In this document: piece after piece, positions 1 through 64,000 of the stretch
Numbering within the stretch: the first letter of the stretch is position 1
Layout of the letters: the number at the start of each line of letters is the position of its first letter
Assembly (NCBI RefSeq): GCF_900104625.1
Contig: NZ_FNVZ01000005.1
Location: 682,001-746,000, forward strand
Source: Leptotrichia massiliensis
GTDB taxonomy: Bacteria > Fusobacteriota > Fusobacteriia > Fusobacteriales > Leptotrichiaceae
Direction: 5' to 3'
DNA length: 64,000 bases
Made by a program: the position numbers and the translations under genes
The notes under the pieces: model-generated
The model's database searches: none
Told to the model about the DNA's origin: nothing
What the model saw: the letters and a program-made list of their open reading frames with translations, nothing else

Positions 1-749
1 CGCTTTGTGTTTCTTCGCAAATTGGATGCCTTATTGGATGTGATTTTTGTGCAACAGCGACAATGACTTATGAAAGAAACTTGTCAATTTCTGAGATTTT
101 ACTGCAATACTATTATGTTCAGAAACATTTGCTGCAACGTGGAGAAAAACTTGGAAATGTAGTTTATATGGGAATGGGAGAGCCTTTTTTAAATTACGAT
201 GCTGTTCTTGGTTCAATTAATATGTTAAATTCTCCAAAAGGGCAAAATTTTTCAAAAAGAAATTTTACAATTTCTACAAGTGGAATTGTGAATGGAATAA
301 AAAGATTTACAGAAAATGAAAATCAAATAAATTTGGCAATTTCGCTACATTCGGTAAAGGCTGATGTGAGAAGCGAGATTATGCCAATAAATAAAAGATG
401 GGGAGTAAAACAGTTAAAAGAATCACTTTTGGAGTATCAGAAACAAACTAAAAATCGTATTACATTTGAATATATCTTGATTGATGATTTGAACTGTGAG
501 CCTGAAGATGCAAGGGAACTGGCTGGATTCTTAAATTCATTTTCGTGTCTAGTAAACTTGATTCCTTACAATCCTGTTGGTGGAAAGCCATATAAAACGC
601 CATCAAAACAAAAACAAAGGGAATTTTATAAATTATTGAAAGATAAAAATGTTAATGTAACGTTGCGGGAAACTAAAGGGCAGGACATTGCAGCGGCCTG
701 CGGACAGTTAAAGGCAAAAAAACAAATGGATTCTGTACATAATATTTAA
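1..749 (+). CDS. rlmN: 23S rRNA (adenine-C2)-methyltransferase RlmN, 5' truncated by window
   Basis: A radical-SAM enzyme of the RlmN/Cfr family, which methylates C2 of A2503 in 23S rRNA and also acts on some tRNAs. The reading frame is open from base 3, so the start lies outside the window. The cluster-binding CxxxCxxC (C-L-I-G-C-D-F-C) is encoded at about 27-50 and is followed by MGMGEPFLN, the family's SAM-contacting GEP region. Near the C-terminus come an ETKGQDI stretch and a Cys (ACGQL) that in RlmN is part of the methyl-transfer Cys pair. The gap to the following penicillin-binding protein is about 50 bp, so the two are probably co-transcribed. Confidence 0.95.
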   Translation, partial: LCVSSQIGCLIGCDFCATATMTYERNLSISEILLQYYYVQKHLLQRGEKLGNVVYMGMGEPFLNYDAVLGSINMLNSPKGQNFSKRNFTISTSGIVNGIKRFTENENQINLAISLHSVKADVRSEIMPINKRWGVKQLKESLLEYQKQTKNRITFEYILIDDLNCEPEDARELAGFLNSFSCLVNLIPYNPVGGKPYKTPSKQKQREFYKLLKDKNVNVTLRETKGQDIAAACGQLKAKKQMDSVHNI

Positions 750-797
750 AAAATTTAGTTTAAGTAAATGTTGAAACAGTTACGAAAAGAGGTAATA

Positions 798-2843
798 ATG
801 AAAAAGAATAAGAAAAAAGAGAAAGTGGCAAAACCTAGAAAAAAATTTAGTTTATTTTCATTTTTTTTCAAAGTTTTTGTATTTTTGTTTGTAATCGGAG
901 TTGGAGCTGGAGCTTTTTTGGTTTATACAGTAAGCAAGGAAACACCTGTTGATTTAATTGATGGGTATGCACCTGTATCGCCTTCGGTAATTTATGACAT
1001 TAATGGAAATCAGATAGATACGATAATGGTTCAAAATAGAGCACCAATTGGAATTGGAGAAATTCCTTTGCATGTTCAAAATGCGTTTTTGGCAATTGAG
1101 GATAGAAAGTTTAGGACTCACCATGGATTTGATTTTATAAGAACAGCAAGAGCGGCGTTTTTGACAATTACAGGAAGACGGCGTGAAGGTGGAAGTACAC
1201 TTACTCAGCAGCTTGCAAAAAATGCGTTTTTATCGCCAGAACAAACAATGACAAGAAAGATTAAAGAAGCGATTTTAGCAATAGAAATTGAGAGAAAATA
1301 TACAAAAGACGAAATTCTGGAAAATTACTTGAATACAATTTATTTTGGGCAAGGAGCATACGGAATAAAAAATGCGGCAATAAAATATTTTAATAAAGAG
1401 CCAAAAAAATTATCCATTGCACAAGCGGCAATTTTAGCGAGTCTTCCTAAATCGCCAACAAAATATTCAAAAATAGAAAATGCACTGGAAAGACAGAAAA
1501 TTGTACTTCATCAGATGAGAAACTTTGGGTTTATAACAGAGGAAGAATATGATGAAGCTGTTAAAGAAAAAATTACATTTGTAAATGGAAATATTAAAAG
1601 CCGTAATGAAGAAGAACAGATTTCAACTTCAAATGTGGCACCTGAATTTACAACAGTTGTATTAAGCGAAGTAAGAAAAATATTGAAAATACCTGAAGAA
1701 GATCAAAAATTCCTATTTGATGGTTATAAAATTTATGCAACAGTTGATTTGGATTTACAAAGGGCAGCCTATTCAGCGTTTAATAACAATTATAACTTGA
1801 AGAGCCGTGCGAGTTTGAATGGTGCATTATTTTCAATTGATCCAAGTAATGGATTTGTAAAAGCGATGGTTGGAGGAAAAAATTATAAAAAAGGTAATTT
1901 TAACCGTGCAATAAGTGCATTAAGACAGCCAGGATCATCTTACAAGCCAGTTGTTTATCTTGCGGCATTGCAAAAAAATATGGCGATGAACAGTGTTATG
2001 GAAGATTCCCCAGTAAAAATTGGAAACTGGAGTCCAAAGAATTATGATGGAGTTTTTAGAGACAGTATGACACTTGCTAAAGCATTGGAAATTTCAAATA
2101 ATATAATACCAGTAAAATTATTACAGCACGTTGGAATTAATGCTGCTGAAAAAGTCTGGAGAGATGCAGGAATTGTAGGAGGAGATTTTCCTAAAAACTA
2201 TACATTAGCACTTGGTTCAATTTCTACAAGACCAATAGATATGGCAATGTTCTATGCAGCACTTGCAAACGGAGGTTATCAAGTGGAACCTCAGTATATC
2301 TACAAAATCGAAAATAAATATGGTGAAGTTGTTTATGAAGCAAAACCAAAAATGAAAAAAGTTTACGATTCAAAAGATGTAGCAATCTTGACTTATATGC
2401 TTGAAAATGCTGTAAATTATGGAACTGGACAATCTGCAAAAGTATTTAAAGACGGACAGCTTATTCCGATGGCTGGAAAAACAGGAACAACTTCTGATTA
2501 TGTTTCAGCGTGGTTTACAGGCTATACTCCAACTCTTGCTACTGTAGTATATGTTGGAAACGATGATAACAAGTCAATGGGAGCAGGAATGACTGGAGGA
2601 GCTGCGGCTGCACCAATTTGGAAAACTTATATGCAGACGGTAGTTGACTTGCCAAATTACAATGTTGGAGTTTTTGAATTTATAGATGATTATATTACAA
2701 GAAAAGATTTGACAACAAGAGATATTGATTTACAAATTGGATTACTGGACAGAGATGGAGTGAACAAGCGGACAGCATTGTTTAAGGCTGGAACAGAGCC
2801 AATTGAGTCAGAAGGCAAGTTTAGGAACGGGATATTTTTCTAA
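798..2843 (+). CDS. Class A penicillin-binding protein (PBP1A-type transglycosylase/transpeptidase)
   Basis: A bifunctional cell-wall enzyme that polymerises glycan strands and cross-links peptides on the outer face of the inner membrane. I chose the ATG at 798, which has AAGAGGT just upstream, over an in-frame ATG at 768 with no ribosome site; this gives 681 aa. Order: a Lys-rich cytoplasmic tail, one TM segment (about residues 18-45), then a GT51 domain with EDRKFRTHHG (about 100), GGSTLTQQLAKN (about 131) and the ERKYTKDEILENYLN block. The transpeptidase domain carries SSYK (SxxK), SNN and KTGTT. All catalytic motifs are intact and the length is usual for PBP1A. It follows rlmN and ends at a clear terminator. 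Confidence 0.95.
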   Translation: MKKNKKKEKVAKPRKKFSLFSFFFKVFVFLFVIGVGAGAFLVYTVSKETPVDLIDGYAPVSPSVIYDINGNQIDTIMVQNRAPIGIGEIPLHVQNAFLAIEDRKFRTHHGFDFIRTARAAFLTITGRRREGGSTLTQQLAKNAFLSPEQTMTRKIKEAILAIEIERKYTKDEILENYLNTIYFGQGAYGIKNAAIKYFNKEPKKLSIAQAAILASLPKSPTKYSKIENALERQKIVLHQMRNFGFITEEEYDEAVKEKITFVNGNIKSRNEEEQISTSNVAPEFTTVVLSEVRKILKIPEEDQKFLFDGYKIYATVDLDLQRAAYSAFNNNYNLKSRASLNGALFSIDPSNGFVKAMVGGKNYKKGNFNRAISALRQPGSSYKPVVYLAALQKNMAMNSVMEDSPVKIGNWSPKNYDGVFRDSMTLAKALEISNNIIPVKLLQHVGINAAEKVWRDAGIVGGDFPKNYTLALGSISTRPIDMAMFYAALANGGYQVEPQYIYKIENKYGEVVYEAKPKMKKVYDSKDVAILTYMLENAVNYGTGQSAKVFKDGQLIPMAGKTGTTSDYVSAWFTGYTPTLATVVYVGNDDNKSMGAGMTGGAAAAPIWKTYMQTVVDLPNYNVGVFEFIDDYITRKDLTTRDIDLQIGLLDRDGVNKRTALFKAGTEPIESEGKFRNGIFF

Positions 2844-2883
2844 AATTTTGTTATAAAAATTTAATATTTGAAACTACAAAAGA

Positions 2884-2915
2884 TAGAGAATTAAAAATTA
2901 GTTCTCTATTTTTTT
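2884..2915 (+). terminator. Rho-independent terminator after the PBP gene
   Basis: Stem tagagaa/ttctcta with an 11-nt AT-rich loop, followed directly by a run of T. It separates the PBP gene from the YefM-YoeB promoter. Confidence 0.85.
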
Positions 2916-2925
2916 GTAAATATAA

Positions 2926-2954
2926 TTGACAATTTTCATTATATATTGTACAAT
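2926..2954 (+). promoter_or_regulatory. Promoter with overlapping YefM-type operator
   Basis: TTGACA (2926-2931), a 17-bp spacer and TACAAT (2949-2954). The -10 box lies inside the perfect palindrome ATTGTACAAT (2945-2954), whose core TGTACA is the hexamer described for the E. coli yefM-yoeB operator. The antitoxin would therefore occlude RNA polymerase directly. Confidence 0.8.
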
Positions 2955-2987
2955 AAATTGAACAAAGGTTTAAAAGGAGTGAGAAAT

Positions 2988-3245
2988 ATGATAGCTACAA
3001 ATTATTCTAATATTAGAAATAATTTTAAAAAGTATTGTGATAAGGCAACAAGAGATTGTGAAACAATAATTGTAACTAGAAAAAATGATGAAAATGTGGT
3101 ATTAATGAGTGAAGAAGAATACAATAATCTTATGGAAAATTTGTATATTATGTCTAATAAAGATTATTATAATGAATTATTGAAAAGTAAAAAGGAAGCA
3201 GAAACGGGGAAATTAGAAGTTCATGAGTTAATTGAGGAGGACTAA
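2988..3245 (+). CDS. yefM: YefM/Phd-family antitoxin
   Basis: Antitoxin of a type II module that neutralises the adjacent YoeB and represses the operon through its N-terminal DNA-binding fold. The start ATG at 2988 has AAAGGAGTG eight bases upstream; an upstream in-frame ATG lies in the promoter and is rejected. The 85-residue product has the family pattern: YSNIRNNFKKYCDKA near the N-terminus, then VTRKNDENVVLMSEEEYNNL. The acidic C-terminal tail is the toxin-binding part in this family. The stop is one base before the toxin's GTG, indicating translational coupling. Confidence 0.93.
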   Translation: MIATNYSNIRNNFKKYCDKATRDCETIIVTRKNDENVVLMSEEEYNNLMENLYIMSNKDYYNELLKSKKEAETGKLEVHELIEED

Positions 3246-3246
3246 A

Positions 3247-3504
3247 GTGAATATTGTATGGACAAGTATAGCTTGGAAACAATATGTAGAAATGCAAGCT
3301 CAAGATAAAAAAGTTATAAAAAAGATAAATGAAATTATAAAAGATATTCAGAGAAATGGAAATGAAGGAATAGGTAAAGCAGAGGCTTTAAAGCATGAAT
3401 TAAGTGGGTATTGGAGCAGAAGAATAACTGATAAGCACAGATTTATTTATAAATTGACTGAAAATGAAGTTATAATAATAGCTTGTGCTAATCATTACAA
3501 ATAA
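3247..3504 (+). CDS. yoeB: YoeB-family mRNA interferase toxin
   Basis: Ribosome-dependent mRNA-cleaving toxin of the RelE superfamily. It starts at GTG 3247 (85 aa) with AGGAGG at 3235-3240, inside the antitoxin's end. The sequence follows E. coli YoeB closely: KKINEIIKDIQRNG, GKAEALKHELSGYWSRRI, DKHRFIY and the C-terminal NHYK. The catalytic Glu, Arg and His positions known from YoeB all appear present, so the toxin looks active. Confidence 0.95.
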   Translation: MNIVWTSIAWKQYVEMQAQDKKVIKKINEIIKDIQRNGNEGIGKAEALKHELSGYWSRRITDKHRFIYKLTENEVIIIACANHYK

Positions 3505-3533
3505 CTTTTTAAATTATTTTATGTAAAAGTAAT

Positions 3534-3583
3534 AAAAAATATGATTTCAAATACAGATTAATGTATAAGAGATCATATTTTTT
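3534..3583. terminator. Bidirectional terminator between yoeB and the purine permease
   Basis: Arms AAAAAATATGAT (3534-3545) and ATCATATTTTTT (3572-3583) are exact complements. The A run on the left and T run on the right serve both converging transcripts. Confidence 0.75.
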
Positions 3584-3607
3584 GTTTATAAAAATTTATA
3601 AATTTGA

Positions 3608-4990
3608 TTATGACATAAATAATAATTTAACTATAAATAACGCTCCTAAAATAACCATTACCCATGAAACGTGTCTTCTGTCTTCTTTTTTCGAGAATAA
3701 ATTGTAAAATAGATTTATTAATACGTAAGATAAAATTCCTAGTGTTAATCCATCTCCGATACTATAAGTCAAAGCCATTGTTGTAATTGTAATGAAAGAT
3801 GGAACACCTTCTAGAATATCGTGCAGGTCTATATTTTTAACTGAACTTAGCATTAAGTAACCAACGTAAATTAAGGCTGGAGCTGTAGCACATCCTGGTA
3901 TTGAAATAAATATTGGTGAAAAAAACATTGATATTAAGAATAGGAAACCTGTCGTAATAGCAGTCCATCCTGTTCTTCCTCCTGCGATAACTCCTGTTGA
4001 ACTTTCTACATAAGTTGTAACTGTAGAAACTCCAAGTGCGGCACCGGCTGTAGTTGCGATTGCATCTGCCATTAAGGCACGTCCTACGTTTGGTACGTTT
4101 CCATTTTCATCTAGCATATCTGCTTTTGAGCATACCCCTATCAATGTTCCGACAGTATCAAAGAAATCTACAAAGAGAAATGTACAAACTATAACAAATA
4201 AATTTCCAAATGTTTTAAAATCTGTAAATAGCTTAAAGTCTAATTTTCCCATAACAGGCATCATTGATTCATATTTAAAGACACCAGATGGCAAATAAAT
4301 CCCTAATTCTTTTGCATGTGCAGGATTTATAAGAGCATATCCCCAAGCTAGAAGAGAACTTAAAACAATTCCATAAAGAATTGAGCCACGTACATTCTTT
4401 TTATCTAAAATTGCTATTAAAATTAATCCAATAAATGAAATAATAACGGCTGGAGAAAAATGCCCCATACTAACTTTTGTTGATTCATTTAAAACAATCA
4501 GTCCACTTCCTGAAAAACCGACAAATGCAATAAATACTCCGATTCCCCCAGTAACAGCGTGTTTCATATTTTCTGGAATGGAATTTACTACAGCTTCACG
4601 CACTTTAAAAAGTGTTAAAAATATAAATATAATTCCTTCGCAGAATACTGCAGTCAGAGCAGTTTGCCAACTGATACCGCCTTTTAGTACAACTGTAAAT
4701 GCAAAAAATGCGTTTAATCCCATACCTGAAGCAAGGGCAAAAGGCAAGTTTGCGATAAGGCCCATAAGAAAACAGCCAAGTGCAGCGGAAAAACAGGTAG
4801 CTGTGACCAATGCGCCTGCATCCATCCCCGTTTTTGACAAAATATTTGGATTTACAGCAATTATGTACGCCATTGTAAGAAATGTTGTAATCCCTGCCAT
4901 AATTTCCTTTTTCATATTGACATTTTCATTTGCTAGAAGCGGGAAAAGTCGTTTAAGTCCGCTTGTTTGTTGAACATTAGTGATGCCCAT
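3608..4990 (-). CDS. NCS2-family purine permease (AzgA/PbuG type)
   Basis: An inner-membrane proton-coupled importer of adenine, guanine or hypoxanthine. The 460-aa product starts with a short cytoplasmic tail and then the family signature ITTFLTMAYIIAVNP, followed by about 12 to 14 hydrophobic segments. The FVDFFDTVGTLIGV segment, which supplies ligand-binding residues in AzgA-type permeases, lies near the middle. It is the second gene of a minus-strand pair, 42 bp after the CBS-domain gene. No purine-riboswitch-like structure fits in that short gap. The exact purine cannot be told from sequence alone. Confidence 0.92.
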   Translation of the reverse strand: MGITNVQQTSGLKRLFPLLANENVNMKKEIMAGITTFLTMAYIIAVNPNILSKTGMDAGALVTATCFSAALGCFLMGLIANLPFALASGMGLNAFFAFTVVLKGGISWQTALTAVFCEGIIFIFLTLFKVREAVVNSIPENMKHAVTGGIGVFIAFVGFSGSGLIVLNESTKVSMGHFSPAVIISFIGLILIAILDKKNVRGSILYGIVLSSLLAWGYALINPAHAKELGIYLPSGVFKYESMMPVMGKLDFKLFTDFKTFGNLFVIVCTFLFVDFFDTVGTLIGVCSKADMLDENGNVPNVGRALMADAIATTAGAALGVSTVTTYVESSTGVIAGGRTGWTAITTGFLFLISMFFSPIFISIPGCATAPALIYVGYLMLSSVKNIDLHDILEGVPSFITITTMALTYSIGDGLTLGILSYVLINLFYNLFSKKEDRRHVSWVMVILGALFIVKLLFMS

Positions 4991-5032
4991 TTTGTTTACT
5001 CAACTCCATTTCTATATATCTTTTATAAAATA

Positions 5033-6385
5033 TTATTCATCTTCATTCAATTTATTTTTAGACTTTTCATCTTCTGTTTTATCTTTGTCAAAAGTCATAA
5101 CAACTTTTTCAATTTTTTTATTTCTAACTCGCTGTGGCTTGAATACAACACCATTAATTGTGATTGGCTCAATATTTTCATTATCTTCAGGAATATATCC
5201 TAAATTTTCAATTAAAATTCCACTCAAAGTGTCATAATATTTTGATTCAAGTTCAAAGTTAAAGTTATCATTCAAGTCGTTTAACGAAACTTCTCCACTA
5301 ATTAAATATTTATTTCGTGATAATTGACGAATTGACAAGTCTTCATCATCAAATTCATCGGCAATATTTCCCATAACTTCTTCAATCAAGTCCTCAAGTG
5401 TAACAATCCCTGAAAAACCTCCATATTCATCAATCAGTATAGTAATGTGCTTTTTCTCCAGTTGCATTTCGTTAAATAGTTCATTTACATTTTTTGTTTC
5501 AGGAACGAAATACGCTTCTTGCAGCAAATCAGCAACTTTTATGTTATCAAACCCTTTTTTGTAGGCTTCCATCATCAAGTCCTTGGTTAATAGCACACCA
5601 ACAATATTGTCAGCTTCATTTTCATAAACAGGAATACGTGAATATTTTCCAATTTCCTTATTTTCAAAAAGCTCATGAATTGAGATATTTTTATCAATCA
5701 AAAATACTTTTGTTCTTGGAATCATTATTTCACGTGCAATTTTTTCATCAAATTCAATAATATTTTCAATCATTTCCTGTTCAGCTTCGTTAATAACACC
5801 GTGTTCCTTACCAACTTCTACCAGCGAACGCAGTTCCTCCTTAGAAACTTTTTCTTCAATATTGTCTTCTTTCATTTTCAAAATTGTAAGAACAAAATTT
5901 GTAGAAAATGTCAAAAATTTTACAAATGGAGAAAATAACCTTGAAATGAATACAACAACTCCGACTGATGATAAAGCAATCTTTTCTGAGTTTCTAAGTG
6001 CAATTCTCTTTGGAATCAGTTCCCCAAACACAAGAGTGATATATGATAATAGAAAAGTTATTAAAATCATCGAAATTTGATTACTGTACGGAATATTCAA
6101 AGGTTGCAATGCACCAGATAAATATTGGGATAAACCAGTCGCTGCCGATGCTGATGCAAAAAAACCTGCCAAAGTAATCCCAACCTGAATAGTAGACAGG
6201 AATTTACTAGGTTCCTGCAGCAAATTATCAAGTAAAATTGCTTTTTTATTTCCATCTTCAATTAATATTTTTAATTTATTTTTATTTAACGAAACAATCG
6301 CCATTTCCGCACTCGAAAAGAAAGCGTTAATTCCCGTTAAAATTATTATTATTACAATCTGTAATAATAAACTGCCCTCAGACAT
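5033..6385 (-). CDS. HlyC/CorC-family membrane protein (DUF21-CBS-CorC domains)
   Basis: 450 aa with the CNNM/CorC architecture: an N-terminal DUF21 region with about four TM segments (to about 150, including FFSSAEMAIVSLN), a paired CBS region (about 200-330, with IMIPRTKV and RIPVYENE) and a C-terminal transporter-associated domain. Members are linked to divalent cation (Mg2+, Co2+) efflux or homeostasis, and some were named haemolysins. AGGAGG lies upstream of the ATG. It heads the minus-strand pair with the purine permease; no functional link is evident. Confidence 0.9.
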   Translation of the reverse strand: MSEGSLLLQIVIIIILTGINAFFSSAEMAIVSLNKNKLKILIEDGNKKAILLDNLLQEPSKFLSTIQVGITLAGFFASASAATGLSQYLSGALQPLNIPYSNQISMILITFLLSYITLVFGELIPKRIALRNSEKIALSSVGVVVFISRLFSPFVKFLTFSTNFVLTILKMKEDNIEEKVSKEELRSLVEVGKEHGVINEAEQEMIENIIEFDEKIAREIMIPRTKVFLIDKNISIHELFENKEIGKYSRIPVYENEADNIVGVLLTKDLMMEAYKKGFDNIKVADLLQEAYFVPETKNVNELFNEMQLEKKHITILIDEYGGFSGIVTLEDLIEEVMGNIADEFDDEDLSIRQLSRNKYLISGEVSLNDLNDNFNFELESKYYDTLSGILIENLGYIPEDNENIEPITINGVVFKPQRVRNKKIEKVVMTFDKDKTEDEKSKNKLNEDE

Positions 6386-6572
6386 TTTATTTTTCCTCCT
6401 AAATTTTTTAAATTTACCAACTTTTATAGTAACAAATTTTAAAACTGAATTTAAAAAATGTAACTATATTTATTCAAACTCTAACTTTTTATTTTGTATT
6501 AAGTTAAAGAGTTTAAGCATATTATAGCATATTTTTAAAAAATTTAAAAATTGATTTTAAAATTATCTGCGA

Positions 6573-6640
6573 ATCGTTAAACAGCCGTAACCTAAACAAA
6601 TGAAAACGCCATCAGTTTATTAAAATTTAAAAATTATATC
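6573..6640 (-). repeat. Fragment of the non-coding repeat family also seen at 7.4 kb
   Basis: The segment running TTAAACAGCCGTAACC through AACGCCATCAGTTTATT resembles base by base the segment at about 7408-7465 (CAAACAGTCGTAGTTG through AGCTCCGTCGATTTATT). No open frame crosses it. The 370 bases between the CBS-domain gene and the tiny lipoprotein otherwise hold only AT-rich sequence. Confidence 0.5.
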
Positions 6641-7121
6641 TGATTTTTATAATTATTCAAGCAAAAAAAGAGCAAGAATACATTCTCCTAAATGAGAGTT
6701 CTCTGCCCTTCTTATATAAATTTATCATTTCTTATTTTGTACCTTTGCAGTATACATTAGAATTCCCTATTTCCGTATCTATCCTCACAGTACACATTTC
6801 CACTAGGATATTTGTAACATTTCACTCCTCTTTCAGCTGCTTCTCTCTTAGCTTCATTGTATTCATCTATAATACTACAACTGAACGTAGTCATAGCAAG
6901 TATAACCAGCATAATAATCTTTTTTATAAATATTCATCTCCTTTTATATTGCTCTTATCTAAGTCGAATATGTATTCCATTTTATGTATTAATTACTTGT
7001 GTTCTTTTTATATTTTTATTATATAATATTTCAAATTAAAATGCAATTTTTTTATATTTCTTCCAAAAATTTAATAAAAAATAAAATTATACCTGATACT
7101 AAATCCTATTTAAATAACGAA
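6601..7121 (-). repeat. Duplicated ~520-bp block, copy 1 (tiny lipoprotein gene and flanks)
   Basis: Nearly the same sequence recurs at 8314-8837 in the same orientation. Each copy carries a tiny lipoprotein frame, its ribosome site and a downstream hairpin ending in a T run on the minus strand (near 6666-6705). Differences are scattered point changes and 1-3 bp indels, so the duplication is old enough to have diverged. Confidence 0.85.
6757..6927 (-). pseudogene. Tiny lipoprotein gene, start codon lost (ATG to ATA)
   Basis: It aligns codon for codon with the intact 56-aa gene at 8473-8643, but the start position reads ATA while the AAGGAG ribosome site and everything else are preserved. The frame encodes a signal segment with TTFSC, a lipobox-like site, then a charged region with two Cys. 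The next in-frame ATG (codon 6, 6910-6912) would give a shortened signal peptide and is far from the ribosome site. The gene is probably silent or poorly translated. Confidence 0.7.
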
Positions 7122-7212
7122 TGTTTAATAAATTTTGAATTATATATCTTATTCAAGGAATTAAAACTTCTTGTTCTTAAAATAGTTTCCATTTTTTAAA
7201 TAGGGTTTAATT
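7105..7212. repeat. ~108-bp repeat, copy 1
   Basis: Starts CCTATTTAAATAACGAATG and recurs with few changes at 8203-8312. The two copies flank the GNAT gene in direct orientation, and the first 17 bases occur a third time at 8821-8837. No coding content. Confidence 0.75.
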
Positions 7213-7276
7213 AGATTATTTTATTTAATAATAGCTTTTACTATTTATTCTTTTTTTTCTTTTTTTTCTTTTTTTT

Positions 7277-7574
7277 GCAGGATTGCTCATTGCGGCAAAT
7301 CCTTATCTTGCATTAAAAGTTTATCCTGTTAATTAAAATTGTGGCAAGATTGCTACGCAATACCTATGGCTAGACTACGACTTTTATTTACCCAACTCCG
7401 AAACTCCTCCTTACAGTCGTCAAACAGTCGTAGTTGAACAAATAAAAGCTCCGTCGATTTATTAAAGAAATAATTATATTTTAATTATTACTCCTTTATT
7501 TATTGTAAAAGTTTGTAATAAAGAATATAAACCTTTATTGCAAGATAAGGTTTTGCGGCAATGAGCAATCCTAC
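7277..7574. repeat. Non-coding element bounded by 35-bp inverted repeats
   Basis: The left arm (7277-7311) and right arm (7540-7574) are inverted copies with three mismatches over 35 bp; both contain GATTGCTCATTG. The interior holds CTATGGCTAGACTACGAC (7364-7381), found inverted at 9005-9021, and CAGTCGT repeats. No convincing ORF lies inside. The 470 bases between the ~108-bp repeat and the GNAT gene hold only this element and AT-rich sequence. Confidence 0.7.
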
Positions 7575-7685
7575 GAAAATAAAAAAGAAAAAACATAATA
7601 ATACGAAAAAATATTTATTAATCAAAATATCTAAAAAATAATTTAATTGAATGATTATGAATTAGCTATTATAAACAATAAAAAA

Positions 7686-8159
7686 TTACAAAATCTCCTC
7701 AAAAACATACTTCTGAATTTTCATTCCCAATTTTTCATAAAATCTAACAGCTCCAGCATTATCAGCCCAAGCATCCAATGTTAAATTGTAACAGCCTTCT
7801 TTTTTTGCAAAATCTAAGGCAAAATCATATAATTTCTTTCCGATGTTCTGCCCACGAGTGCTTTCATCAACGCAAAGATCATCAATAAACAATGTTTTTA
7901 TATCAGTTAGGACATTGTGATTTGTTTGTTGCTTGAAAATACAGAAAATATAGCCGATTACGTTATCATTTTCATCTGTTGCTACAAATATTGGCTTGTT
8001 TGAATCGTTTAACATTTCTGTTAATTCTTTTGCTGTATATTTTTTTCCAGTTGCCTTGAAAATGTCTGGACGACCTTCGTGATGAATTAATAAAATTTGT
8101 TCCAGCAGATTTTCTATTTTTGGAATATCTTTTTCTTGTGCTAGTCTAATTTCTTTCAT
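7686..8159 (-). CDS. GNAT-family N-acetyltransferase
   Basis: A 157-aa single-domain acetyltransferase using acetyl-CoA. The acceptor is unknown. Acetyl-CoA binding motif A shows as LCVDESTRGQNIGKKLYDFA (Q/RxxGxG/A type) and motif B as DNAGAVRFYEKLGM. I chose the ATG at 8159, with AGAGG 13 bases upstream, over the in-frame ATG at 8180, which has no ribosome site. The gene stands alone between direct copies of the ~108-bp and ~520-bp repeats, suggesting it sits in a duplication or insertion hot spot. Confidence 0.88.
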   Translation of the reverse strand: MKEIRLAQEKDIPKIENLLEQILLIHHEGRPDIFKATGKKYTAKELTEMLNDSNKPIFVATDENDNVIGYIFCIFKQQTNHNVLTDIKTLFIDDLCVDESTRGQNIGKKLYDFALDFAKKEGCYNLTLDAWADNAGAVRFYEKLGMKIQKYVFEEIL

Positions 8160-8202
8160 TGTAATAATTTTTCCTCTCATTTGTATTTTTTTTAATATTA
8201 TT

Positions 8203-8312
8203 TCCTATTTAAATAGTGAATGTTTAATAAATTTTGAATTATATAGTCTTATCAAGGAATTAAAACTTCTTGTTCTTAAAATAGTTTCTATTTTATAAAA
8301 TGGGGTTTAATA
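8203..8312. repeat. ~108-bp repeat, copy 2
   Basis: Second copy of the 7105-7212 repeat, lying just upstream of the GNAT gene's start and abutting the second ~520-bp block. Confidence 0.75.
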
Positions 8313-8313
8313 A

Positions 8314-8837
8314 TGAAAACTCCATCAGTTTATTAAAATTTAAAAATTAGATTTAATTTTTATAATTATTTAAGTAAAAGAAAAAGAGCAAGAATACATT
8401 CTCCTAAATGAGAATTCTCTGCCCTTCATATATAAATTCATCATTTCTTATTTTGTACCTTTGCAGTATACATTAGAATTCCCTATTTCCGTATCTATCC
8501 TCACAGAATACATTTCCATATTGATTCCTATAACATTTTCTTCCTCTTTCAGCTGCTTCTCTCTTAGCCTCATTGTATTCATCTATAATACTACAGCTGA
8601 ACAATGTCATAGCCAATATAACCAGCATAATAATCTTTTTCATAAATATTCATCTCCTTTTATATTGTTCTTATCTAAGTCGAATATGTATTTCATTTTT
8701 TGTATTAATTACTTGTGTTCTTTTTATATTTTAATTATACAATATTTCAATCTAAAATGCAATTTTTTTATATTTCTTCCAAAAATTTAATAAAAAATAA
8801 AATTATACCTGATACTAAATCCTATTTAAATAACGAA
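8314..8837 (-). repeat. Duplicated ~520-bp block, copy 2
   Basis: Direct copy of 6601-7121 including the tiny lipoprotein gene and its hairpin terminator. It ends with the opening of the ~108-bp repeat (8821-8837), so the two blocks seem to have been a joined unit. Confidence 0.85.
8473..8643 (-). CDS. Tiny lipoprotein (56 aa), intact copy
   Basis: Begins MKKIIMLVILAMTLFSC, a short signal peptide with a lipobox-like LFSC, so Cys17 would be lipidated. The mature part is about 40 residues, highly charged, with Cys37 and Cys47 that could form a disulphide. An AAGGAG site lies about 10 bases upstream of the ATG. Paralogues sit at 6757-6927 (start lost) and 31700-31858. All three share the same hairpin and T run about 40-70 bases after the stop. 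Function unknown; an outer-surface or periplasmic small lipoprotein is inferred. Confidence 0.75.
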   Translation of the reverse strand: MKKIIMLVILAMTLFSCSIIDEYNEAKREAAERGRKCYRNQYGNVFCEDRYGNREF

Positions 8838-8924
8838 ATTATTACAATCTTTTCTAATAAAGGGCATAAATCTAATATTTTCAAATAATTAAAATATAAT
8901 TTTCATTTTTCAAACAGATTTCAG

Positions 8925-9054
8925 TATAAATAGCCTGTCGGAGCATTTTTCTGTGCTGGCAAAACTGTCTGAGCATAGCGAGTTTTTTGTCAGTGCAAAA
9001 AAATGTCGTAGACTAGCCATAGGTTGTAGGATTTGCGGCAATGAGCAATCCTAC
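8925..9054 (+). repeat. Non-coding hairpin element, plus orientation
   Basis: Contains GTCGTAGACTAGCCATAGG (9005-9023) and ends in the hairpin GTAGGATT...AATCCTAC (9026-9054). The hairpin arm is the same sequence as the right arm at 7551-7574. No ORF. It lies between the duplicated block and argH's 3' end. Confidence 0.65.
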
Positions 9055-9133
9055 AAAAATAAAAAATAAAAAAGTTGAATGATTATGAAACCTAATTATA
9101 AAAATTTATTCTCATTTTAAAATGGGGGTAATA

Positions 9134-10513
9134 TTATAAAGTTTCTAAAAATTTCTTTCCATTTTCAATTTGCATTTCGACATTTTTTATGGAAGTTCCA
9201 CCAAATGAATTTCGTTTGTTTACGCAGTTTTCAATTGTGATTTCTGAAAGAATGTCATCTTTGAAAACGTCAGAAAATTTATGAAATTCTTCGAGTTTCA
9301 TGTCGTCAATTGAGATTTTTTTATCTTCGCAGTAGGATACGATTTCTCCAACGATTTTATGTGCCTGTCTGAACGGAACGTTGTGTTTTGCAAGGTAATC
9401 GGCTACATCTGTTGCGTTTAGGAATCCTGCTCGCATTGAAGCATAGATTTTTTGATTATTTACTGTTATTGTATCAAGCATTAGGTAGAAAATTTCGATG
9501 GATAATTTGATATTGTCAATAGAGTCAAAAATTCCTTCCTTGTCTTCCTGCATATCCTTGTTGTAAGCTAGTGGGAGTGCTTTCATTGTTGTTAAGATTC
9601 CCATAAGATTTCCGTAGATTCTGCCAGTTTTTCCTCTTACAAGTTCGGCAATATCGGGATTTTTTTTCTGTGGCATAATTGAAGAGCCAGTTGCAAAGGC
9701 ATCATCCAGATTTATAAATGAAAATTCGGATGTGCACCAGATAATAATTTCTTCTGAAAATCTTGACAAGTGCATTGAAATTACTGAAATAATCATTGCA
9801 AGCTCAATTATAAAATCTCTGTCGCTTACAGAATCAAGGCTATTTTCCGTAGGCTTTGAAAATCCAAGTTCTTCTGCCACAAAATGTCTATCAAGATTAA
9901 ATGTAGTTCCAGCCAATGCCCCTGCTCCAAGTGGCATTTCATCACTTCTTTTGAGAAAGTCCTCAATTCTCGAAATATCCCTTTTAAACATTTGAAAGTA
10001 AGCCATCAGGTGATGAGAGAATAAAATCGGTTGAGCCCTTTGTAAATGAGTATATCCAGGAATAATAACATTTTTATATTTTTCAGCAAGCCCTAGCAGT
10101 ACATTTTCCATTTTTACAAGCAATTTTGAAATTTCATGGGCTTCTTTTCGTACATACATTCGTACATCAAGAGCCACCTGATCGTTTCGGCTTCTGGCAG
10201 TATGCAGCTTCCCAGCCGCAGCCCCAATAATCTGTGTCAGCCTTTTCTCAATCGACATATGAATATCCTCATCCTCAATTCTAAACTCAAATTCTCCCTT
10301 TTCAATTTCATCCTTTATCTGAAGCAGCCCATTTTCAATATCTTTTTGTTCATTTTCCGCAATAATCCCTTGCTTAGCAAGCATTCTGCTGTGTGCAATA
10401 CTTCCAGCAATATCCTCTTCATACATTCTTTTATCAAACGTAATGGACGCATTAAATTTTTCTAACAATTTATTGCTTTCCTTATGAAATCGTCCTTCCC
10501 ACATCTTTTTCAT
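9134..10513 (-). CDS. argH: Argininosuccinate lyase
   Basis: Splits argininosuccinate into arginine and fumarate, the last step of arginine synthesis; cytoplasmic homotetramer. At 459 aa it has the usual length and begins MKKMWEGRF as in the family. The fumarase/ASL signature GSSIMPQKKNPD is intact with its catalytic Ser, and HTARSRNDQVALD and YTHLQRAQPI are present. An AGGAC site precedes the ATG. No argG or other arginine gene is adjacent, so it is probably a single-gene unit. Confidence 0.96.
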   Translation of the reverse strand: MKKMWEGRFHKESNKLLEKFNASITFDKRMYEEDIAGSIAHSRMLAKQGIIAENEQKDIENGLLQIKDEIEKGEFEFRIEDEDIHMSIEKRLTQIIGAAAGKLHTARSRNDQVALDVRMYVRKEAHEISKLLVKMENVLLGLAEKYKNVIIPGYTHLQRAQPILFSHHLMAYFQMFKRDISRIEDFLKRSDEMPLGAGALAGTTFNLDRHFVAEELGFSKPTENSLDSVSDRDFIIELAMIISVISMHLSRFSEEIIIWCTSEFSFINLDDAFATGSSIMPQKKNPDIAELVRGKTGRIYGNLMGILTTMKALPLAYNKDMQEDKEGIFDSIDNIKLSIEIFYLMLDTITVNNQKIYASMRAGFLNATDVADYLAKHNVPFRQAHKIVGEIVSYCEDKKISIDDMKLEEFHKFSDVFKDDILSEITIENCVNKRNSFGGTSIKNVEMQIENGKKFLETL

Positions 10514-10627
10514 ATTTTTCAGTCCTTTCTAAAAACATAATTTATTTGTATATTATATCAAATAAAACCTTATTTTTAAATAGTTTAAAAGTATAAATTA
10601 AAATTATGTATAAAAAAAATCTCGAAT

Positions 10628-10653
10628 AAAAAAACACAGTCAAAATAACTGTG
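10628..10653 (-). terminator. Terminator of the hicB transcript
   Basis: CACAGT (10635-10640) and ACTGTG (10648-10653) with a 7-nt loop. The A7 run on the plus strand (10628-10634) gives T7 on the minus strand after the stem. Confidence 0.8.
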
Positions 10654-10665
10654 ATTTTATGAATT

Positions 10666-11088
10666 TTAAATACCTAACTCTTGTTTTAAAGCCTTTTGAA
10701 GAGTATTTGAAAAATTTATATTATTTTTTTTTGCCATTTCGTTTAGCCAGCTTGGAATTGATACATTTTTTCTTACGATTTGATTTTTGCTTTCTTTCAC
10801 ATATTTTTGCATATCTAAACTTACATATGATTTAAAACTTTGATTTGGAATATAAAATTCTTTTTCATCATTTCCAATCTTTATTTCAAGATCGTCTATA
10901 TTGCTGGCTTTAGGAAGTTCATTATTATTTATAAAATCATCATATAAATAAGTCCCTATATAATCTTGAGCCATTTCCATTGCTTCCTCCAATGTTTCTC
11001 CTTGAGTTGCACCATTGTCAAAATCTGGAAAAACAACTATAAATCCACCTTCGGTGGCTTTGTGGAATATTGCTGGATATACTAGCAT
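10666..11088 (-). CDS. hicB: HicB-family antitoxin
   Basis: 140 aa. The N-terminal HicB partial RNase H-like fold shows as YPAIFHKATEGGFIVVFPDF, then ATQGETLEEAMEMAQDYIG. The C-terminal part (about 105-140) looks like a small DNA-binding segment (NVSIPSWLNEMAKKNNINFS) of ribbon-helix-helix type. HicB normally blocks a HicA RNase and represses the operon. Here the gene just upstream (11126-11321) is a dead hicA, so this antitoxin has no functional local partner. Confidence 0.9.
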   Translation of the reverse strand: MLVYPAIFHKATEGGFIVVFPDFDNGATQGETLEEAMEMAQDYIGTYLYDDFINNNELPKASNIDDLEIKIGNDEKEFYIPNQSFKSYVSLDMQKYVKESKNQIVRKNVSIPSWLNEMAKKNNINFSNTLQKALKQELGI

Positions 11089-11125
11089 TTCGTTACCTCC
11101 TGTTTTTTCTTTTTTACAAACAAGG

Positions 11126-11321
11126 CTATTTTTTAAGCCCTGCTTGAGTTAAAATTGTATGTTCCATACCTTTTTCAATTCTTTAGAATGATATGGAACT
11201 AAGGTTGTTCTGCCTGTACTTTGATTGAAAAATTTTCTATGAGAACCTTTACCGCCATTAATTTCAACAAAACCATTTCTCAATAAAAATTTAATTATTT
11301 ACTTTGGTTTCATTGGCATAG
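11126..11321 (-). pseudogene. hicA: hicA toxin gene with nonsense and frameshift mutations
   Basis: Read on the minus strand from the ATG at 11319-11321, codon 7 is TAA (11301-11303), where family members usually have Glu or Lys (PK*IIKFLLRNGF). The frame then gives GGKGSHRKFF, the HicA core with its catalytic His, and TTLVPYHSKELKK. At the A5 run (11171-11175) one base is missing; restoring it yields KKGMEHTILTQAGLKK, the normal HicA end. Two independent lesions show the toxin is inactivated. Confidence 0.85.
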
Positions 11322-11510
11322 TATCATTTCAAATTGGTTATACATAATATTGTGTAAAAAATCAATACTAAATTTTTAATAATCACTAATTTATATTATC
11401 GGACGTTTATGATTAATTGTATATTATAAAAACAAACAAACAATATTTATAATTAAATTTTATAATAATTTATACCAAAAAATTTTCTTCAAAAAATTAA
11501 TAAACAAAAT

Positions 11511-11540
11511 TTGATAAGAATATTGAAATTATGATATAAT
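11511..11540 (+). promoter_or_regulatory. Promoter for khpA-ybgC-rpiB
   Basis: TTGATA (11511-11516), 18-bp spacer, TATAAT (11535-11540), with the khpA ribosome site about 35 bases on. The rest of the 250-bp gap from the hicA remnant is AT-rich with no ORF. Confidence 0.7.
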
Positions 11541-11589
11541 AGTTATAAGAAAATAAAATTTTAAATAAAAAATGGAGGAAAGAAATAAA

Positions 11590-11832
11590 ATGAGTAAATA
11601 TTTTGAAACTGTGGATTTTTGGGTTGAGAATTTATTGGATTCAACAGAAAGCTATACAATTGAAAGCAATGAAAAAGGGAAATTTGTAGATATAACGATT
11701 AATGTAATAAAAGATGATATGGGGAAAGTAATCGGGAAAAACGGAAGAATAATCACAGCACTTAGGGTTCTTATGTCTTCACTTGCAAAAAAAGATAGAA
11801 AAAGTGTAAAAATTGAAGTTAAGGAAATGTAA
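11590..11832 (+). CDS. khpA: KhpA-type single KH-domain RNA-binding protein
   Basis: An 80-aa KH-domain protein that in other bacteria partners KhpB/EloR to bind RNA and affect cell elongation and division. The KH signature GKNGRIITALRVLM (GxxG loop GKNG) is near residue 50. I chose the ATG at 11590; an upstream in-frame ATG is part of the AATGGAGG ribosome site. Its TAA overlaps the next gene's ATG by one base (TAATG), so translation is coupled to the thioesterase gene. The partner khpB is not in this window. Confidence 0.9.
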   Translation: MSKYFETVDFWVENLLDSTESYTIESNEKGKFVDITINVIKDDMGKVIGKNGRIITALRVLMSSLAKKDRKSVKIEVKEM

Positions 11833-12224
11833 TGAAAAAGAAGAGCTTTAAACTTAGAGTTTACTATTATGATACTGATAAAATGGGAGTTGTGTATCAT
11901 TCAAATTATTTAAAATGGATGGAAATGGCACGAACTGAGTATTTTAGGGATGTCTTTCCATATAAGAATATGGAAGTTATGGGATTTATTTTACCAGTAA
12001 AGACGCTAAATATTGAATATATTAATTCTGCAAAATACGATGAAGAAATTGAAGTTTCTGTGAAAATTGAAGAAATAAACAATATTAAAATCAGGTTTTC
12101 TTATGAAATGCACAATTCAGATGGAGTTTTAAAGGCAAAAGCTGAAACCGTAAATGTTTTTGTGGATGAAAATGGGAAATTGAAAAGAATTTCAAATGAG
12201 TTACTAGAAGAACTTATTAAATAA
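11832..12224 (+). CDS. ybgC: YbgC/FadM-type acyl-CoA thioesterase (hotdog fold)
   Basis: A 130-aa hotdog-fold thioesterase that hydrolyses acyl-CoA thioesters. The signature YYDTDKMGVVYHSNYLKWME contains the catalytic Asp of the 4-hydroxybenzoyl-CoA thioesterase family. In Gram-negatives ybgC often sits with tol-pal; here it lies between khpA and rpiB. Substrate unknown. The start overlaps the khpA stop. Confidence 0.88.
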   Translation: MKKKSFKLRVYYYDTDKMGVVYHSNYLKWMEMARTEYFRDVFPYKNMEVMGFILPVKTLNIEYINSAKYDEEIEVSVKIEEINNIKIRFSYEMHNSDGVLKAKAETVNVFVDENGKLKRISNELLEELIK

Positions 12225-12255
12225 CTTATTATTAAGAAGAAAAGAGGCTTTACAA

Positions 12256-12684
12256 ATGAAAATAGCGATTGGAAATGATCATGCAGGGGTAGAATTTAAA
12301 AATAAAATGATGAAGGAACTTAGAAGCAAGGGATATGAAATTGTGAATGTGGGAACTGATACGTTGGATTCAGTTGATTATCCTGATATTGCTAAGGAAG
12401 TTAGTAAAAAAGTTTTGGATGAGGAAGTTAACTTTGGAATTTTGATTTGTGGGACTGGAATTGGAATTTCTATTGCTGCAAATAAAATAAAAGGAATTCG
12501 TGCGGCTCTTTGCCACAACGAGTATACAGCAAAACTTTCAAGACTTCACAATGATGCAAATATTATAGCATTAGGAGCTAGAGTTTTAGGAGAAGATTTG
12601 GGATTAGCATGTGTTGAAGCATTTGTAAATACAGAGTTTGAAGGTGGCAGACATGCTAAAAGAGTCGGAAAAATAGAATTGTAA
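12256..12684 (+). CDS. rpiB: Ribose-5-phosphate isomerase B
   Basis: Interconverts ribulose-5-P and ribose-5-P in the pentose phosphate pathway; cytoplasmic. 142 aa, the normal length. Substrate and catalytic segments are visible: GNDHAG at the N-terminus, VDYPD, CGTGIGISIAANK with the catalytic Cys, and LCHNEYTAKLSRLHNDANI. LacAB-type isomerases are related, but the ICGTGIG context and absence of other lac or tagatose genes favour RpiB. Confidence 0.93.
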   Translation: MKIAIGNDHAGVEFKNKMMKELRSKGYEIVNVGTDTLDSVDYPDIAKEVSKKVLDEEVNFGILICGTGIGISIAANKIKGIRAALCHNEYTAKLSRLHNDANIIALGARVLGEDLGLACVEAFVNTEFEGGRHAKRVGKIEL

Positions 12685-12788
12685 TTTAGAAAATATATTA
12701 AAAGATTCTAATTAAATTTTATCGTTAAATATTTGTTAGACTTTTTCGGAAATTACTAAGGTTTAACAAAAAAATATTATTATAAAAT

Positions 12789-12806
12789 AAGGGGTCTTGA
12801 CCCCTT
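12789..12806 (+). terminator. Hairpin after rpiB, possible terminator
   Basis: AAGGGG (12789-12794) pairs with CCCCTT (12801-12806) across TCTTGA; the T tract is only four bases. A related AAGGGTCTTGACC sequence occurs at 29341-29353, so it may belong to a dispersed repeat. Confidence 0.5.
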
Positions 12807-12844
12807 TTCAAAATTTAAAAAAATAAAATAAGGGAGTGATTTTT

Positions 12845-13186
12845 ATGTCAACAATTTTTAAAAAGATAATAGATAAGGAAATACCAGCAAATATTGTATA
12901 TGAAGATGAGGAATTTCTTGCTTTTCATGATATAAATCCAGCGGCGAAAGTCCACGTGCTTGTAATTCCAAAAAAGGAAATTAAAAATTTGGATGCGGCG
13001 ACTGAGGAAGATGCTTTACTGCTTGGTAAATTGCAGTTGACTGTGGCAAAAGTGGCTAGAATTCTGGAATTGGATAAAGATGGGTATAGAGTTATAACTA
13101 ACATTGGGGACAATGGTGGACAGGAAGTTTATCATATTCATTACCATATTTTAGGTGGAGAAAAATTACCAGTTACATTGAAATAG
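12845..13186 (+). CDS. HIT-family hydrolase (HinT-like)
   Basis: A 113-aa histidine-triad protein, a nucleoside phosphoramidate hydrolase type found in most bacteria. The triad HIHYHILGG (HxHxHxx) is intact, preceded by NIGDNGGQEVYH; the N-terminus STIFKKIIDKEIPANIVYED is classic for the family. The ATG at 12845 has AGGGAG eight bases upstream; a GTG nine bases earlier lies inside that site. Confidence 0.93.
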   Translation: MSTIFKKIIDKEIPANIVYEDEEFLAFHDINPAAKVHVLVIPKKEIKNLDAATEEDALLLGKLQLTVAKVARILELDKDGYRVITNIGDNGGQEVYHIHYHILGGEKLPVTLK

Positions 13187-13221
13187 AAATAGTCAAATTT
13201 TCTAAATTATGGAGGAAGTGC

Positions 13222-15411
13222 ATGAAAAGCAGACTTTCTAAAATTGTAATTCTTGTCTTTCTTGTGACAAAACTAGGAATGGCTGAATATATAAAAAAAG
13301 ATAATGCTGTTTACTATAAGAATGAAATATGGCAGGCAGATGAGAAAAAGCTAAATGATGCGGATTTTAAAACATTTGTAGAATTGAATAAGATTTATGG
13401 GAAAGATAATAAAAATGTTTTTTATGGAGACGAAAAACTAGAAAATGCAGATTTTAAAACGTTTCAGGCAGTTGGAGAAAATACTGGAAGAGATAAAGAT
13501 AACTTTTATTGGTATAACCAGAAAGTAAAAATAAATCCAAAAGATTTTAAATTTTATAAAAATAAGGATAAAATAGTATATTTTAGAAATAATGGAAAAA
13601 TATATGATTTAGAAGGATTAGATGAACTTAATGAAATTGAAGATGTAGATACTTTTGAAGTACTGGATGATGAATATTCAAGAGATAAATATAATATTTA
13701 TTATGGTGGAGTAACTTTGTCTGATGTGGATATGGATACTTTTCAGATAATAATGCCAGATGCTTATGCAAAAGATAAAAACAAGGTGTACTATGGTTCA
13801 AGACCAATAAGAGAAGTGAATCCAAAAACAGTAAAAATTTTAAGTGAAATTTACTTGAAAGATGATAAAAGTGTATTTACAAAATATGGGAAAATTGAAA
13901 ATGCTGATTTGGACAGTTTTGAAGTTTTAGGAGAAATGCATATTTACGCAAAAGATAATAAAAATGTTTATTTATTTGGGGAAATAATTAAAAAAGCAGA
14001 TCCTAGAACTTTTGAAATAATTTCAGAAATAGCTTTTGCAACATATTCAAAAGATAAAGACAAAGTTTATATTTCTGGAATGGAAATAAAAGGAGCAGAT
14101 TCAAAAACATTTGAAAAATTAGAAAAATCAACTTTTTATTCAAAAGATAAAAATAACTTGTACTATCAAGAAGTAAAAATTGATGAAATTAGAGATAATT
14201 TAGAAGACATGAGTGCTGGAGTGCTTGATATTATAAAAAATGGAAACAGAATTTATGCTAATGGAAATAGGCTTGATATAGAAAATCCAGAAAATTTTAA
14301 AATAATAAAAAATGATTATTACAATAATCCAAATATAATTTATGGGAAAAACAATAAAAATATATATGTAATTATAGGAAATGGACAAAAAATTCGTAGT
14401 AAAATAATAAAAGATGCGGACATAAATTCTTTTGAAATAATGGAAATTGGTGCATATTCACGAGATAAAAATAATATTTATTTTACGTATTCTGATGTTG
14501 TGAAAATAAAAGATGTAGACAAAGACAGTTTTACTATTGGAGAACATGGCTTTTCGTATGATAAGAACAGTGTTTATTTTTATGGAAAAAAGATAGATGG
14601 AATCAGTCCAAAAGGCTTTAAGATTGTTGATTTAACTGTTAATTCTGGGGAGCCTGTAACATTTGCATTATTGACAGACAGTAAAAATTTATATAAATTT
14701 ATTTATGAATTTGATCCTGAAACGTATAAATTGAAAAATACAAAATTGATTACTGTAACGAATGTAAAAGTAGATGCTCCGAGTTTTGAGATTGTTAAAG
14801 AAGACACGGGAAGTTATTATAGGGATAATAACAGCGTTTATTATTATTCTAATATGTATGATAAAAAAGAACTTGTAAAAGTTGAAGGTGCAGATAGAAA
14901 TAGTTTTGCTGAAATGGATAATTATTTTGCAAAAGATAACAAAAATCTTTATTATCTTGGGAAGCAAATTAGGAATATCAGCTCAGAAGGGTTTAAATTT
15001 GTTGGTCCAGATATTGCAAAAAATAAAAATGGTGTATATTTTTTGAAAGATAAAACTGGAGAAGGAGATTATGAGATAGTACCTTTAAATTTTGACAGTG
15101 CTTCATTTGATATAGCGAATAAGGATACAAGTAATTATTTTAAAGATAAAAATGGGATTTATTATCTTGATTACGGTAAACTGTTAAATTCAGAATTAAA
15201 GGATGTGCAGAATGCCTTCATTAAACTCGAAGGATCAGATATTCCAACATTTAAAGCATTTGGATATGGGTATTCCAAAGATAAGAATAGAGTTTATTGT
15301 GAATATAAAGAATTTAAAGGGGTGGATGTACCAAGCTTTACTGTCGTGCTAGAAGATGAGGGAGTTGTAGTTAAGGATAAAAATAGGATTTATGAAAATG
15401 ATTGTGAGTGA
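13222..15411 (+). CDS. DKNYY-repeat secreted protein, tandem copy 1
   Basis: 729 aa. An N-terminal signal peptide ends near GMAEY, then the whole protein is built from roughly 16-18 units of the form SKDKNNVYYxGxxIxGADxxTFExL, the DKNYY family. This tandem repeat is expected to form an elongated beta-rich periplasmic or surface protein; no catalytic motif is seen. The C-terminus ends with a Cys (YENDCE), as do its two neighbours. A GGAGG site precedes the ATG. Unit spacing is irregular (about 25-50 residues). Function unknown; adhesion or envelope scaffolding is inference only. Confidence 0.85.
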   Translation: MKSRLSKIVILVFLVTKLGMAEYIKKDNAVYYKNEIWQADEKKLNDADFKTFVELNKIYGKDNKNVFYGDEKLENADFKTFQAVGENTGRDKDNFYWYNQKVKINPKDFKFYKNKDKIVYFRNNGKIYDLEGLDELNEIEDVDTFEVLDDEYSRDKYNIYYGGVTLSDVDMDTFQIIMPDAYAKDKNKVYYGSRPIREVNPKTVKILSEIYLKDDKSVFTKYGKIENADLDSFEVLGEMHIYAKDNKNVYLFGEIIKKADPRTFEIISEIAFATYSKDKDKVYISGMEIKGADSKTFEKLEKSTFYSKDKNNLYYQEVKIDEIRDNLEDMSAGVLDIIKNGNRIYANGNRLDIENPENFKIIKNDYYNNPNIIYGKNNKNIYVIIGNGQKIRSKIIKDADINSFEIMEIGAYSRDKNNIYFTYSDVVKIKDVDKDSFTIGEHGFSYDKNSVYFYGKKIDGISPKGFKIVDLTVNSGEPVTFALLTDSKNLYKFIYEFDPETYKLKNTKLITVTNVKVDAPSFEIVKEDTGSYYRDNNSVYYYSNMYDKKELVKVEGADRNSFAEMDNYFAKDNKNLYYLGKQIRNISSEGFKFVGPDIAKNKNGVYFLKDKTGEGDYEIVPLNFDSASFDIANKDTSNYFKDKNGIYYLDYGKLLNSELKDVQNAFIKLEGSDIPTFKAFGYGYSKDKNRVYCEYKEFKGVDVPSFTVVLEDEGVVVKDKNRIYENDCE

Positions 15412-15455
15412 CAAGTAAAAATTATTTTGATTTATATTTTAGTAAGACTGCTTTG

Positions 15456-15499
15456 AAAAAGAATTTAGAAATCATAATTATTCTACTAAAATTCTTTTT
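15456..15499 (+). terminator. Terminator after DKNYY copy 1
   Basis: AAAAAGAATTTAG pairs with CTAAAATTCTTTTT (one bulge), ending in T5. The same structure recurs at 17849-17892 because the intergenic sequence was copied with the gene. Confidence 0.75.
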
Positions 15500-15585
15500 A
15501 ATTATCTGATTTAATTTTGAAAAGTTTTAAATATTTTTAAATATTTTTTGATAAATTGTTTATAAAAGGAGTTGGAGGAAATTTT

Positions 15586-17805
15586 ATGAAAAGCAAACTT
15601 TCTAAAATTGTAATTCTTGTATTTCTTGTGGCAAATCTGGGAATAGCTGAATATATAAAAAAAGATAACGCTGTTTATTATAAGGATGAAATGGAGCAGG
15701 CTAATGAGAAAAAGGTAAATGATGCCGATTTTAAGACATTTGTAAAATTAAATGATGTTTATGGTAAAGATGGGAAAAGTGTTTTTTATCTTGATAAGAA
15801 GTTAATAGATGCTGATGTTAAGACTTTTCAGGTAATTGGGGAAGTCAATGGGAAAGATAAAAAATATATTTACAATTATGATGAAAAAATGGAGATAAAT
15901 CCGAAAGATTTCAAACTTTATAAAAATAAGGACAAACTTTTGTATTTTAGAAATAATGGCAAATTGTATATTGGAGGAAGTTTTCTTGAAGTTGAATATG
16001 TTCAGGATTTGAATAGTTTTGAGGTAATTGATCAAGGTTATTCAAAGGACAAGTATAATATTTATTATGCTGGAACGCCGATATATGATGTTGATAAAAG
16101 CACATTTCAGATAATAATGCCTGATTATTACGCAAAAGACAATAATAATGTGTACAGTGGCTCTGATAAAATAAAAGATGCGAATCCTGATACGATAAAA
16201 ATATTAAATCAGGTTTATTCGAAGGATGATAAAAATGTGTTTCTGAATTTTGGTCAAAAGATAAAAAATGTCGATGCAGCTACTTTTGAAGTGATGGAAG
16301 AAAATGCATCTTATGGAAAAGATAAAAATAATGTCTACTATCTTGGTGAAAAACTAAAGGGAGCTGACGCAAAATCTTTTGAAATAATTTTAGAGCCTAA
16401 TAATCTTGTTCAGATGTATTCAAAAGATAGAAACAGTGTCTTTATAGGAGGACGGAAAATAAAAGAGGCTGATTTGAAAACTTTTGAAAGGCTTTCTGGA
16501 ACAACTTATTATTCAAAGGATAGAAATAATCTTTACTATCGGGAATTGAAAATTGATAAAATTGATAAGAAAAATCTTAAAATTTTGTATTCTGGTGGAA
16601 TTGACGTGGTAAAAAATGGGAATAGAATTTTTTCAGAAGGGGAAAAACTGAATATAAAAAGTCCAGAAACTTTTGAAATAATTTTGAGCAAGTATTATAA
16701 CGTTCCAAATTTAATTTACGGAAAAGACGATAAAAATGTGTATGTAATTTCAAAATCAACAAAATTTGATGAAACTTATTCAAGCAAAATAATAAAAAAT
16801 GCAGATGTAAATTCTTTTGAAGTAATGAAAAATAATATGTATACAAAAGATAAAAATAATATTTATTTTACACGAAATGATGTTGTAAAGTTGGAAGGTG
16901 CTGACAAAGATAGTTTTGTTATTCAAGAAAATGAGAACGATTTCTCTTACGATAAAAATAGTGTATATTTTATGGGGAAAAAAATAAATGGAATAAGTTC
17001 TAGTGAGTTTAGAATTATAGATTTGAATAACAGAAATGAATCTTTTTATTTCCTGACTGACAATAAAAATTTATATAAATTGATTACTATTTTTGATGAA
17101 GATAGTGGTAAAATTGTAAAAACTAAGTTAGTTACCATAGAAAATCCAAAAGTGGATACTAAAAGTTTTGAAGTGATAAATAAAAACTTTGATACTTATT
17201 ATAGAGATAAAGATACTGTTTATTATTATGATGCGGATTTTGGCAAAGAATTGAAAAAACTGGAAGCGGCTGACAATAACAGTTTTGTAAGTTTGGAAGC
17301 AGACTTTGGAAAAGATAACAGGAATATTTATTATAATGGAAATAAATTGGAAGGCGTAAATTCTGATGGATTTGAAATTTTAGATGAAAATGCTATAATT
17401 TTTAAAAATAAAAATAATGTTTATTTCTTGAAAGCTAAAAATGAAGAAAAAAAATATAAACTTATACCTTTAAATTTTGACAGCAGTTCCTTTAAGACTG
17501 TTCATAAACGCAGTGGATATTTTAAAGATAAAAACGGGATTTATTATTTTGGTTATTCAAATTTGGAAAAATTGGATACCGAGAAAACTGAGGATATCCA
17601 AAATAAACTATTTCTTAAAATAGAAGGCGTAGATGTTCCGACATTCAGGGAACTTCAATTTGGATATTCAAAAGATAGGAATAGAGTGTATTGTAAAAAT
17701 AAGGAAGTTAAAGGTGCAGATGCAGAAAGTTTTGTTATATTTTATGCAGATGAGGGAGTTGTAGTTAAGGATAAAAATAGGACTTATGAAAATGATTGTG
17801 AGTGA
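15586..17805 (+). CDS. DKNYY-repeat secreted protein, tandem copy 2
   Basis: 739 aa, closest to copy 1: same signal peptide (MKSKLSKIVILVFLVANLG), same order of repeat units and an identical ending YENDCE. About 16 DKNNVYY-type motifs can be counted, including GKDKNNVYY, SKDRNNLYY and FKDKNGIYY. The start at 15586 follows GGAGTTGGAGGA. The gene and about 170 bp of downstream sequence look like a recent tandem duplication of copy 1. Confidence 0.85.
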   Translation: MKSKLSKIVILVFLVANLGIAEYIKKDNAVYYKDEMEQANEKKVNDADFKTFVKLNDVYGKDGKSVFYLDKKLIDADVKTFQVIGEVNGKDKKYIYNYDEKMEINPKDFKLYKNKDKLLYFRNNGKLYIGGSFLEVEYVQDLNSFEVIDQGYSKDKYNIYYAGTPIYDVDKSTFQIIMPDYYAKDNNNVYSGSDKIKDANPDTIKILNQVYSKDDKNVFLNFGQKIKNVDAATFEVMEENASYGKDKNNVYYLGEKLKGADAKSFEIILEPNNLVQMYSKDRNSVFIGGRKIKEADLKTFERLSGTTYYSKDRNNLYYRELKIDKIDKKNLKILYSGGIDVVKNGNRIFSEGEKLNIKSPETFEIILSKYYNVPNLIYGKDDKNVYVISKSTKFDETYSSKIIKNADVNSFEVMKNNMYTKDKNNIYFTRNDVVKLEGADKDSFVIQENENDFSYDKNSVYFMGKKINGISSSEFRIIDLNNRNESFYFLTDNKNLYKLITIFDEDSGKIVKTKLVTIENPKVDTKSFEVINKNFDTYYRDKDTVYYYDADFGKELKKLEAADNNSFVSLEADFGKDNRNIYYNGNKLEGVNSDGFEILDENAIIFKNKNNVYFLKAKNEEKKYKLIPLNFDSSSFKTVHKRSGYFKDKNGIYYFGYSNLEKLDTEKTEDIQNKLFLKIEGVDVPTFRELQFGYSKDRNRVYCKNKEVKGADAESFVIFYADEGVVVKDKNRTYENDCE

Positions 17806-17848
17806 CAAGTAAAAATTATTTTATTTATATTTTAGTAAGACTGCTTTG

Positions 17849-17892
17849 AAAAAGAATTTAGAAATCATAATTATTCTACTAAAATTCTTTTT
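17849..17892 (+). terminator. Terminator after DKNYY copy 2
   Basis: Near-identical to the hairpin at 15456-15499: A-rich arm, stem around GAATTT/AAATTC, T5 tail. Confidence 0.75.
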
Positions 17893-17979
17893 AATTATCT
17901 AGTTCAATTTTGAAGAGTTTTAAATATTTTTAAGCATTTTTTGAATAAATTATTTAGAAAAGGATTTGGAGGAATTTTT

Positions 17980-19932
17980 ATGAAAACTAAATTTTTTAAA
18001 GTTATATTAGGGGTGTTTATTTTAGCAAATTTTGGAATGGCGGAATATGTGAAAAAGGATAATGAAATTTATTATAAATATGGTAAAGAAGATGATTCAG
18101 GATTTAAAGTTGAAAATGTGGATTTGAAAACATTTAAAATATTGAATGATAAATATGCGAAAGATGATAAAAGCGTTTATTTTTTGGGAAATAAATCTTT
18201 TGAAGATGTGGACAGTAAAACTTTTGAAGTGCTACCAGACAATTATTCAAAAGATAAAAATAATGTTTACAGTCCAATTAACGAATGGATTCAGAAAATG
18301 AACGGGGCAAATCCAAAAACAATAAAAGTTTTGAGTCAATATTATTCAAAAGATGATAAAAATGTATTTTATAATTCAGATAAAATTTTAAATGCAGACA
18401 TAAATTCGTTTGTGGTTCTGGAGGGAGACCATAGTCATGCAAAAGACAAAAATTCAGTCTATTATTCAGGAGAAAAAATTGAAGGTGCGAATCCAAAAAC
18501 ATTTAAGGTGATTTCAGACGGATCATATTCCAAAGATGATAAAAATGTGTATGCTGGATTAGACATTGTAAAAGGTGCAGATCCCCAAACTTTTAAGGAA
18601 GTTTCTGGAACAAATTATGCCAGAGATAAGAATAACCTGTATTATTACTTTGGAGATGTTAAAAATCTTGGGAAAATAAATGAAAAAGATTTTAAAGTTT
18701 TGGATAATGATTTGATTAAAAATGGAAATGAAATATTTTATTCTGGAGAAAAATTAGGTATAAAAAATCCTGAAGAATTTGAAATAATAAAAAATAATTC
18801 AAGTAATTCAAGTACGATTATTTATGGAAAAGATAATGAAAACATATATGCCATAACACCATACAAAGAAACTGGGTATCTTATAATAAAAAATGTTGAT
18901 AAGGATACTTTTGAAGTAATGAAAGATAGCAATTATTCTAAAGATAAAAATAATATTTATTATACAAGAATGGATGTTATCCAATTACAAGATGTAGATA
19001 AAAATAGTTTTACTATTGTAGAAGATGAAGATTTTTCATATGATAAAAAAAATGTTTATTATAGAGGAAGAAAACTAAATGATATAAGCCCAAATGGCTT
19101 TAAAGTTGTAAGGCTTGTTAATAGACGAAATATACCACTTAATTTTTTGAGTGATAGTAAAAATATATATAAACTTGTTACAGTATATGATGAAAAAACT
19201 GATAAACTGAAAAGTGTAAAAGTAGTTGCAGTAAAAAATCCTAAAGTAGATTCTAAAACTTTTGAAATATTTGATTACTGGGAAAATTATTTCCGTGATA
19301 AAAATAATGTATATTATGAAAATGAATTGTATAAAATGGGCTTAAAAAAAATAGCAGGTGCAGACAGAAAAAGTTTTAAGGTTTTGAATGATGAATTTTC
19401 AAAAGACAAAAACAATGTTTATTATTATGGAAATAAAATAAACGGTGTAAGTCCAGATGGATTGGAGTTTGTTGGAAACAAATTTGTATTTAAAAATCAT
19501 GAAGATTTTGTTTCTTTCATAAAAGATAAAAATAATGTTTATTATTTGAAAGGGAAAATTGGAAATGAAAAATATGAAATAATGCCTTTAAACTTTGACA
19601 GCAAGACCTTTAAATATTCTAATAACGGTTTTTATGAATTAATTAATTCAAATTATACTGGTTATTTTCAAGATAAAAATGGAGTTTATTATTTTAATGG
19701 ATTAGCTAAATTAACTCCAAATAATATTTTATCTAAAGTTGAAAATGCTGATATTCCATCATTTGTACAATATATGGCAGGTTATGCAAAAGATACAAAT
19801 AAAGTATATTGTGGAACTAAGGAAGTTAAAGGTGCAGATGTTGAAAGCTTTGCAGCATTTACTATAGATGGTGAAGATATAATAAAAGATAAAAATAAAA
19901 TTTATAAATACACAGACAGTTGTGAACAATAA
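17980..19932 (+). CDS. DKNYY-repeat secreted protein, tandem copy 3
   Basis: 650 aa, the most diverged and shortest of the three; it lacks several units near the N-terminus relative to copies 1 and 2. Signal peptide to about GMAEY, then repeated SKDKNNVYY/GADxxTFE units. It ends YTDSCEQ, so the terminal Cys is conserved with a shifted tail. The start at 17980 follows GGAGGA. Differing repeat number among neighbours suggests length change by recombination between units. Confidence 0.85.
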   Translation: MKTKFFKVILGVFILANFGMAEYVKKDNEIYYKYGKEDDSGFKVENVDLKTFKILNDKYAKDDKSVYFLGNKSFEDVDSKTFEVLPDNYSKDKNNVYSPINEWIQKMNGANPKTIKVLSQYYSKDDKNVFYNSDKILNADINSFVVLEGDHSHAKDKNSVYYSGEKIEGANPKTFKVISDGSYSKDDKNVYAGLDIVKGADPQTFKEVSGTNYARDKNNLYYYFGDVKNLGKINEKDFKVLDNDLIKNGNEIFYSGEKLGIKNPEEFEIIKNNSSNSSTIIYGKDNENIYAITPYKETGYLIIKNVDKDTFEVMKDSNYSKDKNNIYYTRMDVIQLQDVDKNSFTIVEDEDFSYDKKNVYYRGRKLNDISPNGFKVVRLVNRRNIPLNFLSDSKNIYKLVTVYDEKTDKLKSVKVVAVKNPKVDSKTFEIFDYWENYFRDKNNVYYENELYKMGLKKIAGADRKSFKVLNDEFSKDKNNVYYYGNKINGVSPDGLEFVGNKFVFKNHEDFVSFIKDKNNVYYLKGKIGNEKYEIMPLNFDSKTFKYSNNGFYELINSNYTGYFQDKNGVYYFNGLAKLTPNNILSKVENADIPSFVQYMAGYAKDTNKVYCGTKEVKGADVESFAAFTIDGEDIIKDKNKIYKYTDSCEQ

Positions 19933-19960
19933 TTAAATATAAATATTTTAAATTATACAG

Positions 19961-20008
19961 AAATCCCTCTAAAATTGAGCTTTATGAATTGAATAGATTG
20001 GGATTTTT
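19961..20008 (+). terminator. Terminator after DKNYY copy 3
   Basis: AAATCCC (19961-19967) pairs with GGGATTT followed by further T (20000-20008); TCTA/TAGA extends the stem inward. Confidence 0.65.
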
Positions 20009-20043
20009 GTACTTTTAAATAAATAGAAAGCGGAAAATATAAA

Positions 20044-20814
20044 ATGAGAGATGTAATAGCAAGTCCAGATAACAAATTTTATAAATTGTTGAAAAAGCTG
20101 GATAAAAAGAAGTATCGTGATGAAAACAGTATTTTTAAGGCTGAAGGGGAAAAGTTTTTAAATGAGAATATTAATTTTAATAAAATTATTGTAAAGGAAT
20201 CGAAATTTGAATATTTTGATGAAAAATATAAAATTTCTAAGCATGATAACTTGACAATTTTGAAGGATAATCTGTTTGATGAAGTTTCAACTCAAGAAAA
20301 TAGTCAGGGAATAATATTCCTGTATTCTAAAAATTTAAATACAATTGAGGATATACAGGGAGATGTTGTAATTCTTGATGATATTCAGGATCCGGGAAAT
20401 GCTGGAACTATCATTAGAACAATGATTGCCGCAAACTTTCAGAATTTAATTCTGACAAAGGGTTCAGTAGATGTTTACAATCCAAAGACAGTACGTGCTA
20501 CAATGAGCGGGATATTCAAGTTAAACATAATTTATGAAACACCTGAAAAAATTGTGGAATTTTTGAATAATAAAAATTATTTAAAAATAGCGACTGCTTT
20601 ACACGAAGATTCGATTTCCTATGAAAAAATAGAATTATGCGAAAATAATGCGTTTATTTTTGGACACGAAGGTGGCGGAGTGTCTGAATATCTGATAGAA
20701 AATTCTGATATAAAGGCGATTATTCCGATTTATGGGAATATAGAATCATTGAATGTGAGTGTAGCGACAGGGATTTTTCTTTACAAGATGAGAGAGAAAT
20801 TGCAAGGATTATAA
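20044..20814 (+). CDS. SpoU/TrmH-family RNA 2'-O-methyltransferase
   Basis: 256 aa with an N-terminal substrate-binding part (residues 1-90) and a C-terminal SPOUT knot. SPOUT motifs are clear: DDIQDPGNAGTIIRTMIAA (motif 1), IFGHEGGGVSEYL (motif 2) and IPIYGNIESLNVSVATGIFLY (motif 3). It methylates a ribose in rRNA or tRNA using SAM; the target nucleotide cannot be read from sequence. The MRDVIASPDNKFYK start resembles TsnR/RlmB-like family members. Confidence 0.9.
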   Translation: MRDVIASPDNKFYKLLKKLDKKKYRDENSIFKAEGEKFLNENINFNKIIVKESKFEYFDEKYKISKHDNLTILKDNLFDEVSTQENSQGIIFLYSKNLNTIEDIQGDVVILDDIQDPGNAGTIIRTMIAANFQNLILTKGSVDVYNPKTVRATMSGIFKLNIIYETPEKIVEFLNNKNYLKIATALHEDSISYEKIELCENNAFIFGHEGGGVSEYLIENSDIKAIIPIYGNIESLNVSVATGIFLYKMREKLQGL

Positions 20815-20911
20815 AAATTGTGGAGATAATAATACGAGTGAAATTTTGTGATTATGCAAAATAATATAAATATTAATAAAGTTCGAAAAACTACATAAGG
20901 GGTGGGAAATA

Positions 20912-21783
20912 ATGGAGAATAATATACAAATATTTGAAGGTAAAAAAATTAGGTCTGTTTGGGATAATGAAAAAGAAGAATGGTATTTTTCTGTTGTCGA
21001 TGTTGTAGGAGCATTAACGGATAGTGTAAATGCTAGAGATTATTGGTATAAAATGAAAAAAAGAATGACAGATGAGGAAAAAAGTGAATTGTCGACAATT
21101 TGTCGACAGTTGAAGTTAAAAGCACCTGATGGAAAAATGAGATTAACAGATGTCGCTGATATACAAGGAATTTTCCGAATTATTCAGTCAATTCCGTCTC
21201 CTAAGGCAGAACCATTTAAAATGTGGCTGGCACAAGTGGGAAAAGACAGAATAGATGAAATTACAGATCCAGAACTAACTATTGATAGGGCATTGGAAAC
21301 ATATTTGAAAAAAGGATATTCAAAAGAATGGATAAATCAGAGATTACAGGCGATTCAAGTTAGAAAGGAATGCAAGAGCATGGAGTAAAAAAGGGAATAG
21401 AATATGCAATTCTTACAGATGAAATTTCAAAGGCATGGTCTGGGATGGTAACTAGAGAATATAAAGATTTAAAAGGATTAAAAAAAGAGAATTTAAGGGA
21501 TAATATGTCAACTTTAGAACTTGTACTTAATATGCTTGCAGAAGCTACAACAACAGAATTAACTAATATTCATAATCCAAATGGCTTGGAAGAAAATAAA
21601 AAAGTTGCAAAACGAGGTGGAGCAATAGCAGGAAATACTAGAAAAGAGATTGAAGCAGATACTGGAAAATCGGTTATTACAGCTAAAAATGCAGTAGATT
21701 TTTCTAAATTGATTGAGGATGTAGTAAAAGATATTCCTGATATAGTTAAAAATTGTAAAAATGAAGAAAAAAGCAAGGAGTGA
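20912..21783 (+). pseudogene. BRO-N domain antirepressor-like gene, frameshifted
   Basis: The first frame (20912-21388) encodes a BRO-N domain (GKKIRSVWDNEKEEWYFSVV, then the helical region through QRLQAIQVRKE). The second frame (to 21783) continues QEHGVKKGIEYAILTDEI and the conserved KGLKKENLRDNMSTLELVLN tail of the same family. At 21370 the frames switch; intact relatives have a few residues (LTDEW-like) between RKE and QEHG, so about 13 bases seem deleted. Such proteins are phage-like antirepressors or DNA-damage-associated proteins. Here it stands outside the prophage. Two separate products cannot be excluded. Confidence 0.75.
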
Positions 21784-21790
21784 ATTAAAT

Positions 21791-22108
21791 ATGGCTTCAA
21801 GTAAAGAATATTTAAATTTTGTATTGGAACAGTTGTCGGAAGTGGAAAATGTTAGATATAGAGGGATGATGGAGGAATATATTCTTTATTATAGGGAAAA
21901 AGTTATTGGTGGGATTTATGATGACAGGTTTCTTGTGAAGGCTGTAAAATCCGCAAAAGAGCTTATGCCGAATGCTTTGCATGAAATTCCTTATGAGGGG
22001 GCAAAGGAAATGTTGCTTGTTGATGATGTTGAAAATAAAGAGCTTTTGAAGAATTTATTTGAAGCGATGTATGATGAACTTCCTGTTTTGAAGAAAAAAA
22101 AGAAATAA
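21791..22108 (+). CDS. TfoX N-terminal domain protein
   Basis: A 105-aa protein with the TfoX-N fold: SKEYLNFVLEQLS, then MMEEYILYYREKVIGGIYDDRFLVK and PYEGAKEMLLVDDV, which match stand-alone TfoX-N proteins. It ends in a Lys-rich tail. In Proteobacteria TfoX regulates competence through a second domain, which this short form lacks, so a competence role should not be assumed. The ATG at 21791 follows AAGGAG. The next gene is 18 bp away, probably one operon with nfo. Confidence 0.85.
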   Translation: MASSKEYLNFVLEQLSEVENVRYRGMMEEYILYYREKVIGGIYDDRFLVKAVKSAKELMPNALHEIPYEGAKEMLLVDDVENKELLKNLFEAMYDELPVLKKKKK

Positions 22109-22126
22109 TAGAAAGGTAAAATAGAA

Positions 22127-23050
22127 ATGTCGAAAAAAGAAATGTTTAAAATTGGATCACATGTGGGAATGAGTGGGAAAGATATGCTTTTGGGATCGGT
22201 TAAGGAAGCGGTTTCTTATGGCTCGAATACTTTTATGATTTATACTGGAGCACCACAGAATACACGGAGAAAGCCGATTGATGAGCTGAATATTGAGGCT
22301 GGGCTTAAACTTATGAAGGAGAATAATATTGATATTGATGATATTGTTGTGCATGCTCCTTATATAATTAATCTTGGGAATGCGATAAAGCCTGAAACAT
22401 TTGAGATTGCGGTGCAGTTTTTGAGAACAGAGATTGAAAGGACAGATGCTATTGGAGCGAAGAGAATTGTTCTTCATCCAGGTGCTCACGTTGGGGAAGG
22501 TGAAGAAGTTGGGATTAATAAGATTATTGAAGGACTGAATGAAGTTTTGACAAAAGATCAGAAAACAACTGTGGCACTTGAGACGATGGCTGGAAAAGGT
22601 ACGGAATGCGGGAGAAGTTTTGAAGAAATTGCAAAAATTATTGACGGTGTAAAATTAAAGGATAAACTGACAGTATGTTTTGATACTTGCCACGTTCACG
22701 ACGCTGGATATGATATTGTAAACGATTTTGAAGGAGTTATTGAGCAGTTTGATAAAATTGTTGGAATTGACAGGATTTCGGTAATTCATTTGAATGATAG
22801 TAAGAATGTGTGTGGTGCACATAAAGATAGGCATGAAAATATAGGGTTTGGAAAAATTGGATTTGAAGTGTTAAATAAAATTGCACATTTTGAAAAATTT
22901 TCTCATTTGCCAAAGATTCTGGAAACACCTTATGTGGCCTTGAACGATGATAAAAAGGCTAAAAAAGTTCCGCCGTATAAATTTGAGATTGAGATGCTTA
23001 GAGCTGGCAAGTTTGACAAAGATGTGATGGAGAAAATCAAAAATCAGTAA
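22127..23050 (+). CDS. nfo: Deoxyribonuclease IV (AP endonuclease)
   Basis: A 307-aa endonuclease IV that cuts DNA 5' of abasic sites in base-excision repair. The trinuclear zinc-site motifs are intact: [56 protein letters not shown] and [20 protein letters not shown]. Length and order match the family. Likely co-transcribed with the TfoX-N gene. Confidence 0.96.
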
Positions 23051-23080
23051 ATTCTATTGGAATATGAAAGGAATTGATGC

Positions 23081-23581
23081 ATGATAAAAAAAGGATTATT
23101 TTTATTGTTTTTGTTATTTTTGGTTTCGTGTGGTAATAAAGAAGAAAAAATATATGAAAAAGAATTAATGAATATTGAAGTTAGCGGGTACGATAATTCT
23201 AAACAATTTAGCGAGAGTGATGTAAAAGAGATAAAAAAGATGCTTCGGAAAAAATTTGACAATTTAGAATTAATAGCCGTAACAAAAGATGGACGATTTT
23301 TTATAAGAAAAAACGTAACCGATGGTAATAATAAAGAATTAACAGGAAAAGAAGTTACAATTGATAGAGTAGATATTATTGATACCATTGGAGAATGGTG
23401 TGAGGAAAAGGGGATAGAGTTTAAATTTATAATTAATCAATTTTATGATAAAAAACAGAATAAAGAAATTAGTCGTTCGATTTATTATTCTCATATTTTA
23501 CAAATCAAATACGAAGATGAAGATTATAAAAAAGCACTTAAAGAAGGGTTTTCTCAGTATTCAAGAGCTACAAGATTTTAG
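23081..23581 (+). CDS. Lipoprotein, paralogue of 24401-25009
   Basis: 166 aa. A signal peptide with lipobox LVSC (Cys17) makes it a membrane-anchored lipoprotein. The mature part shares DVKEIKKMLRKKF, AVTKDGRFFI, IDRVDIIDTIGEWC and SRSIYYSHIL with the second copy. No catalytic motif is seen. It sits just before a nitroreductase gene, and the pair was duplicated downstream. Function unknown. Confidence 0.8.
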   Translation: MIKKGLFLLFLLFLVSCGNKEEKIYEKELMNIEVSGYDNSKQFSESDVKEIKKMLRKKFDNLELIAVTKDGRFFIRKNVTDGNNKELTGKEVTIDRVDIIDTIGEWCEEKGIEFKFIINQFYDKKQNKEISRSIYYSHILQIKYEDEDYKKALKEGFSQYSRATRF

Positions 23582-23664
23582 AATAGAAAATAATTTTTTA
23601 AATAAATAAAAAAATAGTAAAGTTTATATAAGATATGATAAATATACAGAAAGAAGTGATAAAA

Positions 23665-24339
23665 ATGTTAAAAGATAAAGAATTAACAAAAAAGGAAATG
23701 TTTGAAATATTTAACAGAAGATATGCGTGCAAAAAATACGATAAGACAAAAGTTGTTTCAGACGAAGATTTTATGGCAATTATTGAGACAGGTAGGCTTT
23801 CTCCTAGTTCTTTTGGGCTTGAGCCTTGGAAATTTATTCTTGTGAAAAATGAGGAAATGCTGAATGATATGAGAGAGTTTGCTTGGGGAGCGATTAACAG
23901 TTTGAATGGGGCGAGCCATATTGTTATGGTGCTGGCTAGAAAAGGTGTTACTGGCGATAGCGGATATTTTGAAAAAATTGGGAAGGAAATAAAAAATATT
24001 TCTGATGAAAATTTGAAGATTAGAAAAGAATTTTTTACAAAATTTCAAAAAGAGCATTTTAAGTTGCTGGAAAGTGAAAGAGCATTATTTGACTGGGCTT
24101 CAAAACAGACTTACATTGCAATGGTAAATATGATGAATATGGCTGCGGCTCTTGGGATTGACAGCTGTGCAATTGAAGGGTTTAATAAAGAAATGGCTGA
24201 AAAATACTTCTCTGAAAAAGGTGTGTTTGATTTGAAGGAATATGGAATTTCGTATTTTGTAAGTTTTGGGTATAGAGATGAGGATATTACTCCGAAAACT
24301 AGAAGAGAACCAAGTGAAGTTTATGAGGTTGTTGAGTAG
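23665..24339 (+). CDS. NAD(P)H-dependent FMN nitroreductase family oxidoreductase
   Basis: A 224-aa flavoprotein of the nitroreductase fold, typically dimeric, reducing nitro compounds or quinones with NAD(P)H. FMN-contacting regions are visible: NRRYACKKYDKTK (RxSxRxY-like), TGRLSPSSFGLEPWKF and the C-terminal SFGYRDED. I chose the ATG at 23665, preceded by AGAAGTG, over the in-frame ATG at 23635. A C-terminal fragment of a second copy is at 25021-25164. Confidence 0.88.
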   Translation: MLKDKELTKKEMFEIFNRRYACKKYDKTKVVSDEDFMAIIETGRLSPSSFGLEPWKFILVKNEEMLNDMREFAWGAINSLNGASHIVMVLARKGVTGDSGYFEKIGKEIKNISDENLKIRKEFFTKFQKEHFKLLESERALFDWASKQTYIAMVNMMNMAAALGIDSCAIEGFNKEMAEKYFSEKGVFDLKEYGISYFVSFGYRDEDITPKTRREPSEVYEVVE

Positions 24340-24400
24340 TTTTCGAATACTTGAATTTTGAATATACTCAAATTAATTTATTGGCAGAAAGAGGATTTTT

Positions 24401-25009
24401 ATGAAAAAAATTTTTGTAATGATGTTGCTGGTAACGGCATTTTCGTGTGGTAATAAAAATAATCAACATGAAAATAAAAATAAACCAAATAATACATCTG
24501 AACAGACGAGTCAAAAGCAAGAAAGTTCAGAACAGATATCAGAAGGAACGAAGAAAAAAAGAATAGAAGCAGAAACAACTTATGAAAACGATTTAATGAA
24601 AGTTAAGGTTGATGGAGGTCCTGAATATAAACAATTAAGTGATAAAGATGTGACTGAAATAAAGCAGATTATCCAAAAAAAATTTAAAAATTCAGTAATA
24701 ACTGCTGTAACAAACGATGGACGTTTTTTTATAGTGCAAGCAGTTAATGATCCTACAAATAAAGAAGAAACTGCTAAGGAAATTATTATTGATAGAGTTG
24801 ATATTATTGAGACTATTGGGAAGTGGTGTAAAGATAAAGGAACAAAATATAAATTTGTAATTGTTCAGTTTTTTGATTTAGATAAGAAAGAACGGATTAG
24901 CGAGTCCATATATTATTCATATATTTTAGAAAACCTTTATGAAAAGGAAGAATACAAGCAGGCAATAAGTGATGCTTTTGATAAATATAAAAGAGTTATA
25001 AGATATTAA
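24401..25009 (+). CDS. Lipoprotein, second copy
   Basis: 202 aa; lipobox FSCG with Cys17. Compared with the copy at 23081 it carries an extra Asn/Gln/Ser/Lys-rich low-complexity linker of about 40 residues after the lipid anchor. The conserved domain follows: DVTEIKQIIQKKF, AVTNDGRFFI, IDRVDIIETIGKWC and SESIYYSYIL. It belongs to a tandem duplication of the lipoprotein-nitroreductase unit. Function unknown. Confidence 0.8.
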   Translation: MKKIFVMMLLVTAFSCGNKNNQHENKNKPNNTSEQTSQKQESSEQISEGTKKKRIEAETTYENDLMKVKVDGGPEYKQLSDKDVTEIKQIIQKKFKNSVITAVTNDGRFFIVQAVNDPTNKEETAKEIIIDRVDIIETIGKWCKDKGTKYKFVIVQFFDLDKKERISESIYYSYILENLYEKEEYKQAISDAFDKYKRVIRY

Positions 25010-25020
25010 AGTAGAAATTA

Positions 25021-25164
25021 TTTTTCAAAAAAAGTGTATTTGAATTGAAGAAATATGGAGTTTCAGTGATGGTAAGTTTTGGGTGTAGGGATGAAGAACA
25101 ACTTAAAAAATTAAGAAAACTGCCTAAAAAATTTTTGAAAATAATAAAAAATAAAAGAATTTAA
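25021..25164 (+). pseudogene. C-terminal fragment of a duplicated nitroreductase
   Basis: The frame FFKKSVFELKKYGVSVMVSFG followed by CRDEE matches the end of the intact enzyme (EKGVFDLKEYGISYFVSFG, YRDED). Nothing corresponds to the first ~190 residues, which must have been deleted right after the second lipoprotein gene. It has no start codon or ribosome site. Confidence 0.8.
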
Positions 25165-25215
25165 GTAAAAAAGATAAATTAATAAAATTTATTACAATAT
25201 CATAAAATCAAATTG

Positions 25216-25244
25216 TTGCACAATACTTTATTTTATTATATAAT
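25216..25244 (+). promoter_or_regulatory. Likely gltX promoter
   Basis: TTGCAC (25216-25221), 17-bp spacer, TATAAT (25239-25244), about 40 bases before the start codon. Confidence 0.65.
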
Positions 25245-25285
25245 ATACAAAGAATAACAAAATAGATAGGAGAAAAAAGAAAAAA

Positions 25286-26800
25286 ATGTCAAACAGTGAT
25301 AATAAAAAAGTAAGAGTTAGAATAGCACCGTCTCCAACTGGAGATCCACACGTAGGAACTGCCTACATTGGACTATTTAATTATGCGTTTGCAAAACATA
25401 ATGGCGGAGATTTTATTTTAAGAATAGAAGATACAGATAGAACGAGATTTTCAGGAGATTCGGAACAGCAAATTTTTGATGCGATGAAATGGCTTGGGTT
25501 AAATTATGATGAAGGTCCAGACGTTGGGGGAGAAGCAGGGCCTTATAGACAATCGGAAAGATTTTCGATTTATAAGGATTATGCTGAACAACTGGTGGAA
25601 AAAGGGGAAGCATATTATTGTTTCTGTACTGCTGAAAGATTACAGAAATTAAGAGAAAGACAAGCGGCTATGAAACAAGCACCAGGATATGACGGGCATT
25701 GCAGAAACTTGTCAAAAGAAGAAGTGGAAGCAAAATTAGCGGCTGGAGAGCCTTATGTTATTAGATTGAAAATGCCTTACGAAGGTGAAACTGTTGTAAA
25801 TGATGGATTAAGAGGAGAAATTAGATTTGAAAACAGTAAAATTGACGATCAAGTTTTATTAAAATCTGATGGATTCCCAACTTATCATTTGGCAAATATT
25901 GTTGATGATCATTTGATGGGGATAACTCACGTTATAAGAGCGGAAGAGTGGATTTCTTCTACGCCTAAGCATATTCAATTATACAAAGCATTTGGATGGG
26001 ATGAGCCAAAATGGTATCACATGCCACTTTTAAGAAATGCTGACAAAACTAAAATTTCAAAAAGAAAAAATCCAGTTTCATTGAACTACTACAAAGAAGA
26101 AGGTTACTTAAAAGAAGGATTACTAAACTTCCTTGCACTTATGGGATGGAGCTTTGGAGAAAACAAAGAAATTTTTACTATTGATGAAATGATAAAAAAT
26201 TTCTCATTTGATAAAATTTCTCTTGGAGGGCCTGTATTTGACCTAGTTAAATTGGGGTGGGTAAACAATCATCACATGAGATTAAAGGATCTGGATGAAT
26301 TGACAAAATTGGCTATTCCATATTTTGTGCAAGCTGGTTACTATGAAAATGAAAACTTGTCAGATGAAGAATTTTCAAAATTAAAAAGAATTGTGGAAAT
26401 TACAAGGGAAGGTTCACAAACATTAAAGGAATTGCCAGTAAATGCTTCAATTTACTTTGAAGATGAATTTGAATTGCCAGTAATTGAAGAAGGAATGAAT
26501 AAAAAGGAAAGAAAATCAATCGAAAAACTGACTTCTTCACTTGAAACAGAAACTGGTAAAAAATCTATCCAAATGTTTATTGAAAAAATCAATAAATTAA
26601 ATGAAGAAATTTCAGAAGATGAAGCAAAGCAAATCCTGCACGAACTGCAAGATGAAATAGGAGAAGGTCCAGCAGCAGTATTAATGCCACTTAGAGCAGT
26701 TATTACAGGAAAAGCCAGAGGAGCGGATTTGTACACGGTAATCGCAGTTATTGGGAAAGAAAGAACGTTGGCTAGAATAAATAATATTTTGAATAAATAA
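25286..26800 (+). CDS. gltX: Glutamyl-tRNA synthetase
   Basis: A 504-aa class I aminoacyl-tRNA synthetase charging tRNA-Glu (and, where GatCAB is used, possibly tRNA-Gln). The ATP-binding HIGH-type motif reads [20 protein letters not shown] and the KMSKS-type loop reads [10 protein letters not shown]. Between them lie [11 protein letters not shown] and the catalytic Rossmann core; the C-terminal anticodon-binding helices occupy about residues 330-500. It has its own promoter upstream and a terminator downstream. Confidence 0.96.
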
Positions 26801-26809
26801 TATTTTTAA

Positions 26810-26840
26810 AGGGAATTACTAATATGTAGTTCTCTTTTTT
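26810..26840 (+). terminator. gltX terminator
   Basis: AGGGAATTAC pairs with GTAGTTCTCT (two G-T pairs) across a 6-nt loop, followed by T6. Confidence 0.85.
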
Positions 26841-26894
26841 GTATTAATTTTTTTAACTATTTTTTAAAATTTTATGGAAATTTTATTTCTTATG

Positions 26895-26903
26895 TGGTAT
26901 AAT
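26895..26903 (+). promoter_or_regulatory. Extended -10 promoter of the GNAT module
   Basis: TGGTATAAT, a TGn-extended -10, 39 bases before the start codon; only a weak -35 (TGGAAA, 26875-26880). Confidence 0.5.
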
Positions 26904-26941
26904 TATATTAATTAAGAAATAAAAGATAAGGGGTGATAGTT

Positions 26942-27127
26942 ATGGCTACAAGCAGTTTTTTCAAAAATTTAGAATTGAATAAGGAAGCGGCTGAAGAGCT
27001 TATTAAAATGATGGAAGAAGGATTTACTGTAAATAAAAATGAGGATTTAGAGATTAAGGTTAATGATGAAAAAACTATAGAAGCGATAGGTAAAAAATGG
27101 AATCTTAGAAAAAAGGGGACAAAATAA
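26942..27127 (+). CDS. Small antitoxin-like protein preceding a GNAT protein
   Basis: 61 aa, starting MATSSFFKNLELNKEAAEEL, rich in charged residues and without a recognisable DNA-binding motif. Short MATSS-type proteins directly upstream of GNAT acetyltransferases are common in Firmicutes, and by context they may be antitoxins. The ATG at 26942 has AAGGGGTG upstream. The stop TAA is immediately followed by the TTG start of the next gene, so translation is coupled. The antitoxin role is inferred. Confidence 0.65.
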   Translation: MATSSFFKNLELNKEAAEELIKMMEEGFTVNKNEDLEIKVNDEKTIEAIGKKWNLRKKGTK

Positions 27128-27712
27128 TTGGAAAATATCAATTTAAAAAATTTTGTGAATACATATGAAGAAACAGATGTAAATAAAATGTTGAAAAATT
27201 TTAAAAGTATTTCTATTTCAAATAAAAAGAATGATATAGAAACATTTTTACAGGAAAAAGCGATCAAATTTGAAAAATCTTGTATTTCTTCGACATATCT
27301 TGTATACGATGATAATATTGAAGAAATGTTAGGATATTTTACAATTGCAAATAGAAGTTTAATTCTTTCAAAAGAAGAATTGAATGTGCTTTCAAAAACA
27401 CAGCAAAAGAAACTGAGTAATAGCGGAAGTATATTAAGAAATGGTGATTTGATGACAAGTAGTTTTTTGTTGGGACAACTTGGGAAAAATTATTCAGATG
27501 ATATTTTGAAAAAAATTACAGGAAAAGATTTACTAACTTCGGCATATAATTTGTTATTGAAGATAAAGGAATTGATAAATACTAAATATGTCTGGTTGGA
27601 ATGTCAGAATGAATCTAGATTAATTAATTTTTATAGAGATTTTGGATTTAAACTTTTGGAGCATATTATTTCTGATGAAGGATTGAAAGTAATGATAATG
27701 GAACTTAAATGA
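27128..27712 (+). CDS. GNAT acetyltransferase, possible toxin of a TA pair
   Basis: A 194-aa GNAT-fold protein, starting at TTG directly after the upstream stop. Near the middle is MTSSFLLGQLGKNYSDD, which occupies the acetyl-CoA-binding position but lacks the classical RxxGxG. The C-terminal part WLECQNESRLINFYRDFGFK is a clear motif B. GNAT toxins of the TacT/AtaT kind acetylate aminoacyl-tRNA, but this protein carries a long N-terminal part and its substrate is unknown. An ordinary acetyltransferase remains possible. Confidence 0.7.
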   Translation: MENINLKNFVNTYEETDVNKMLKNFKSISISNKKNDIETFLQEKAIKFEKSCISSTYLVYDDNIEEMLGYFTIANRSLILSKEELNVLSKTQQKKLSNSGSILRNGDLMTSSFLLGQLGKNYSDDILKKITGKDLLTSAYNLLLKIKELINTKYVWLECQNESRLINFYRDFGFKLLEHIISDEGLKVMIMELK

Positions 27713-27761
27713 AGTATATTGAATTTATTTTTAAGATTAAATGGATAAATTATAAAAATTT

Positions 27762-27808
27762 AAAAAAGTGATGTATAGAGTTTTAAACTTTTAGATATCG
27801 CTTTTTTT
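27762..27808 (+). terminator. Terminator after the GNAT module
   Basis: AAAAAAGTGAT (27762-27772) pairs with ATCGCTTTTTT (27797-27807) with one G-T pair; 24-nt loop. Between it and the next gene, about 190 bases are AT-rich; GGCGGAGCTTTTAT near 27884 resembles part of the repeat family at 7.4 kb. Confidence 0.75.
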
Positions 27809-27927
27809 ATTTTATTTATATTCAAATTTATAATAAATATTTTTTTCTTTAATAAAATAAACTTTTTAGTTTTAATGAACTGGCGGAGCTTTTATAATTT
27901 AACTAGAATAATCCATAATTATTTAAG

Positions 27928-27956
27928 TTGAATTGTAAGAAATTTTTTAGTATAAT
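27928..27956 (+). promoter_or_regulatory. Promoter for the ykvA-like and ylmH-like genes
   Basis: TTGAAT (27928-27933), 17-bp spacer, TATAAT (27951-27956), 40 bases before the start. Confidence 0.65.
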
Positions 27957-27995
27957 TAGGTTACCAAAAGTTTCATTTGCGAAAGGGGAGAAATT

Positions 27996-28403
27996 ATGTT
28001 AAAAAGAGCGAAAAAATTATATGAGAAATATAAAAAAACAAATATTACAGCAGAAGATTTGAAAAAGGCTGGAAAGTTGAAAAATAATTTGGGAGCAGTT
28101 GCATCAAAGTTTGGACTTCTTGTGAGAATGTTGCAAGCGGACAAAAGAGGGGAATTTAAGATTCCAACGATGGATAAGGTAAAAATTATTGGAGCGATTA
28201 TTTATGTGATTTCTACGATTGATGCGGTGCCTGATATTTTGCCGATTATTGGGTTTGGTGATGATATAGGTGTTGTGGCGTATGTGATTTCAAAGCTGGG
28301 AAGTTTGATTTCTGAATATGAAAAATTTGAGCTTCAGAAGAAAAGGGAAGAGAAGGACAGAAATGTAGATTGGGATAATCTAAGGGTTGTAAATGAAGAT
28401 TAG
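27996..28403 (+). CDS. YkvA-family (DUF1232) membrane-associated protein
   Basis: 135 aa. The DUF1232 signature is clear: IIGAIIYVISTIDAVPDILP then IIGFGDDIGVVAYVIS, two hydrophobic stretches separated by the P-D-x-x-P turn. Charged helices flank it on both sides. The family's biochemical role is unknown. It lies 12 bp before the YlmH-like gene and is probably co-transcribed. AAAGGGGAG precedes the ATG. Confidence 0.85.
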   Translation: MLKRAKKLYEKYKKTNITAEDLKKAGKLKNNLGAVASKFGLLVRMLQADKRGEFKIPTMDKVKIIGAIIYVISTIDAVPDILPIIGFGDDIGVVAYVISKLGSLISEYEKFELQKKREEKDRNVDWDNLRVVNED

Positions 28404-28415
28404 AAGTGGAGAAAT

Positions 28416-29312
28416 ATGAAAAAAGAAAATTTTTTGAGGCAGTTTCCGAAAGAAATGGAGTATTTGGCTAGCAAATTGTATAATTGTTATGAAGTGGCGA
28501 AGGAATATGAGATTATGAGCTTTACTGAGGAGTTTTATACGCCGAATTTTTGGAAGAAGCTGGGGAAAAGGATGGATGGACTTAATGTTATTTGTGATGG
28601 AGTTTTTGCGGATAGTGATAGACGGCAAATTGCATTTGTGCCTGATAGTTTTATAGCTGGAAATAGAGATGTTTATGATAATTTTGCAAAAAATGGCAAA
28701 AGTTTGGTACAAGATGATGAAAAAATTGAAGATTATGCGGACTGTAATAATGAGTTTAGTGAGAATAGTTTTCAATTTCCAAATAAATTGTTAAAAATAT
28801 TAATAGATTCAAGATTTCGTGAATATCTTCATAAAGATTTTTTAGGAAGCCTTATGGGACTTAATATAAAAAGGGAGCTTATGGGAGACTTGATTTTGGA
28901 AAATGAGGGCAGGAAAATATCAGGATATATTCCAGTATCAGAGAAAATTGCGGATTATATTATTTCGGAATTAAAGCAAATTGGAAAAGCATCTTGTGAA
29001 ATTGAAATTATTGACACAAAAAATAAAAATATTCTTCCGCAATATAAATATGATGATAAGTTAATTACAGTTCCCTCCAAGCGTTTGGACAGCATTGTTT
29101 CAACGATTACAAATTTATCTCGTACAAAAGTAATTGAGCCGATTGAAAAAGGAAAGGTTCTAGTTGATTATGTGGAAGAAAAGGATAAATCTAAAATGCT
29201 TGAAATTGGGAGTTTGATTACGATTAGAGGGTTTGGGAAGTATAAATTGTTTTTGGATAAGGGGGAAACAAAAAAGGGGAAAGAACGGATACTTGTGAAG
29301 AAATACATTTAG
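28416..29312 (+). CDS. ylmH: YlmH-family S4 RNA-binding protein
   Basis: 298 aa. The N-terminal two thirds correspond to the YlmH family, including NIKRELMGDLI. The C-terminal S4 domain (about 215-290) shows VPSKRLDSIVSTITNLSRTK, EPIEKGKVLVDY and GSLITIRGFGKYKL. YlmH binds RNA and has been tied to ribosome quality control and cell-division gene clusters. Here it is away from the division cluster, paired with a YkvA-type gene. Confidence 0.88.
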   Translation: MKKENFLRQFPKEMEYLASKLYNCYEVAKEYEIMSFTEEFYTPNFWKKLGKRMDGLNVICDGVFADSDRRQIAFVPDSFIAGNRDVYDNFAKNGKSLVQDDEKIEDYADCNNEFSENSFQFPNKLLKILIDSRFREYLHKDFLGSLMGLNIKRELMGDLILENEGRKISGYIPVSEKIADYIISELKQIGKASCEIEIIDTKNKNILPQYKYDDKLITVPSKRLDSIVSTITNLSRTKVIEPIEKGKVLVDYVEEKDKSKMLEIGSLITIRGFGKYKLFLDKGETKKGKERILVKKYI

Positions 29313-29463
29313 AATTTAATAAAAATAAATATTCTAAAGCAAAGGGTCTTGACCACTTGTGGAAACACAAAAACTCAGGTTATCGAACATGTCTATTATT
29401 TATAACTTGGTCTAAATGTTTTAAAATAAAGAATGTTCTAAATAAAAGAAAGAAGGTAGAAAA

Positions 29464-29646
29464 ATGAAAGATGTTACACCAAAAAGTAATTTTGAAATAT
29501 TGATAAGATGTCTTGTAATAGCAATTGGGATTGTGGCAGTAATTGCATTTCTGAAATTAGCACTTTCGGTATTTTTATCAGTTGCAGGTTGGATAATTCC
29601 TATTGCGTTGATATTATTTTTGTATGAAAAATTTAAAGAAAAATAG
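29464..29646 (+). CDS. Small membrane protein (60 aa)
   Basis: Two hydrophobic helices (about residues 12-33 and 36-54) with charged ends; GAAGGT lies before the ATG. No family is recognised. It is flanked by AT-rich gaps of 150 bp upstream (containing an AAGGGTCTTGACC repeat-like hairpin) and 110 bp downstream. Confidence 0.6.
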   Translation: MKDVTPKSNFEILIRCLVIAIGIVAVIAFLKLALSVFLSVAGWIIPIALILFLYEKFKEK

Positions 29647-29755
29647 TTTTTTAAAGATTTTTATCAAATTGATAATTAAGTAATTCTAGGGTTTAAAATA
29701 TGTAACTTTTAGATTTGAAAAAGAATTATTATAAAAATAGAAAAGGAATGAAAAG

Positions 29756-31555
29756 ATGGAAAGAAATGAAATAAAACAGGAATATAAATGGAATTTATCA
29801 GATATTTATGAAAATTATTCAGCTTGGGAGAAGAATTTTGAGAAAGTTAGTGAGCTGAAAAAAGAATTGGCTGGGTTTAAAGGGCAATTTGGGAATGAAG
29901 GGAAGTTGTTGGAGTTTTTTCAGAAGCAGGAGGAGATGGACAAGATTTCTTATAAATTGTATCGTTATCCTCAGCTTGCGAGGGATTTGAACTCGTCGGC
30001 TAAGGAGGCTGTGGAGCATTTGCAGAAGGTGCAGTTTTTATTTGCAGAGATTTCTACTGAATTGTCCTGGGTAAATTCCGAACTGGTTGATAATCGTGAG
30101 AATATTGAAAAATGGATTGAAAAAAAAGAATTTGATGATTATAGATTTGGACTGAAAAATTTATTTAGACTGCAAAAGCATATTCTGGAAGAAAAGGAAA
30201 GCAAATTGTTGTCGTACTACAGCTCATTCTTTTCAGCACCGAGAAGCATTTATTCGGAAGTTACGGTTACGGATGTGGAATGGCCTCAAGTTACGCTTAA
30301 TTCTGGAGAAGAAGTGGATGTAACGCCTGCCAATTATTCTAAAATTTTGTCTACAAATAGAAATCAGGAAGACAGAAAACTGATGTTTCAGACGTTTTAT
30401 ACAATTTATGAAAAGAAAAAAAATACGATTGCTGCAATTTATAACTCAATTTTGCAAAAGGGAATTGCTTCAAAGAAAGCCTACAATTACGATTCATTTT
30501 TGTTAAGCCATCTGGAGAGTGACAATATTCCAGAAGAAATTTACTTAAATCTTGTCAATACGGCGAAAAATAATACAAAACCATTGCAAAGATATTTAAA
30601 ATTGAGAAAGAAAATTTTAGGACTTGAAAAATATTATAATTTTGACGGCTCAATTAATCTGATAGAATTTGACAAGGAATACGAGTATGATGATGCGAAG
30701 GAAATAGTGTTAAATTCAGTTGCTCCGCTTGGAAAAGATTACGTAGAAAAAATGAAAAAAGCGATTTCAGAAGGCTGGCTGGATGTATTTGAGGCGAAAG
30801 GGAAAAGAACGGGAGCGTATTCTGCAGGAGTTTACGGAGTTCACCCATATATGCTTCTAAATTACAACAAGACTTTAGACAGCGTATTTACATTGGCACA
30901 CGAACTGGGACATACCTTGCACACTCTTTATTCAGATGAAAATCAGCCTTTCTCGATGGCAGACTACACAATTTTCGTAGCAGAAGTGGCTTCCACATTT
31001 AACGAAAGACTACTGCTCGATTACATGCTAGAAAATACCGATGATCCAAAAGAAAGAATCGCACTACTGGAGCAGGAAATTGGAAATATTGTTGGAACAT
31101 TCTATTTTCAAGCATTGCTAGCAGATTATGAATATCAGGCACACAAGCTGGCAGAAGCTGGAGAGCCGATTACAGCGGAAGTTTTAAGCAAAATTATGGA
31201 AGACTTGTTTGACAAATATTACGGCGACATAATAGAAAAAGATGATTTAATCTATATTTTCTGGGCAAGAGTTCCACACTTTTTCAACTCGCCATTTTAC
31301 GTGTATCAATACGCCACTTGCTTTGCCTCATCAGCGATTTTATATGAAAAAATGATAAATTCAAGTGATGAAAGCGAGAAAAAACAAACACTAGACAAAT
31401 ACATCCAATTATTAAGCTCAGGAGGAAATGACTTCCCAATGGAACAGCTTAAAAAGGCAGGAGTTGACTTATCAAAAATTGAAACAATCGAGGCTGTAGC
31501 AAAACAGTTTGATTCGTTGCTAGATAAATTGGAAGTGGAAATTAATAAGTTGTAG
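29756..31555 (+). CDS. pepF: Oligoendopeptidase F
   Basis: A 599-aa cytoplasmic zinc metallopeptidase of family M3 that degrades peptides of about 7-17 residues. The zinc motif is TLAHELGHTLH (HExxH) near residue 382, with the third ligand Glu in AEVASTFNE about 28 residues downstream as expected. The N-terminal helical region is complete. AAAGGAATG precedes the ATG. It has no obvious partner gene. Confidence 0.95.
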   Translation: MERNEIKQEYKWNLSDIYENYSAWEKNFEKVSELKKELAGFKGQFGNEGKLLEFFQKQEEMDKISYKLYRYPQLARDLNSSAKEAVEHLQKVQFLFAEISTELSWVNSELVDNRENIEKWIEKKEFDDYRFGLKNLFRLQKHILEEKESKLLSYYSSFFSAPRSIYSEVTVTDVEWPQVTLNSGEEVDVTPANYSKILSTNRNQEDRKLMFQTFYTIYEKKKNTIAAIYNSILQKGIASKKAYNYDSFLLSHLESDNIPEEIYLNLVNTAKNNTKPLQRYLKLRKKILGLEKYYNFDGSINLIEFDKEYEYDDAKEIVLNSVAPLGKDYVEKMKKAISEGWLDVFEAKGKRTGAYSAGVYGVHPYMLLNYNKTLDSVFTLAHELGHTLHTLYSDENQPFSMADYTIFVAEVASTFNERLLLDYMLENTDDPKERIALLEQEIGNIVGTFYFQALLADYEYQAHKLAEAGEPITAEVLSKIMEDLFDKYYGDIIEKDDLIYIFWARVPHFFNSPFYVYQYATCFASSAILYEKMINSSDESEKKQTLDKYIQLLSSGGNDFPMEQLKKAGVDLSKIETIEAVAKQFDSLLDKLEVEINKL

Positions 31556-31579
31556 AAAAATATTAAAATATAAAATAGC

Positions 31580-31608
31580 TTGCACCCAAACTTAAAATAT
31601 TGTATAAT
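31580..31608 (+). promoter_or_regulatory. Promoter of the third tiny lipoprotein gene
   Basis: TTGCAC (31580-31585), 17-bp spacer, TATAAT (31603-31608). Confidence 0.65.
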
Positions 31609-31699
31609 AAAAATATAAAAAAACACATAAATAGTTAATACATGAAATGGAATGATAATTTGATATAGAAAAAAACAATATAAAAGGAGATGTATATTT

Positions 31700-31858
31700 A
31701 TGAAAAAAATAATTATGCTGGTTATACTTGCTATGACTACGTTCAGTTGCAGTCTGCTGGATGAAGTGAACAGGGAAGATGCTGAAAGAGGAGTGAAATG
31801 TTATAAGCAGTATGGAAATGTATACTGTAGGGATAGAGAGGGAAATAGGACATATTAA
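31700..31858 (+). CDS. Tiny lipoprotein (52 aa), third family member
   Basis: Begins MKKIIMLVILAMTTFSC, identical in the signal part to the two minus-strand copies at 6.8 and 8.6 kb; Cys17 is the lipidation candidate. The mature part shares AERGVKCY, GNVYC and DR.GNR with them, but has a shorter spacer and ends in RTY. AAAGGAG lies upstream of the ATG. It carries the same 3' hairpin, so the gene and its terminator travel as a unit. Function unknown. Confidence 0.75.
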   Translation: MKKIIMLVILAMTTFSCSLLDEVNREDAERGVKCYKQYGNVYCRDREGNRTY

Positions 31859-31877
31859 TAAATGATAAACTTATATA

Positions 31878-31930
31878 TGAAGGGCAGAGGATTCTCGTTT
31901 GGAGAGGATGTATTTTGCTCTTTTTCTTTT
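31878..31930 (+). terminator. Terminator shared by the tiny lipoprotein family
   Basis: GGGCAGAGGATTCTCG...GAGAGGATG...TTGCTC then T5 and further T. The same structure, with changes in both arms, follows the copies at 6.7 and 8.4 kb. Confidence 0.7.
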
Positions 31931-32011
31931 AGTTAAACAATTGTATTTTTTAATTAATTTTCAAATTAAAATCAATTCTGTTTTCAATATTATTAACATC
32001 GGTTTATTGTA

Positions 32012-32040
32012 TTGACAATGTAATTAAAAATTGATACAAT
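32012..32040 (+). promoter_or_regulatory. Promoter of relB-yafQ
   Basis: TTGACA (32012-32017), 17-bp spacer, TACAAT (32035-32040): a near-consensus promoter. ATTGT...ACAAT (32007-32019) is an inverted repeat over the -35 and a possible antitoxin operator. Confidence 0.75.
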
Positions 32041-32064
32041 GAAGAAAAAAAGGAGGTATTTGTT

Positions 32065-32340
32065 ATGGCAAATGCAAATTTAAGTATTAGAGTTGATAAA
32101 GAAACAAAAGAAAAAGCAAACGAATTGTTTAACAAATTTGGATTGACAATGACAACCGCAGTAAATATGTTCTTAAAAACTGCAATTAGGGAAAATAGAA
32201 TCCCTTTTGAATTGAAATTGGAAGAAGAGCCAAATGAAGTGACTTTAGAAGCAATGAGAGAAGCTGATAGAATTGCAAGAGATGATAGTGTAAAGGGGTA
32301 TGACAGCATAGAGGAGTTGAGAGAGGCACTTGGTGTATAA
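32065..32340 (+). CDS. relB: RelB/DinJ-family antitoxin
   Basis: 91 aa. The N-terminal ribbon-helix-helix shows ANLSIRVDKETKEKANELF and GLTMTTAVNMFLK, typical of RelB/DinJ. The C-terminal half is acidic and would wrap the toxin. An AAGGAGG site precedes the ATG. It overlaps the toxin gene by a few bases and would autorepress the promoter just upstream. Confidence 0.93.
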   Translation: MANANLSIRVDKETKEKANELFNKFGLTMTTAVNMFLKTAIRENRIPFELKLEEEPNEVTLEAMREADRIARDDSVKGYDSIEELREALGV

Positions 32341-32605
32341 AATTAAATTTACAGGACAATTCAAGAAAGAATTGAAATTAGCCAAAAAGCAAGGAAAAGA
32401 TATTAATAAATTATTTAAAATCGTTGATATTTTAGCTCAAAAGAAAGTATTAGATATTAAATATAAAGATCATGCATTAATCAGTAATTACAAAGGATTC
32501 AGAGAATGCCATATAGAACCTGATTGGCTATTAATATATAAATATTATGATGACATTTTAGTATTATCTTTATCTCGTTTAGGTTCACACTCAGAACTGT
32601 TTTAG
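32333..32605 (+). CDS. yafQ: YafQ-family mRNA interferase toxin
   Basis: A 90-aa ribosome-dependent RNase of the RelE superfamily. It has KIKFTGQFKKELKLAKKQGKD, GFRECHIEPDWLLIYKY and the terminal LSRLGSHSELF, as in YafQ and RelE/ParE-fold toxins paired with DinJ; the catalytic His and Arg candidates are present. The start is uncertain: GTG at 32333 (better spacing to GAGGAG/AGAGAGG) or TTG at 32330. Both overlap the antitoxin's end. Confidence 0.92.
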   Translation: MYKIKFTGQFKKELKLAKKQGKDINKLFKIVDILAQKKVLDIKYKDHALISNYKGFRECHIEPDWLLIYKYYDDILVLSLSRLGSHSELF

Positions 32606-32639
32606 TATGGTTCTGAAATTTGAAAAACATTAAATAAGC

Positions 32640-32845
32640 AAAATTTCGTTAAAGAAAAAATAACTAAATACGAATGTATTTCTTTCGCCATAATTTTTAT
32701 AATTATAAAACTTATTTATGCAAAAATAACTTTTGTTTGCGAAAGTGAGTGTAGTTTCTACGAAGCGAGTTTTATTTTTTCTTTATAAGAAAGTTTTGCG
32801 TAAAGCGGGGTTGTAAGGGCATGGCGTTTGATGCCCTTACGTTAA
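32640..32845 (+). repeat. Non-coding hairpin-rich element
   Basis: The strongest structure is GTAAGGGCAT (32813-32822) with its exact complement ATGCCCTTAC (32831-32840) and loop GGCGTTTG. There is no T tract on either side, so it is not an ordinary terminator. The upstream part has AGCGAGTTTT and GGGGTTGTA, echoing AGCGAGTTTT and AGGTTGTA in the 8.9-9.05 kb element. The whole 450-bp gap (32606-33057) contains no supported ORF. Confidence 0.5.
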
Positions 32846-33057
32846 AAAATATATAAATAAAATAAGAAAAAACATTTATTAATAATAATATTTATAAATA
32901 AAATTATAAAAGTCTTTAAGATGAATAATTAAGAATTTTAGCAAAACTATCAAATTGATTTATAGAATTTTATTTCTATTTTAAAAATCGAGTTTTGTAT
33001 TATAAAAAAATATGGTATAATTAATATGAAAAAAGATTGAAAGAGAAGGTGATTTTG

Positions 33058-33426
33058 ATGAAAAAAATTTTTAATAAAAAGATTGGTGTTTTGATTTTTT
33101 CTTTGGTATGTGCGGGATTGGCAAATGCTGTACCTGTGAGAAGTGAGAATGAAGCAGTAAGACTTGTGCAAAATTCAATAGTTAAGCATAAATTTGGTGG
33201 TAGTGAAGGTATAGAATGCATGAGATTTTATGTTGATGAAACTGATGAGGAATTTGAAATTGATGTTCGAAGCAATAATGCGAAATGTGGTAGAGATCCG
33301 AATGTTGAGCCACGTTTGTTCAGTTATACTGTAAATAAGAGAATGGGTAAACTTGCAACAGATAACTTTGATTATGCTAACAGTTTGGGGTTGGAATGGG
33401 ACGGAAGCTATAATCCGATAGATTAA
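33058..33426 (+). CDS. Small secreted protein
   Basis: 122 aa with a Sec signal peptide (cleavage near NA-VPVRS). The mature part has two Cys (IECMRFY and NAKCGRD) that could form a disulphide, and ends in an acidic tail. It has no lipobox. AGAAGGTGA precedes the ATG at 33058; a TATAAT sits at 33016-33021. No family is recognised; a periplasmic or surface role is inferred from the signal. Confidence 0.7.
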   Translation: MKKIFNKKIGVLIFSLVCAGLANAVPVRSENEAVRLVQNSIVKHKFGGSEGIECMRFYVDETDEEFEIDVRSNNAKCGRDPNVEPRLFSYTVNKRMGKLATDNFDYANSLGLEWDGSYNPID

Positions 33427-33446
33427 TTGTAATTATATTTAAAAAA

Positions 33447-33479
33447 AGAGTTGTCTAAATTGTTAAACTAGGCAACTCT
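33447..33479. terminator. Bidirectional terminator
   Basis: AGAGTTGTCTA (33447-33457) pairs with TAGGCAACTCT (33469-33479). An A7 run lies on the left, and TCTTTTTT follows on the right. It overlaps the stop of the minus-strand PLD-like gene by two bases. Confidence 0.75.
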
Positions 33480-34293
33480 AATCTTTTTTGCTAATTTTAT
33501 ATTTCAATTCTTTTAGTGATATTGGGTTTACTTTCAGTAAATCTTTATAAACGTTATTTAAGTGCTTAATTGCAGTTTTGTCGGTTGTTTTTATGCAAGT
33601 TTCGTGATTTAGCATAAATCCTGTGTCGGTAAAGTTTAAGGAACCTAAAAATGCAATTTTATTGTCAATTATGTAGATTTTGCTGTGAAGATCGTAGTTC
33701 TTGCTTAAAATATGAATATTAAAATTATCACGCAATGAATAGTAAAATTCATTGTTTTTTATTACTGTTCTTAAGAAAAATGTAAAAAGTCCTAGAAAAA
33801 TTGTTAAAGCTAGAAGATTAGCTTTTGTAATTGGAAATACAGACTTTATAAAGGAAACATCAAAAAGAAACAGTGTAAAAATTTCCAGTATTAAAATCGA
33901 CAAAATTAAATAGAGTATTATCAGTATAAGTTTTCCTAAGAGGAGAATAAATTTTCCAAAACCTGGCATTGAATGATATTTAAATAAGTTTTTTCGTAAA
34001 AAAGGATAAATTTTTTCATTATCTTTTGAAATAATATTTACCTGCACATCTTTATTTAATGAACTAAAAATATCTTCAGATATCATATTTCCACTTAAAA
34101 AGGGAGAAATTACTGTGACTGATTTTTTGGCTTTTTGGATTGTATTTCGTACACTAATGCCAGCTTTTTTTCCAACATAGATATCACAGGAAATCCCTTC
34201 TAAGAAAGGTTGCTCAGTTTTTGGAATATTTCTTGTTTTTGTAGTTTTTTTGGTTGTGTAGTTAGTTCGTCTTGTTGGCTTTTTTTTCATCAT
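33478..34293 (-). CDS. Membrane protein with one phospholipase D-like (HKD) motif
   Basis: 271 aa. It has a Lys/Thr-rich N-terminus, a first PLD-like half (AGISVRNTIQKAKKSVTVIS), two TM segments (about 115-170) and a second half with the HKD motif DLHSKIYIIDNKIAFLGSLN (HxKx4Dx6GSxN). Only one complete HKD is visible, so activity would need a dimer. Relatives hydrolyse or transfer phosphodiesters, as in cardiolipin synthesis or nucleases. It overlaps the upstream lipase-like gene by 32 bases, suggesting a joint role in lipid handling (inference). Confidence 0.75.
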   Translation of the reverse strand: MMKKKPTRRTNYTTKKTTKTRNIPKTEQPFLEGISCDIYVGKKAGISVRNTIQKAKKSVTVISPFLSGNMISEDIFSSLNKDVQVNIISKDNEKIYPFLRKNLFKYHSMPGFGKFILLLGKLILIILYLILSILILEIFTLFLFDVSFIKSVFPITKANLLALTIFLGLFTFFLRTVIKNNEFYYSLRDNFNIHILSKNYDLHSKIYIIDNKIAFLGSLNFTDTGFMLNHETCIKTTDKTAIKHLNNVYKDLLKVNPISLKELKYKISKKD

Positions 34294-35173
34294 TTTCTTT
34301 TATATCAGGACTTTTTAAAAAGTCAGAAATCTCCTTCATTGTTCGGTTATCTTTTAAAATACTCGTGTGAGTAGTATTATTAATAATTTTAAAATTATCA
34401 GATTCCATTTTCGCAGTTTCCAAAGGCACCATTCCATCGTCCTTTCCACGAATTATCATTGAATATAGCGGATTATTTGTCTTATTTCCAATCAGAATCA
34501 TATAATCGTAATTAGGCTCGCCAAGCTGATTTACAAAACTATCCTTTTTTGTGCTAAATTGTGGGACGACTTTTCCAAGCATAAATGGAAGTTTGTCTAC
34601 AAATGGAACATCTGCGAGATGGCTTCCGTGCGATGGCGGAGAAATAAATACAACTTTTCCTAAATTTTCAAGAGTATTTTCCTTTAAATAATATCGTAAA
34701 ATCCCAGTTCCCATCGAGTGTGCTACAAAATTAATCTTTATATTTTTTTGTACATTTTCATCATTTTTTTTATCTTTTCGTTTACCATTTTCATCAATTT
34801 CATAATACTGATTTTCTATTTTTCTATGCAAATTATCTGCATAAATTTGCCCGTTAATATCCTCAATATTTGGCTTTATATAACGTTCAACAATCTCTTC
34901 AGCAGTGTCCTTGGTAGTAGGATACTGAATATTGATAATCCTGTAATCATTCTTAAATTTTTGTGCGATACTTTCCATATCTGAACTTTTTCCATAAATA
35001 CCGTGAAGAAGTATCATAAAATCCTGATTTTTTCGAGATTTATCATCTTTTTCATAATATGTCTTGATTTTATATTCATGGTAAAGAATTCCAGCAACAA
35101 CATTTTGGGTTGCAACTGCTCCAGCTATTGTAATTATTGAGCCAATTAATATATTTTTTGTTATTTTATTCAT
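34262..35173 (-). CDS. Alpha/beta-hydrolase, lipase-like, membrane-anchored
   Basis: 303 aa with an N-terminal TM or signal-anchor segment (about 6-27). The fold shows MILLHGIYGKSSD (oxyanion-hole HG), the nucleophile elbow NFVAHSMGTGIL (AHSMG in place of GHSxG), a GKDDGMVPL acid region and a THTSIL His near the C-terminus. The charged insert around 125-145 is unusual. Substrate unknown; an extracytoplasmic esterase or lipase is likely. The end overlaps the PLD-like gene. Confidence 0.8.
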   Translation of the reverse strand: MNKITKNILIGSIITIAGAVATQNVVAGILYHEYKIKTYYEKDDKSRKNQDFMILLHGIYGKSSDMESIAQKFKNDYRIINIQYPTTKDTAEEIVERYIKPNIEDINGQIYADNLHRKIENQYYEIDENGKRKDKKNDENVQKNIKINFVAHSMGTGILRYYLKENTLENLGKVVFISPPSHGSHLADVPFVDKLPFMLGKVVPQFSTKKDSFVNQLGEPNYDYMILIGNKTNNPLYSMIIRGKDDGMVPLETAKMESDNFKIINNTTHTSILKDNRTMKEISDFLKSPDIKENDEKKANKTN

Positions 35174-35183
35174 TTTATTTCCT

Positions 35184-35957
35184 TCATTTATTTTTATTTA
35201 AGTTGTAAAATTCAAAAATTCCCGTTTCTCCAAGTTTTGCTACATATTCATCAATTTCTTTGATATATTCTGAAATTTTCTGTCCCTGTCCACCAGTTGC
35301 AATAACGTAAGCGTTTGGAAAGGAATTTTTGTATTGTAAAATCAATTCTTTTATTGCACCAACATTTCCGTAAAAGATACCGGCATTTATTTGTGAAATT
35401 GTATTTATTCCTAAAACTGTTTCAGGATTGGTAAATTCAATTTTTGGCAAGGCAGCGGTATTGCTAAATAAGGCATTTATTGAAAGTGTGATTCCAGGAA
35501 GAATGCAGCCACCCATATAAGTGGAATCTTTTATCATGTCAAAAGTTGTAGCTGTACCAAAATCAATTATTAAAAGTTCCTTTTCTGGATATAGTTTTTT
35601 TGCCGCTAAAATGTCTACAATCCTGTCTGCACCGAGACCACGTTCCATATTTGGCAAAATTTTTATTTCATTTTCTACATTGTCAAGTGTTACAAACATT
35701 GGATTGATGTTAAAATATTTTTTTCCAAGTCTTGTAAAATTTTCGTTAATATTTGGAACAACTGATGAAACAACAATATTTTTAATATCTGAAATTTCTA
35801 AATTGCTGTTTTTGGCAAATTCTTTTAACATTACAAAAAGAGTATCTTCAGTAAATTCCAGATGTGTTGGTATTCTGAAAGTTGCTAGAATATCGCCATT
35901 TTCATTATAAAAAATCGGTATAATATGTGTATTTCCAATATCAAATCCTAAAATCAT
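35184..35957 (-). CDS. coaX: Type III pantothenate kinase
   Basis: A 257-aa ASKHA-fold kinase catalysing the first step of coenzyme A synthesis, ATP + pantothenate to 4'-phosphopantothenate. Family motifs are intact: GFDIGNTH (phosphate 1), MERGLGADRI (pantothenate site), IIDFGTATTFDMI, GGCILPG and the C-terminal ATGGQGQ. Type III enzymes need a monovalent cation and are not inhibited by CoA. It is 10 bp upstream of the lipase-like gene on the same strand. Confidence 0.95.
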   Translation of the reverse strand: MILGFDIGNTHIIPIFYNENGDILATFRIPTHLEFTEDTLFVMLKEFAKNSNLEISDIKNIVVSSVVPNINENFTRLGKKYFNINPMFVTLDNVENEIKILPNMERGLGADRIVDILAAKKLYPEKELLIIDFGTATTFDMIKDSTYMGGCILPGITLSINALFSNTAALPKIEFTNPETVLGINTISQINAGIFYGNVGAIKELILQYKNSFPNAYVIATGGQGQKISEYIKEIDEYVAKLGETGIFEFYNLNKNK

Positions 35958-36038
35958 TATTTTTCCTTTCTGTTAGTGAGTTTATTAAAAAATTAAACTC
36001 AAAATCTTGTCTAAATTTAAATATATAAAGATATTTTT

Positions 36039-37700
36039 TTATTTTACAAACAGCTTAATATAAGCAACAATTGATAAAATAACGCCTATAATCGCTTCTC
36101 CGCTCATTAATCCATTAGAAATTAAAAGCAGGTTTGAGTGAGATTTTTGTGAAATTCTGTTTCCAAAAAAACTTGCAAGTCCGCCTAAAAATACTGTTGA
36201 AGTTAAATAAAACGGCACATAGATTCCGATTCCAAAAGTTAAAACTGGTAAATTTAACAGGCTTAAAAGTAGTCCCGCTGCAAGTCCAATAAAGAAAATA
36301 TTCAAAAACGGAATTCCGTTTATTACTGTTGCAACAATGGAGGCTTGTAATGCTATCAAATCGGTATTTTCTACTGGATCGATAGTTTTATAGACTCTGA
36401 AAAATACAAAAAATAAGAATGTTATTACAAAAGAACTTACGATTGAGCCGATTAATTCACCAAAAAGCTGTTCTGATGGATTTACTTTCATTTTATATCC
36501 CGATTTAAAGTCGTTTAGAATATCCCCAGAAAGTCCGCATGCGACAGCTATAATACAAGCTAGTAAAAATAACGTCAGAGTGTTTAAGTTTGTAGAAAAT
36601 TTTATTCCGCCAATGTTTAATCCGTTTAACATTTTATTTAAAAATGAAATTACTAGAATTGTGATTATGGCGTAAATTTCCATTGGATTAACTCCAGTCT
36701 TTCCAGTCGAATAACCTGCGATTATCGTGCATAAAATCGAGATTAGGACTAAAACTAATGCAAGAAATATAGGAAGTTTATAAATAAAAATTATTATAAT
36801 TATTGAAACGGCTGATAAAATAAATAATTTGGTAATGATACTTCTATTTTCTGAATTATTCTTTGATTTATTTGAAAAAATAATTTTTAAAATTACAGCA
36901 ATTCCAATTCCAATCATAAATCCCATTCCAAAACTATTTTTCATAATGGGAAAATCAGCAATTTTAAACATTTTTGCAAGCGGTTCCCAAACAAAAATTA
37001 CAGCAGCGCCACCTAAAAACCAGACAAATGTATTTAAAAATCCAAGCACATACCCGATTCCAACTAAAAGAGGCGATACGTAAAAGCTGAAAGGCACATT
37101 TTTTAGTGAAACTAATGCTGGAATAATAGGAGCTTTTCCTTTTGTAAAGCTAAAATCACGAAAAAGAGCCACAATTGAGCTAAATAACGTTCCAAATGAA
37201 ACATAATGAAAACTCGCAGTATTTTTACCAGAATTTACAAGATTGTAAGCCGCTTCCCCAATTGGAAATTCCAAATCTTCTTCTTCAATTAACTTTGAAC
37301 GAAAAATGTAGGACAAAAATGAACCTGCAATGCTTCCAATCAAAATTGTGATAAAAAGCAGCCGCTGATTTATGTCTGTTAATTTTCCGCCTAAAATAAT
37401 GTAGGCTGGAACTGTAAAGGCAACTCCTCCCGCCACCATTGAACCAGCACTCATAATGGTATGTGTAATTGTAATTTCCTTATTATTCGTCTTTTTAAAG
37501 AATTTTAGTGCCATCATTGATAAAAGTGTAACCATTATCGTTGGCCATGGTAATGCTCCAAATTTGAGTACGATATAAAAAGAGCTGGCAGATACAAGTA
37601 TTGCTCCAATAATTCCAATTAAAATTGATTCAAATGTTATATTTAATCCATTGATTTTGTTATTGTTTTTATTTGTTTTTGATGCTCTCTTTTTTGCCAT
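36039..37700 (-). CDS. OPT-family transporter
   Basis: 553 aa with a Lys/Asn-rich cytoplasmic tail and about 14-16 TM segments. It resembles the prokaryotic OPT/YSL group: SASSFYIVLKFGALPWPTI, FPIGEAAYNLVNSGK and NGIPFLNIFFIGLAAGLLLS. The family moves oligopeptides or metal chelates; the substrate here is not evident. AGGAGG precedes the ATG. It is the last host gene before the prophage. Confidence 0.88.
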   Translation of the reverse strand: MAKKRASKTNKNNNKINGLNITFESILIGIIGAILVSASSFYIVLKFGALPWPTIMVTLLSMMALKFFKKTNNKEITITHTIMSAGSMVAGGVAFTVPAYIILGGKLTDINQRLLFITILIGSIAGSFLSYIFRSKLIEEEDLEFPIGEAAYNLVNSGKNTASFHYVSFGTLFSSIVALFRDFSFTKGKAPIIPALVSLKNVPFSFYVSPLLVGIGYVLGFLNTFVWFLGGAAVIFVWEPLAKMFKIADFPIMKNSFGMGFMIGIGIAVILKIIFSNKSKNNSENRSIITKLFILSAVSIIIIIFIYKLPIFLALVLVLISILCTIIAGYSTGKTGVNPMEIYAIITILVISFLNKMLNGLNIGGIKFSTNLNTLTLFLLACIIAVACGLSGDILNDFKSGYKMKVNPSEQLFGELIGSIVSSFVITFLFFVFFRVYKTIDPVENTDLIALQASIVATVINGIPFLNIFFIGLAAGLLLSLLNLPVLTFGIGIYVPFYLTSTVFLGGLASFFGNRISQKSHSNLLLISNGLMSGEAIIGVILSIVAYIKLFVK

Positions 37701-37849
37701 TAAGTTTCCTCCTCATTTTGTTATTAAATTTTACTTCATTTTTGGGGTGTTTGTCAATGGAATTTTCTTTTATTGTTTGTTAAATTTGGAAAGAAAAAAG
37801 CTAAAATAAAAATTTTGATATAAATATCTAATACACAGTTTAACATAAC

Positions 37850-38077
37850 TTGGAAATTTTAAAAGAATTATAAGAGAATTAATATTGAAAATTTTAAGAA
37901 ATGATTATTAAGACTTCTTAAAAACAGAAATACTGTATTTAAAGTACTTTGTGGCGATTAAACTGTATCTAAAAATCACGTAAAATAACTACGTATGTAA
38001 CAAATACGTAACAATTACACACTATATATTGTGGTTAAAATACAATAAATATCACAATATGTAGTGTTCATAAAAAA
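37850..38077. other. Prophage left-junction region with candidate integrase arm sites
   Basis: Between the OPT gene and the integrase 3' end. Near-direct repeats occur at ACGTATGTAACA (37991-38002) and ATACGTAACA (38005-38014). A 15-bp inverted repeat has arms ACACTATATATTGTG (38019-38033) and CACAATATGTAGTGT (38053-38067), one mismatch. Such sites suit integrase or excisionase binding. The core att sequence cannot be named without the right junction, which lies beyond the window. No tRNA gene is present. The rest of 37701-38109 is AT-rich. Confidence 0.5.
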
Positions 38078-38099
38078 GGCGGCTGTCTGTTCAGCCGTC
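38078..38099 (-). terminator. Terminator of the integrase gene
   Basis: GGCGGCTG (38078-38085 with GGC outer pairs) pairs with CAGCCGTC (38092-38099) around TCTGTT; the A6 run just left of it becomes T6 on the minus strand. Confidence 0.85.
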
Positions 38100-38109
38100 A
38101 AAAAATATA

Positions 38110-39138
38110 TCAATTTATTTTTTCAATTTCTTTTCTCATCTTTTCAATGTTGGTATGTGTATATCTCTTAGTCATACTTATGTTTGTATGCCCTATTATT
38201 CCAGTTATTGCACTCTCGTTATCTGACACATCGCTTATCATTGTAGCGAAGGTATGCCTGGTATCGTGTATTGTGTGTGATATATCCAGCTTTTCCATTA
38301 TTTTCAGAAATTCATTTTTTCTAAAATTGTTATAATTGTAGAAACTTTTTTCAGTTCTATTTGGAATCAGGTATTCTGTCTTGTTTTCCATTCTTTTAAT
38401 TATGAGTGGGAGTATTTTTGGATGTATTGGTATTACACGATTTTTTCCAGCTTCAGTTTTACTTCCGCCAATGATTATATTTTGCTCTAAATCTACGTTT
38501 GTTTTTTGAAGTTTTAGAAGTTCGTTTATTCGCATACCTGTATAAATCAGAATTAAAATTACGTCAGCATATTCTAATTCAATAATGTTTTCCCACAGTA
38601 AAGCAATTTCTTCGCTAGTAAAAACCTTTCTTTCTATTTTTGGTTTATGTTTAGGCAATTTTATAAACTGGCTGTAGTCCTTGACGATTATATCCATCTC
38701 CATTGCATTTTTGAAAAGTATTCCTATGAAAGATTTTAAATTTTTTAAAGTTCCACTTGATAAATGGGAGAGATTATCTATAAAATTTTGAAGTTCTATA
38801 GTTCTTATATCTTTTATTTTTTTGTTGTATAAAGGCTTTAAATAATTGCACCACACTTTATAAGACTTCAGACTTGATTTTTCAATTGAGTTTTTTTTAC
38901 TTTCCATTATTCTGTCTAGAATTTCTTTAAGTGTGACATCACTCAAGTTAATATTATACGGATTATCATTATAGTCTGCAAGGGCCTTTATCGCTTTGGC
39001 CTGTGTTTCATAGTACCCTAATACTTTCATTATCTGTCTGCCTTCCATATCAAAACCTGTTGTAATGCGTACTATAAAAGGTTTTCTTCTTTTCCCAGAA
39101 AGTTTTGATACACTTCCATATCCATTTGGATTTTTCAT
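38110..39138 (-). CDS. Prophage integrase (tyrosine recombinase)
   Basis: A 342-aa site-specific recombinase. It has an N-terminal arm-binding region (GYGSVSKLSGKRRKPFIVRI), a SAM-like core-binding domain (about 65-165) and a catalytic domain with Arg in YTGMRINELL, Lys in GSKTEAGK, HDTRHTFAT, IGHTNISMT and the nucleophile Tyr in KRYTHTN. All catalytic residues are present. It points outward toward the chromosomal junction. AAGGAGTG precedes the ATG. It marks the prophage's left end. Confidence 0.95.
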   Translation of the reverse strand: MKNPNGYGSVSKLSGKRRKPFIVRITTGFDMEGRQIMKVLGYYETQAKAIKALADYNDNPYNINLSDVTLKEILDRIMESKKNSIEKSSLKSYKVWCNYLKPLYNKKIKDIRTIELQNFIDNLSHLSSGTLKNLKSFIGILFKNAMEMDIIVKDYSQFIKLPKHKPKIERKVFTSEEIALLWENIIELEYADVILILIYTGMRINELLKLQKTNVDLEQNIIIGGSKTEAGKNRVIPIHPKILPLIIKRMENKTEYLIPNRTEKSFYNYNNFRKNEFLKIMEKLDISHTIHDTRHTFATMISDVSDNESAITGIIGHTNISMTKRYTHTNIEKMRKEIEKIN

Positions 39139-39178
39139 AAAAAAATCACACTCCTTGTATTGAATTTTAAAGGTTTGT

Positions 39179-39214
39179 GTGATATACTTCTATTGGTGTT
39201 TGTGAGTATATCAC
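39179..39214. promoter_or_regulatory. Inverted repeat upstream of the integrase gene
   Basis: GTGATATAC (39179-39187) and GTATATCAC (39206-39214) are exact inverted copies 18 bases apart, 40-75 bases before the int ATG. Likely a regulator- or recombinase-binding site. Confidence 0.55.
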
Positions 39215-39220
39215 ATTGCT

Positions 39221-39252
39221 TAGTCCCTATTGCCGTAGGGGCTATTTTTTTT
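39221..39252 (+). terminator. Hairpin with T8 tail, plus strand
   Basis: TAGTCCCTA / TAGGGGCTA around TTGCCG, followed by T8. It would stop rightward transcription entering from the int side; no plus-strand gene precedes it. Confidence 0.7.
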
Positions 39253-39291
39253 ATTCCTTCTAAAATTTTAGTTCTTAATCTCATTTTTACG

Positions 39292-39311
39292 AATCCTATT
39301 GCCGTAGGATT
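39292..39311. repeat. Second hairpin with the same TTGCCG loop
   Basis: AATCCTA/TAGGATT perfect stem around TTGCCG, sharing CCTATTGCCGTAGG with the hairpin 70 bases to the left. It overlaps the methyltransferase stop codon by two bases and has no T tract on the minus side. Confidence 0.6.
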
Positions 39312-40047
39312 ATTTTAACCTTAAATTGCCTAATTTAGAATATTCTGCACTTTTTTCAATCCCAATATAGTTCCTGTTTAGTCGTTTACATACTCTTCCT
39401 AATGAAAATGAACCTGCAAATAAATCTAATACAACACTACTCTCATTTGAACTAACTTTTACAATACGTTCTAATAAAATTTCAGGTTTTTGAGAAGGAT
39501 GTTCTACATATTCTTCCATTTTGAATCTCACTCTTGGAAAATGCCAAACATTTCCTGGAACTTTTTTATCATTATACGGAGCAGGTGGACTTTTTCTATA
39601 GTCAATTAATTTTCTTTTTGCTCCTGTTTTAGTTTCAACTAAAATATCTTGATAATTAAATGTATATTTATTTTTATTTTTTACTGCAAAGATTATTGGT
39701 TCATAAAGAGAACCAAAATGCTTTTTTGCTTGTACACCTGAACTATCATACTCCCATATAATTCTTGATTTTATATGCAGTCGTTCTCTTATGAAGATAT
39801 CAAAATATGCATAAAATTGTGTTGAGCACATAAAATACAGAGAGCCGTCTTTCTTTAACTTATTTATACCCAATTCTAACCACTGATAACACCAGTCTAA
39901 ATAATCTTTTTCTGTATTCCAGAAATCAGAAGTTCCTTTATATTTTTTATTCAAATTATAAGGAGGATCTATAAAGATTAAATCTATTGTGTTATCTTCT
40001 ATTGTATTTAAAGCCTCGATAATATCTGAATTTATTATTTTTATCAT
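39310..40047 (-). CDS. Beta-class DNA methyltransferase of a DUF262-HEPN unit
   Basis: 245 aa. Catalytic motif IV DPPY is near the N-terminus (27-30) and SAM motif I LDLFAGSFSLG near the C-terminus (about 208-218): the beta-class order. HPSQKPEILLERI precedes motif I as in other beta enzymes. DPPY favours N6-adenine, though N4-cytosine is possible. Motif I has FAGSFS instead of the common FAGSGT. It is the third gene of a co-oriented set, 31 bp after the HEPN gene. It may protect self DNA or modify phage DNA; the recognition sequence is unknown. Confidence 0.88.
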   Translation of the reverse strand: MIKIINSDIIEALNTIEDNTIDLIFIDPPYNLNKKYKGTSDFWNTEKDYLDWCYQWLELGINKLKKDGSLYFMCSTQFYAYFDIFIRERLHIKSRIIWEYDSSGVQAKKHFGSLYEPIIFAVKNKNKYTFNYQDILVETKTGAKRKLIDYRKSPPAPYNDKKVPGNVWHFPRVRFKMEEYVEHPSQKPEILLERIVKVSSNESSVVLDLFAGSFSLGRVCKRLNRNYIGIEKSAEYSKLGNLRLK

Positions 40048-40078
40048 AAAATTTCACCTCAAATTATTATATCATAAT

Positions 40079-40759
40079 TTAAGCATTATGCATAGACGCT
40101 AAATACTCTCTATTAACTATATTTTTTTCTATAAAACTATGAAAATTTTCCATTTCTCCAATTATTAAATTTTTCATAATCTCAATATCTAAAATATCAG
40201 AATAGGTATTTTCTTTAGCTTTCAAGCCAGTGTGTGCTATCGAATTTCTATTATGCACTAATTTTTCCAAATTTGTTTCAAATACATTAGTTTCATCTAT
40301 CAAGCTATAATTTAAGATGGTACAAATATTCTTATAATTTTTAAATTTTAAATTGCTTTCACTTCCTACTGTATATTTTTCAAAATATTCGTCAATTTTT
40401 ATTTTGAATTTAGAACCTTTTGAAACCAGATCAAGTATCTTTTTTTCTTGAAAAATATTCTTGTCAACTTTATATGTTTTTAAAAGACTTTTTAAATATA
40501 TTAATAAAAAATTTTCAGTAAGTTTAGATAAAACCAGTTTCTGAGATATAATGAATGAAAAATATTTTATTGTGTATTCTTTTATGAATCCTTCCCAATG
40601 TGCATATAATAGTAGTATGAAGGATTTATTTAATATTTCCGCAATTCCCGAACTTTGACAACCCTGAATGTACATATAAAAGTCTGTTATTTCTTTTTTT
40701 CTGTTACTCAGAGCAGTAGTTAATTCAAATATTAATTTCTCATCAGGTCTACTTTTCAT
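40079..40759 (-). CDS. HEPN-domain protein (MAE_28990/MAE_18760-like), predicted RNase
   Basis: A 226-aa all-helical protein. Near residue 171 is LVHNRNSIAHTG, with Arg171 and His176 in the HEPN RxxxxH ribonuclease motif. Upstream, LLYAHWEGFIKEY (about 51-63) is the conserved N-terminal HEPN helix of the MAE_28990/MAE_18760 group. HEPN proteins with this motif typically cut RNA in toxin-antitoxin and abortive-infection systems. Its ATG overlaps the DUF262 stop (TAATG), so the two are translationally coupled and probably act together. RNA cleavage is inferred. Confidence 0.85.
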   Translation of the reverse strand: MKSRPDEKLIFELTTALSNRKKEITDFYMYIQGCQSSGIAEILNKSFILLLYAHWEGFIKEYTIKYFSFIISQKLVLSKLTENFLLIYLKSLLKTYKVDKNIFQEKKILDLVSKGSKFKIKIDEYFEKYTVGSESNLKFKNYKNICTILNYSLIDETNVFETNLEKLVHNRNSIAHTGLKAKENTYSDILDIEIMKNLIIGEMENFHSFIEKNIVNREYLASMHNA

Positions 40760-41829
40760 TATATGTTTCTCCCTATTTCAATACCGCTGATAAATTGATC
40801 TACTACGTTTGACCCTCTATTTGCTTTTTTCTTATATCGTTCGTCATTCTGGATTCTGTTTATTACTTCTGGTAAATTTATATTTTCACTAATATGCTTA
40901 TGCATAAATGAAATTACACAAATGTATAAAAAAGGTGAAAATTTCCTTCCGTTTGCAAAAGGTTTTATAGGTACTTGCCTGTGTATGATTTCAAATAAGT
41001 TCATTATGCTTTGTATATCTTTTATTGCTTTACCATTCTTTAAAACTTCTGTTATGCATAAATCTATAAACCTATCACGTGACGAGTAGTTATTTTTAGC
41101 TATACTTTTAAATATTTCTATTCCTTTTTTACCTTCAAAATCAATATCATTATTTATTATAATTGATGCATAAATTAACAGCTCACTTCTATAGTCTTCT
41201 GAATTCTGTTTAGGACTAATGGTTAAAACATGTTCGCATAAATTAGTATCTTTAAAAGCTTTAATTTCTTCATAAAATTTATTATCTAATTTTGAAATTA
41301 AAAAATTTCTGATTTCTTGTGCAGATAAAGTAATTCCACCCGTATTAAGTCTATTAAAAAGAGTGTATTCAGATTCTATATTTTCAGATACGAATAAATT
41401 AACATCAATTCTTCTCATGTCAAAAAATTTGAATACAGAACTCGAATATTTCTTTTTTAATTCGCTGTATGTTTTATCGTTTAATTCTTTAAGAATTTCT
41501 AAATTTTTTAACGTTAAAGGTTTTTTATTTTCTAGATTTCCGTAGAACCAAAGAATACTAGATATTCTTTGAACGCCATCTATTACTTCCCAATTTCCGT
41601 TTCGGACTGATACAAAAATAGGTGGAAGTGGTACTCCTAACATTATAGATTCAATCAGCTTACTAGCTTGTTCTTCAGTCCATCTAAATAATCTTTGGTA
41701 AACAGGTGTTAAATTAATCTCTGAGTTTTGATGCATGGTTATTAGTTCTCTTAAACTCATTGAATATTTATCCTGAATATATTTATTTGAATTTGCATTC
41801 AAATATTCACTAAATTTTCTCTCGTCCAT
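40759..41829 (-). CDS. DUF262-domain protein (ParB/GmrS-like)
   Basis: 356 aa. The DUF262 fold shows LTPVYQRLFRWTEEQASKLI (about 41-60), LGVPLPPIFV and WEVIDGVQRISSILWF, where DGVQR (84-88) is the DGQQR-type motif tied to NTP binding or hydrolysis in GmrSD-like and SspE-like proteins. The C-terminal half is helical, with no HNH (DUF1524) nuclease, unlike GmrD or SspE fusions. It is the first gene of the DUF262-HEPN-methyltransferase set. A sensor or activator role for the HEPN partner is inferred. Confidence 0.88.
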   Translation of the reverse strand: MDERKFSEYLNANSNKYIQDKYSMSLRELITMHQNSEINLTPVYQRLFRWTEEQASKLIESIMLGVPLPPIFVSVRNGNWEVIDGVQRISSILWFYGNLENKKPLTLKNLEILKELNDKTYSELKKKYSSSVFKFFDMRRIDVNLFVSENIESEYTLFNRLNTGGITLSAQEIRNFLISKLDNKFYEEIKAFKDTNLCEHVLTISPKQNSEDYRSELLIYASIIINNDIDFEGKKGIEIFKSIAKNNYSSRDRFIDLCITEVLKNGKAIKDIQSIMNLFEIIHRQVPIKPFANGRKFSPFLYICVISFMHKHISENINLPEVINRIQNDERYKKKANRGSNVVDQFISGIEIGRNI

Positions 41830-41865
41830 TAAATCACGCTCCTAGCACATGTATTGTAAAATTTT

Positions 41866-41988
41866 CTATTTCTTTTTTCTGGGGTAATGATATTCCCCAG
41901 TTTTCATTCCTCGTTTTTCAAACAGTTCTATTTGTTCTTCAAAAGATAGATGTTTTCCATCATAGGTATTAACTGTTCTTTTTTCTCC
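41866..41988 (-). pseudogene. Remnant of an Abi_2 (AbiD/AbiF-like) gene
   Basis: The minus-strand frame from 41988 to the TAG at 41866 reads GEKRTVNTYDGKHLSFEEQI, then ELFEKRGM, the N-terminal signature of Abi_2 proteins (roughly LTFEEQIELLKSRGM). It has no start codon after the AAGGAG site (41985-41990), and after about 30 residues the similarity ends (KTGEYHYPRKKK). About 250 residues are missing. The end includes CTGGGG...CCCCAG (41879-41900). The structured RNA just upstream supports the identification. Confidence 0.65.
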
Positions 41989-41991
41989 TTA

Positions 41992-42055
41992 TAAAAAAAA
42001 ACCTTTGCGTAGGCCGGAACCCTGTACTATTTAAAGTACTGCAAAGGTATTGATA
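41992..42055 (-). ncRNA. Structured RNA resembling the abiF RNA motif
   Basis: On the minus strand an outer stem ACCTTTGC (42041-42048) / GCAAAGGT (42001-42008) encloses a hairpin GTACT-TTAAAT-AGTAC (42024-42039) and a small AGG...CCT hairpin, a three-way junction followed by T9 (41992-42000) and then a ribosome site. A good promoter lies just upstream and an Abi_2 remnant just downstream. This matches my recollection of the abiF RNA motif; a covariance-model search would settle it. The T9 also makes it a terminator-like attenuator. Confidence 0.65.
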
Positions 42056-42061
42056 TACTTT

Positions 42062-42090
42062 ATCGTACTTTATAATTTATAAATTGTCAA
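42062..42090 (-). promoter_or_regulatory. Promoter of the abiF-like RNA
   Basis: On the minus strand TTGACA (42085-42090), 17-bp spacer, TACGAT (42062-42067). I find no comparable promoter nearer to the DUF262 gene, so this may also drive the DUF262-HEPN-methyltransferase set by read-through. Confidence 0.75.
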
Positions 42091-42164
42091 GTATTATTTT
42101 AAATTTTTTACGTTTTCTGGAATTAAATCTCTTTTTCTTTGGTTTAATTTCACTTTATTGAATA

Positions 42165-42854
42165 TTATTTATTTTTTTCTTTTTCTTTTTTAAATTTTTG
42201 ATAACTACTGTTAGGATCAGGATTTTCTGCACTCTCCATTAATTTTTCTTCCTCAGTTTTTTCATTTTCTATTCCGTAAAGATATTTTTCTGCTTTTTGT
42301 ATTATATCTTTATAATTTTCAGGATGTTTTGCTTTCATAAGAGGTTCAGCTTCTTTTTTAGCTTTTTTTAAGTCGTCTCCAGAATCTTGTAGTGCTTCAA
42401 TAATTTGTAAATATTCTAGAAAATCTTTTTTATTTTCAGGAGTTAATTGTTCAGTTCTTGGTAAGATTTTCATATATTTGGTTGCACTTTTTTCCATTTT
42501 CCATTGAGCGTGAGTTCCCATAAGACGTTTATTTATAAAATCTTCATCACTGTAGGCAACTATAACAATATTATCATTTAAAAAATCTTTTCTTTTTTTT
42601 AGTTGAAGATCCATTATAGTTTTATAAATTTCATCGTGAGTGGCTGTTTCTGGTACATAAACTTGTATAATGTATTCTCCAGTTTCCTGATTTTTTATAA
42701 TTCTAGGTTCAAAACCTTGTTTTTTTGGTGCTTCTTCATTTGTTTTTTCGACTTGTTTATCAACTTTAAGTTCTGGTGATGTTTCTTTGCTTTCTTCATC
42801 TCCACATGATACAATTAAAACTCCTAAACACAAAAACAATAATAATTTTTTCAT
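42165..42854 (-). CDS. Prophage lipoprotein
   Basis: 229 aa: signal peptide with lipobox IVSC (Cys17), then a charged Glu/Lys linker (to about 48) and a mixed domain with IIKNQETGEYIIQVYVPETA, and a highly charged C-terminus. No known domain. Inside the prophage, between the defence locus and the repressor region, such genes are often lysogenic-conversion cargo, possibly surface exclusion (inference). It lies 18 bp after the SWIM-like gene. Confidence 0.75.
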   Translation of the reverse strand: MKKLLLFLCLGVLIVSCGDEESKETSPELKVDKQVEKTNEEAPKKQGFEPRIIKNQETGEYIIQVYVPETATHDEIYKTIMDLQLKKRKDFLNDNIVIVAYSDEDFINKRLMGTHAQWKMEKSATKYMKILPRTEQLTPENKKDFLEYLQIIEALQDSGDDLKKAKKEAEPLMKAKHPENYKDIIQKAEKYLYGIENEKTEEEKLMESAENPDPNSSYQKFKKEKEKNK

Positions 42855-42872
42855 AAAAATATTTTTCCTTTC

Positions 42873-43586
42873 TTATTTCATAATTTCTTTCATCTTTTCA
42901 TTCAAACTTTTTATATTAATAGTTTTATAATATTTAAGGCTTTCAATTAAATATTGAGATTTTGTATATCTGTTATCTTTTAATTTTATTAATCCGTATC
43001 CTTTAAATTTTTGTCGGCTTCCGTTAAATGTGCCATAATATTTTCTATTTTCATCAAAAATATAGTTATTATTATTGTTTCCAACTACAATTACATTGGA
43101 TTCAATGATATTTAGAAATTCTTCTTCAGATAATTCATTATGTAAAATTCCAAATTTTTCGGTTAATTCATCATCTGTAAAATCTCTGTATTCGTAGTAT
43201 GGTTCATCAAATCCCCATTGATTTTTTCTAGTTCCTAAATTTTCGGAGTAATAAAATTTCATACCATTTATTATTTTACTTAATTTTTCTCCTGTTTTAG
43301 CTTTGATAAAATCTTCAAAGAAATCTCCAATATCACTATCTTCAAGCCAGTTATACAAGACTTCTAATTTTTCTTTTGCATTTTCAGTTGAATCATCTAA
43401 ATTAGTTAGATCACCTTCAATTAACTGAAATCTATGTTTGCAATATTGCATTCTTCTTCCGGCAGGACAACCACAACCGCTGTGTATGTCCTTAGAGTTT
43501 TCTTCTTTCCAAAAAGCAACTCTATAAGGTTTTTTTACAGAACCTTTTACGTAAAATACTAAAATTGTTTCTTTATTTTCTTCCAC
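42873..43586 (-). CDS. SWIM-like zinc-binding protein
   Basis: 237 aa. Near residue 38 it has SGCGCPAGRRMQYCKHR, a CxCx(n)CxH pattern of the SWIM zinc finger, which binds DNA or protein. The rest (two thirds) is acidic with no known fold. It is probably co-transcribed with the lipoprotein gene. Role in the prophage unknown. Confidence 0.7.
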   Translation of the reverse strand: MEENKETILVFYVKGSVKKPYRVAFWKEENSKDIHSGCGCPAGRRMQYCKHRFQLIEGDLTNLDDSTENAKEKLEVLYNWLEDSDIGDFFEDFIKAKTGEKLSKIINGMKFYYSENLGTRKNQWGFDEPYYEYRDFTDDELTEKFGILHNELSEEEFLNIIESNVIVVGNNNNNYIFDENRKYYGTFNGSRQKFKGYGLIKLKDNRYTKSQYLIESLKYYKTINIKSLNEKMKEIMK

Positions 43587-43603
43587 AAAAATTGTTCTCC
43601 AAT

Positions 43604-44019
43604 TTATAAATATTTTTCTAATTCTTTTAATAACTTTTTATCTAACTCTGTTAAATCAAGTTTATAAATATCCTTATTGTTAAATATTAAAGTTGCAGCA
43701 AATTCGTTTGCTTCTTGTTCAACTTGGCTTGTTTCGGACAGAAGTTTTTCACTTTCATAAATATAGATACAGCTTCATTAAATGATTGCTGTCCGTGTCC
43801 TAATTCGTGGCTACATACTATTCGTTTGGATAAGTAGGGAAGTTTGATGTTGATGAAAATTGTTTTTTCATTTCCAATACAGGTGTATAGGCCTAGCCAA
43901 GATGAAAAATCGGAATAGATAATTTTTATTCCTTGATGTTCTGCAATTTTAAAAGGATTATCAGTTCCATATTTTTTTATTAAAGTTTTTGCCAACTTTT
44001 TAAAATTTGTTTTGTGCAT
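43604..44019 (-). pseudogene. immA: ImmA/IrrE-type metallopeptidase, frameshifted
   Basis: The start at 44019 gives a peptidase with the zinc motif CSHELGHGQQ. The frame then changes at the A5 run (43745-43749 on the plus strand). Reading one base back restores LLSETSQVEQEANEFAATLI, the normal ImmA continuation with its third zinc ligand, and runs to a TAA at 43604-43606. Without the shift the protein ends LLQL at 43687. ImmA proteases cleave the phage repressor on induction. A GAAAAAC -1 slip site could rescue it, but mutation is simpler. Confidence 0.8.
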
Positions 44020-44025
44020 AAAATC

Positions 44026-44475
44026 CTATTTTTTGTTCTCTCTCTGTTTTATTAATATGTCTATTACAGCACGTTTGAATACAGCCATATCATGTTCATC
44101 ATCAACATCATTGAAAAATAGTTGCTTATTTACTCCAGTAACTTTTTCAAATTCTGCAAGTTCTTCTGGAGTTAAGACTGATGTGTCTACAAAATACGGA
44201 TCTATTTGAACATTATTGTTTAAATTATTTTCCCAACCCATAATATATCCAGGAGTTGTTTTGTAAATTTTTGCTAATTTTTCAATATTCCCCATTGGAA
44301 TATTTGTTATATCAGTATTTTCATATCTTGATAACGTAACTTTGGATATATTTAATTTTTGAGCAACTTCTTCTAAACTAAGATTATTTTTTAGTCTCAA
44401 ATTTTTTAATTCTTCTGCTCTTTTAATTTCTTTATCAGTTGGTTTTATTTTTTTTCGTGATTTAGAAATTTCCAT
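44026..44475 (-). CDS. CI-like phage repressor (XRE family)
   Basis: 149 aa. The N-terminal HTH (about 20-80) shows LKNLRLKNNLSLEEVAQKLN, then ISKVTLSRYEN and KLAKIYKTTPGYIMG. The C-terminal part (about 85-149) is a dimerisation or ImmA-recognition region with no LexA-type Ser/Lys protease. It sits directly before the ImmA gene, the arrangement of ImmR-ImmA switches. It should bind the divergent promoter region and hold the lytic genes off. Confidence 0.88.
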   Translation of the reverse strand: MEISKSRKKIKPTDKEIKRAEELKNLRLKNNLSLEEVAQKLNISKVTLSRYENTDITNIPMGNIEKLAKIYKTTPGYIMGWENNLNNNVQIDPYFVDTSVLTPEELAEFEKVTGVNKQLFFNDVDDEHDMAVFKRAVIDILIKQRENKK

Positions 44476-44505
44476 ATTATACCTCGTTATTTTTTTCTTA
44501 TTGAT

Positions 44506-44533
44506 ATTATACTACATTTTTCCTAAAATGCAA
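44506..44533 (-). promoter_or_regulatory. Repressor promoter
   Basis: On the minus strand TTGCAT (44528-44533), 16-bp spacer, TATAAT (44506-44511). Its -35 overlaps the first operator candidate. Confidence 0.7.
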
Positions 44534-44534
44534 C
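44518..44534. promoter_or_regulatory. Operator candidate 1
   Basis: TTTTCCTAAAATGCAAC, similar to the two other 17-bp sites at 44608 and 44837 (pattern GTTaCCTaaaAGGcAAC). Confidence 0.6.
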
Positions 44535-44574
44535 GTTTTTTTCCTGAATTTAAATTTTTTTTTTCTATCGGGTA

Positions 44575-44603
44575 TTGACATTAGTAAAAATATGTGGTAT
44601 CTT
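44575..44603 (+). promoter_or_regulatory. Rightward (lytic) promoter
   Basis: TTGACA (44575-44580), 17-bp spacer, TATCTT (44598-44603), before the Cro-like gene. Operator candidate 2 lies just downstream. Confidence 0.75.
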
Positions 44604-44607
44604 ATTT

Positions 44608-44624
44608 GTAACCTAATAGGAAAA
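44608..44624. promoter_or_regulatory. Operator candidate 2
   Basis: GTAACCTAATAGGAAAA, centred on the palindrome CCTAATAGG and positioned about the +5 to +20 region of the rightward promoter. Confidence 0.6.
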
Positions 44625-44638
44625 AGAGAGGTGGTCGA

Positions 44639-44845
44639 ATGATAAATCAGAGAGGACTAAGGGAGATATGGATAAGTAAAGGCTATACTCAAGATGAGGT
44701 AGCCAAAGAAATAGGATTACAAGTTAGAACCTTTAGAAATAGGATAAAAAAAGGAACATTGACAACAAACGATATTGACAAACTTGTAGATCTATTAGAT
44801 ATAAAAAATCCAACTCCAATTTTTTTTGTTCAATGCGTTACCTAA
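44639..44845 (+). CDS. Cro-like HTH regulator
   Basis: 68 aa. An HTH is formed by YTQDEVAKEIGLQVRTFRNRIKKG, followed by a short tail. It is divergent from the CI-like repressor, the usual Cro position, and has the rightward promoter before it. An AGAGGTGG site lies before the ATG. Operator candidate 3 overlaps its stop codon. Confidence 0.82.
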   Translation: MINQRGLREIWISKGYTQDEVAKEIGLQVRTFRNRIKKGTLTTNDIDKLVDLLDIKNPTPIFFVQCVT

Positions 44846-44853
44846 AAGGCAAC
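44837..44853. promoter_or_regulatory. Operator candidate 3
   Basis: GTTACCTAAAAGGCAAC, the most symmetrical of the three sites, overlapping the Cro-like stop codon. Confidence 0.55.
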
Positions 44854-44879
44854 AACATTTGAAAGAAGGGAGTGAGAGG

Positions 44880-44918
44880 ATGGGAGAAGGAAAAATTATT
44901 GAAAGGATAATAATATAA
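44880..44918 (+). CDS. Possible 12-residue leader peptide
   Basis: The short frame MGEGKIIERIII follows an AAGGGAGTGAGAGG site (44866-44879) that recurs before 45857 and, almost unchanged, before 46308. Its stop touches the next ATG (44919), so it may only serve to couple translation. Confidence 0.3.
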   Translation: MGEGKIIERIII

Positions 44919-45161
44919 ATGTCAGACGTAAATAAAAGATTTGAAAATTTGCCAGAATTTAAGATTATAAGAGATATAAAAAGTCAAAAAACATTAGAGG
45001 TACAAATGGATGGAAAAATTTTGGAAGGAGTTACTGCATACGAAATACAGCATTCCGAAAATAGTAATGATATTTTTCCAAAAACTAAAATTATTTTAGA
45101 ATTTTCAAATTTTAAATCACTTAAAATAATTAATCACAGTGTCGGAAGCAAGATTGACTGA
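44919..45161 (+). CDS. Hypothetical phage protein
   Basis: 80 aa, mixed charge, no motif recognised (FKIIRDIKSQKTLEVQMDG, then an IQHSENSNDIF segment). The start directly follows a tiny leader frame. It is an early prophage gene behind the rightward promoter; function unknown. The 145 bases after it have no ORF. Confidence 0.55.
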   Translation: MSDVNKRFENLPEFKIIRDIKSQKTLEVQMDGKILEGVTAYEIQHSENSNDIFPKTKIILEFSNFKSLKIINHSVGSKID

Positions 45162-45306
45162 AATATCTCTTAAAGCAGATAAGGAAAAAATTCCTAAAGA
45201 CAATGCTATATTTCTAGTTTTCTTCCAAATGTTGTTATTACGAATATTTGCTAAAAATTGTAAATTTAATTAATAATTTAATTTCTTTTGGAAAGGAGGT
45301 ATTTTA

Positions 45307-45540
45307 ATGAGAGTACATCTTCCTGCACAGGGAGAAATAGAAACTGAAAAAGTTGTAGCGGGAATGGAAGCGTTAAAAGGACTTACAGAATTAGAATTTA
45401 AAATAGTTGTGAAAGAAATAGAAAAATATTTTAAAAATAAAAAAGAGAAACTCACCTTTGATGTTGAAATTACAGAAGATGAGTCTCTAAAAAAAATAAA
45501 AGATTTTTATAAAAGTATTAAAAGCCCTATTCTTCTATAA
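45307..45540 (+). CDS. Hypothetical phage protein
   Basis: 77 aa, largely helical by eye, with LKGLTELEFKIVVKEIEKYF in the middle. A strong AAAGGAGG site precedes the ATG. Its end overlaps the converging minus-strand frame by 14 bases. Function unknown. Confidence 0.65.
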   Translation: MRVHLPAQGEIETEKVVAGMEALKGLTELEFKIVVKEIEKYFKNKKEKLTFDVEITEDESLKKIKDFYKSIKSPILL

Positions 45541-45766
45541 CAACTTGAATATGTACTGGACTTAAAAAATATTTTTTATCTTTATGAATAATTTGGACTA
45601 TTGACATATCATAAAAACTGTTTTCGATAAAATTATGAATATTTTTTATATATCCCTCTTTAGCCCAATTATATGGAGAAAAGAATTGATTATTATATCC
45701 AATTTGATAATCATCTTCAGTAAGTTCAGTCCATTATCCAAGTAGACAAGCATAAACTTTATACAT
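45527..45766 (-). pseudogene. Small minus-strand gene with an in-frame stop
   Basis: From the ATG at 45764-45766 (GGAGGT upstream) the frame reads MYKVYACLLG, then TAA (45734-45736), then WTELTEDDYQIGYNNQFFSP, NWAKEGYIKNIHNF and on to 45527: 79 codons with one stop at codon 11. The continuation looks like genuine protein, so a single substitution killed it. It is the only gene in this stretch facing left and has an extended -10 promoter of its own. Confidence 0.65.
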
Positions 45767-45800
45767 AATCGCTGTACCTCCTTCCATTTAGGATGGTTAG

Positions 45801-45809
45801 ATTATAGCA
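45801..45809 (-). promoter_or_regulatory. Extended -10 promoter, minus strand
   Basis: TGCTATAAT on the minus strand, 35 bases before the ATG of the broken small gene. The same nonamer is at 46262-46270. Confidence 0.5.
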
Positions 45810-45856
45810 TAAGATATTTAAAAATGAATAAGATTTTGAAGTAAGGGAGTGAGAGG

Positions 45857-46159
45857 ATGGGAAATGAGAAAAAGTTAGTAGAAAAATATTATGAAGAAAT
45901 GTTGAATTTTTTAAAAAAAGATTTTACAAAAATTGAATCAGGAATAGATTTGTTGGAAGACGAAAATAATATTACTGATGTTATACATATTTTTACTGCA
46001 ATTAGAAGAAGTGAACACAGAGATTTTGAAAAAGAAAAAGAAATAAAACAAGAAATTTACAAAAATTTATACAAATGTACGGAATTGAAAAATTTTAGAA
46101 GTAGAAATAGAAGATGTGTCCTTTTGTTAGATGCATTAAATCGTAAGGACACATATTAA
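45857..46159 (+). CDS. Hypothetical phage protein
   Basis: 100 aa, Lys/Glu-rich and helical (KLVEKYYEEMLNFLKKDFTK), with one Cys pair. It is preceded by the AAGGGAGTGAGAGG site shared with neighbouring small genes. Function unknown. Confidence 0.65.
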   Translation: MGNEKKLVEKYYEEMLNFLKKDFTKIESGIDLLEDENNITDVIHIFTAIRRSEHRDFEKEKEIKQEIYKNLYKCTELKNFRSRNRRCVLLLDALNRKDTY

Positions 46160-46168
46160 AACTAATTC

Positions 46169-46255
46169 AAAAAAGACAATGCGATAACTTTTGAAATCGC
46201 ATAAACAATAGCTTTAATAATAGTGACACCTCTTTTCTGTTTGATTTTGTTTGGC
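46169..46255 (-). ncRNA. Candidate small RNA, minus strand
   Basis: An extended -10 (TGCTATAAT, 46262-46270) is followed about 55-60 bases on by a 7-bp perfect stem ATGCGAT/ATCGCAT (46179-46185, 46196-46202) and T6 (46169-46174): a complete promoter-to-terminator unit of about 85 nt. It could encode at most a tiny hydrophobic peptide (IIKAIVYAISKVIALSFLN) with no proper start codon. It may be a regulatory RNA or the remains of a type I toxin gene. Confidence 0.45.
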
Positions 46256-46307
46256 GATAATATTATAGCACAAAAGAGGTTATTTGAAAAAAGAAGGAAG
46301 TGAGAGG

Positions 46308-46481
46308 ATGGGAGAAGAGTTTTGGATTATATTTATTAGAGTCTATTCTGTAATGATAACAATTGAAACAATAATAAATATTTTGAGAATTGTAAAACTA
46401 AAGATTAAGAATAAGAAATTAGAAAAAGAGAATCAAAGACTTCGTTCATTATTAAATCTAAATGAATATACTATTTTGTAA
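46308..46481 (+). CDS. Small membrane protein with coiled-coil tail
   Basis: 57 aa: one TM segment (about 5-33) followed by a Lys/Glu coiled coil (KNKKLEKENQRLRSLLNL). The ATG at 46308 follows AAGGAAGTGAGAGG. Function unknown. Confidence 0.6.
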   Translation: MGEEFWIIFIRVYSVMITIETIINILRIVKLKIKNKKLEKENQRLRSLLNLNEYTIL

Positions 46482-46860
46482 ACTTTGCTGTAAGATATGC
46501 GGCTATAATAGAAACGATTAAGGGGAAAAAGAAAGAACGCATAATTTCTAAAATTAAAGTTCTGAAATTATTTATATTGTCTTGTCTTTTTTGTTCAAAG
46601 TAATCTTGTAAAAATTTTTTTCCTTTAGGGGAAACAATAAATCTTTTAAATTTATAATTTTGATTATCTATATTAGATTTTTCGATGACTTGATAATATT
46701 GAACATATCCTTCTGAAATTAGAAAAACAAGCCTTTCGTTTGTTGAAAATTTTTCTTCTGGATATTTTAAGCAAAGTTCTCTAAATGAAATTTTATAATG
46801 TTCATTAATATGTTTTAAAATGTTTAAATCGTATTTTGGCATAAAATATTTGTTATTCAT
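46471..46860 (-). CDS. Hypothetical protein, winged-helix-like with C-terminal TM
   Basis: 129 aa. The N-terminal half suggests a winged-helix fold (ILKHINEHYKISFRELCLKY, RLVFLISEGYVQYY, FIVSPKGKKFLQDYF). One TM segment lies at the extreme C-terminus. It faces opposite to its neighbours, so it may be expressed in the lysogen; superinfection exclusion is speculative. It overlaps the end of the previous gene by 11 bases. Confidence 0.6.
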   Translation of the reverse strand: MNNKYFMPKYDLNILKHINEHYKISFRELCLKYPEEKFSTNERLVFLISEGYVQYYQVIEKSNIDNQNYKFKRFIVSPKGKKFLQDYFEQKRQDNINNFRTLILEIMRSFFFPLIVSIIAAYLTAKFTK

Positions 46861-46939
46861 TGTAATTAAACTCCTATGATAAAAATTTTTTAATAATTAT
46901 ATCATAGAATATATAAAATAAAAAGAAAGGGAGTGAGAG

Positions 46940-47236
46940 ATGAAAAAAATAATTTTGATGATAACATCGGTTATAATTGTAGCTTTGGTAGGAACTAAGG
47001 TTATATTGGATAGGAAAAAAGAGGAAGAAAAAGAAATTTTGCAACCTAAAAAATTATTATATGGTTATCCTTTGTTTTTTAAAAAGAAACGAAGGAAAAA
47101 AAGCAGTAAATATAGAAATTATAGTACAAGGGTAAGAACAAAAACGAAAAAAAAAAATGATATTAATGAAATAATAGTCACAGTATTAAAAGATATGGAT
47201 GAAAAAGAAAAGAAGAATCGTACAAAATTCTTTTAG
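46940..47236 (+). CDS. Hypothetical phage protein with N-terminal TM
   Basis: 98 aa: a TM or signal anchor (5-24), then a strongly basic stretch (KKKRRKKSSKYRNY) and a charged tail. A GGGAGTGAGAG site precedes the ATG. Function unknown. Confidence 0.6.
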   Translation: MKKIILMITSVIIVALVGTKVILDRKKEEEKEILQPKKLLYGYPLFFKKKRRKKSSKYRNYSTRVRTKTKKKNDINEIIVTVLKDMDEKEKKNRTKFF

Positions 47237-47269
47237 TTACATAAATTTATTTAAAGGAGAATTTTAAGA

Positions 47270-47590
47270 ATGAAAATTCACAATACGGATACATTTCATT
47301 TGGCAACAGTAAGTGAATTAAAAAAAGTTGCGGAAGAAATGATAAAAGAAAAATATAATCTAAAAAATGATTTAGTGATGACTGGATGGGCAGTTAAAAT
47401 AAATAGCATTATAAATCAGATACAAGATGAAAAATTAAAGGAAAAAGCAGAAAATAACTGTGAAAAAATTTGGAATAAGTGGTATGAAAAAGTTCAAAAA
47501 GAACAGTTGACAAATAAAAATCTTGGAATATTAGATTCAATATTAGAAAAATTAAAAAGGGAAAATTCTGAGGAATTGGGAGTTAATTAG
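47270..47590 (+). CDS. Hypothetical phage protein
   Basis: 106 aa, helical and charged, single domain, with paired Trp residues (MTGWAVKI, KIWNKWYEK). An AAAGGAG site precedes the ATG. Function unknown. Confidence 0.65.
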   Translation: MKIHNTDTFHLATVSELKKVAEEMIKEKYNLKNDLVMTGWAVKINSIINQIQDEKLKEKAENNCEKIWNKWYEKVQKEQLTNKNLGILDSILEKLKRENSEELGVN

Positions 47591-47621
47591 GAAAAGAAAA
47601 TTATCGTCAAGGGACTAAGTA

Positions 47622-47972
47622 ATGAAAAATCAAACACCAAAAAAATTAAGGGACGGCAATCTCGGAAAGGAAAGAACTATGGAAGTTTCAGAATCTTGGA
47701 TAAGGAAACAGGCTACAAAATTGCAATTGACAATAAAGGAAGCCGCTGAATTTGTCGGAAAAGGTCAGCAATATGTAAGAGTTGGATTGCAGACAGGAAG
47801 ACTTAAATTTGGAACGGCAGTACCCAAATTTAAGGATGAAAATGAAAAAGAAGCAAGAAGGAGAGCTGGGAAACGTAATTGGGACTACGATATTCAAAGG
47901 GTACATGTTGAAAGATATGTTGGAATAAGCTATAGAAAATTTTTGGAACTGAAATATGTGGTAGTAGCATAA
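47622..47972 (+). CDS. Putative DNA-binding phage protein
   Basis: 116 aa. The central SWIRKQATKLQLTIKEAAEF and KGQQYVRVGLQTGRLKFG suggest an excisionase-like winged helix that reads a target by a KxGQxYVRxGLQ-type turn. The start is uncertain: 47622 (AAGGGA upstream) or ATG 47679 (AAAGGA upstream), the latter giving 97 aa. Excisionase or regulator is inferred. Confidence 0.55.
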   Translation: MKNQTPKKLRDGNLGKERTMEVSESWIRKQATKLQLTIKEAAEFVGKGQQYVRVGLQTGRLKFGTAVPKFKDENEKEARRRAGKRNWDYDIQRVHVERYVGISYRKFLELKYVVVA

Positions 47973-47995
47973 TAGGAAAGGGATGTGAATTTAAA

Positions 47996-48118
47996 ATGAA
48001 ATATGATGCTTTAGTAATAGTAAACAATCAAAATAAAGAAACAAGAAGAAAAATGGAAGAGAAGAAAATTAAAAACAGAATCAAGAAACTTGTAAGAAAG
48101 GTTGGACTATCAAAATGA
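47996..48118 (+). CDS. Very small basic protein (40 aa)
   Basis: MKYDALVIVNNQNKETRRK then a Lys/Arg-rich helix. AAAGGGATG precedes the ATG; its TGA overlaps the next ATG (ATGA). Function unknown. Confidence 0.45.
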   Translation: MKYDALVIVNNQNKETRRKMEEKKIKNRIKKLVRKVGLSK

Positions 48119-48165
48119 CAATAAGAGAACAGCTGGAAAAAGAAATGGACAAGGAAGAAATTTAA
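48115..48165 (+). CDS. Possible 16-residue peptide
   Basis: MTIREQLEKEMDKEEI, overlapping the previous stop by ATGA. Too short to be sure. Confidence 0.2.
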   Translation: MTIREQLEKEMDKEEI

Positions 48166-48181
48166 AAATGGGAGAAAGAAA

Positions 48182-48355
48182 ATGCTGAAAGTGAGGAATC
48201 TGATAAAAATAATATTCCTGATAACAATGACAGTACTGGTTCAGTTAGAAGTGATTAGGGAAAAAGGGCATTGGGTTGCTGGTGGGAATTTGGCATTTCC
48301 AGTATTATTGGCGATATTGCTTTGGTGGCCATCTTATTTTAAAAAATGGAAATAG
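48182..48355 (+). CDS. Small two-TM membrane protein (57 aa)
   Basis: MLKVRNLIKIIFLITMTVLV forms a first TM and NLAFPVLLAILLWWPSYF a second, with a basic C-terminus. GGGAGAAAG precedes the ATG. A holin-like or membrane-disrupting role is possible but it lies in the early region, not near lysis genes. Confidence 0.5.
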   Translation: MLKVRNLIKIIFLITMTVLVQLEVIREKGHWVAGGNLAFPVLLAILLWWPSYFKKWK

Positions 48356-48369
48356 GAAGGAGCGGGATT

Positions 48370-48567
48370 ATGGAAATAGAAAATCTAAAGGAAGCATTTC
48401 TTGAAACATTAAATGATTTGAATTTATCAATATCATTTTTAAGAGATAAAAAATTATTAGGTTATGAGGTGGAATTGCTTGCTAATAGGTGTAAAATTAG
48501 CCAAGTTGAAGTGCATGAGGTACTTGAGAGAGCAAAACAAGAAAATTGGAGCTGGAGGAAAAAATGA
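48370..48567 (+). CDS. Hypothetical phage protein (65 aa)
   Basis: Mostly helical (LKEAFLETLNDLNLSISFLRD, ANRCKISQVEVHEVLERAKQ) with a possible HTH at about 40-58. The ATG at 48370 follows AAGGAG. Function unknown. Confidence 0.6.
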   Translation: MEIENLKEAFLETLNDLNLSISFLRDKKLLGYEVELLANRCKISQVEVHEVLERAKQENWSWRKK

Positions 48568-48601
48568 TATGAATAAAAATTAGGAATAGAGGATAAAAAA
48601 T

Positions 48602-48760
48602 ATGAAAACAAAGGAAGAAATTGGAATTGAAATTACAAAGTTGAATGTGAAACTTTATAAGCACGTAAGAATTTCAGGATGGGATTCTGAAGCGGAAAAG
48701 ATGAATGAAAAAGTAAAGATATTAAAATGGGTATTAGGAGGGAGTAAAAAGTGGAATTAA
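48602..48760 (+). CDS. Hypothetical phage protein (52 aa)
   Basis: MKTKEEIGIEITKLNVKLYK then a charged end; overlaps the next gene's GTG by ten bases. Function unknown. Confidence 0.5.
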   Translation: MKTKEEIGIEITKLNVKLYKHVRISGWDSEAEKMNEKVKILKWVLGGSKKWN

Positions 48761-48969
48761 GAGAATTTAATAAAGTTTTTAGTTGTTTTATTGTTTATTA
48801 TGGAATAAAAGGAATGACATCTGAAAAGATAGGTATCTATTATTTGGGATTAAGAGATTTAAGTATTGAACAATTGAGAGTGGCTTTTTCTAAAATGATA
48901 AAAAATAGAATAGAAAGGGAATTTCCAATGATAGCGGAAATAAGAAAAGTGGCATTGGAAGGAAATTAA
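48751..48969 (+). CDS. Small helicase-loader-like protein
   Basis: 72 aa from GTG 48751 (GGAGGGAG upstream). It resembles the N-terminal 70 residues of the 50703-51335 product: REFNKVF, YYLGLRDLS and FPMIAEIRK align with DEFNKVF, YFLALGNEL and FMPQIAEI. This is the pattern of phage helicase-loader (G39P-like) N-terminal domains, but the assignment is tentative. Confidence 0.55.
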   Translation: MELREFNKVFSCFIVYYGIKGMTSEKIGIYYLGLRDLSIEQLRVAFSKMIKNRIEREFPMIAEIRKVALEGN

Positions 48970-48986
48970 TTGTTGGAGGATAAAAA

Positions 48987-49322
48987 ATGTATATAAATTT
49001 GAGTGGAAATTATTATATCAAAAGTCAACCAAGATGTTTTGTGATTGGATGTAAACAGAAAAATAGTAAAGGTGAAGTACAATTTGTAGCAAAATGGTAC
49101 TTTACGAGTCTTAGGAGTGCATTGAGAGCTTGGATTGATGAAAAGTTGATAATGAGTAAGGCTAAAAGTTTTCAGGAGCTTAAAAACGATATACGGGCCT
49201 TGAATGATGAAATGGAAATAATAATTGAGAAAATTAATAAAGGTATTTCTGACGATAAAAATAGATTTGATGAAACAATGGAAATATTAAGCGAATTTGA
49301 AGAAGAGGAAGAAATTGAATAA
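48987..49322 (+). CDS. Hypothetical phage protein
   Basis: 111 aa: a beta-rich front (YYIKSQPRCFVIGCKQ) and a coiled-coil C-terminal half ending in an acidic tail. A GGAGG site precedes the ATG. Function unknown. Confidence 0.65.
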   Translation: MYINLSGNYYIKSQPRCFVIGCKQKNSKGEVQFVAKWYFTSLRSALRAWIDEKLIMSKAKSFQELKNDIRALNDEMEIIIEKINKGISDDKNRFDETMEILSEFEEEEEIE

Positions 49323-49327
49323 AAAAA

Positions 49328-49349
49328 TGCCAGTGGAAAAACACTGACA
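49328..49349 (-). terminator. Hairpin with T7 on the minus strand
   Basis: CAGTG/CACTG stem extended by TG/CA; A7 at 49321-49327 gives the minus-strand T run. It could stop antisense transcription. Confidence 0.45.
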
Positions 49350-49407
49350 TAAAAGATCAAAAAACACATTCGTATTCTCAAAATTATTATACCACAAGTG
49401 AGAGAAA

Positions 49408-49596
49408 ATGAAAAGAGAAAAAAATTTAATTTTAGAATATGGAGTGGGATCAGTAACATATACGGGTATAAGAAATTTTCAAATTCAGTATCCGTATATT
49501 GTTATTGACGGAGAAAATGTTAGTTTGATAGGCGTGAAGTTTGTGAAATATAAGAATTTTATTGCTTGGAGAAATAGGAAAAATAAAAAGAGATAG
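49408..49596 (+). CDS. Hypothetical phage protein (62 aa)
   Basis: Beta-rich, basic C-terminus (KYKNFIAWRNRKNKKR); no motif recognised. AAGTGAGAG precedes the ATG. Confidence 0.55.
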   Translation: MKREKNLILEYGVGSVTYTGIRNFQIQYPYIVIDGENVSLIGVKFVKYKNFIAWRNRKNKKR

Positions 49597-49617
49597 TTAT
49601 TGTCGAAGGAGAGAAAT

Positions 49618-50706
49618 ATGGCTAAGTTTAGACAGATACAGACGGATTTTTGGAGCAATCCCTATGTTCAGGAAGAAATGACTCCCGAAGATAAGTTTTT
49701 TTATTTATACTTAATGACAAATGAAAAATCGACGCAGATAGGTATATATAAAATAACGAAAAAACAAATAGCATTTGATATGGGATATTCAATTGAATCA
49801 GTAGGGAATTTATTGAAAAGATTTATGGAGCAGCATAAATTGATTAAATATGATTCTGAAACACGGGAAATAATACTGCTTGAATGGGCAAAAACAAATC
49901 TTAATAAAGGCGGAAAACCTTTTGAAGATTTAATTTCAAGTGAATTAAAAGAAGTTAAACAAAGGAAATTTATAGAAATTATTTATCATCAGTGTGAAAA
50001 ACAGGAAATTAAGAAAATAATAGAAAAATATATTGATAAACCAAAAATGATTAAGGAAAATTTGGCATTAGAAAATAAAAAAAATTCTGATAATTTAAAT
50101 GATGATAAAATAATTGAAGCAGAAATAATAGAGGAAAATATAGAAAATATTAATGAAAGTCCTGAAAACGCCACTTTTAACGATACGTCGCACGACACGT
50201 ATAACGATAAGGGGACAATAAATAAGAATAAGAATAATAAATATAATAATAATAATTATATTAATAATAGTTATTATAATAATACAAGTGTCCAAAAAGA
50301 AAAAATTAATTTTTCTTTTGTGTGTGAGGAAATAAAAAATAAATGGATAGAAATTGCAAATACATTTGGACTATCTGGAACACGACTAAAAATAAATGAG
50401 AAACGTAAAAAATCAATAAAAACATTGCTTAAAGAATATACTATTGAGGAAATTTTTCAGGCAATGGACAAAGTTCATGTTTCTAAATTTTTACAGGGAG
50501 AAAATAAAAATAGTTGGCAAATAACATTTGACTGGTTTATTAATAAAGCAAATATATTAAAAGTACTGGAAGGAAATTATGATGATAAAGTTAATACTGA
50601 TTCTAGTGTCAAAAATACAAAAGAAAATTATCAAAAATCTAATAATCGATTTACAGGAGTTACAGATGAAAGTATTGAAGATCTGATAGGAGGATTTACA
50701 CAATGA
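49618..50706 (+). CDS. Phage replisome organizer / DnaD-like initiation protein
   Basis: 362 aa. The N-terminal winged helix (about 1-110) is typical of phage replisome organizers: FRQIQTDFWSNPYVQEEMTP, then FFYLYLMTNEKSTQIGIYKI and MGYSIESVGNLLKRF. After an Asn-rich low-complexity linker (about 150-220) there is a C-terminal domain with IKTLLKEYTIEEIFQAMDKV. It would bind the phage origin and recruit the helicase loader encoded next. The ATG at 49618 follows AAGGAG. Confidence 0.8.
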   Translation: MAKFRQIQTDFWSNPYVQEEMTPEDKFFYLYLMTNEKSTQIGIYKITKKQIAFDMGYSIESVGNLLKRFMEQHKLIKYDSETREIILLEWAKTNLNKGGKPFEDLISSELKEVKQRKFIEIIYHQCEKQEIKKIIEKYIDKPKMIKENLALENKKNSDNLNDDKIIEAEIIEENIENINESPENATFNDTSHDTYNDKGTINKNKNNKYNNNNYINNSYYNNTSVQKEKINFSFVCEEIKNKWIEIANTFGLSGTRLKINEKRKKSIKTLLKEYTIEEIFQAMDKVHVSKFLQGENKNSWQITFDWFINKANILKVLEGNYDDKVNTDSSVKNTKENYQKSNNRFTGVTDESIEDLIGGFTQ

Positions 50707-51335
50707 TGACAAGGGATGAATTTAATAAAGTTTTTAATTTATTATGTACAAATTATCCGAATACAAAAAATCCAAATGAGTTAGGAAGTCTTTATTTTTT
50801 AGCATTAGGAAATGAATTAACTGCTAAAGAATTTATGAATGCAACACTTAAAATTATAAAAACAAGTAAGGAAAAATTTATGCCACAGATTGCTGAAATA
50901 CTTGAGTACGCAAAAAATCGGAATGTGGAGAATCAAGTGATATTGGCAAAAAAAATGTTAATAGAGACTATTCATAAATACGGAAAAAGTGGGATGATAA
51001 ATTTTGAGGATAAGGGAATACATGCTGTGATTGATTTTATTGGTTGGAAAAGATTGTGTGCAATGAAAGATGATGAGTTTGATAATTTTTTGAAATGGGA
51101 ATTTGATGGAATATACAAGGAATTTATAAAAAATCCATATGAAACAAATGATTACTACACTGGTAATTATAAAATTATCGGACAGAAAAATCCTAAAAGA
51201 ATTACTTATGAGAGCATAGGAGTAAAGAATACTCAAAATTTAGAATTTATACCGTTGGAATATAAAAATACTACACAGATTGAAAATAAAGTTGATCTGT
51301 CGGAGTTGAAAGATAAAATGTTGATAGGAGTGTAA
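50703..51335 (+). CDS. Putative helicase-loader-type replication protein
   Basis: 210 aa; the ATG overlaps the stop of the replisome organizer (ATGA), so the two are coupled. The N-terminal 70 residues are a loader-like helical domain (see 48751). The remainder includes IDFIGWKRLCAMKDDEFDNF, common in phage replication proteins next to initiators. Loader function is inferred from position. Confidence 0.55.
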   Translation: MMTRDEFNKVFNLLCTNYPNTKNPNELGSLYFLALGNELTAKEFMNATLKIIKTSKEKFMPQIAEILEYAKNRNVENQVILAKKMLIETIHKYGKSGMINFEDKGIHAVIDFIGWKRLCAMKDDEFDNFLKWEFDGIYKEFIKNPYETNDYYTGNYKIIGQKNPKRITYESIGVKNTQNLEFIPLEYKNTTQIENKVDLSELKDKMLIGV

Positions 51336-51337
51336 AA

Positions 51338-51853
51338 ATGATAATAAATAATTTAACAATGAATGAAATAAACTTTTTAAAAGAATTAAAGCACGAATTG
51401 AATACACAAAATAGTAGAATGACTGCTAATCCTAGAATATATCAAATTAGAAGTGAAAAATTTCAAACAAATCCTAATGGAGAAGGAGAATATTTTGAAG
51501 CGGTGTTTGAAGGGGATTCGTTAGGAGTTTTTGAATATACCTCAGAGGGTGTGGAAGAAGTAAAGGCTATTTTAAGGGAAATTACTGACGATGAAAATGT
51601 TTTGAAAGAAATTGACAATATTTGTCTGGAAGATTTGGATAGAGAATGGATGTATTTTCATTGTTATATTGGTGATTTTAAATATATTTTCAATAATGTT
51701 TTTTTAACAGAAAAAGCATGTAGACAGCACATAGAGGAGAACAAACATCATTATAGAAATCCAATGGATTATTTGAATTTTGCTTTTAGAAATCCCGAAA
51801 TGGAAACATTGCTGGGAATATTATCAAAAATTGAAATTAAGGAAGAATCGTAA
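51338..51853 (+). CDS. Hypothetical phage protein
   Basis: 171 aa. Motifs YQIRSEKF, GDSLGVFEYTSEGVEEVKAI and EENKHHYRNPMDYLNFAF place it in a widespread family of phage proteins of unknown function located between replication genes and nucleases. Its stop overlaps the next ATG. Confidence 0.7.
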   Translation: MIINNLTMNEINFLKELKHELNTQNSRMTANPRIYQIRSEKFQTNPNGEGEYFEAVFEGDSLGVFEYTSEGVEEVKAILREITDDENVLKEIDNICLEDLDREWMYFHCYIGDFKYIFNNVFLTEKACRQHIEENKHHYRNPMDYLNFAFRNPEMETLLGILSKIEIKEES

Positions 51854-52614
51854 TGTTAAGAACACAAATTGAGAATAAGAAAATAAAAATATTTTATCCA
51901 ATGAAAAAGATTGTTCCAGGAGTAAAGGAAGATCTGGAAAAAATATTAAATAATTATTCAGTAGAAATTGTTCCAATTAAAGCGATGACATTACAGCAGA
52001 TGAGAATGATATATGCTTTGATAAATCAATTTTCTGAACATCTTGCAGGTGGTGGCAGCGAATATGGATATATGAAAGACATATTGAAAATATTTTTTGC
52101 AGAAAAATATGAAATTCCCAATTTTTCATTAAGTCCTGATTCAATTGATACGTTAGATATTGATACAGCAAATAGATTTATTGAATATCTGATTGAGTTG
52201 GGCCTTGATTATAATGTTCCAATTGTGATTAAAGAAAAAAATGGGAGAAAAAGATTTGCGGCACAGATATATCCAGATGCAGAGAAGTATGTTTATATTT
52301 GTTTGAAGAAGAGAATATGTGCAGTATGTAATAAGCCACATGATTTTGAAAATGGAGAATCAATTGATTTGGAACATTGGGATACCGTCGCCAGTACAGC
52401 AGGAGGATATAAATATGATGATGGATTAAAGGGAAGGTTTATATCTCTTTGTAGAAAACATCACATTGAAAAACATTTTTTGGGACAAGAAAAATTCAAA
52501 AATAAATATTATGTGGAAGGGATATATCTTAAAAAGGAACAGGTTAGAGAATTGAAAAATATTTATACTCGGCATTTTAAAGCATTTGACAATAAAAATA
52601 CAGAGTTTAAATAA
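51853..52614 (+). CDS. Putative phage HNH nuclease
   Basis: 253 aa. The C-terminal zinc HNH region shows CAVCNKPHDFENGESIDLEH and SLCRKHHIEKHFLG, a CxxC...EH...C..HH pattern of phage HNHc nucleases. The N-terminal half is helical and has the family segment AMTLQQMRMIYALINQF. It probably acts in phage recombination or replication. Confidence 0.82.
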   Translation: MLRTQIENKKIKIFYPMKKIVPGVKEDLEKILNNYSVEIVPIKAMTLQQMRMIYALINQFSEHLAGGGSEYGYMKDILKIFFAEKYEIPNFSLSPDSIDTLDIDTANRFIEYLIELGLDYNVPIVIKEKNGRKRFAAQIYPDAEKYVYICLKKRICAVCNKPHDFENGESIDLEHWDTVASTAGGYKYDDGLKGRFISLCRKHHIEKHFLGQEKFKNKYYVEGIYLKKEQVRELKNIYTRHFKAFDNKNTEFK

Positions 52615-52638
52615 AAAAATATAAAAGAAGGATTTTAT

Positions 52639-53343
52639 ATGGTAGAAAAAGAATTATTAATAAAAAAATTACAAGATATAGCAATTACACAGGGAATATA
52701 CAGATCCTTTAGTGACTTTTGTAATTTAAGTGCAGCTGCGATAAGTTCTAGTTGTGGAAATAAAGAAATGGAAACTAGGTATTTAGATCTTGCAAAGCAG
52801 TATGATAAAGACACATTAAAAAAATATATGGAATGTTTCGCTATTCTTGCAATTGTAATTGAAAAAGAGCCAGACAAAGATATTTTGGGAGAATTGTATA
52901 TGGCAATGGGAATATCTGCTGGAAAAATGGGGCAATTTTTCACATCACAGCACATTGCGGATATGTGTGCTAAATTAAGTTACAGCAGAAAAGAAATTAT
53001 AAAACAAGTATGTGAAAAAGGCATAATAATCGTGTCAGAGCCTTGTGTTGGTGGAGGTAGTATGGTATTAGGATTTGCCAAAGCAATTAAAGATTTGGGT
53101 TTTAATCCGCAAAAAATAGTGTTTTTTGAATGTAATGATATAGATCCTTTATGTGTGAATATGAGTTATATTCAATTGGCTTTAAATGGATTAAAGGCTG
53201 TTGTAACAAGAGGAAGCGGATTGAATGGAGAAATAATTGATAGACATATTACTCCCGCAATTCTAAAAAGTGAAGAATTTGGAACTTTTCCAATGAGAGT
53301 GGAAAGATATGGAAATAAAATTGAACAGATGAAAATTTTCTAA
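52639..53343 (+). CDS. Phage N6-methylase-like protein lacking motif IV
   Basis: 234 aa. A type I-like N-terminal helical part is followed by GQFFTSQHIADMCAKL and the SAM motif I SEPCVGGGSMVLGFA, then FECNDIDPLCVNMSYIQLAL. The catalytic NPPY/DPPY motif is absent: the protein stops about 85 residues after motif I. Short forms of this type occur in many phages. It may bind SAM without methylating. Confidence 0.75.
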   Translation: MVEKELLIKKLQDIAITQGIYRSFSDFCNLSAAAISSSCGNKEMETRYLDLAKQYDKDTLKKYMECFAILAIVIEKEPDKDILGELYMAMGISAGKMGQFFTSQHIADMCAKLSYSRKEIIKQVCEKGIIIVSEPCVGGGSMVLGFAKAIKDLGFNPQKIVFFECNDIDPLCVNMSYIQLALNGLKAVVTRGSGLNGEIIDRHITPAILKSEEFGTFPMRVERYGNKIEQMKIF

Positions 53344-53355
53344 AAGGAGACGAGA

Positions 53356-54384
53356 ATGACAAATGATGAAATTTTTGAATTTAAAGAAATGCTTTTTAAA
53401 AGATTTAACAATGAAGATGTGAGATTTATAGAATTTAAACTTCTTGAAGTTTTAAAGAAGAGGGAAAATGCACTTGTAAAAGTGGATAGAAATTCTGACG
53501 AAAACTTGCTTAGAATGTTTTTGATGACAAAAAAATCAGAAAATTTATCAGACAAAACATTAATATATTATAGAGCAACCCTAATTACTTTTGCAAAAGC
53601 AGTTAATAAAAATTTTGTGGAAATTACAGATAATGATATTAAAATGTATTTAGCAAAAAAACAATTCGAGCATAAAGTAAGCCCAGTTACTGTTAATAAT
53701 ATCAGAAGAATTATAAGCAGCTTTTATTCTTGGATGCAGGAACAGGAAATTTTACTGAGAAACCCTTCAAAGAAAGTAAAAAAGGTAAAAGAGCCTGTAA
53801 AAAGAAAAAAAGCTATAGATGACATTGATATAGAAGTAATGAGAAATGCAATAATGAAATCAGGAAATGATAAAACTAGATACGGTAAGATTAATTCTAA
53901 AAGAAATAGGGCAATATTTGAATTATTACTTTCAAGCGGTATAAGAATAGGTGGACTTGTAAATCTGAAAACGAGTGATGTAGATTTAGAAAATAGAAGT
54001 GCTGTAACATTTGAAAAAGGTAATAAGGAAAGAATGATTTATTTCGATGCTGCCACTGAACTAGCACTAAGAGAATATTTAGAAGTAAGGCAAATGACAG
54101 AGAAAAGCGGAGAAAAATTATTTTTAAGTTCAATGCACCCGTATAAACCGTTGGAAATTTCTGGAGTAGAAATTTTGATAAGAGAATTAGGAAGAAGTTT
54201 AGGGATAAAAAAAATACATCCTCACCGATTCAGACGAACATTTGCAACAATAGCATCAAAACGTGGAATGGCAATAGAAGATATTCAAAGGTTAATGGGG
54301 CATAAAAAGATAGAAACAACACAAATTTATATTGATTCTGATGAAGAAAGTGCAAAAAATGCTTACAGAAAGGTGATGGGATAA
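53356..54384 (+). CDS. Second tyrosine recombinase (XerC/D-like), internal to the prophage
   Basis: 342 aa: core-binding domain LSDKTLIYYRATLITFAKAV to about 150, then the catalytic domain with Arg in SSGIRIGGL (Glu of RxxEL replaced by Gly), HPHRFRRTFAT, LMGHKKIETTQIYI and a late Tyr. All catalytic residues are present. It lies in the replication module, 15 kb from the integrase at the prophage end. It may resolve multimers or invert a segment. Confidence 0.85.
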   Translation: MTNDEIFEFKEMLFKRFNNEDVRFIEFKLLEVLKKRENALVKVDRNSDENLLRMFLMTKKSENLSDKTLIYYRATLITFAKAVNKNFVEITDNDIKMYLAKKQFEHKVSPVTVNNIRRIISSFYSWMQEQEILLRNPSKKVKKVKEPVKRKKAIDDIDIEVMRNAIMKSGNDKTRYGKINSKRNRAIFELLLSSGIRIGGLVNLKTSDVDLENRSAVTFEKGNKERMIYFDAATELALREYLEVRQMTEKSGEKLFLSSMHPYKPLEISGVEILIRELGRSLGIKKIHPHRFRRTFATIASKRGMAIEDIQRLMGHKKIETTQIYIDSDEESAKNAYRKVMG

Positions 54385-54402
54385 ATAATAAAGGAATAAA
54401 GA

Positions 54403-54609
54403 GTGAAAATTAAACTATATTGTCTAAAAATAAATGATAATGAAATAAAAACAACAGAATACAAGGAGCTGGGAAAATTTGTAAGGAGAAACAGGAAAGA
54501 TATAAAAGAAATTTTATGTTTTAGTTGGGAAATTCCAGAAAATAAATTGGAAAGGGCCTTAGAGTATTCTGTTGAGAAATTGTATGAGTTGAAAAAGAAA
54601 GGAATATAG
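54403..54609 (+). CDS. Hypothetical phage protein (68 aa)
   Basis: GTG start at 54403 with AAAGGA upstream. Lys/Glu-rich with EYKELGKFVRRNRKDIKEIL. It sits three bases before ssb. Function unknown. Confidence 0.55.
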   Translation: MKIKLYCLKINDNEIKTTEYKELGKFVRRNRKDIKEILCFSWEIPENKLERALEYSVEKLYELKKKGI

Positions 54610-54612
54610 ATT

Positions 54613-54978
54613 ATGAATATAGTGATACTAATGGGAAGAATGGTAAGAAATCCAGAATTAAAATATACATCAAGTGGAAAAGCATATGCTAGTTTCACAT
54701 TAGCTGTACAGAAAAATAAGAATGAAGCGGAATTTATTGACTGTATAGCATGGGAAAAGACTGCTGAAACGATTGCTGAATGTTTTAAAAAAGGAAGTAA
54801 AATTCTTATACAAGGGCGTTTGAGTGTAAGTGATTATGAGAAAAATGGTGAAAAACGGAGATTTACAAGAGTATTAGCAAATAGTTTTGAATTTGTTGAA
54901 AGTAAAAATACTGTAAATAATCAAAGTAACAAAAATGATTATGATGAAACAGAAGATGATGAGGATTTTCCCTTTTAA
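54613..54978 (+). CDS. ssb: Single-stranded DNA-binding protein
   Basis: 121 aa. The OB fold shows MNIVILMGRMVRNPELKYTS, FIDCIAWEKTAETIAECFKK and ILIQGRLSVSDYEKNGEKRR. An acidic disordered linker leads to the C-terminal DEDFPF that recruits partners. It protects phage single strands during replication and recombination. Confidence 0.95.
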   Translation: MNIVILMGRMVRNPELKYTSSGKAYASFTLAVQKNKNEAEFIDCIAWEKTAETIAECFKKGSKILIQGRLSVSDYEKNGEKRRFTRVLANSFEFVESKNTVNNQSNKNDYDETEDDEDFPF

Positions 54979-55141
54979 GTATAAGAAAAATTTAATACAT
55001 AATATAAAATTTTTAGAAGAAAATACAGACTGGTTTTCAAAAAAAATGTTGTTATTAAAACTGAAAACAGAATTGGTTTTGGGAAAACTTAAAAATGAAA
55101 AATGGATTGATGAAATAATAGAAACTATAGAAAATATATAG
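54956..55141 (+). CDS. Hypothetical phage protein overlapping ssb
   Basis: About 61 aa in a different frame from the ssb tail: MMRIFPFKYKKNLIHNIKFL, then a charged helix. The start is uncertain (54935, 54956 or 54959). It precedes a GGAGG site for the next gene. Confidence 0.45.
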   Translation: MMRIFPFKYKKNLIHNIKFLEENTDWFSKKMLLLKLKTELVLGKLKNEKWIDEIIETIENI

Positions 55142-55149
55142 GAGGATAA

Positions 55150-55314
55150 ATGGATAAATATGTGTTAAAAATTGAAACTGATAATTTAGATGTATACAAA
55201 CAGATCTGTAAAGTTTTAGGAGTAGATGTATCAGAAAATTTAATGAAGTTAGGGAATGAAGAAAGTGTTTTTACGAATGTAATATTTATATTTGAAAAAA
55301 AGGAAGAAGGTTAG
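55150..55314 (+). CDS. Hypothetical phage protein (54 aa)
   Basis: MDKYVLKIETDNLDVYKQIC then a helix and an acidic end; GGAGG precedes the ATG. It ends one base before the next gene's GTG. Function unknown. Confidence 0.55.
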   Translation: MDKYVLKIETDNLDVYKQICKVLGVDVSENLMKLGNEESVFTNVIFIFEKKEEG

Positions 55315-55315
55315 T

Positions 55316-55732
55316 GTGAGATTTAGAATTTGGGATAAGGTTAAAGAAGAATTTATTAAGGATGGAATATTCGTAGATAATGCTGGTAAGATTTTTAAAA
55401 TAACAAAAGAAAATAAAATATTAGATATAGATTCTAAATTGTATATATTAAATTTTTCTATAGAACATAGAGATAAAAATAATAAAGAGATATTTGAAGG
55501 AGATATTATAAAGTACGGAAAAAAATATTTTCAAATTATTTATAGAAAAGAGATTTCAAGTTGGAGTGTTAATTTTTCAAAAAAAGATAATTCTAGGCCA
55601 TGTACAAATGTTGGAACTTTGAAAAATTGTGAGGTAGTTGGAAATATTTATGAAAATAAAGAATTATTAAAATTATGTCCTGATAATTTGTTTGAAAAGG
55701 ATAAAACAATTGAGCAACAAAAATTATTTTAA
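55316..55732 (+). CDS. YopX-family phage protein
   Basis: 138 aa from the GTG at 55316 (AAGAAGG upstream); an in-frame TTG earlier is unlikely. VRFRIWDKVKEEFIKDGIFV at the front, HRDKNNKEIFEGDIIKYG in the middle and the VIYRKEISSW-like segment match YopX proteins, common in phages and of unknown function. Confidence 0.8.
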   Translation: MRFRIWDKVKEEFIKDGIFVDNAGKIFKITKENKILDIDSKLYILNFSIEHRDKNNKEIFEGDIIKYGKKYFQIIYRKEISSWSVNFSKKDNSRPCTNVGTLKNCEVVGNIYENKELLKLCPDNLFEKDKTIEQQKLF

Positions 55733-55748
55733 AAAGAGGTAATAAAGA

Positions 55749-55919
55749 ATGTTTATAAAAATTAGAGATAGTATATTTAGAAAAGATGAGATTAATGAAA
55801 TTAAAAGATATAAAAATAAAATAATAGTAAAAAAGAAATCTTTGAGATATTCAGTAATTACTTTCAAAAATGAAGAAGAAAGTGAAAAAGAATATGAAAG
55901 AATTAGTAAAAATTTGTGA
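55749..55919 (+). CDS. Hypothetical phage protein (56 aa)
   Basis: Begins MFIKIRDSIFRKDEINEIKR; AAGAGGT precedes the ATG. Its 3' end overlaps the next gene in another frame. Function unknown. Confidence 0.5.
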   Translation: MFIKIRDSIFRKDEINEIKRYKNKIIVKKKSLRYSVITFKNEEESEKEYERISKNL

Positions 55920-56424
55920 GATTAAGGAAGTGAAAGTAGAAAAAATGGAACAATGGGAAAAATTAGTTAAACTTGTAAAAGAGTTTTATATAACATTTGG
56001 ACAGCAGGAATTTTTGGAAAAGGAAATGACTACTGAAAGAATGGAATTAAGAAAAAAATTGTTTGATGAAGAATTTAAAGAATATGAAGTGGCAGAAAAA
56101 AATAAGGATAGAGTAGAAATGTTAGATGCTGTTTGTGATATGTATTATATCCACATTGGGACACTACTTGAGAAAAATAAAGGTGATATAGAAAAGATTG
56201 CAAATAAAATATTTTTTTTGGGAGATAAAGAAACGGAGTATCTTTTTAAATTAGAAGTAAAAAATGGATTTGATGTAATTTTACCTGAAGCATTTGAAGA
56301 AGTTCATAAAAGCAATATGAGTAAACTTGGTAAAGATGGAAAACCGATATTTCGTGAAGACGGTAAGATAATAAAAGGGCCTAATTTTTTTAGGCCAAAT
56401 TTGAAACAGTTTATTACAAAATAA
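55894..56424 (+). CDS. MazG/PRA-PH-like nucleotide pyrophosphohydrolase
   Basis: About 176 aa. The all-alpha NTP pyrophosphatase fold shows RKKLFDEEFKEYEVAEKNKD (EExxE-type metal site), MLDAVCDMYYIHIGT (second acidic motif) and KSNMSKLGKDGKPIFREDGK. In phages such enzymes hydrolyse dNTPs or related nucleotides. I chose ATG 55894; an earlier in-frame ATG is at 55870. It could also be annotated as phosphoribosyl-ATP pyrophosphatase-like. Confidence 0.75.
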   Translation: MKELVKICEIKEVKVEKMEQWEKLVKLVKEFYITFGQQEFLEKEMTTERMELRKKLFDEEFKEYEVAEKNKDRVEMLDAVCDMYYIHIGTLLEKNKGDIEKIANKIFFLGDKETEYLFKLEVKNGFDVILPEAFEEVHKSNMSKLGKDGKPIFREDGKIIKGPNFFRPNLKQFITK

Positions 56425-56445
56425 AATTTGAAAGGAAATATAAAA

Positions 56446-56691
56446 ATGAGTAAAGAATTAAAAGCCGCAGAAGAAACGATAGAAATTATAAATTCTTTAG
56501 TAAAAAAAGGATATAGTGATGATGATATCAGGAGGTATTATAGAATGATGGGAGAATTGTGTGCTGGAGCTGGTGCAGTAAATGACACAAGTAAAGATAG
56601 TCAAGAAGCGATTAATGAATTAATTGATATTGTTGAAACATTAAATAACAGAATAGAAAGTTTGGAAAATAGAATAAAAGTAAAAGTTTAA
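56446..56691 (+). CDS. Hypothetical phage protein (81 aa)
   Basis: A helical protein with a coiled coil at the end (LIDIVETLNNRIESLENRIK). The ATG at 56446 follows AAAGGA. Function unknown. Confidence 0.55.
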   Translation: MSKELKAAEETIEIINSLVKKGYSDDDIRRYYRMMGELCAGAGAVNDTSKDSQEAINELIDIVETLNNRIESLENRIKVKV

Positions 56692-56740
56692 TATTTGAAT
56701 AATCAGGAGAAAAAGATGTTTAAAATATTATATTGTGAAG

Positions 56741-56881
56741 ATGAATACAAATCAGTGTAGAAAAATGAATGTGTATAAAGTGAATTTTGATAGTAACAAT
56801 TTGACTGATGATGAAATTATAAATTTATTTGAGATTAGTAATTCAAAAAGAAGAGATAAACTTTTTTTGAAATTATATTAG
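56741..56881 (+). CDS. Possible small phage ORF (46 aa)
   Basis: MNTNQCRKMNVYKVNFDSNN then an acidic helix and a basic end. An internal ATG at 56765 would give 38 aa; no clear ribosome site at either. Weak support. Confidence 0.3.
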   Translation: MNTNQCRKMNVYKVNFDSNNLTDDEIINLFEISNSKRRDKLFLKLY

Positions 56882-56923
56882 AATTTTTTGAAAAACAAAA
56901 TAAAGGCAAGAGAAAGGGGACAA

Positions 56924-57448
56924 ATGAATGATGTGACTTTGGAAGAAATCAAAGAAATTAAATATTTAAGAGAAGTCGAAAAGCTGGAATTAAAGGAAAT
57001 AGCTGAAATTACTGGAAAAAATTTTAGAAGAATAGGCTATATAGCCAATAAATACAGTGATTATAGATATAAAAAAGAATTTTCAGAAATAGAAAAACAA
57101 AAAATAATCAAAATGTTTGAGTCAGGATACACAAAAAAACAGATAGCTGGAACTCTTGGAAGGACATTCTATAGTATATCTAACTTTCTTACTAGATATT
57201 ATAAAACTACAAATTCGTACAGTCTTGTGAGAAAAAATAATTTTAAAATTTGGACATCTGAAGAAGAAAAATATATTTTAGAAAATTATAAAGAGAAAAC
57301 AGCCAGGGAACTAGCAAAGGATTTGGATAGAACAGTTTTAGGAGTGAGAACTAGAATAATTAAAATGAGAAGAGAGAAAAGACTACAGACATCAAAGAAG
57401 ATAGGAGGATACAGTAAAGAATTTGTAAAGCGTCTATATGTTCAATAA
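56924..57448 (+). CDS. HTH/Myb-like phage regulator
   Basis: 174 aa. Three helix-turn-helix-like blocks: LREVEKLELKEIAEITGKNF, IKMFESGYTKKQIAGTLGRT and a third IWTSEEEKYILENYKEKTAR, close to SANT/Myb repeats. The C-terminus is basic. It lies before the late module, so it may switch on late genes (inference). The ATG at 56924 follows AAAGGGGA. Confidence 0.65.
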   Translation: MNDVTLEEIKEIKYLREVEKLELKEIAEITGKNFRRIGYIANKYSDYRYKKEFSEIEKQKIIKMFESGYTKKQIAGTLGRTFYSISNFLTRYYKTTNSYSLVRKNNFKIWTSEEEKYILENYKEKTARELAKDLDRTVLGVRTRIIKMRREKRLQTSKKIGGYSKEFVKRLYVQ

Positions 57449-57554
57449 AGTTCAGTCGCAGAAAGTCGTTTTGGCTGGGATGATGTGTAAAAATGTAGTA
57501 TTTATAAAGAAAAATGAAAGTCGTGGAAAGCCGATTGAATTAGAAAAAGATTAG
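57438..57554 (+). CDS. Possible small phage ORF (38 aa)
   Basis: MFNKVQSQKVVLAGMMCKNV then a charged tail; overlaps the end of the HTH gene. No clear ribosome site. Confidence 0.3.
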   Translation: MFNKVQSQKVVLAGMMCKNVVFIKKNESRGKPIELEKD

Positions 57555-57562
57555 GAGGAAAT

Positions 57563-57733
57563 ATGGTAAGGAAAATAATGGGAACAATATTTTGTTTAAT
57601 AGTCGTATATATAGCAAGTAAAATTATATCGAATGCAAAAGACTTTTTAGAATTAGCAAAAATAATATTATCTGTCGTGTTTGGTGTAGGAATAGGTAAT
57701 GAAATTTATAAAATATGGAAAGCGGAGGAATAG
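57563..57733 (+). CDS. Small membrane protein (56 aa)
   Basis: Two hydrophobic segments (IMGTIFCLIVVYIASKII and LAKIILSVVFGVGIGNEI), charged end. TTAGGAGG precedes the ATG. It sits directly before two lipoproteins, so a holin-like role is conceivable but unproven. Confidence 0.55.
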   Translation: MVRKIMGTIFCLIVVYIASKIISNAKDFLELAKIILSVVFGVGIGNEIYKIWKAEE

Positions 57734-57735
57734 GA

Positions 57736-58290
57736 ATGAAAAAATTACTATTAATTGTGATGATTTTAGGAGTATTAGTTACAAGCTGTGATGAAGAAAA
57801 TTTTGGGAATGATACAAAAAATGATAAAGAGAATACTTTAAAAATAGGTGATAAGTTAGCAGGCAATCAAGCAACACCTAGTGATATTGATTATAGTTTA
57901 GAAAGATATAATTTAATAAAAAGGGCCTACTGGGTAAATGGACAGCGTGAAAAAGCATTAAATTTACCAAGTGCTGTAAAACGTCCGTTAGGATATATAA
58001 CATTATTTACAGAAAATGGTGGAATAGTTGGAAGTTTTGTAGTAGATGGAAAAGTGTCAAGTTTAAATAGTTTTTTAACTCCGGATAGTGAATTATATGA
58101 ATGTAATCCTTCAAGTAACTATAGCTGTAAAAATAATTGGATTCCTGATGTAGATGGAAGTTATGGAGAAAATGATAACGGGGTATTTTTCTTTACTCCA
58201 GATGGGAAATATATTGAGTGGACAGGAATATACGTGTATACAGATATTCCAATGAAAGTGGGAAATACAGTTGTTAAATTTGAAAAATAA
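57736..58290 (+). CDS. Prophage lipoprotein
   Basis: 184 aa from the ATG at 57736. Lipobox VTSC (Cys18); mature domain has a beta-rich look (ITLFTENGGIVGSFVVDGKV) and a Cys pair (ECNPSSNYSCKNNW). The gene begins just after the small membrane protein's stop. Function unknown; could alter the lysogen's surface. Confidence 0.7.
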   Translation: MKKLLLIVMILGVLVTSCDEENFGNDTKNDKENTLKIGDKLAGNQATPSDIDYSLERYNLIKRAYWVNGQREKALNLPSAVKRPLGYITLFTENGGIVGSFVVDGKVSSLNSFLTPDSELYECNPSSNYSCKNNWIPDVDGSYGENDNGVFFFTPDGKYIEWTGIYVYTDIPMKVGNTVVKFEK

Positions 58291-58301
58291 AGGGGAATGA
58301 A

Positions 58302-58661
58302 ATGAAAAAAATATTTATATTAATTATTTGTGGGCTATCTATGACAGCCTGCAATCCTTTTTTAGGGATAAATAGTTGGTTTAATAAAATAGACTATGAA
58401 TTAGAAAAACAGAATGACAGACAAAGATATGACAGATTGAAAAAAGTGGAAGATACTGCAAGAGCAATGGTAAGCAGTTATGAAAGTGATAAGCAAATTT
58501 ATTTGTCTATGAAAGATGATAATAAGGAAATAGCCTTACAAGCAAAGATAAGAGCAAATAATATAGCGATTCAATACAATCAGTTTATTTTGAAAAATAG
58601 TTATCTATGGAAAAATAATATACCACAAGATATAAAAAATGAACTTGAAATAATCAATTAG
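58302..58661 (+). CDS. Small prophage lipoprotein
   Basis: 119 aa: lipobox MTAC, then a helical, charged domain (YDRLKKVEDTARAMVSSYES). Its pairing with a preceding lipoprotein and small membrane proteins hints at a spanin-like envelope role, but no lysin is seen nearby. Confidence 0.6.
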   Translation: MKKIFILIICGLSMTACNPFLGINSWFNKIDYELEKQNDRQRYDRLKKVEDTARAMVSSYESDKQIYLSMKDDNKEIALQAKIRANNIAIQYNQFILKNSYLWKNNIPQDIKNELEIIN

Positions 58662-58676
58662 GGATAAGGAGTTAAT

Positions 58677-59345
58677 ATGAAATACATAGAATTATTTGGA
58701 AGAAAAATAAAAGAGTTGTCTGAAATTTTGAAAGACGAACCGATTAGTGATTTGGAAATAAAAGAGGAAAGTGATCTGTATGGGATAGATCGATTAAAAA
58801 TTTCATTTAAAATTGATGATAGTGATACCTTCACTCTATATATACGATTATCTAATTTTGTTGGAGCAAATGGGATGGAGTTTTTATCGGAAGAAGAAAT
58901 TGTAAGAGAATTTGAAGAAACGTATAGTTATTTAAAGGGATATTTACTTGGTGAAACTATAAAAGAAAGAAAAATAAACGGTTATTCAAATGAAATAAAA
59001 TCCCATATTAGTGTTGCTAAAAAAATGCATGAAATTTATCGTGTTTATTTTGAGAAAGTAAGAATAAAGGAATTTACTACAGCTTATGAAACAGTTGAAT
59101 TTTATTTGAAACAAATGGAAAAGCAAATAAGAAAAATGTGTGAAGCATATCAGGAAAATAAAAATATAGAAAACTTTTTAGATAATTTAGAAGTGTTGGT
59201 TAGATTGACGGTAGATGAAATGGGTGCATATTGTTTACGGTTATCAACTTGTGGACGTAAAAATTATGATTGTGCTGACAATATGATTAGAGATTGTTTG
59301 AAAGGTATAAAAAAATGTGTAGAGGAAATAAGAAAAAGAATTTAA
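58677..59345 (+). CDS. Hypothetical phage protein
   Basis: 222 aa; an N-terminal alpha/beta part (LYGIDRLKISFKIDD) and a helical C-terminal part with several Cys (YCLRLSTCGRKNYDCADNMI). A GGAG site precedes the ATG. Function unknown. Confidence 0.65.
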   Translation: MKYIELFGRKIKELSEILKDEPISDLEIKEESDLYGIDRLKISFKIDDSDTFTLYIRLSNFVGANGMEFLSEEEIVREFEETYSYLKGYLLGETIKERKINGYSNEIKSHISVAKKMHEIYRVYFEKVRIKEFTTAYETVEFYLKQMEKQIRKMCEAYQENKNIENFLDNLEVLVRLTVDEMGAYCLRLSTCGRKNYDCADNMIRDCLKGIKKCVEEIRKRI

Positions 59346-59360
59346 AATTTTGGGGGATAA

Positions 59361-59474
59361 ATGTTATATTCAGGAATTAGATATATTTTAAAATGTATAG
59401 CAAGAATATTTGTGCTCATAGCCTTGCTTATATACAATGATGATGATTTAATGAAGTTTGATGAAGAGGATTAG
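59361..59474 (+). CDS. Very small membrane protein (37 aa)
   Basis: One hydrophobic helix (GIRYILKCIARIFVLIALLI) and an acidic tail. GGGGGATAA precedes the ATG. Confidence 0.4.
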   Translation: MLYSGIRYILKCIARIFVLIALLIYNDDDLMKFDEED

Positions 59475-59476
59475 AT

Positions 59477-59701
59477 ATGTTAAATATAATAATGAGAGTT
59501 ATAAATGCCCTTCTTACTGTAGCATTTGTTTTAATATTAGTGTGGTTTGTTTATAACCTAGTAATAAGATTTAAAAAGAATATAGTGGTATTTAAATTTA
59601 GAATAACAAGCATAAGAGGATTTTTAATTGGTATGTCTATAAATTTATTTGTAATTTATTGTTTGATTCGTATTATAAGTTTTTTTGCGATTAGAGTGTA
59701 A
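59477..59701 (+). CDS. Small two-TM membrane protein
   Basis: 74 aa, TM segments at about 8-30 and 48-70 with a basic loop. Overlapping ribosome region with the previous ORF. Function unknown. Confidence 0.55.
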   Translation: MLNIIMRVINALLTVAFVLILVWFVYNLVIRFKKNIVVFKFRITSIRGFLIGMSINLFVIYCLIRIISFFAIRV

Positions 59702-59745
59702 AAATGATACAATAGATATAAATAAGAAACAAGAAGGGAAAAACC

Positions 59746-60110
59746 GTGGGAAAAATTAATTTAGATTATTTGATTTATAAAGAGTTTAAGGAATTAATCA
59801 AAAATTTTATGGGAAATAGAAAATTTGAAATTAGTTATGGAATTGAAGATGAAGTTATACTTAAAAATTTTGTGGTTTATGTTGAATACAAAAATAGGGA
59901 ATTTAAATTATTAGCACAAAATCATTTTCTGGTGATAGTGGATGGGATTACAAAGAAACAGATCCGGACGAATTAATAGAAAAATTGGAAAGTGAATTTG
60001 AAAAATTTAAAAATAAAATTTTGGAATTCGACAAAGTGAATAAAATGAGTGTAGAAGAACTAAAAGAGGAATATTTTAAAAAAATGGGATTGAAAAAATC
60101 AACAGAATAA
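59746..60110 (+). pseudogene. Small phage gene with a frameshift
   Basis: A GTG start at 59746 gives 76 aa ending ITKKQIRTN. From about 59923 the -1 frame reads SFSGDSGWDYKETDPDELIE, then a long charged helix to the TAA at 60108-60110, which reads like the natural continuation. The A4 run near 59918 is the likely indel. The intact protein would be about 120 aa with a coiled-coil C-terminus. Confidence 0.55.
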
Positions 60111-60129
60111 GGTATAATTAGGAGGTAAT

Positions 60130-60327
60130 GTGAATAACAAAGAATTTACAAAAGAAGATATAACAGAATTATTAAAAGATGAAGAAATTTTATATTTACT
60201 TGAGGATTTGAAAAAATCAAAAGAATATCAAGATGATATAAAAATAACATTAGTATTAAAAAAAGGTAAAATCACTGGAAAAGAATATACAGTAAGAAAA
60301 TTTAATAATAAAAACAGAGCAAGATAA
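60130..60327 (+). CDS. Hypothetical phage protein (65 aa)
   Basis: GTG start at 60130 with AGGAGGT upstream. KEFTKEDITELLKDEEILYL then a basic end. Last gene of the rightward early operon before the terminator. Function unknown. Confidence 0.6.
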   Translation: MNNKEFTKEDITELLKDEEILYLLEDLKKSKEYQDDIKITLVLKKGKITGKEYTVRKFNNKNRAR

Positions 60328-60340
60328 ACCTCAGATGAGT

Positions 60341-60397
60341 GAGCTACTGAATAGATAGATTAGAAATAGTCTATTTGTTTAGTGGCTCTTTTTTTTT
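60341..60397 (+). terminator. Strong terminator ending the early operon
   Basis: GAGCTACT pairs with AGTGGCTC and AATAGA with TCTATT inside, followed by T9. It separates the early and late modules. Confidence 0.9.
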
Positions 60398-60423
60398 CAA
60401 AAAATAAAAAAGGATTTAAAGAT

Positions 60424-60727
60424 ATGATGATCATGGCAATTATATTTTATTATTTAGTAATACCAGTTGTATTTGATAATTCTTACAAGTTTAATAAAAA
60501 GATGGCTACAAAAATATATAGAGAAAAGTATTGATGAGGGCCTTACTCTTTTAGAAAACCTTGAGAATATAAATGATGAACTGGATACAAAAATAGATAG
60601 TGTAAAGATAAAAATATATAATATGTATCTTGATAGATGTAGAGAGAGCTTGAGAAAGAAAAGAGAAATGGATAAAGAGGTTAGGCGAATGACACAGAAG
60701 ATAAAAGACAAAATATCAAAAAAATAA
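60424..60727 (+). CDS. Small TM/coiled-coil protein, probably one gene split by a frameshift
   Basis: A first frame from ATG 60424 (AAAGGA upstream) encodes a TM segment (MAIIFYYLVIPVV) and stops at 60534. A second frame, with no good start codon (TTG at 60467), carries LIILTSLIKRWLQKYIEKSI and a long coiled coil to 60727. Joined after the TM they make a sensible membrane-anchored helical protein. Alternatively, the second frame alone begins at TTG. Confidence 0.45.
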
Positions 60728-60730
60728 AAA

Positions 60731-60790
60731 AGGTACTTTGGAGAGACTTTTTTGCCCTGTGGGTCTTGCGAGTCCCGAAAAACATCCCGA
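60731..60790 (+). other. Candidate phage cos site / packaging element
   Basis: Immediately before the small terminase gene, the GC-richest stretch for kilobases around: GGTACTTTGG, then GGGTCTTGCGAGTCCC (60760-60775), imperfectly symmetrical (GGG.CT TGCG AG.CCC), then AACATCCCG. Lambda-type terminases are cos-cutting and their cos lies just here. The exact nicks cannot be read from the sequence. Confidence 0.5.
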
Positions 60791-60835
60791 TATTAATTTT
60801 TTTTAAGTTTATGTCCTGTCCGATAGGAGGTGGAA

Positions 60836-61441
60836 ATGGAAGCAAAATATGACGAGATTGTAAAAGGTGTTGTGCTGGCTAAAATATTGAATTTGAGCGA
60901 AAGGCATCTAAGGCGTTTGGCAGAGGAAAATGTTATCAAAAAAAACGGACAAAATAAATATTTATTTTTGGAAAGTATTCATTCATATATTGAGTATCTG
61001 GAGTTAAAAAATGATGCAGATGTAGATTTGAAAGATGAAAAAATTAGGGAAGAAATAAAGAAAATAAAAAAAGATACAGAATTGAAAGCCTTAAAAATAT
61101 CGGAGTTAAAGAATCAATTACATCCGGCGGGAGTAATTGAAGAAGTAATGACGAGTATGCTTGTCAATATAAAGGGAAAATTGCTTTCATTGCCTAATAA
61201 ATTAGCACCTGCTGTAATTGCTTGTGATAACTTGGGAGAAATACAGGACATCATTTTAACAGGAATATCTGATACTTTGACAGAATTAAGTGAATATAGT
61301 CCTGAAATGTTTAAAAGTAAAAATTATATTGATGAAGATGAGGATGAAGAGGATTCAAACACTAAATCAATTAAAAAAAATTTAAAGGAAGAGAAAAATG
61401 ACAATCCGAAAAAGAGAGGCAGACCTAAAAAAAGCAAATAA
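60836..61441 (+). CDS. Terminase small subunit (Nu1-like)
   Basis: 201 aa. An N-terminal winged helix for site recognition (VLAKILNLSERHLRRLAEEN), a central coiled region and a basic/acidic tail ending KKRGRPKKSK, an AT-hook-like motif. The ATG at 60836 follows AGGAGG five bases away. The 3' end overlaps the large subunit gene by 44 bases, typical of the pair. Confidence 0.8.
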   Translation: MEAKYDEIVKGVVLAKILNLSERHLRRLAEENVIKKNGQNKYLFLESIHSYIEYLELKNDADVDLKDEKIREEIKKIKKDTELKALKISELKNQLHPAGVIEEVMTSMLVNIKGKLLSLPNKLAPAVIACDNLGEIQDIILTGISDTLTELSEYSPEMFKSKNYIDEDEDEEDSNTKSIKKNLKEEKNDNPKKRGRPKKSK

Positions 61442-63206
61442 TTTGTTTAAAAAAATTATTTCGGTATTAAAGCCACCGCCAAAATTAACGATTGATGAAT
61501 GGGCAGACAATTATAGAATATTAAGTTCCAAAACTTCTGCGGAACCAGGTAGGTGGAATACTGATAGAGTACCGTTTCAGAGAGAAGTAATGAAAGCAAT
61601 ATCTGATAAACAAACAGAAAAAGTGATAATGATGTATGGAGCTCAATTATCCAAAACAGAACTTTTATTGAATACTTTTGGACATCATGCAGATTATGAC
61701 CCTGCTCCTATAATGTTTTTAATGCCGACTCAAAAAATGGCAGAAGATTTTGCAACAACAAGATTAAATGACATGATACTTAGTACACCACAATTAAAAA
61801 GTAAAATAATTGAAAATGAAACGTCAAGAGATACTAAAACTCAAAAAGATTTTCCAGGTGGATATATTATTTTAACTGGAAGTAATTCAGCAGCTGAACT
61901 TGCGAGTAGACCAATACGGATATTATTGGCAGATGAGATTGATAGATTTCCAAATGATGTAAAGGGTGAAGGTGATCCGTTAAATTTAGCAATTGAGAGA
62001 ACAAAAACATTTTGGAACAAAAAAATTGTTTTAACAAGTACGCCAACAGTAAGAGGGGAATCAAGAATAGAACAGGAGTATGAAAACAGTACACAGGAAG
62101 AATATTATATCCCTTGTCCAAAATGTGGAACAATGCAAAGATTGGAATGGAAAAATATTGTTTTTGAAAATATTGGACACAAATGTCAAGATTGCCTTGA
62201 AGTTTCAAGTGAATATGAGTGGAAAAAGAATATGAAAGAGGGAGAATGGATTGCAGGAAATGTTGAAATTGATCCGAAAGCAGTAAGAGGATTTCATATT
62301 AACGAATTGTATAGTCCTTTTTCGACTTGGAAAAGTATAATAAAAAAATTCAAGGAATCTAAAGGCGATGTTCAACTTATGAAGGTTTTCACTAATACTG
62401 CATTAGGTGAAACTTTTGAGGAAAAAAGAGATAAAATGGATTTTGAAAAAATATCTCACAGAAAAGAACATTATGGCTGCGAAATTCCTGAAAACGTAAA
62501 CGTTTTGACTGCGGGAGTTGATGTTCAAGATGATAGATTGGAATGTGAAGTTGTAGGTTGGGGAGCTGATGAAGAAAGTTGGGGGATTTATTATAAAGTA
62601 TTCATAGGAAATCCTGCTGAAACTCATGTGTGGAATCAGCTTGAAAGGTTTTTGGATACTGAATTTACCTATGCTAATGGACAGAAAATAAAAATAATAT
62701 GTACCTGTATTGATACAGGAGGAAATCATACTATGTCAACTTATGGATTTGTGAAACCTCGTGAGATTAAGAGAATTTTTGGAGTAAAGGGTGGAAGTGT
62801 TGAAGGGAAGCCTTTTATTACTAGACCAACAAAAACAAATAAAGGACAAATTTCGCTATTTGTATTAAATACTGATACAGGGAAAGAAACTATTATGGCC
62901 AGATTGAGAATTGATTTACCTGGACCAAGATATATGCATTTTCCAGATAATGCAGAAAGAGGGTATGATGAAACATACTTTAAAGGATTGACTGCAGAAG
63001 TTAAGATTACAACTTTTGAAAAAGGAGTAAGAAAAACTAAGTGGGTTGTTACAGGAACTAAAAGGAATGAACCGTTGGATATTAGAAATTATGCTTATGC
63101 TGCGTTAAAAATAGCTAATCCTGATTTGAGTAAAAAATATTTGATTGATGTTACAGAAAGACCAAAAGTGCAAACAAAAAGAAAAATATTGTCGAAAGGA
63201 ATTTAG
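61398..63206 (+). CDS. Terminase large subunit (GpA family)
   Basis: 602 aa DNA-packaging motor. ATPase: a Walker A-like GAQLSKTE (about 79) and Walker B ILLADEIDRFP; a zinc-like CPKCGTMQRLEW...CQDC pattern follows; the C-terminal nuclease includes VLTAGVDVQDDRLECEVVGW and a later CIDTGG. This is the lambda gpA type, which cuts at cos. It drives DNA into the prohead through the portal. Confidence 0.92.
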   Translation: MTIRKREADLKKANNLFKKIISVLKPPPKLTIDEWADNYRILSSKTSAEPGRWNTDRVPFQREVMKAISDKQTEKVIMMYGAQLSKTELLLNTFGHHADYDPAPIMFLMPTQKMAEDFATTRLNDMILSTPQLKSKIIENETSRDTKTQKDFPGGYIILTGSNSAAELASRPIRILLADEIDRFPNDVKGEGDPLNLAIERTKTFWNKKIVLTSTPTVRGESRIEQEYENSTQEEYYIPCPKCGTMQRLEWKNIVFENIGHKCQDCLEVSSEYEWKKNMKEGEWIAGNVEIDPKAVRGFHINELYSPFSTWKSIIKKFKESKGDVQLMKVFTNTALGETFEEKRDKMDFEKISHRKEHYGCEIPENVNVLTAGVDVQDDRLECEVVGWGADEESWGIYYKVFIGNPAETHVWNQLERFLDTEFTYANGQKIKIICTCIDTGGNHTMSTYGFVKPREIKRIFGVKGGSVEGKPFITRPTKTNKGQISLFVLNTDTGKETIMARLRIDLPGPRYMHFPDNAERGYDETYFKGLTAEVKITTFEKGVRKTKWVVTGTKRNEPLDIRNYAYAALKIANPDLSKKYLIDVTERPKVQTKRKILSKGI

Positions 63207-63209
63207 AAA

Positions 63210-63440
63210 ATGGGAAAATCAAATTATTCAAGAGAATATATTTTAGAAATGATAGTTGAATACGGCAAAGCTGAACGAGCAGCTTTGGCTGGAACTAGTT
63301 ATAAAATTGGAACTAGGGAACTTACTCGAATGGGAATAGATGCAATAAGAAAAGGAAGAGCTTACTGGGAAAATGAACTTCAAAAAATAAATGGCAAAGG
63401 CAACAGGAAAGTGAGAAGAGGTGTGCCTAGAAATCTTTAG
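63210..63440 (+). CDS. gpW-like head-tail connector
   Basis: 76 aa: EYGKAERAALAGTSYKIGTR with a helical N-terminus and a basic end. It sits between terminase and portal, as gpW does in lambda-like phages. Family call rests on position and the short helical pattern. Confidence 0.65.
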   Translation: MGKSNYSREYILEMIVEYGKAERAALAGTSYKIGTRELTRMGIDAIRKGRAYWENELQKINGKGNRKVRRGVPRNL

Positions 63441-63458
63441 CAGAAAAGGAGGTGTTTT

Positions 63459-64000
63459 ATGAATTTTATTGATAAATTGGTAACGGCATTTAATCCAGAA
63501 AAAGGACTTAAAAGATTTCAAGCAAGAAGAAAATTAGAAATTCTTAATACTGGATATTCAAATCACGGTGCTTCAACTACTAAAAAATCAATGCTAGGCT
63601 GGCAAAGTGCTGGTGGTGGAGTAAAAAAGGATATTTATAAGAACCGTAAAAAGTTGATTGAACGTTCGAGAGATTTATATATGGGAACTTCTGTGGCTAC
63701 TGGTGCATTGAAAACTATTAATACAAATGTTGTTGGGAGCGGATTAAAATTAAAGTCTGCTATTGATAATGAGACAATAGGTATTAGTGATGAAGAGGCA
63801 GAAACTATAGAAAGTTTGATAGAAAAAGAATTTGAGCTTTGGTCGAAAGACAAGATTGATAATCTAGGGACTATGAACTTTTATCAGATTCAGGAACTTG
63901 TATTTTTGACAGTATTAATGAATGGAGAATGCTTTATAAAATTGAATTATTTTGAAACTCCAAAAAATCCATACAGTTTGAAACTGGAAATTTTAGAACC
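63459..64000 (+). CDS. Phage portal protein (lambda gpB type), truncated by window
   Basis: About 180 residues visible of a protein normally near 500 aa. ATG at 63459 with AAAGGAGG. YKNRKKLIERSRDLYMGTSV, then TNVVGSGLKLK and ELVFLTVLMNGECFIKLNY are features of lambda-type portals. It forms the dodecameric ring through which DNA enters the head. Confidence 0.88.
   Translation, partial: MNFIDKLVTAFNPEKGLKRFQARRKLEILNTGYSNHGASTTKKSMLGWQSAGGGVKKDIYKNRKKLIERSRDLYMGTSVATGALKTINTNVVGSGLKLKSAIDNETIGISDEEAETIESLIEKEFELWSKDKIDNLGTMNFYQIQELVFLTVLMNGECFIKLNYFETPKNPYSLKLEILE

Follow-up and report, generated by a model that had tools for sequence, protein, structure and literature searches.

In a prophage of Leptotrichia massiliensis, a DUF262 protein, a HEPN protein with an intact ribonuclease motif and a YhdJ-type DNA methyltransferase (MTase) are encoded by one cargo cassette, and the DUF262-HEPN pair belongs to a clade in which nearly all such pairs adjoin MTase genes. 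The cassette lies in a window of 64,000 nucleotides, the whole stretch of DNA analysed here. A defence role of the DUF262-HEPN pair is likely, and we propose it with considerable confidence. Functional coupling to methylation, as read from sequence, is supported by the phylogeny and by a promoter site. For the cassette as a whole we favour, with confidence evenly divided, a methylation-gated HEPN RNase system that would be similar to restriction-modification (R-M) and expressed in the lysogen against phage.

The three genes of the cassette are:
40759-41829, minus strand: DUF262 (GmrSD_N / ParB-Srx fold) protein of 356 aa, identified by ORF and Pfam
40079-40759, minus strand: HEPN protein (RiboL-PSP / MAE_28990 class) of 226 aa, predicted ribonuclease effector
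39310-40047, minus strand: YhdJ-type m6A DNA methyltransferase of 245 aa, predicted target ATGCA*T

Their tight packing is, to the base, that given in the preliminary description: the DUF262 stop and the HEPN start share one nucleotide (TAATG), and 31 bp separate the HEPN stop from the MTase start. The protein families named there also hold in profile searches, which assign the three products to GmrSD_N, HEPN_MAE_28990 and N6_N4_Mtase, and the proposal that the genes form one unit is borne out by a precisely bounded cargo cassette that recurs in three prophages.

In the DUF262 protein, GmrSD_N (PF03235) matches residues 32-175 (2.4e-28) and Pfam gives no DUF1524 or HNH match in the 356 aa, in agreement with the earlier reading of a DUF262 protein with a DGVQR motif and without fused HNH nuclease. 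This motif occupies residues 84-88, of which D84, G85, Q87 and R88 are invariant in an alignment of 78 homologues. The AlphaFold model (mean pLDDT 90.1) matches BrxU, the ParB-N domain and SspE in a fold search, with probability up to 0.99 and E-values of 0.003 and above, the best PDB match being 7p9k. The protein is predicted to be an NTP-dependent sensor or switch. The HEPN protein is recognized by two overlapping Pfam models, HEPN_RiboL-PSP (PF18735, 8.1e-22) and HEPN_MAE_28990 (2e-21). Its R-x4-H motif, R171-N-S-I-A-H176, is intact at the residue numbers first given; R171 and H176 are invariant among 80 aligned homologues, as are R20, Y52, H54, E56, G57 and N136. With this HEPN, a PDB sequence search retrieved no relative, a PDB fold search with the AlphaFold model (mean pLDDT 90.7) gave no significant match, HepT being found weakly, and none of the PADLOC models matches. 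These weak HepT-only fold matches and the lack of a PADLOC HEPN model are counted against the model that we favour.

The MTase displays DPPY at residues 27-30, ahead of motif I (DLFAGS) at 208, and thus has the beta-class order that had been assigned to it. It matches Pfam N6_N4_Mtase (3.3e-53), scores above the NCBIfam YhdJ equivalog cut-off (NF008572, 3.8e-113; 377.5 bits versus 292) and shares 53% identity with E. coli YhdJ across the core, including the presumed recognition region. YhdJ methylates ATGCA*T (PMC9239280), and the window MTase is its orthologue, with ATGCAT as predicted target.

Integrase and repressor of the prophage flank a cargo slot that the trio fills exactly; the prophage also carries a replication protein and a terminase. 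The corresponding features are:
39250-41829, strand not applicable: cargo cassette, delimited by blastn against L211, a sister prophage from the same genus
38110-39138, minus strand: prophage tyrosine integrase (Pfam PF00589, 3.3e-21; phrog_1)
39221-39244, plus strand: hairpin and T-run at the integrase-side cassette edge, terminator-like by consensus match only
43687-44019, minus strand: IrrE/M78-type metalloprotease of the prophage immunity region (Pfam PF06114)
44026-44475, minus strand: Cro/CI-type HTH repressor-like protein (Pfam PF01381; phrog_8)

DNA similarity between the sister prophage and the window ends at 39249 and restarts at 41828, the DUF262 start. Instead of the trio, its slot contains different ORFs, among them one with matches to the PD-Lambda-1 and SoFic models. 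Since the flanks align while the slot content differs, the three genes make up a single cargo cassette, placed in a defence slot. A comparable exchange is seen between two Cetobacterium-type prophages (L114 and L209), which share 94% identity, repressor regions included, as far as the start of DUF262 and are similar again past the cargo, while whole DUF262-X-MTase blocks differ between them. In one of them the block is DUF262, HEPN and a YhdJ-type MTase. In the other, an Eco57I-type MTase is combined with another DUF262 and with a protein of 209 aa that no Pfam model matches but that contains R-x4-H as RTRVVH. The gene order in L174, a third prophage, is repressor, DUF262, HEPN, YhdJ-type MTase, integrase. 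Compared with the window, the L174/L006 and L008 trios show identities of 53 and 46% for DUF262, 60 and 42% for HEPN, and 71 and 65% for the MTase, and the HEPN-MTase gaps in L174 and L008 are 30 and 60 bp. The trio is far beyond chance, because two other prophages keep the same gene order with HEPN proteins that are 42-60% identical. To this extent its conservation elsewhere, which had been put forward as a check, is confirmed, but most DUF262-HEPN loci lack an MTase.

A profile built from 7 HEPN sequences was scanned against genomes representing one species each, against viral contigs, and against plasmid and phage records. It gave 111 distinct HEPN loci, of which all but one (110) have DUF262 immediately upstream on the same strand; DUF262-HEPN is a widespread two-gene core. 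With the single HEPN protein as query, viral contigs and phage records yielded nothing. HEPN is rare in Fusobacteriota (3 to 4 of 98 genomes). The pair is also present on plasmids, among them those of E. coli (IncX1), Corynebacterium and Psychrobacter, and some plasmid-borne relatives adjoin replication genes.

METHYLTRANSFERASE is clade-specific among DUF262-HEPN loci. A tree was built from 100 concatenated DUF262+HEPN pairs; one of its clades, of 33 rows (SH-aLRT 96), has an adjacent MTase or R-M system in 30 of them, a result that counts as one phylogenetic association and not as 30 independent events. Outside the clade this applies to about 2 of 67 rows, L004 alone being labelled MTase-linked and L099 having a DUF1156 protein nearby. 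The MTase label requires 4 changes on the tree versus 26.7 in shuffles, and none of 500 shuffles was as low. Under a mixture model with the longest branches removed, an all-MTase clade of 19-20 rows persists, and of the 32 clade rows left in that tree 29 group together at 88. As the MTase search first used clade-derived queries, it was repeated blind with Pfam on the immediate neighbours. Among 53 neighbour proteins inside the clade, N6_Mtase was found 19 times, Eco57I 16 times, N6_N4_Mtase 3 times and BsuBI/PstI restriction endonucleases (REases) 12-13 times; among 113 neighbours outside it, no MTase family had at least two matches, singletons being possible beyond the 25 families listed. The tree and this blind tally together rule out that N6/PstI-type MTase neighbours are there by chance. 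The MTase had originally been taken as a part of the system: it is indeed statistically tied to this DUF262-HEPN clade, but not to the pair in general, two thirds of the loci in the 100-pair tree having none, from which it follows that the core can work without an MTase; this too is counted against the favoured model.

Both MTase family and MTase position vary within the clade. Eco57I/PstI-type enzymes are encoded upstream of the pair in Bacteroidota and cyanobacteria, phage contigs carry an N6-type MTase on the opposite strand, and the three trios, which form their own clade (100) nested among the Eco57I/PstI rows, have a YhdJ-type MTase downstream. The MTase family has thus been swapped within the clade, as would be expected if the pair of sensor and effector depends on an MTase but on no particular one. 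Three clade loci without an adjacent MTase keep the HEPN R-x4-H motif; their existence is set against the favoured model. In one further locus (G071), DUF262 contains in-frame stops while HEPN and MTase are open, so HEPN is tolerated without DUF262. This fits a DUF262 protein that would be an activator rather than an antitoxin.

The ATGCAT site is scarce in the host, with 26 occurrences in 160 kb versus 69 expected from dinucleotides and 33 from a fourth-order estimate. In the same genus, MTases 56-57% identical to that of the window (L156 and L157) pair with a type II REase (PADLOC type II match, 1.4e-82), and such pairs imply a common role of this MTase type in protection against a partner enzyme. 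No cognate REase gene was found among the cassette ORFs. The 2.5-kb cassette itself contains 6 ATGCAT versus 0.76 expected. Relatives' cassettes have 2 versus 0.51 and 1 versus 0.43, without significance, and cassette enrichment was dropped as evidence of mechanism.

These observations bear on a first alternative, in which a PD-T4-2-like pair shares the slot with an independent prophage MTase serving as an anti-restriction gene against ATGCAT-cutting hosts. We consider it unlikely, though it deserves attention: DUF262-HEPN loci mostly consist of two genes, PD-T4-2 is active in the absence of an MTase (PMC10952713), and with ATGCAT-type R-M in the genus and scarce ATGCAT sites an anti-restriction MTase would pay. 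However, the linkage is confined to one clade, is near-universal there and involves varied MTase families and positions. A free-standing anti-restriction gene is disfavoured, since it would not track the DUF262-HEPN phylogeny.

A further element suggests that the MTase may be a regulated component of the cassette:
40066-40093, minus strand: putative MTase promoter, ATGCAT (40088-40093)-N16-TATAAT (40066-40071)

The predicted MTase target here occupies the -35 position relative to a perfect -10 box. Across 621 kb of related sequence, the arrangement ATGCAT-N16-TATAAT is seen only twice, each time 20-40 bp upstream of the MTase start in one of two diverged trios (40066-40093 in the window, 6625 in L114), the place in L114/L008 being the matching one. 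It suggests that the MTase may limit its own expression by methyl-feedback at the promoter ATGCAT. The L174 trio has no promoter ATGCAT, which is also counted against the favoured model. Neither CTGCAG nor ATGCAT was found upstream of non-YhdJ MTases, so promoter feedback is not general.

According to the model of a methylation-gated RNase, DUF262, with its BrxU/SspE/ParB fold, would be an NTP-dependent sensor of DNA state that hydrolyses NTP on DNA and activates HEPN when ATGCAT is unmarked. HEPN, as a dimer-type ribonuclease, would then shut down the infected cell. The YhdJ-type MTase would mark ATGCA*T on host and prophage DNA and probably limit its own expression via the promoter ATGCAT, so that the sensor would be off in the lysogen and fire on incoming unmarked DNA or on methylation failure. 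In effect, it would be an R-M system in which a sensor-gated RNase takes the place of the restriction enzyme. PstI-type sites are CTGCAG and have the TGCA core in common with YhdJ sites; a conserved reader of this core is conceivable. We tentatively suppose, at somewhat below even confidence, that DUF262 reads the mark of its own MTase, perhaps a TGC-m6A core, and gates the HEPN RNase, that the MTase is under methyl-feedback and that MTase families are exchanged around the pair.

The direction of sensing could be the reverse: DUF262 would be modification-dependent as is SspE, the MTase mark would license the sensor, and phage events would trigger HEPN. Characterised DUF262 defence proteins (GmrSD, BrxU, SspE) respond to modified and not to unmodified DNA, which is also held against the favoured model, and SspE acts together with modification enzymes of its own (PMC10952713). 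The fold of the window DUF262, matching BrxU and SspE, agrees with this. Yet the DUF1524 and modification-reading parts of SspE and GmrSD are absent from the window DUF262 protein, and YhdJ-type MTases of the same genus protect against an REase, so that we regard this reverse logic as quite unlikely.

We give little credence to a third possibility, in which the DUF262-HEPN pair derives from a suicide backup of PstI-type R-M systems, a guard similar to PrrC, and the window trio has lost its REase. The 12-13 clade loci with BsuBI/PstI REases, some with DUF262-HEPN between the M and R genes, speak for it, as does the PrrC-like inhibited RNase proposed for HEPN in R-M operons (PMC3710099). But the three trio loci have no REase and another MTase family, implying that the unit is stable without an REase, and the genome of the strain itself has no match to a PstI-family REase or to the genus ATGCAT REase, the latter in a search without positive control. 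Finally, the trio could serve to maintain the prophage by toxin-antitoxin action or addiction, the antidote being the MTase or DUF262 and any phage defence being incidental. This is hardly probable: HEPN toxins are common in toxin-antitoxin systems (PMC3710099) and relatives lie on plasmids beside replication genes, but DUF262 decays while HEPN stays open in G071, and the sister prophage slot holds PD-Lambda-1/SoFic-like defence sequences.

If the coupling to methylation is real, DNA methylation would gate an RNA-cutting shutdown besides steering DNA-cutting enzymes, and R-M would be joined with abortive infection in three genes. The MTase-linked clade and its MTase-free relatives offer a natural comparison for what DUF262 sensors recognise, a question that also concerns PD-T4-2, Menshen and Dazbog. 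The small cassette would be tractable in methylation-free laboratory E. coli.

The preliminary description named no characterised system with exactly this trio, but the trio is not wholly without precedent: a two-gene DUF262-HEPN defence system, PD-T4-2, has been validated in E. coli, and operons of HEPN, ParB and methylase genes were noted in 2013. The two-gene DUF262-HEPN core is therefore known, and the MTase-linked clade is a variant for which no experimental description was found in the open-licence literature; no paper there joins DUF262, HEPN, methyltransferase and anti-phage, and subscription papers may differ. A 2023 review lists both DUF262 and the PF18735 HEPN for PD-T4-2 (PMC10952713), whose deletion from its native E. 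coli strain increases T4 plaquing (PMC9519451). The system described by Vassallo in 2022 shares with the window adjacent DUF262 and RiboL-PSP HEPN genes, and the PADLOC model PD-T4-2_A matches the window DUF262 (1.3e-25). However, NsnA, a name not traced in the open-licence literature, is a better PADLOC match (4.2e-42), and no MTase is reported for PD-T4-2, while the window pair falls in the MTase-linked clade. The MAE_28990 HEPN operons with ParB nuclease and DNA methylase genes listed in 2013 (PMC3710099) contain all three gene types, as does the window; they are a table entry from gene neighbourhoods, for which no clade analysis, MTase swap, cassette boundaries or test are known.

GmrSD and BrxU have DUF262 with DG(V/Q)QR and the same fold, but the window protein lacks their DUF1524 HNH and its partner is a HEPN protein instead of a DNase. 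SspABCD-SspE also couples a DUF262 NTPase to a DNA-modifying activity, which is phosphorothioation there and YhdJ-type methylation in the trio, whose DUF262 protein lacks DUF1524; no Ssp-like genes are seen among the ORFs read around the cassette. The L156 and L157 systems have the same predicted target, with a type II REase in place of DUF262-HEPN as partner of the MTase. The BsuBI/PstI R-M systems with embedded DUF262-HEPN of Bacteroidota, cyanobacteria and Psychrobacter belong to the same clade and have an adjacent m6A MTase, as does the window trio, from which they are distinguished by a true REase, an Eco57I/N6-type MTase and another gene order.

Six of the 14 ATGCAT sites of the window, the predicted target of its YhdJ-type methyltransferase, lie within the 2.5-kb cassette, where 0.76 are expected from shuffles (P about 1e-4), whereas the remaining window holds 8 against 23.5 expected. 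The cassette sites are:
Window 39807, 40088, 40900, 41054, 41166 and 41731: ATGCAT

A second tyrosine integrase gene within the prophage region suggests a nested or tandem element. In the Cetobacterium-type prophages L114 and L209, the segment that holds the repressor and the cargo is bracketed by inverted repeats of about 54 bp, which might drive exchange or inversion of the cargo.
Window 53356-54384, plus strand: second tyrosine integrase gene
L114 4030-4083 and 7467-7525: inverted repeats
L209 3261-3314 and 8627-8678: inverted repeats

The counterpart of the window cargo slot in the sister prophage L211 (1975-4015) encodes two proteins and is possibly further defence cargo. The first (165 aa) is the N-terminal part of a Fic protein fused to a T5orf172 domain and matches PD-Lambda-1 (3e-41) and SoFic (3e-10) in PADLOC; the second (294 aa) belongs to no known family.

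In L209 (5137-5766), a 209-aa protein carrying the R-x4-H motif RTRVVH is encoded between DUF262 and an Eco57I methyltransferase. It has no match in Pfam or PADLOC, and possibly represents an unrecognised HEPN family with the role that the HEPN protein has in the window cassette. L070 is the sole HEPN locus of the set with no DUF262 neighbour detected. A second, longer DUF262 protein of the genome that contains the window (G000:C2:72353-73042; open frame 581 aa) is probably a GmrSD-type enzyme.

In another genome of the genus (L175:4803-7965), an Eco57I methyltransferase, DUF262 and HEPN lie between glyQ and glyS, with HEPN intact and DUF262 stop-broken. Three further loci (L049, L054 and L057) carry DUF262-HEPN with an Eco57I-type methyltransferase on one flank and a BsuBI/PstI restriction endonuclease on the other, an arrangement that corresponds to a PstI-type restriction-modification operon with a predicted RNase module embedded in it.
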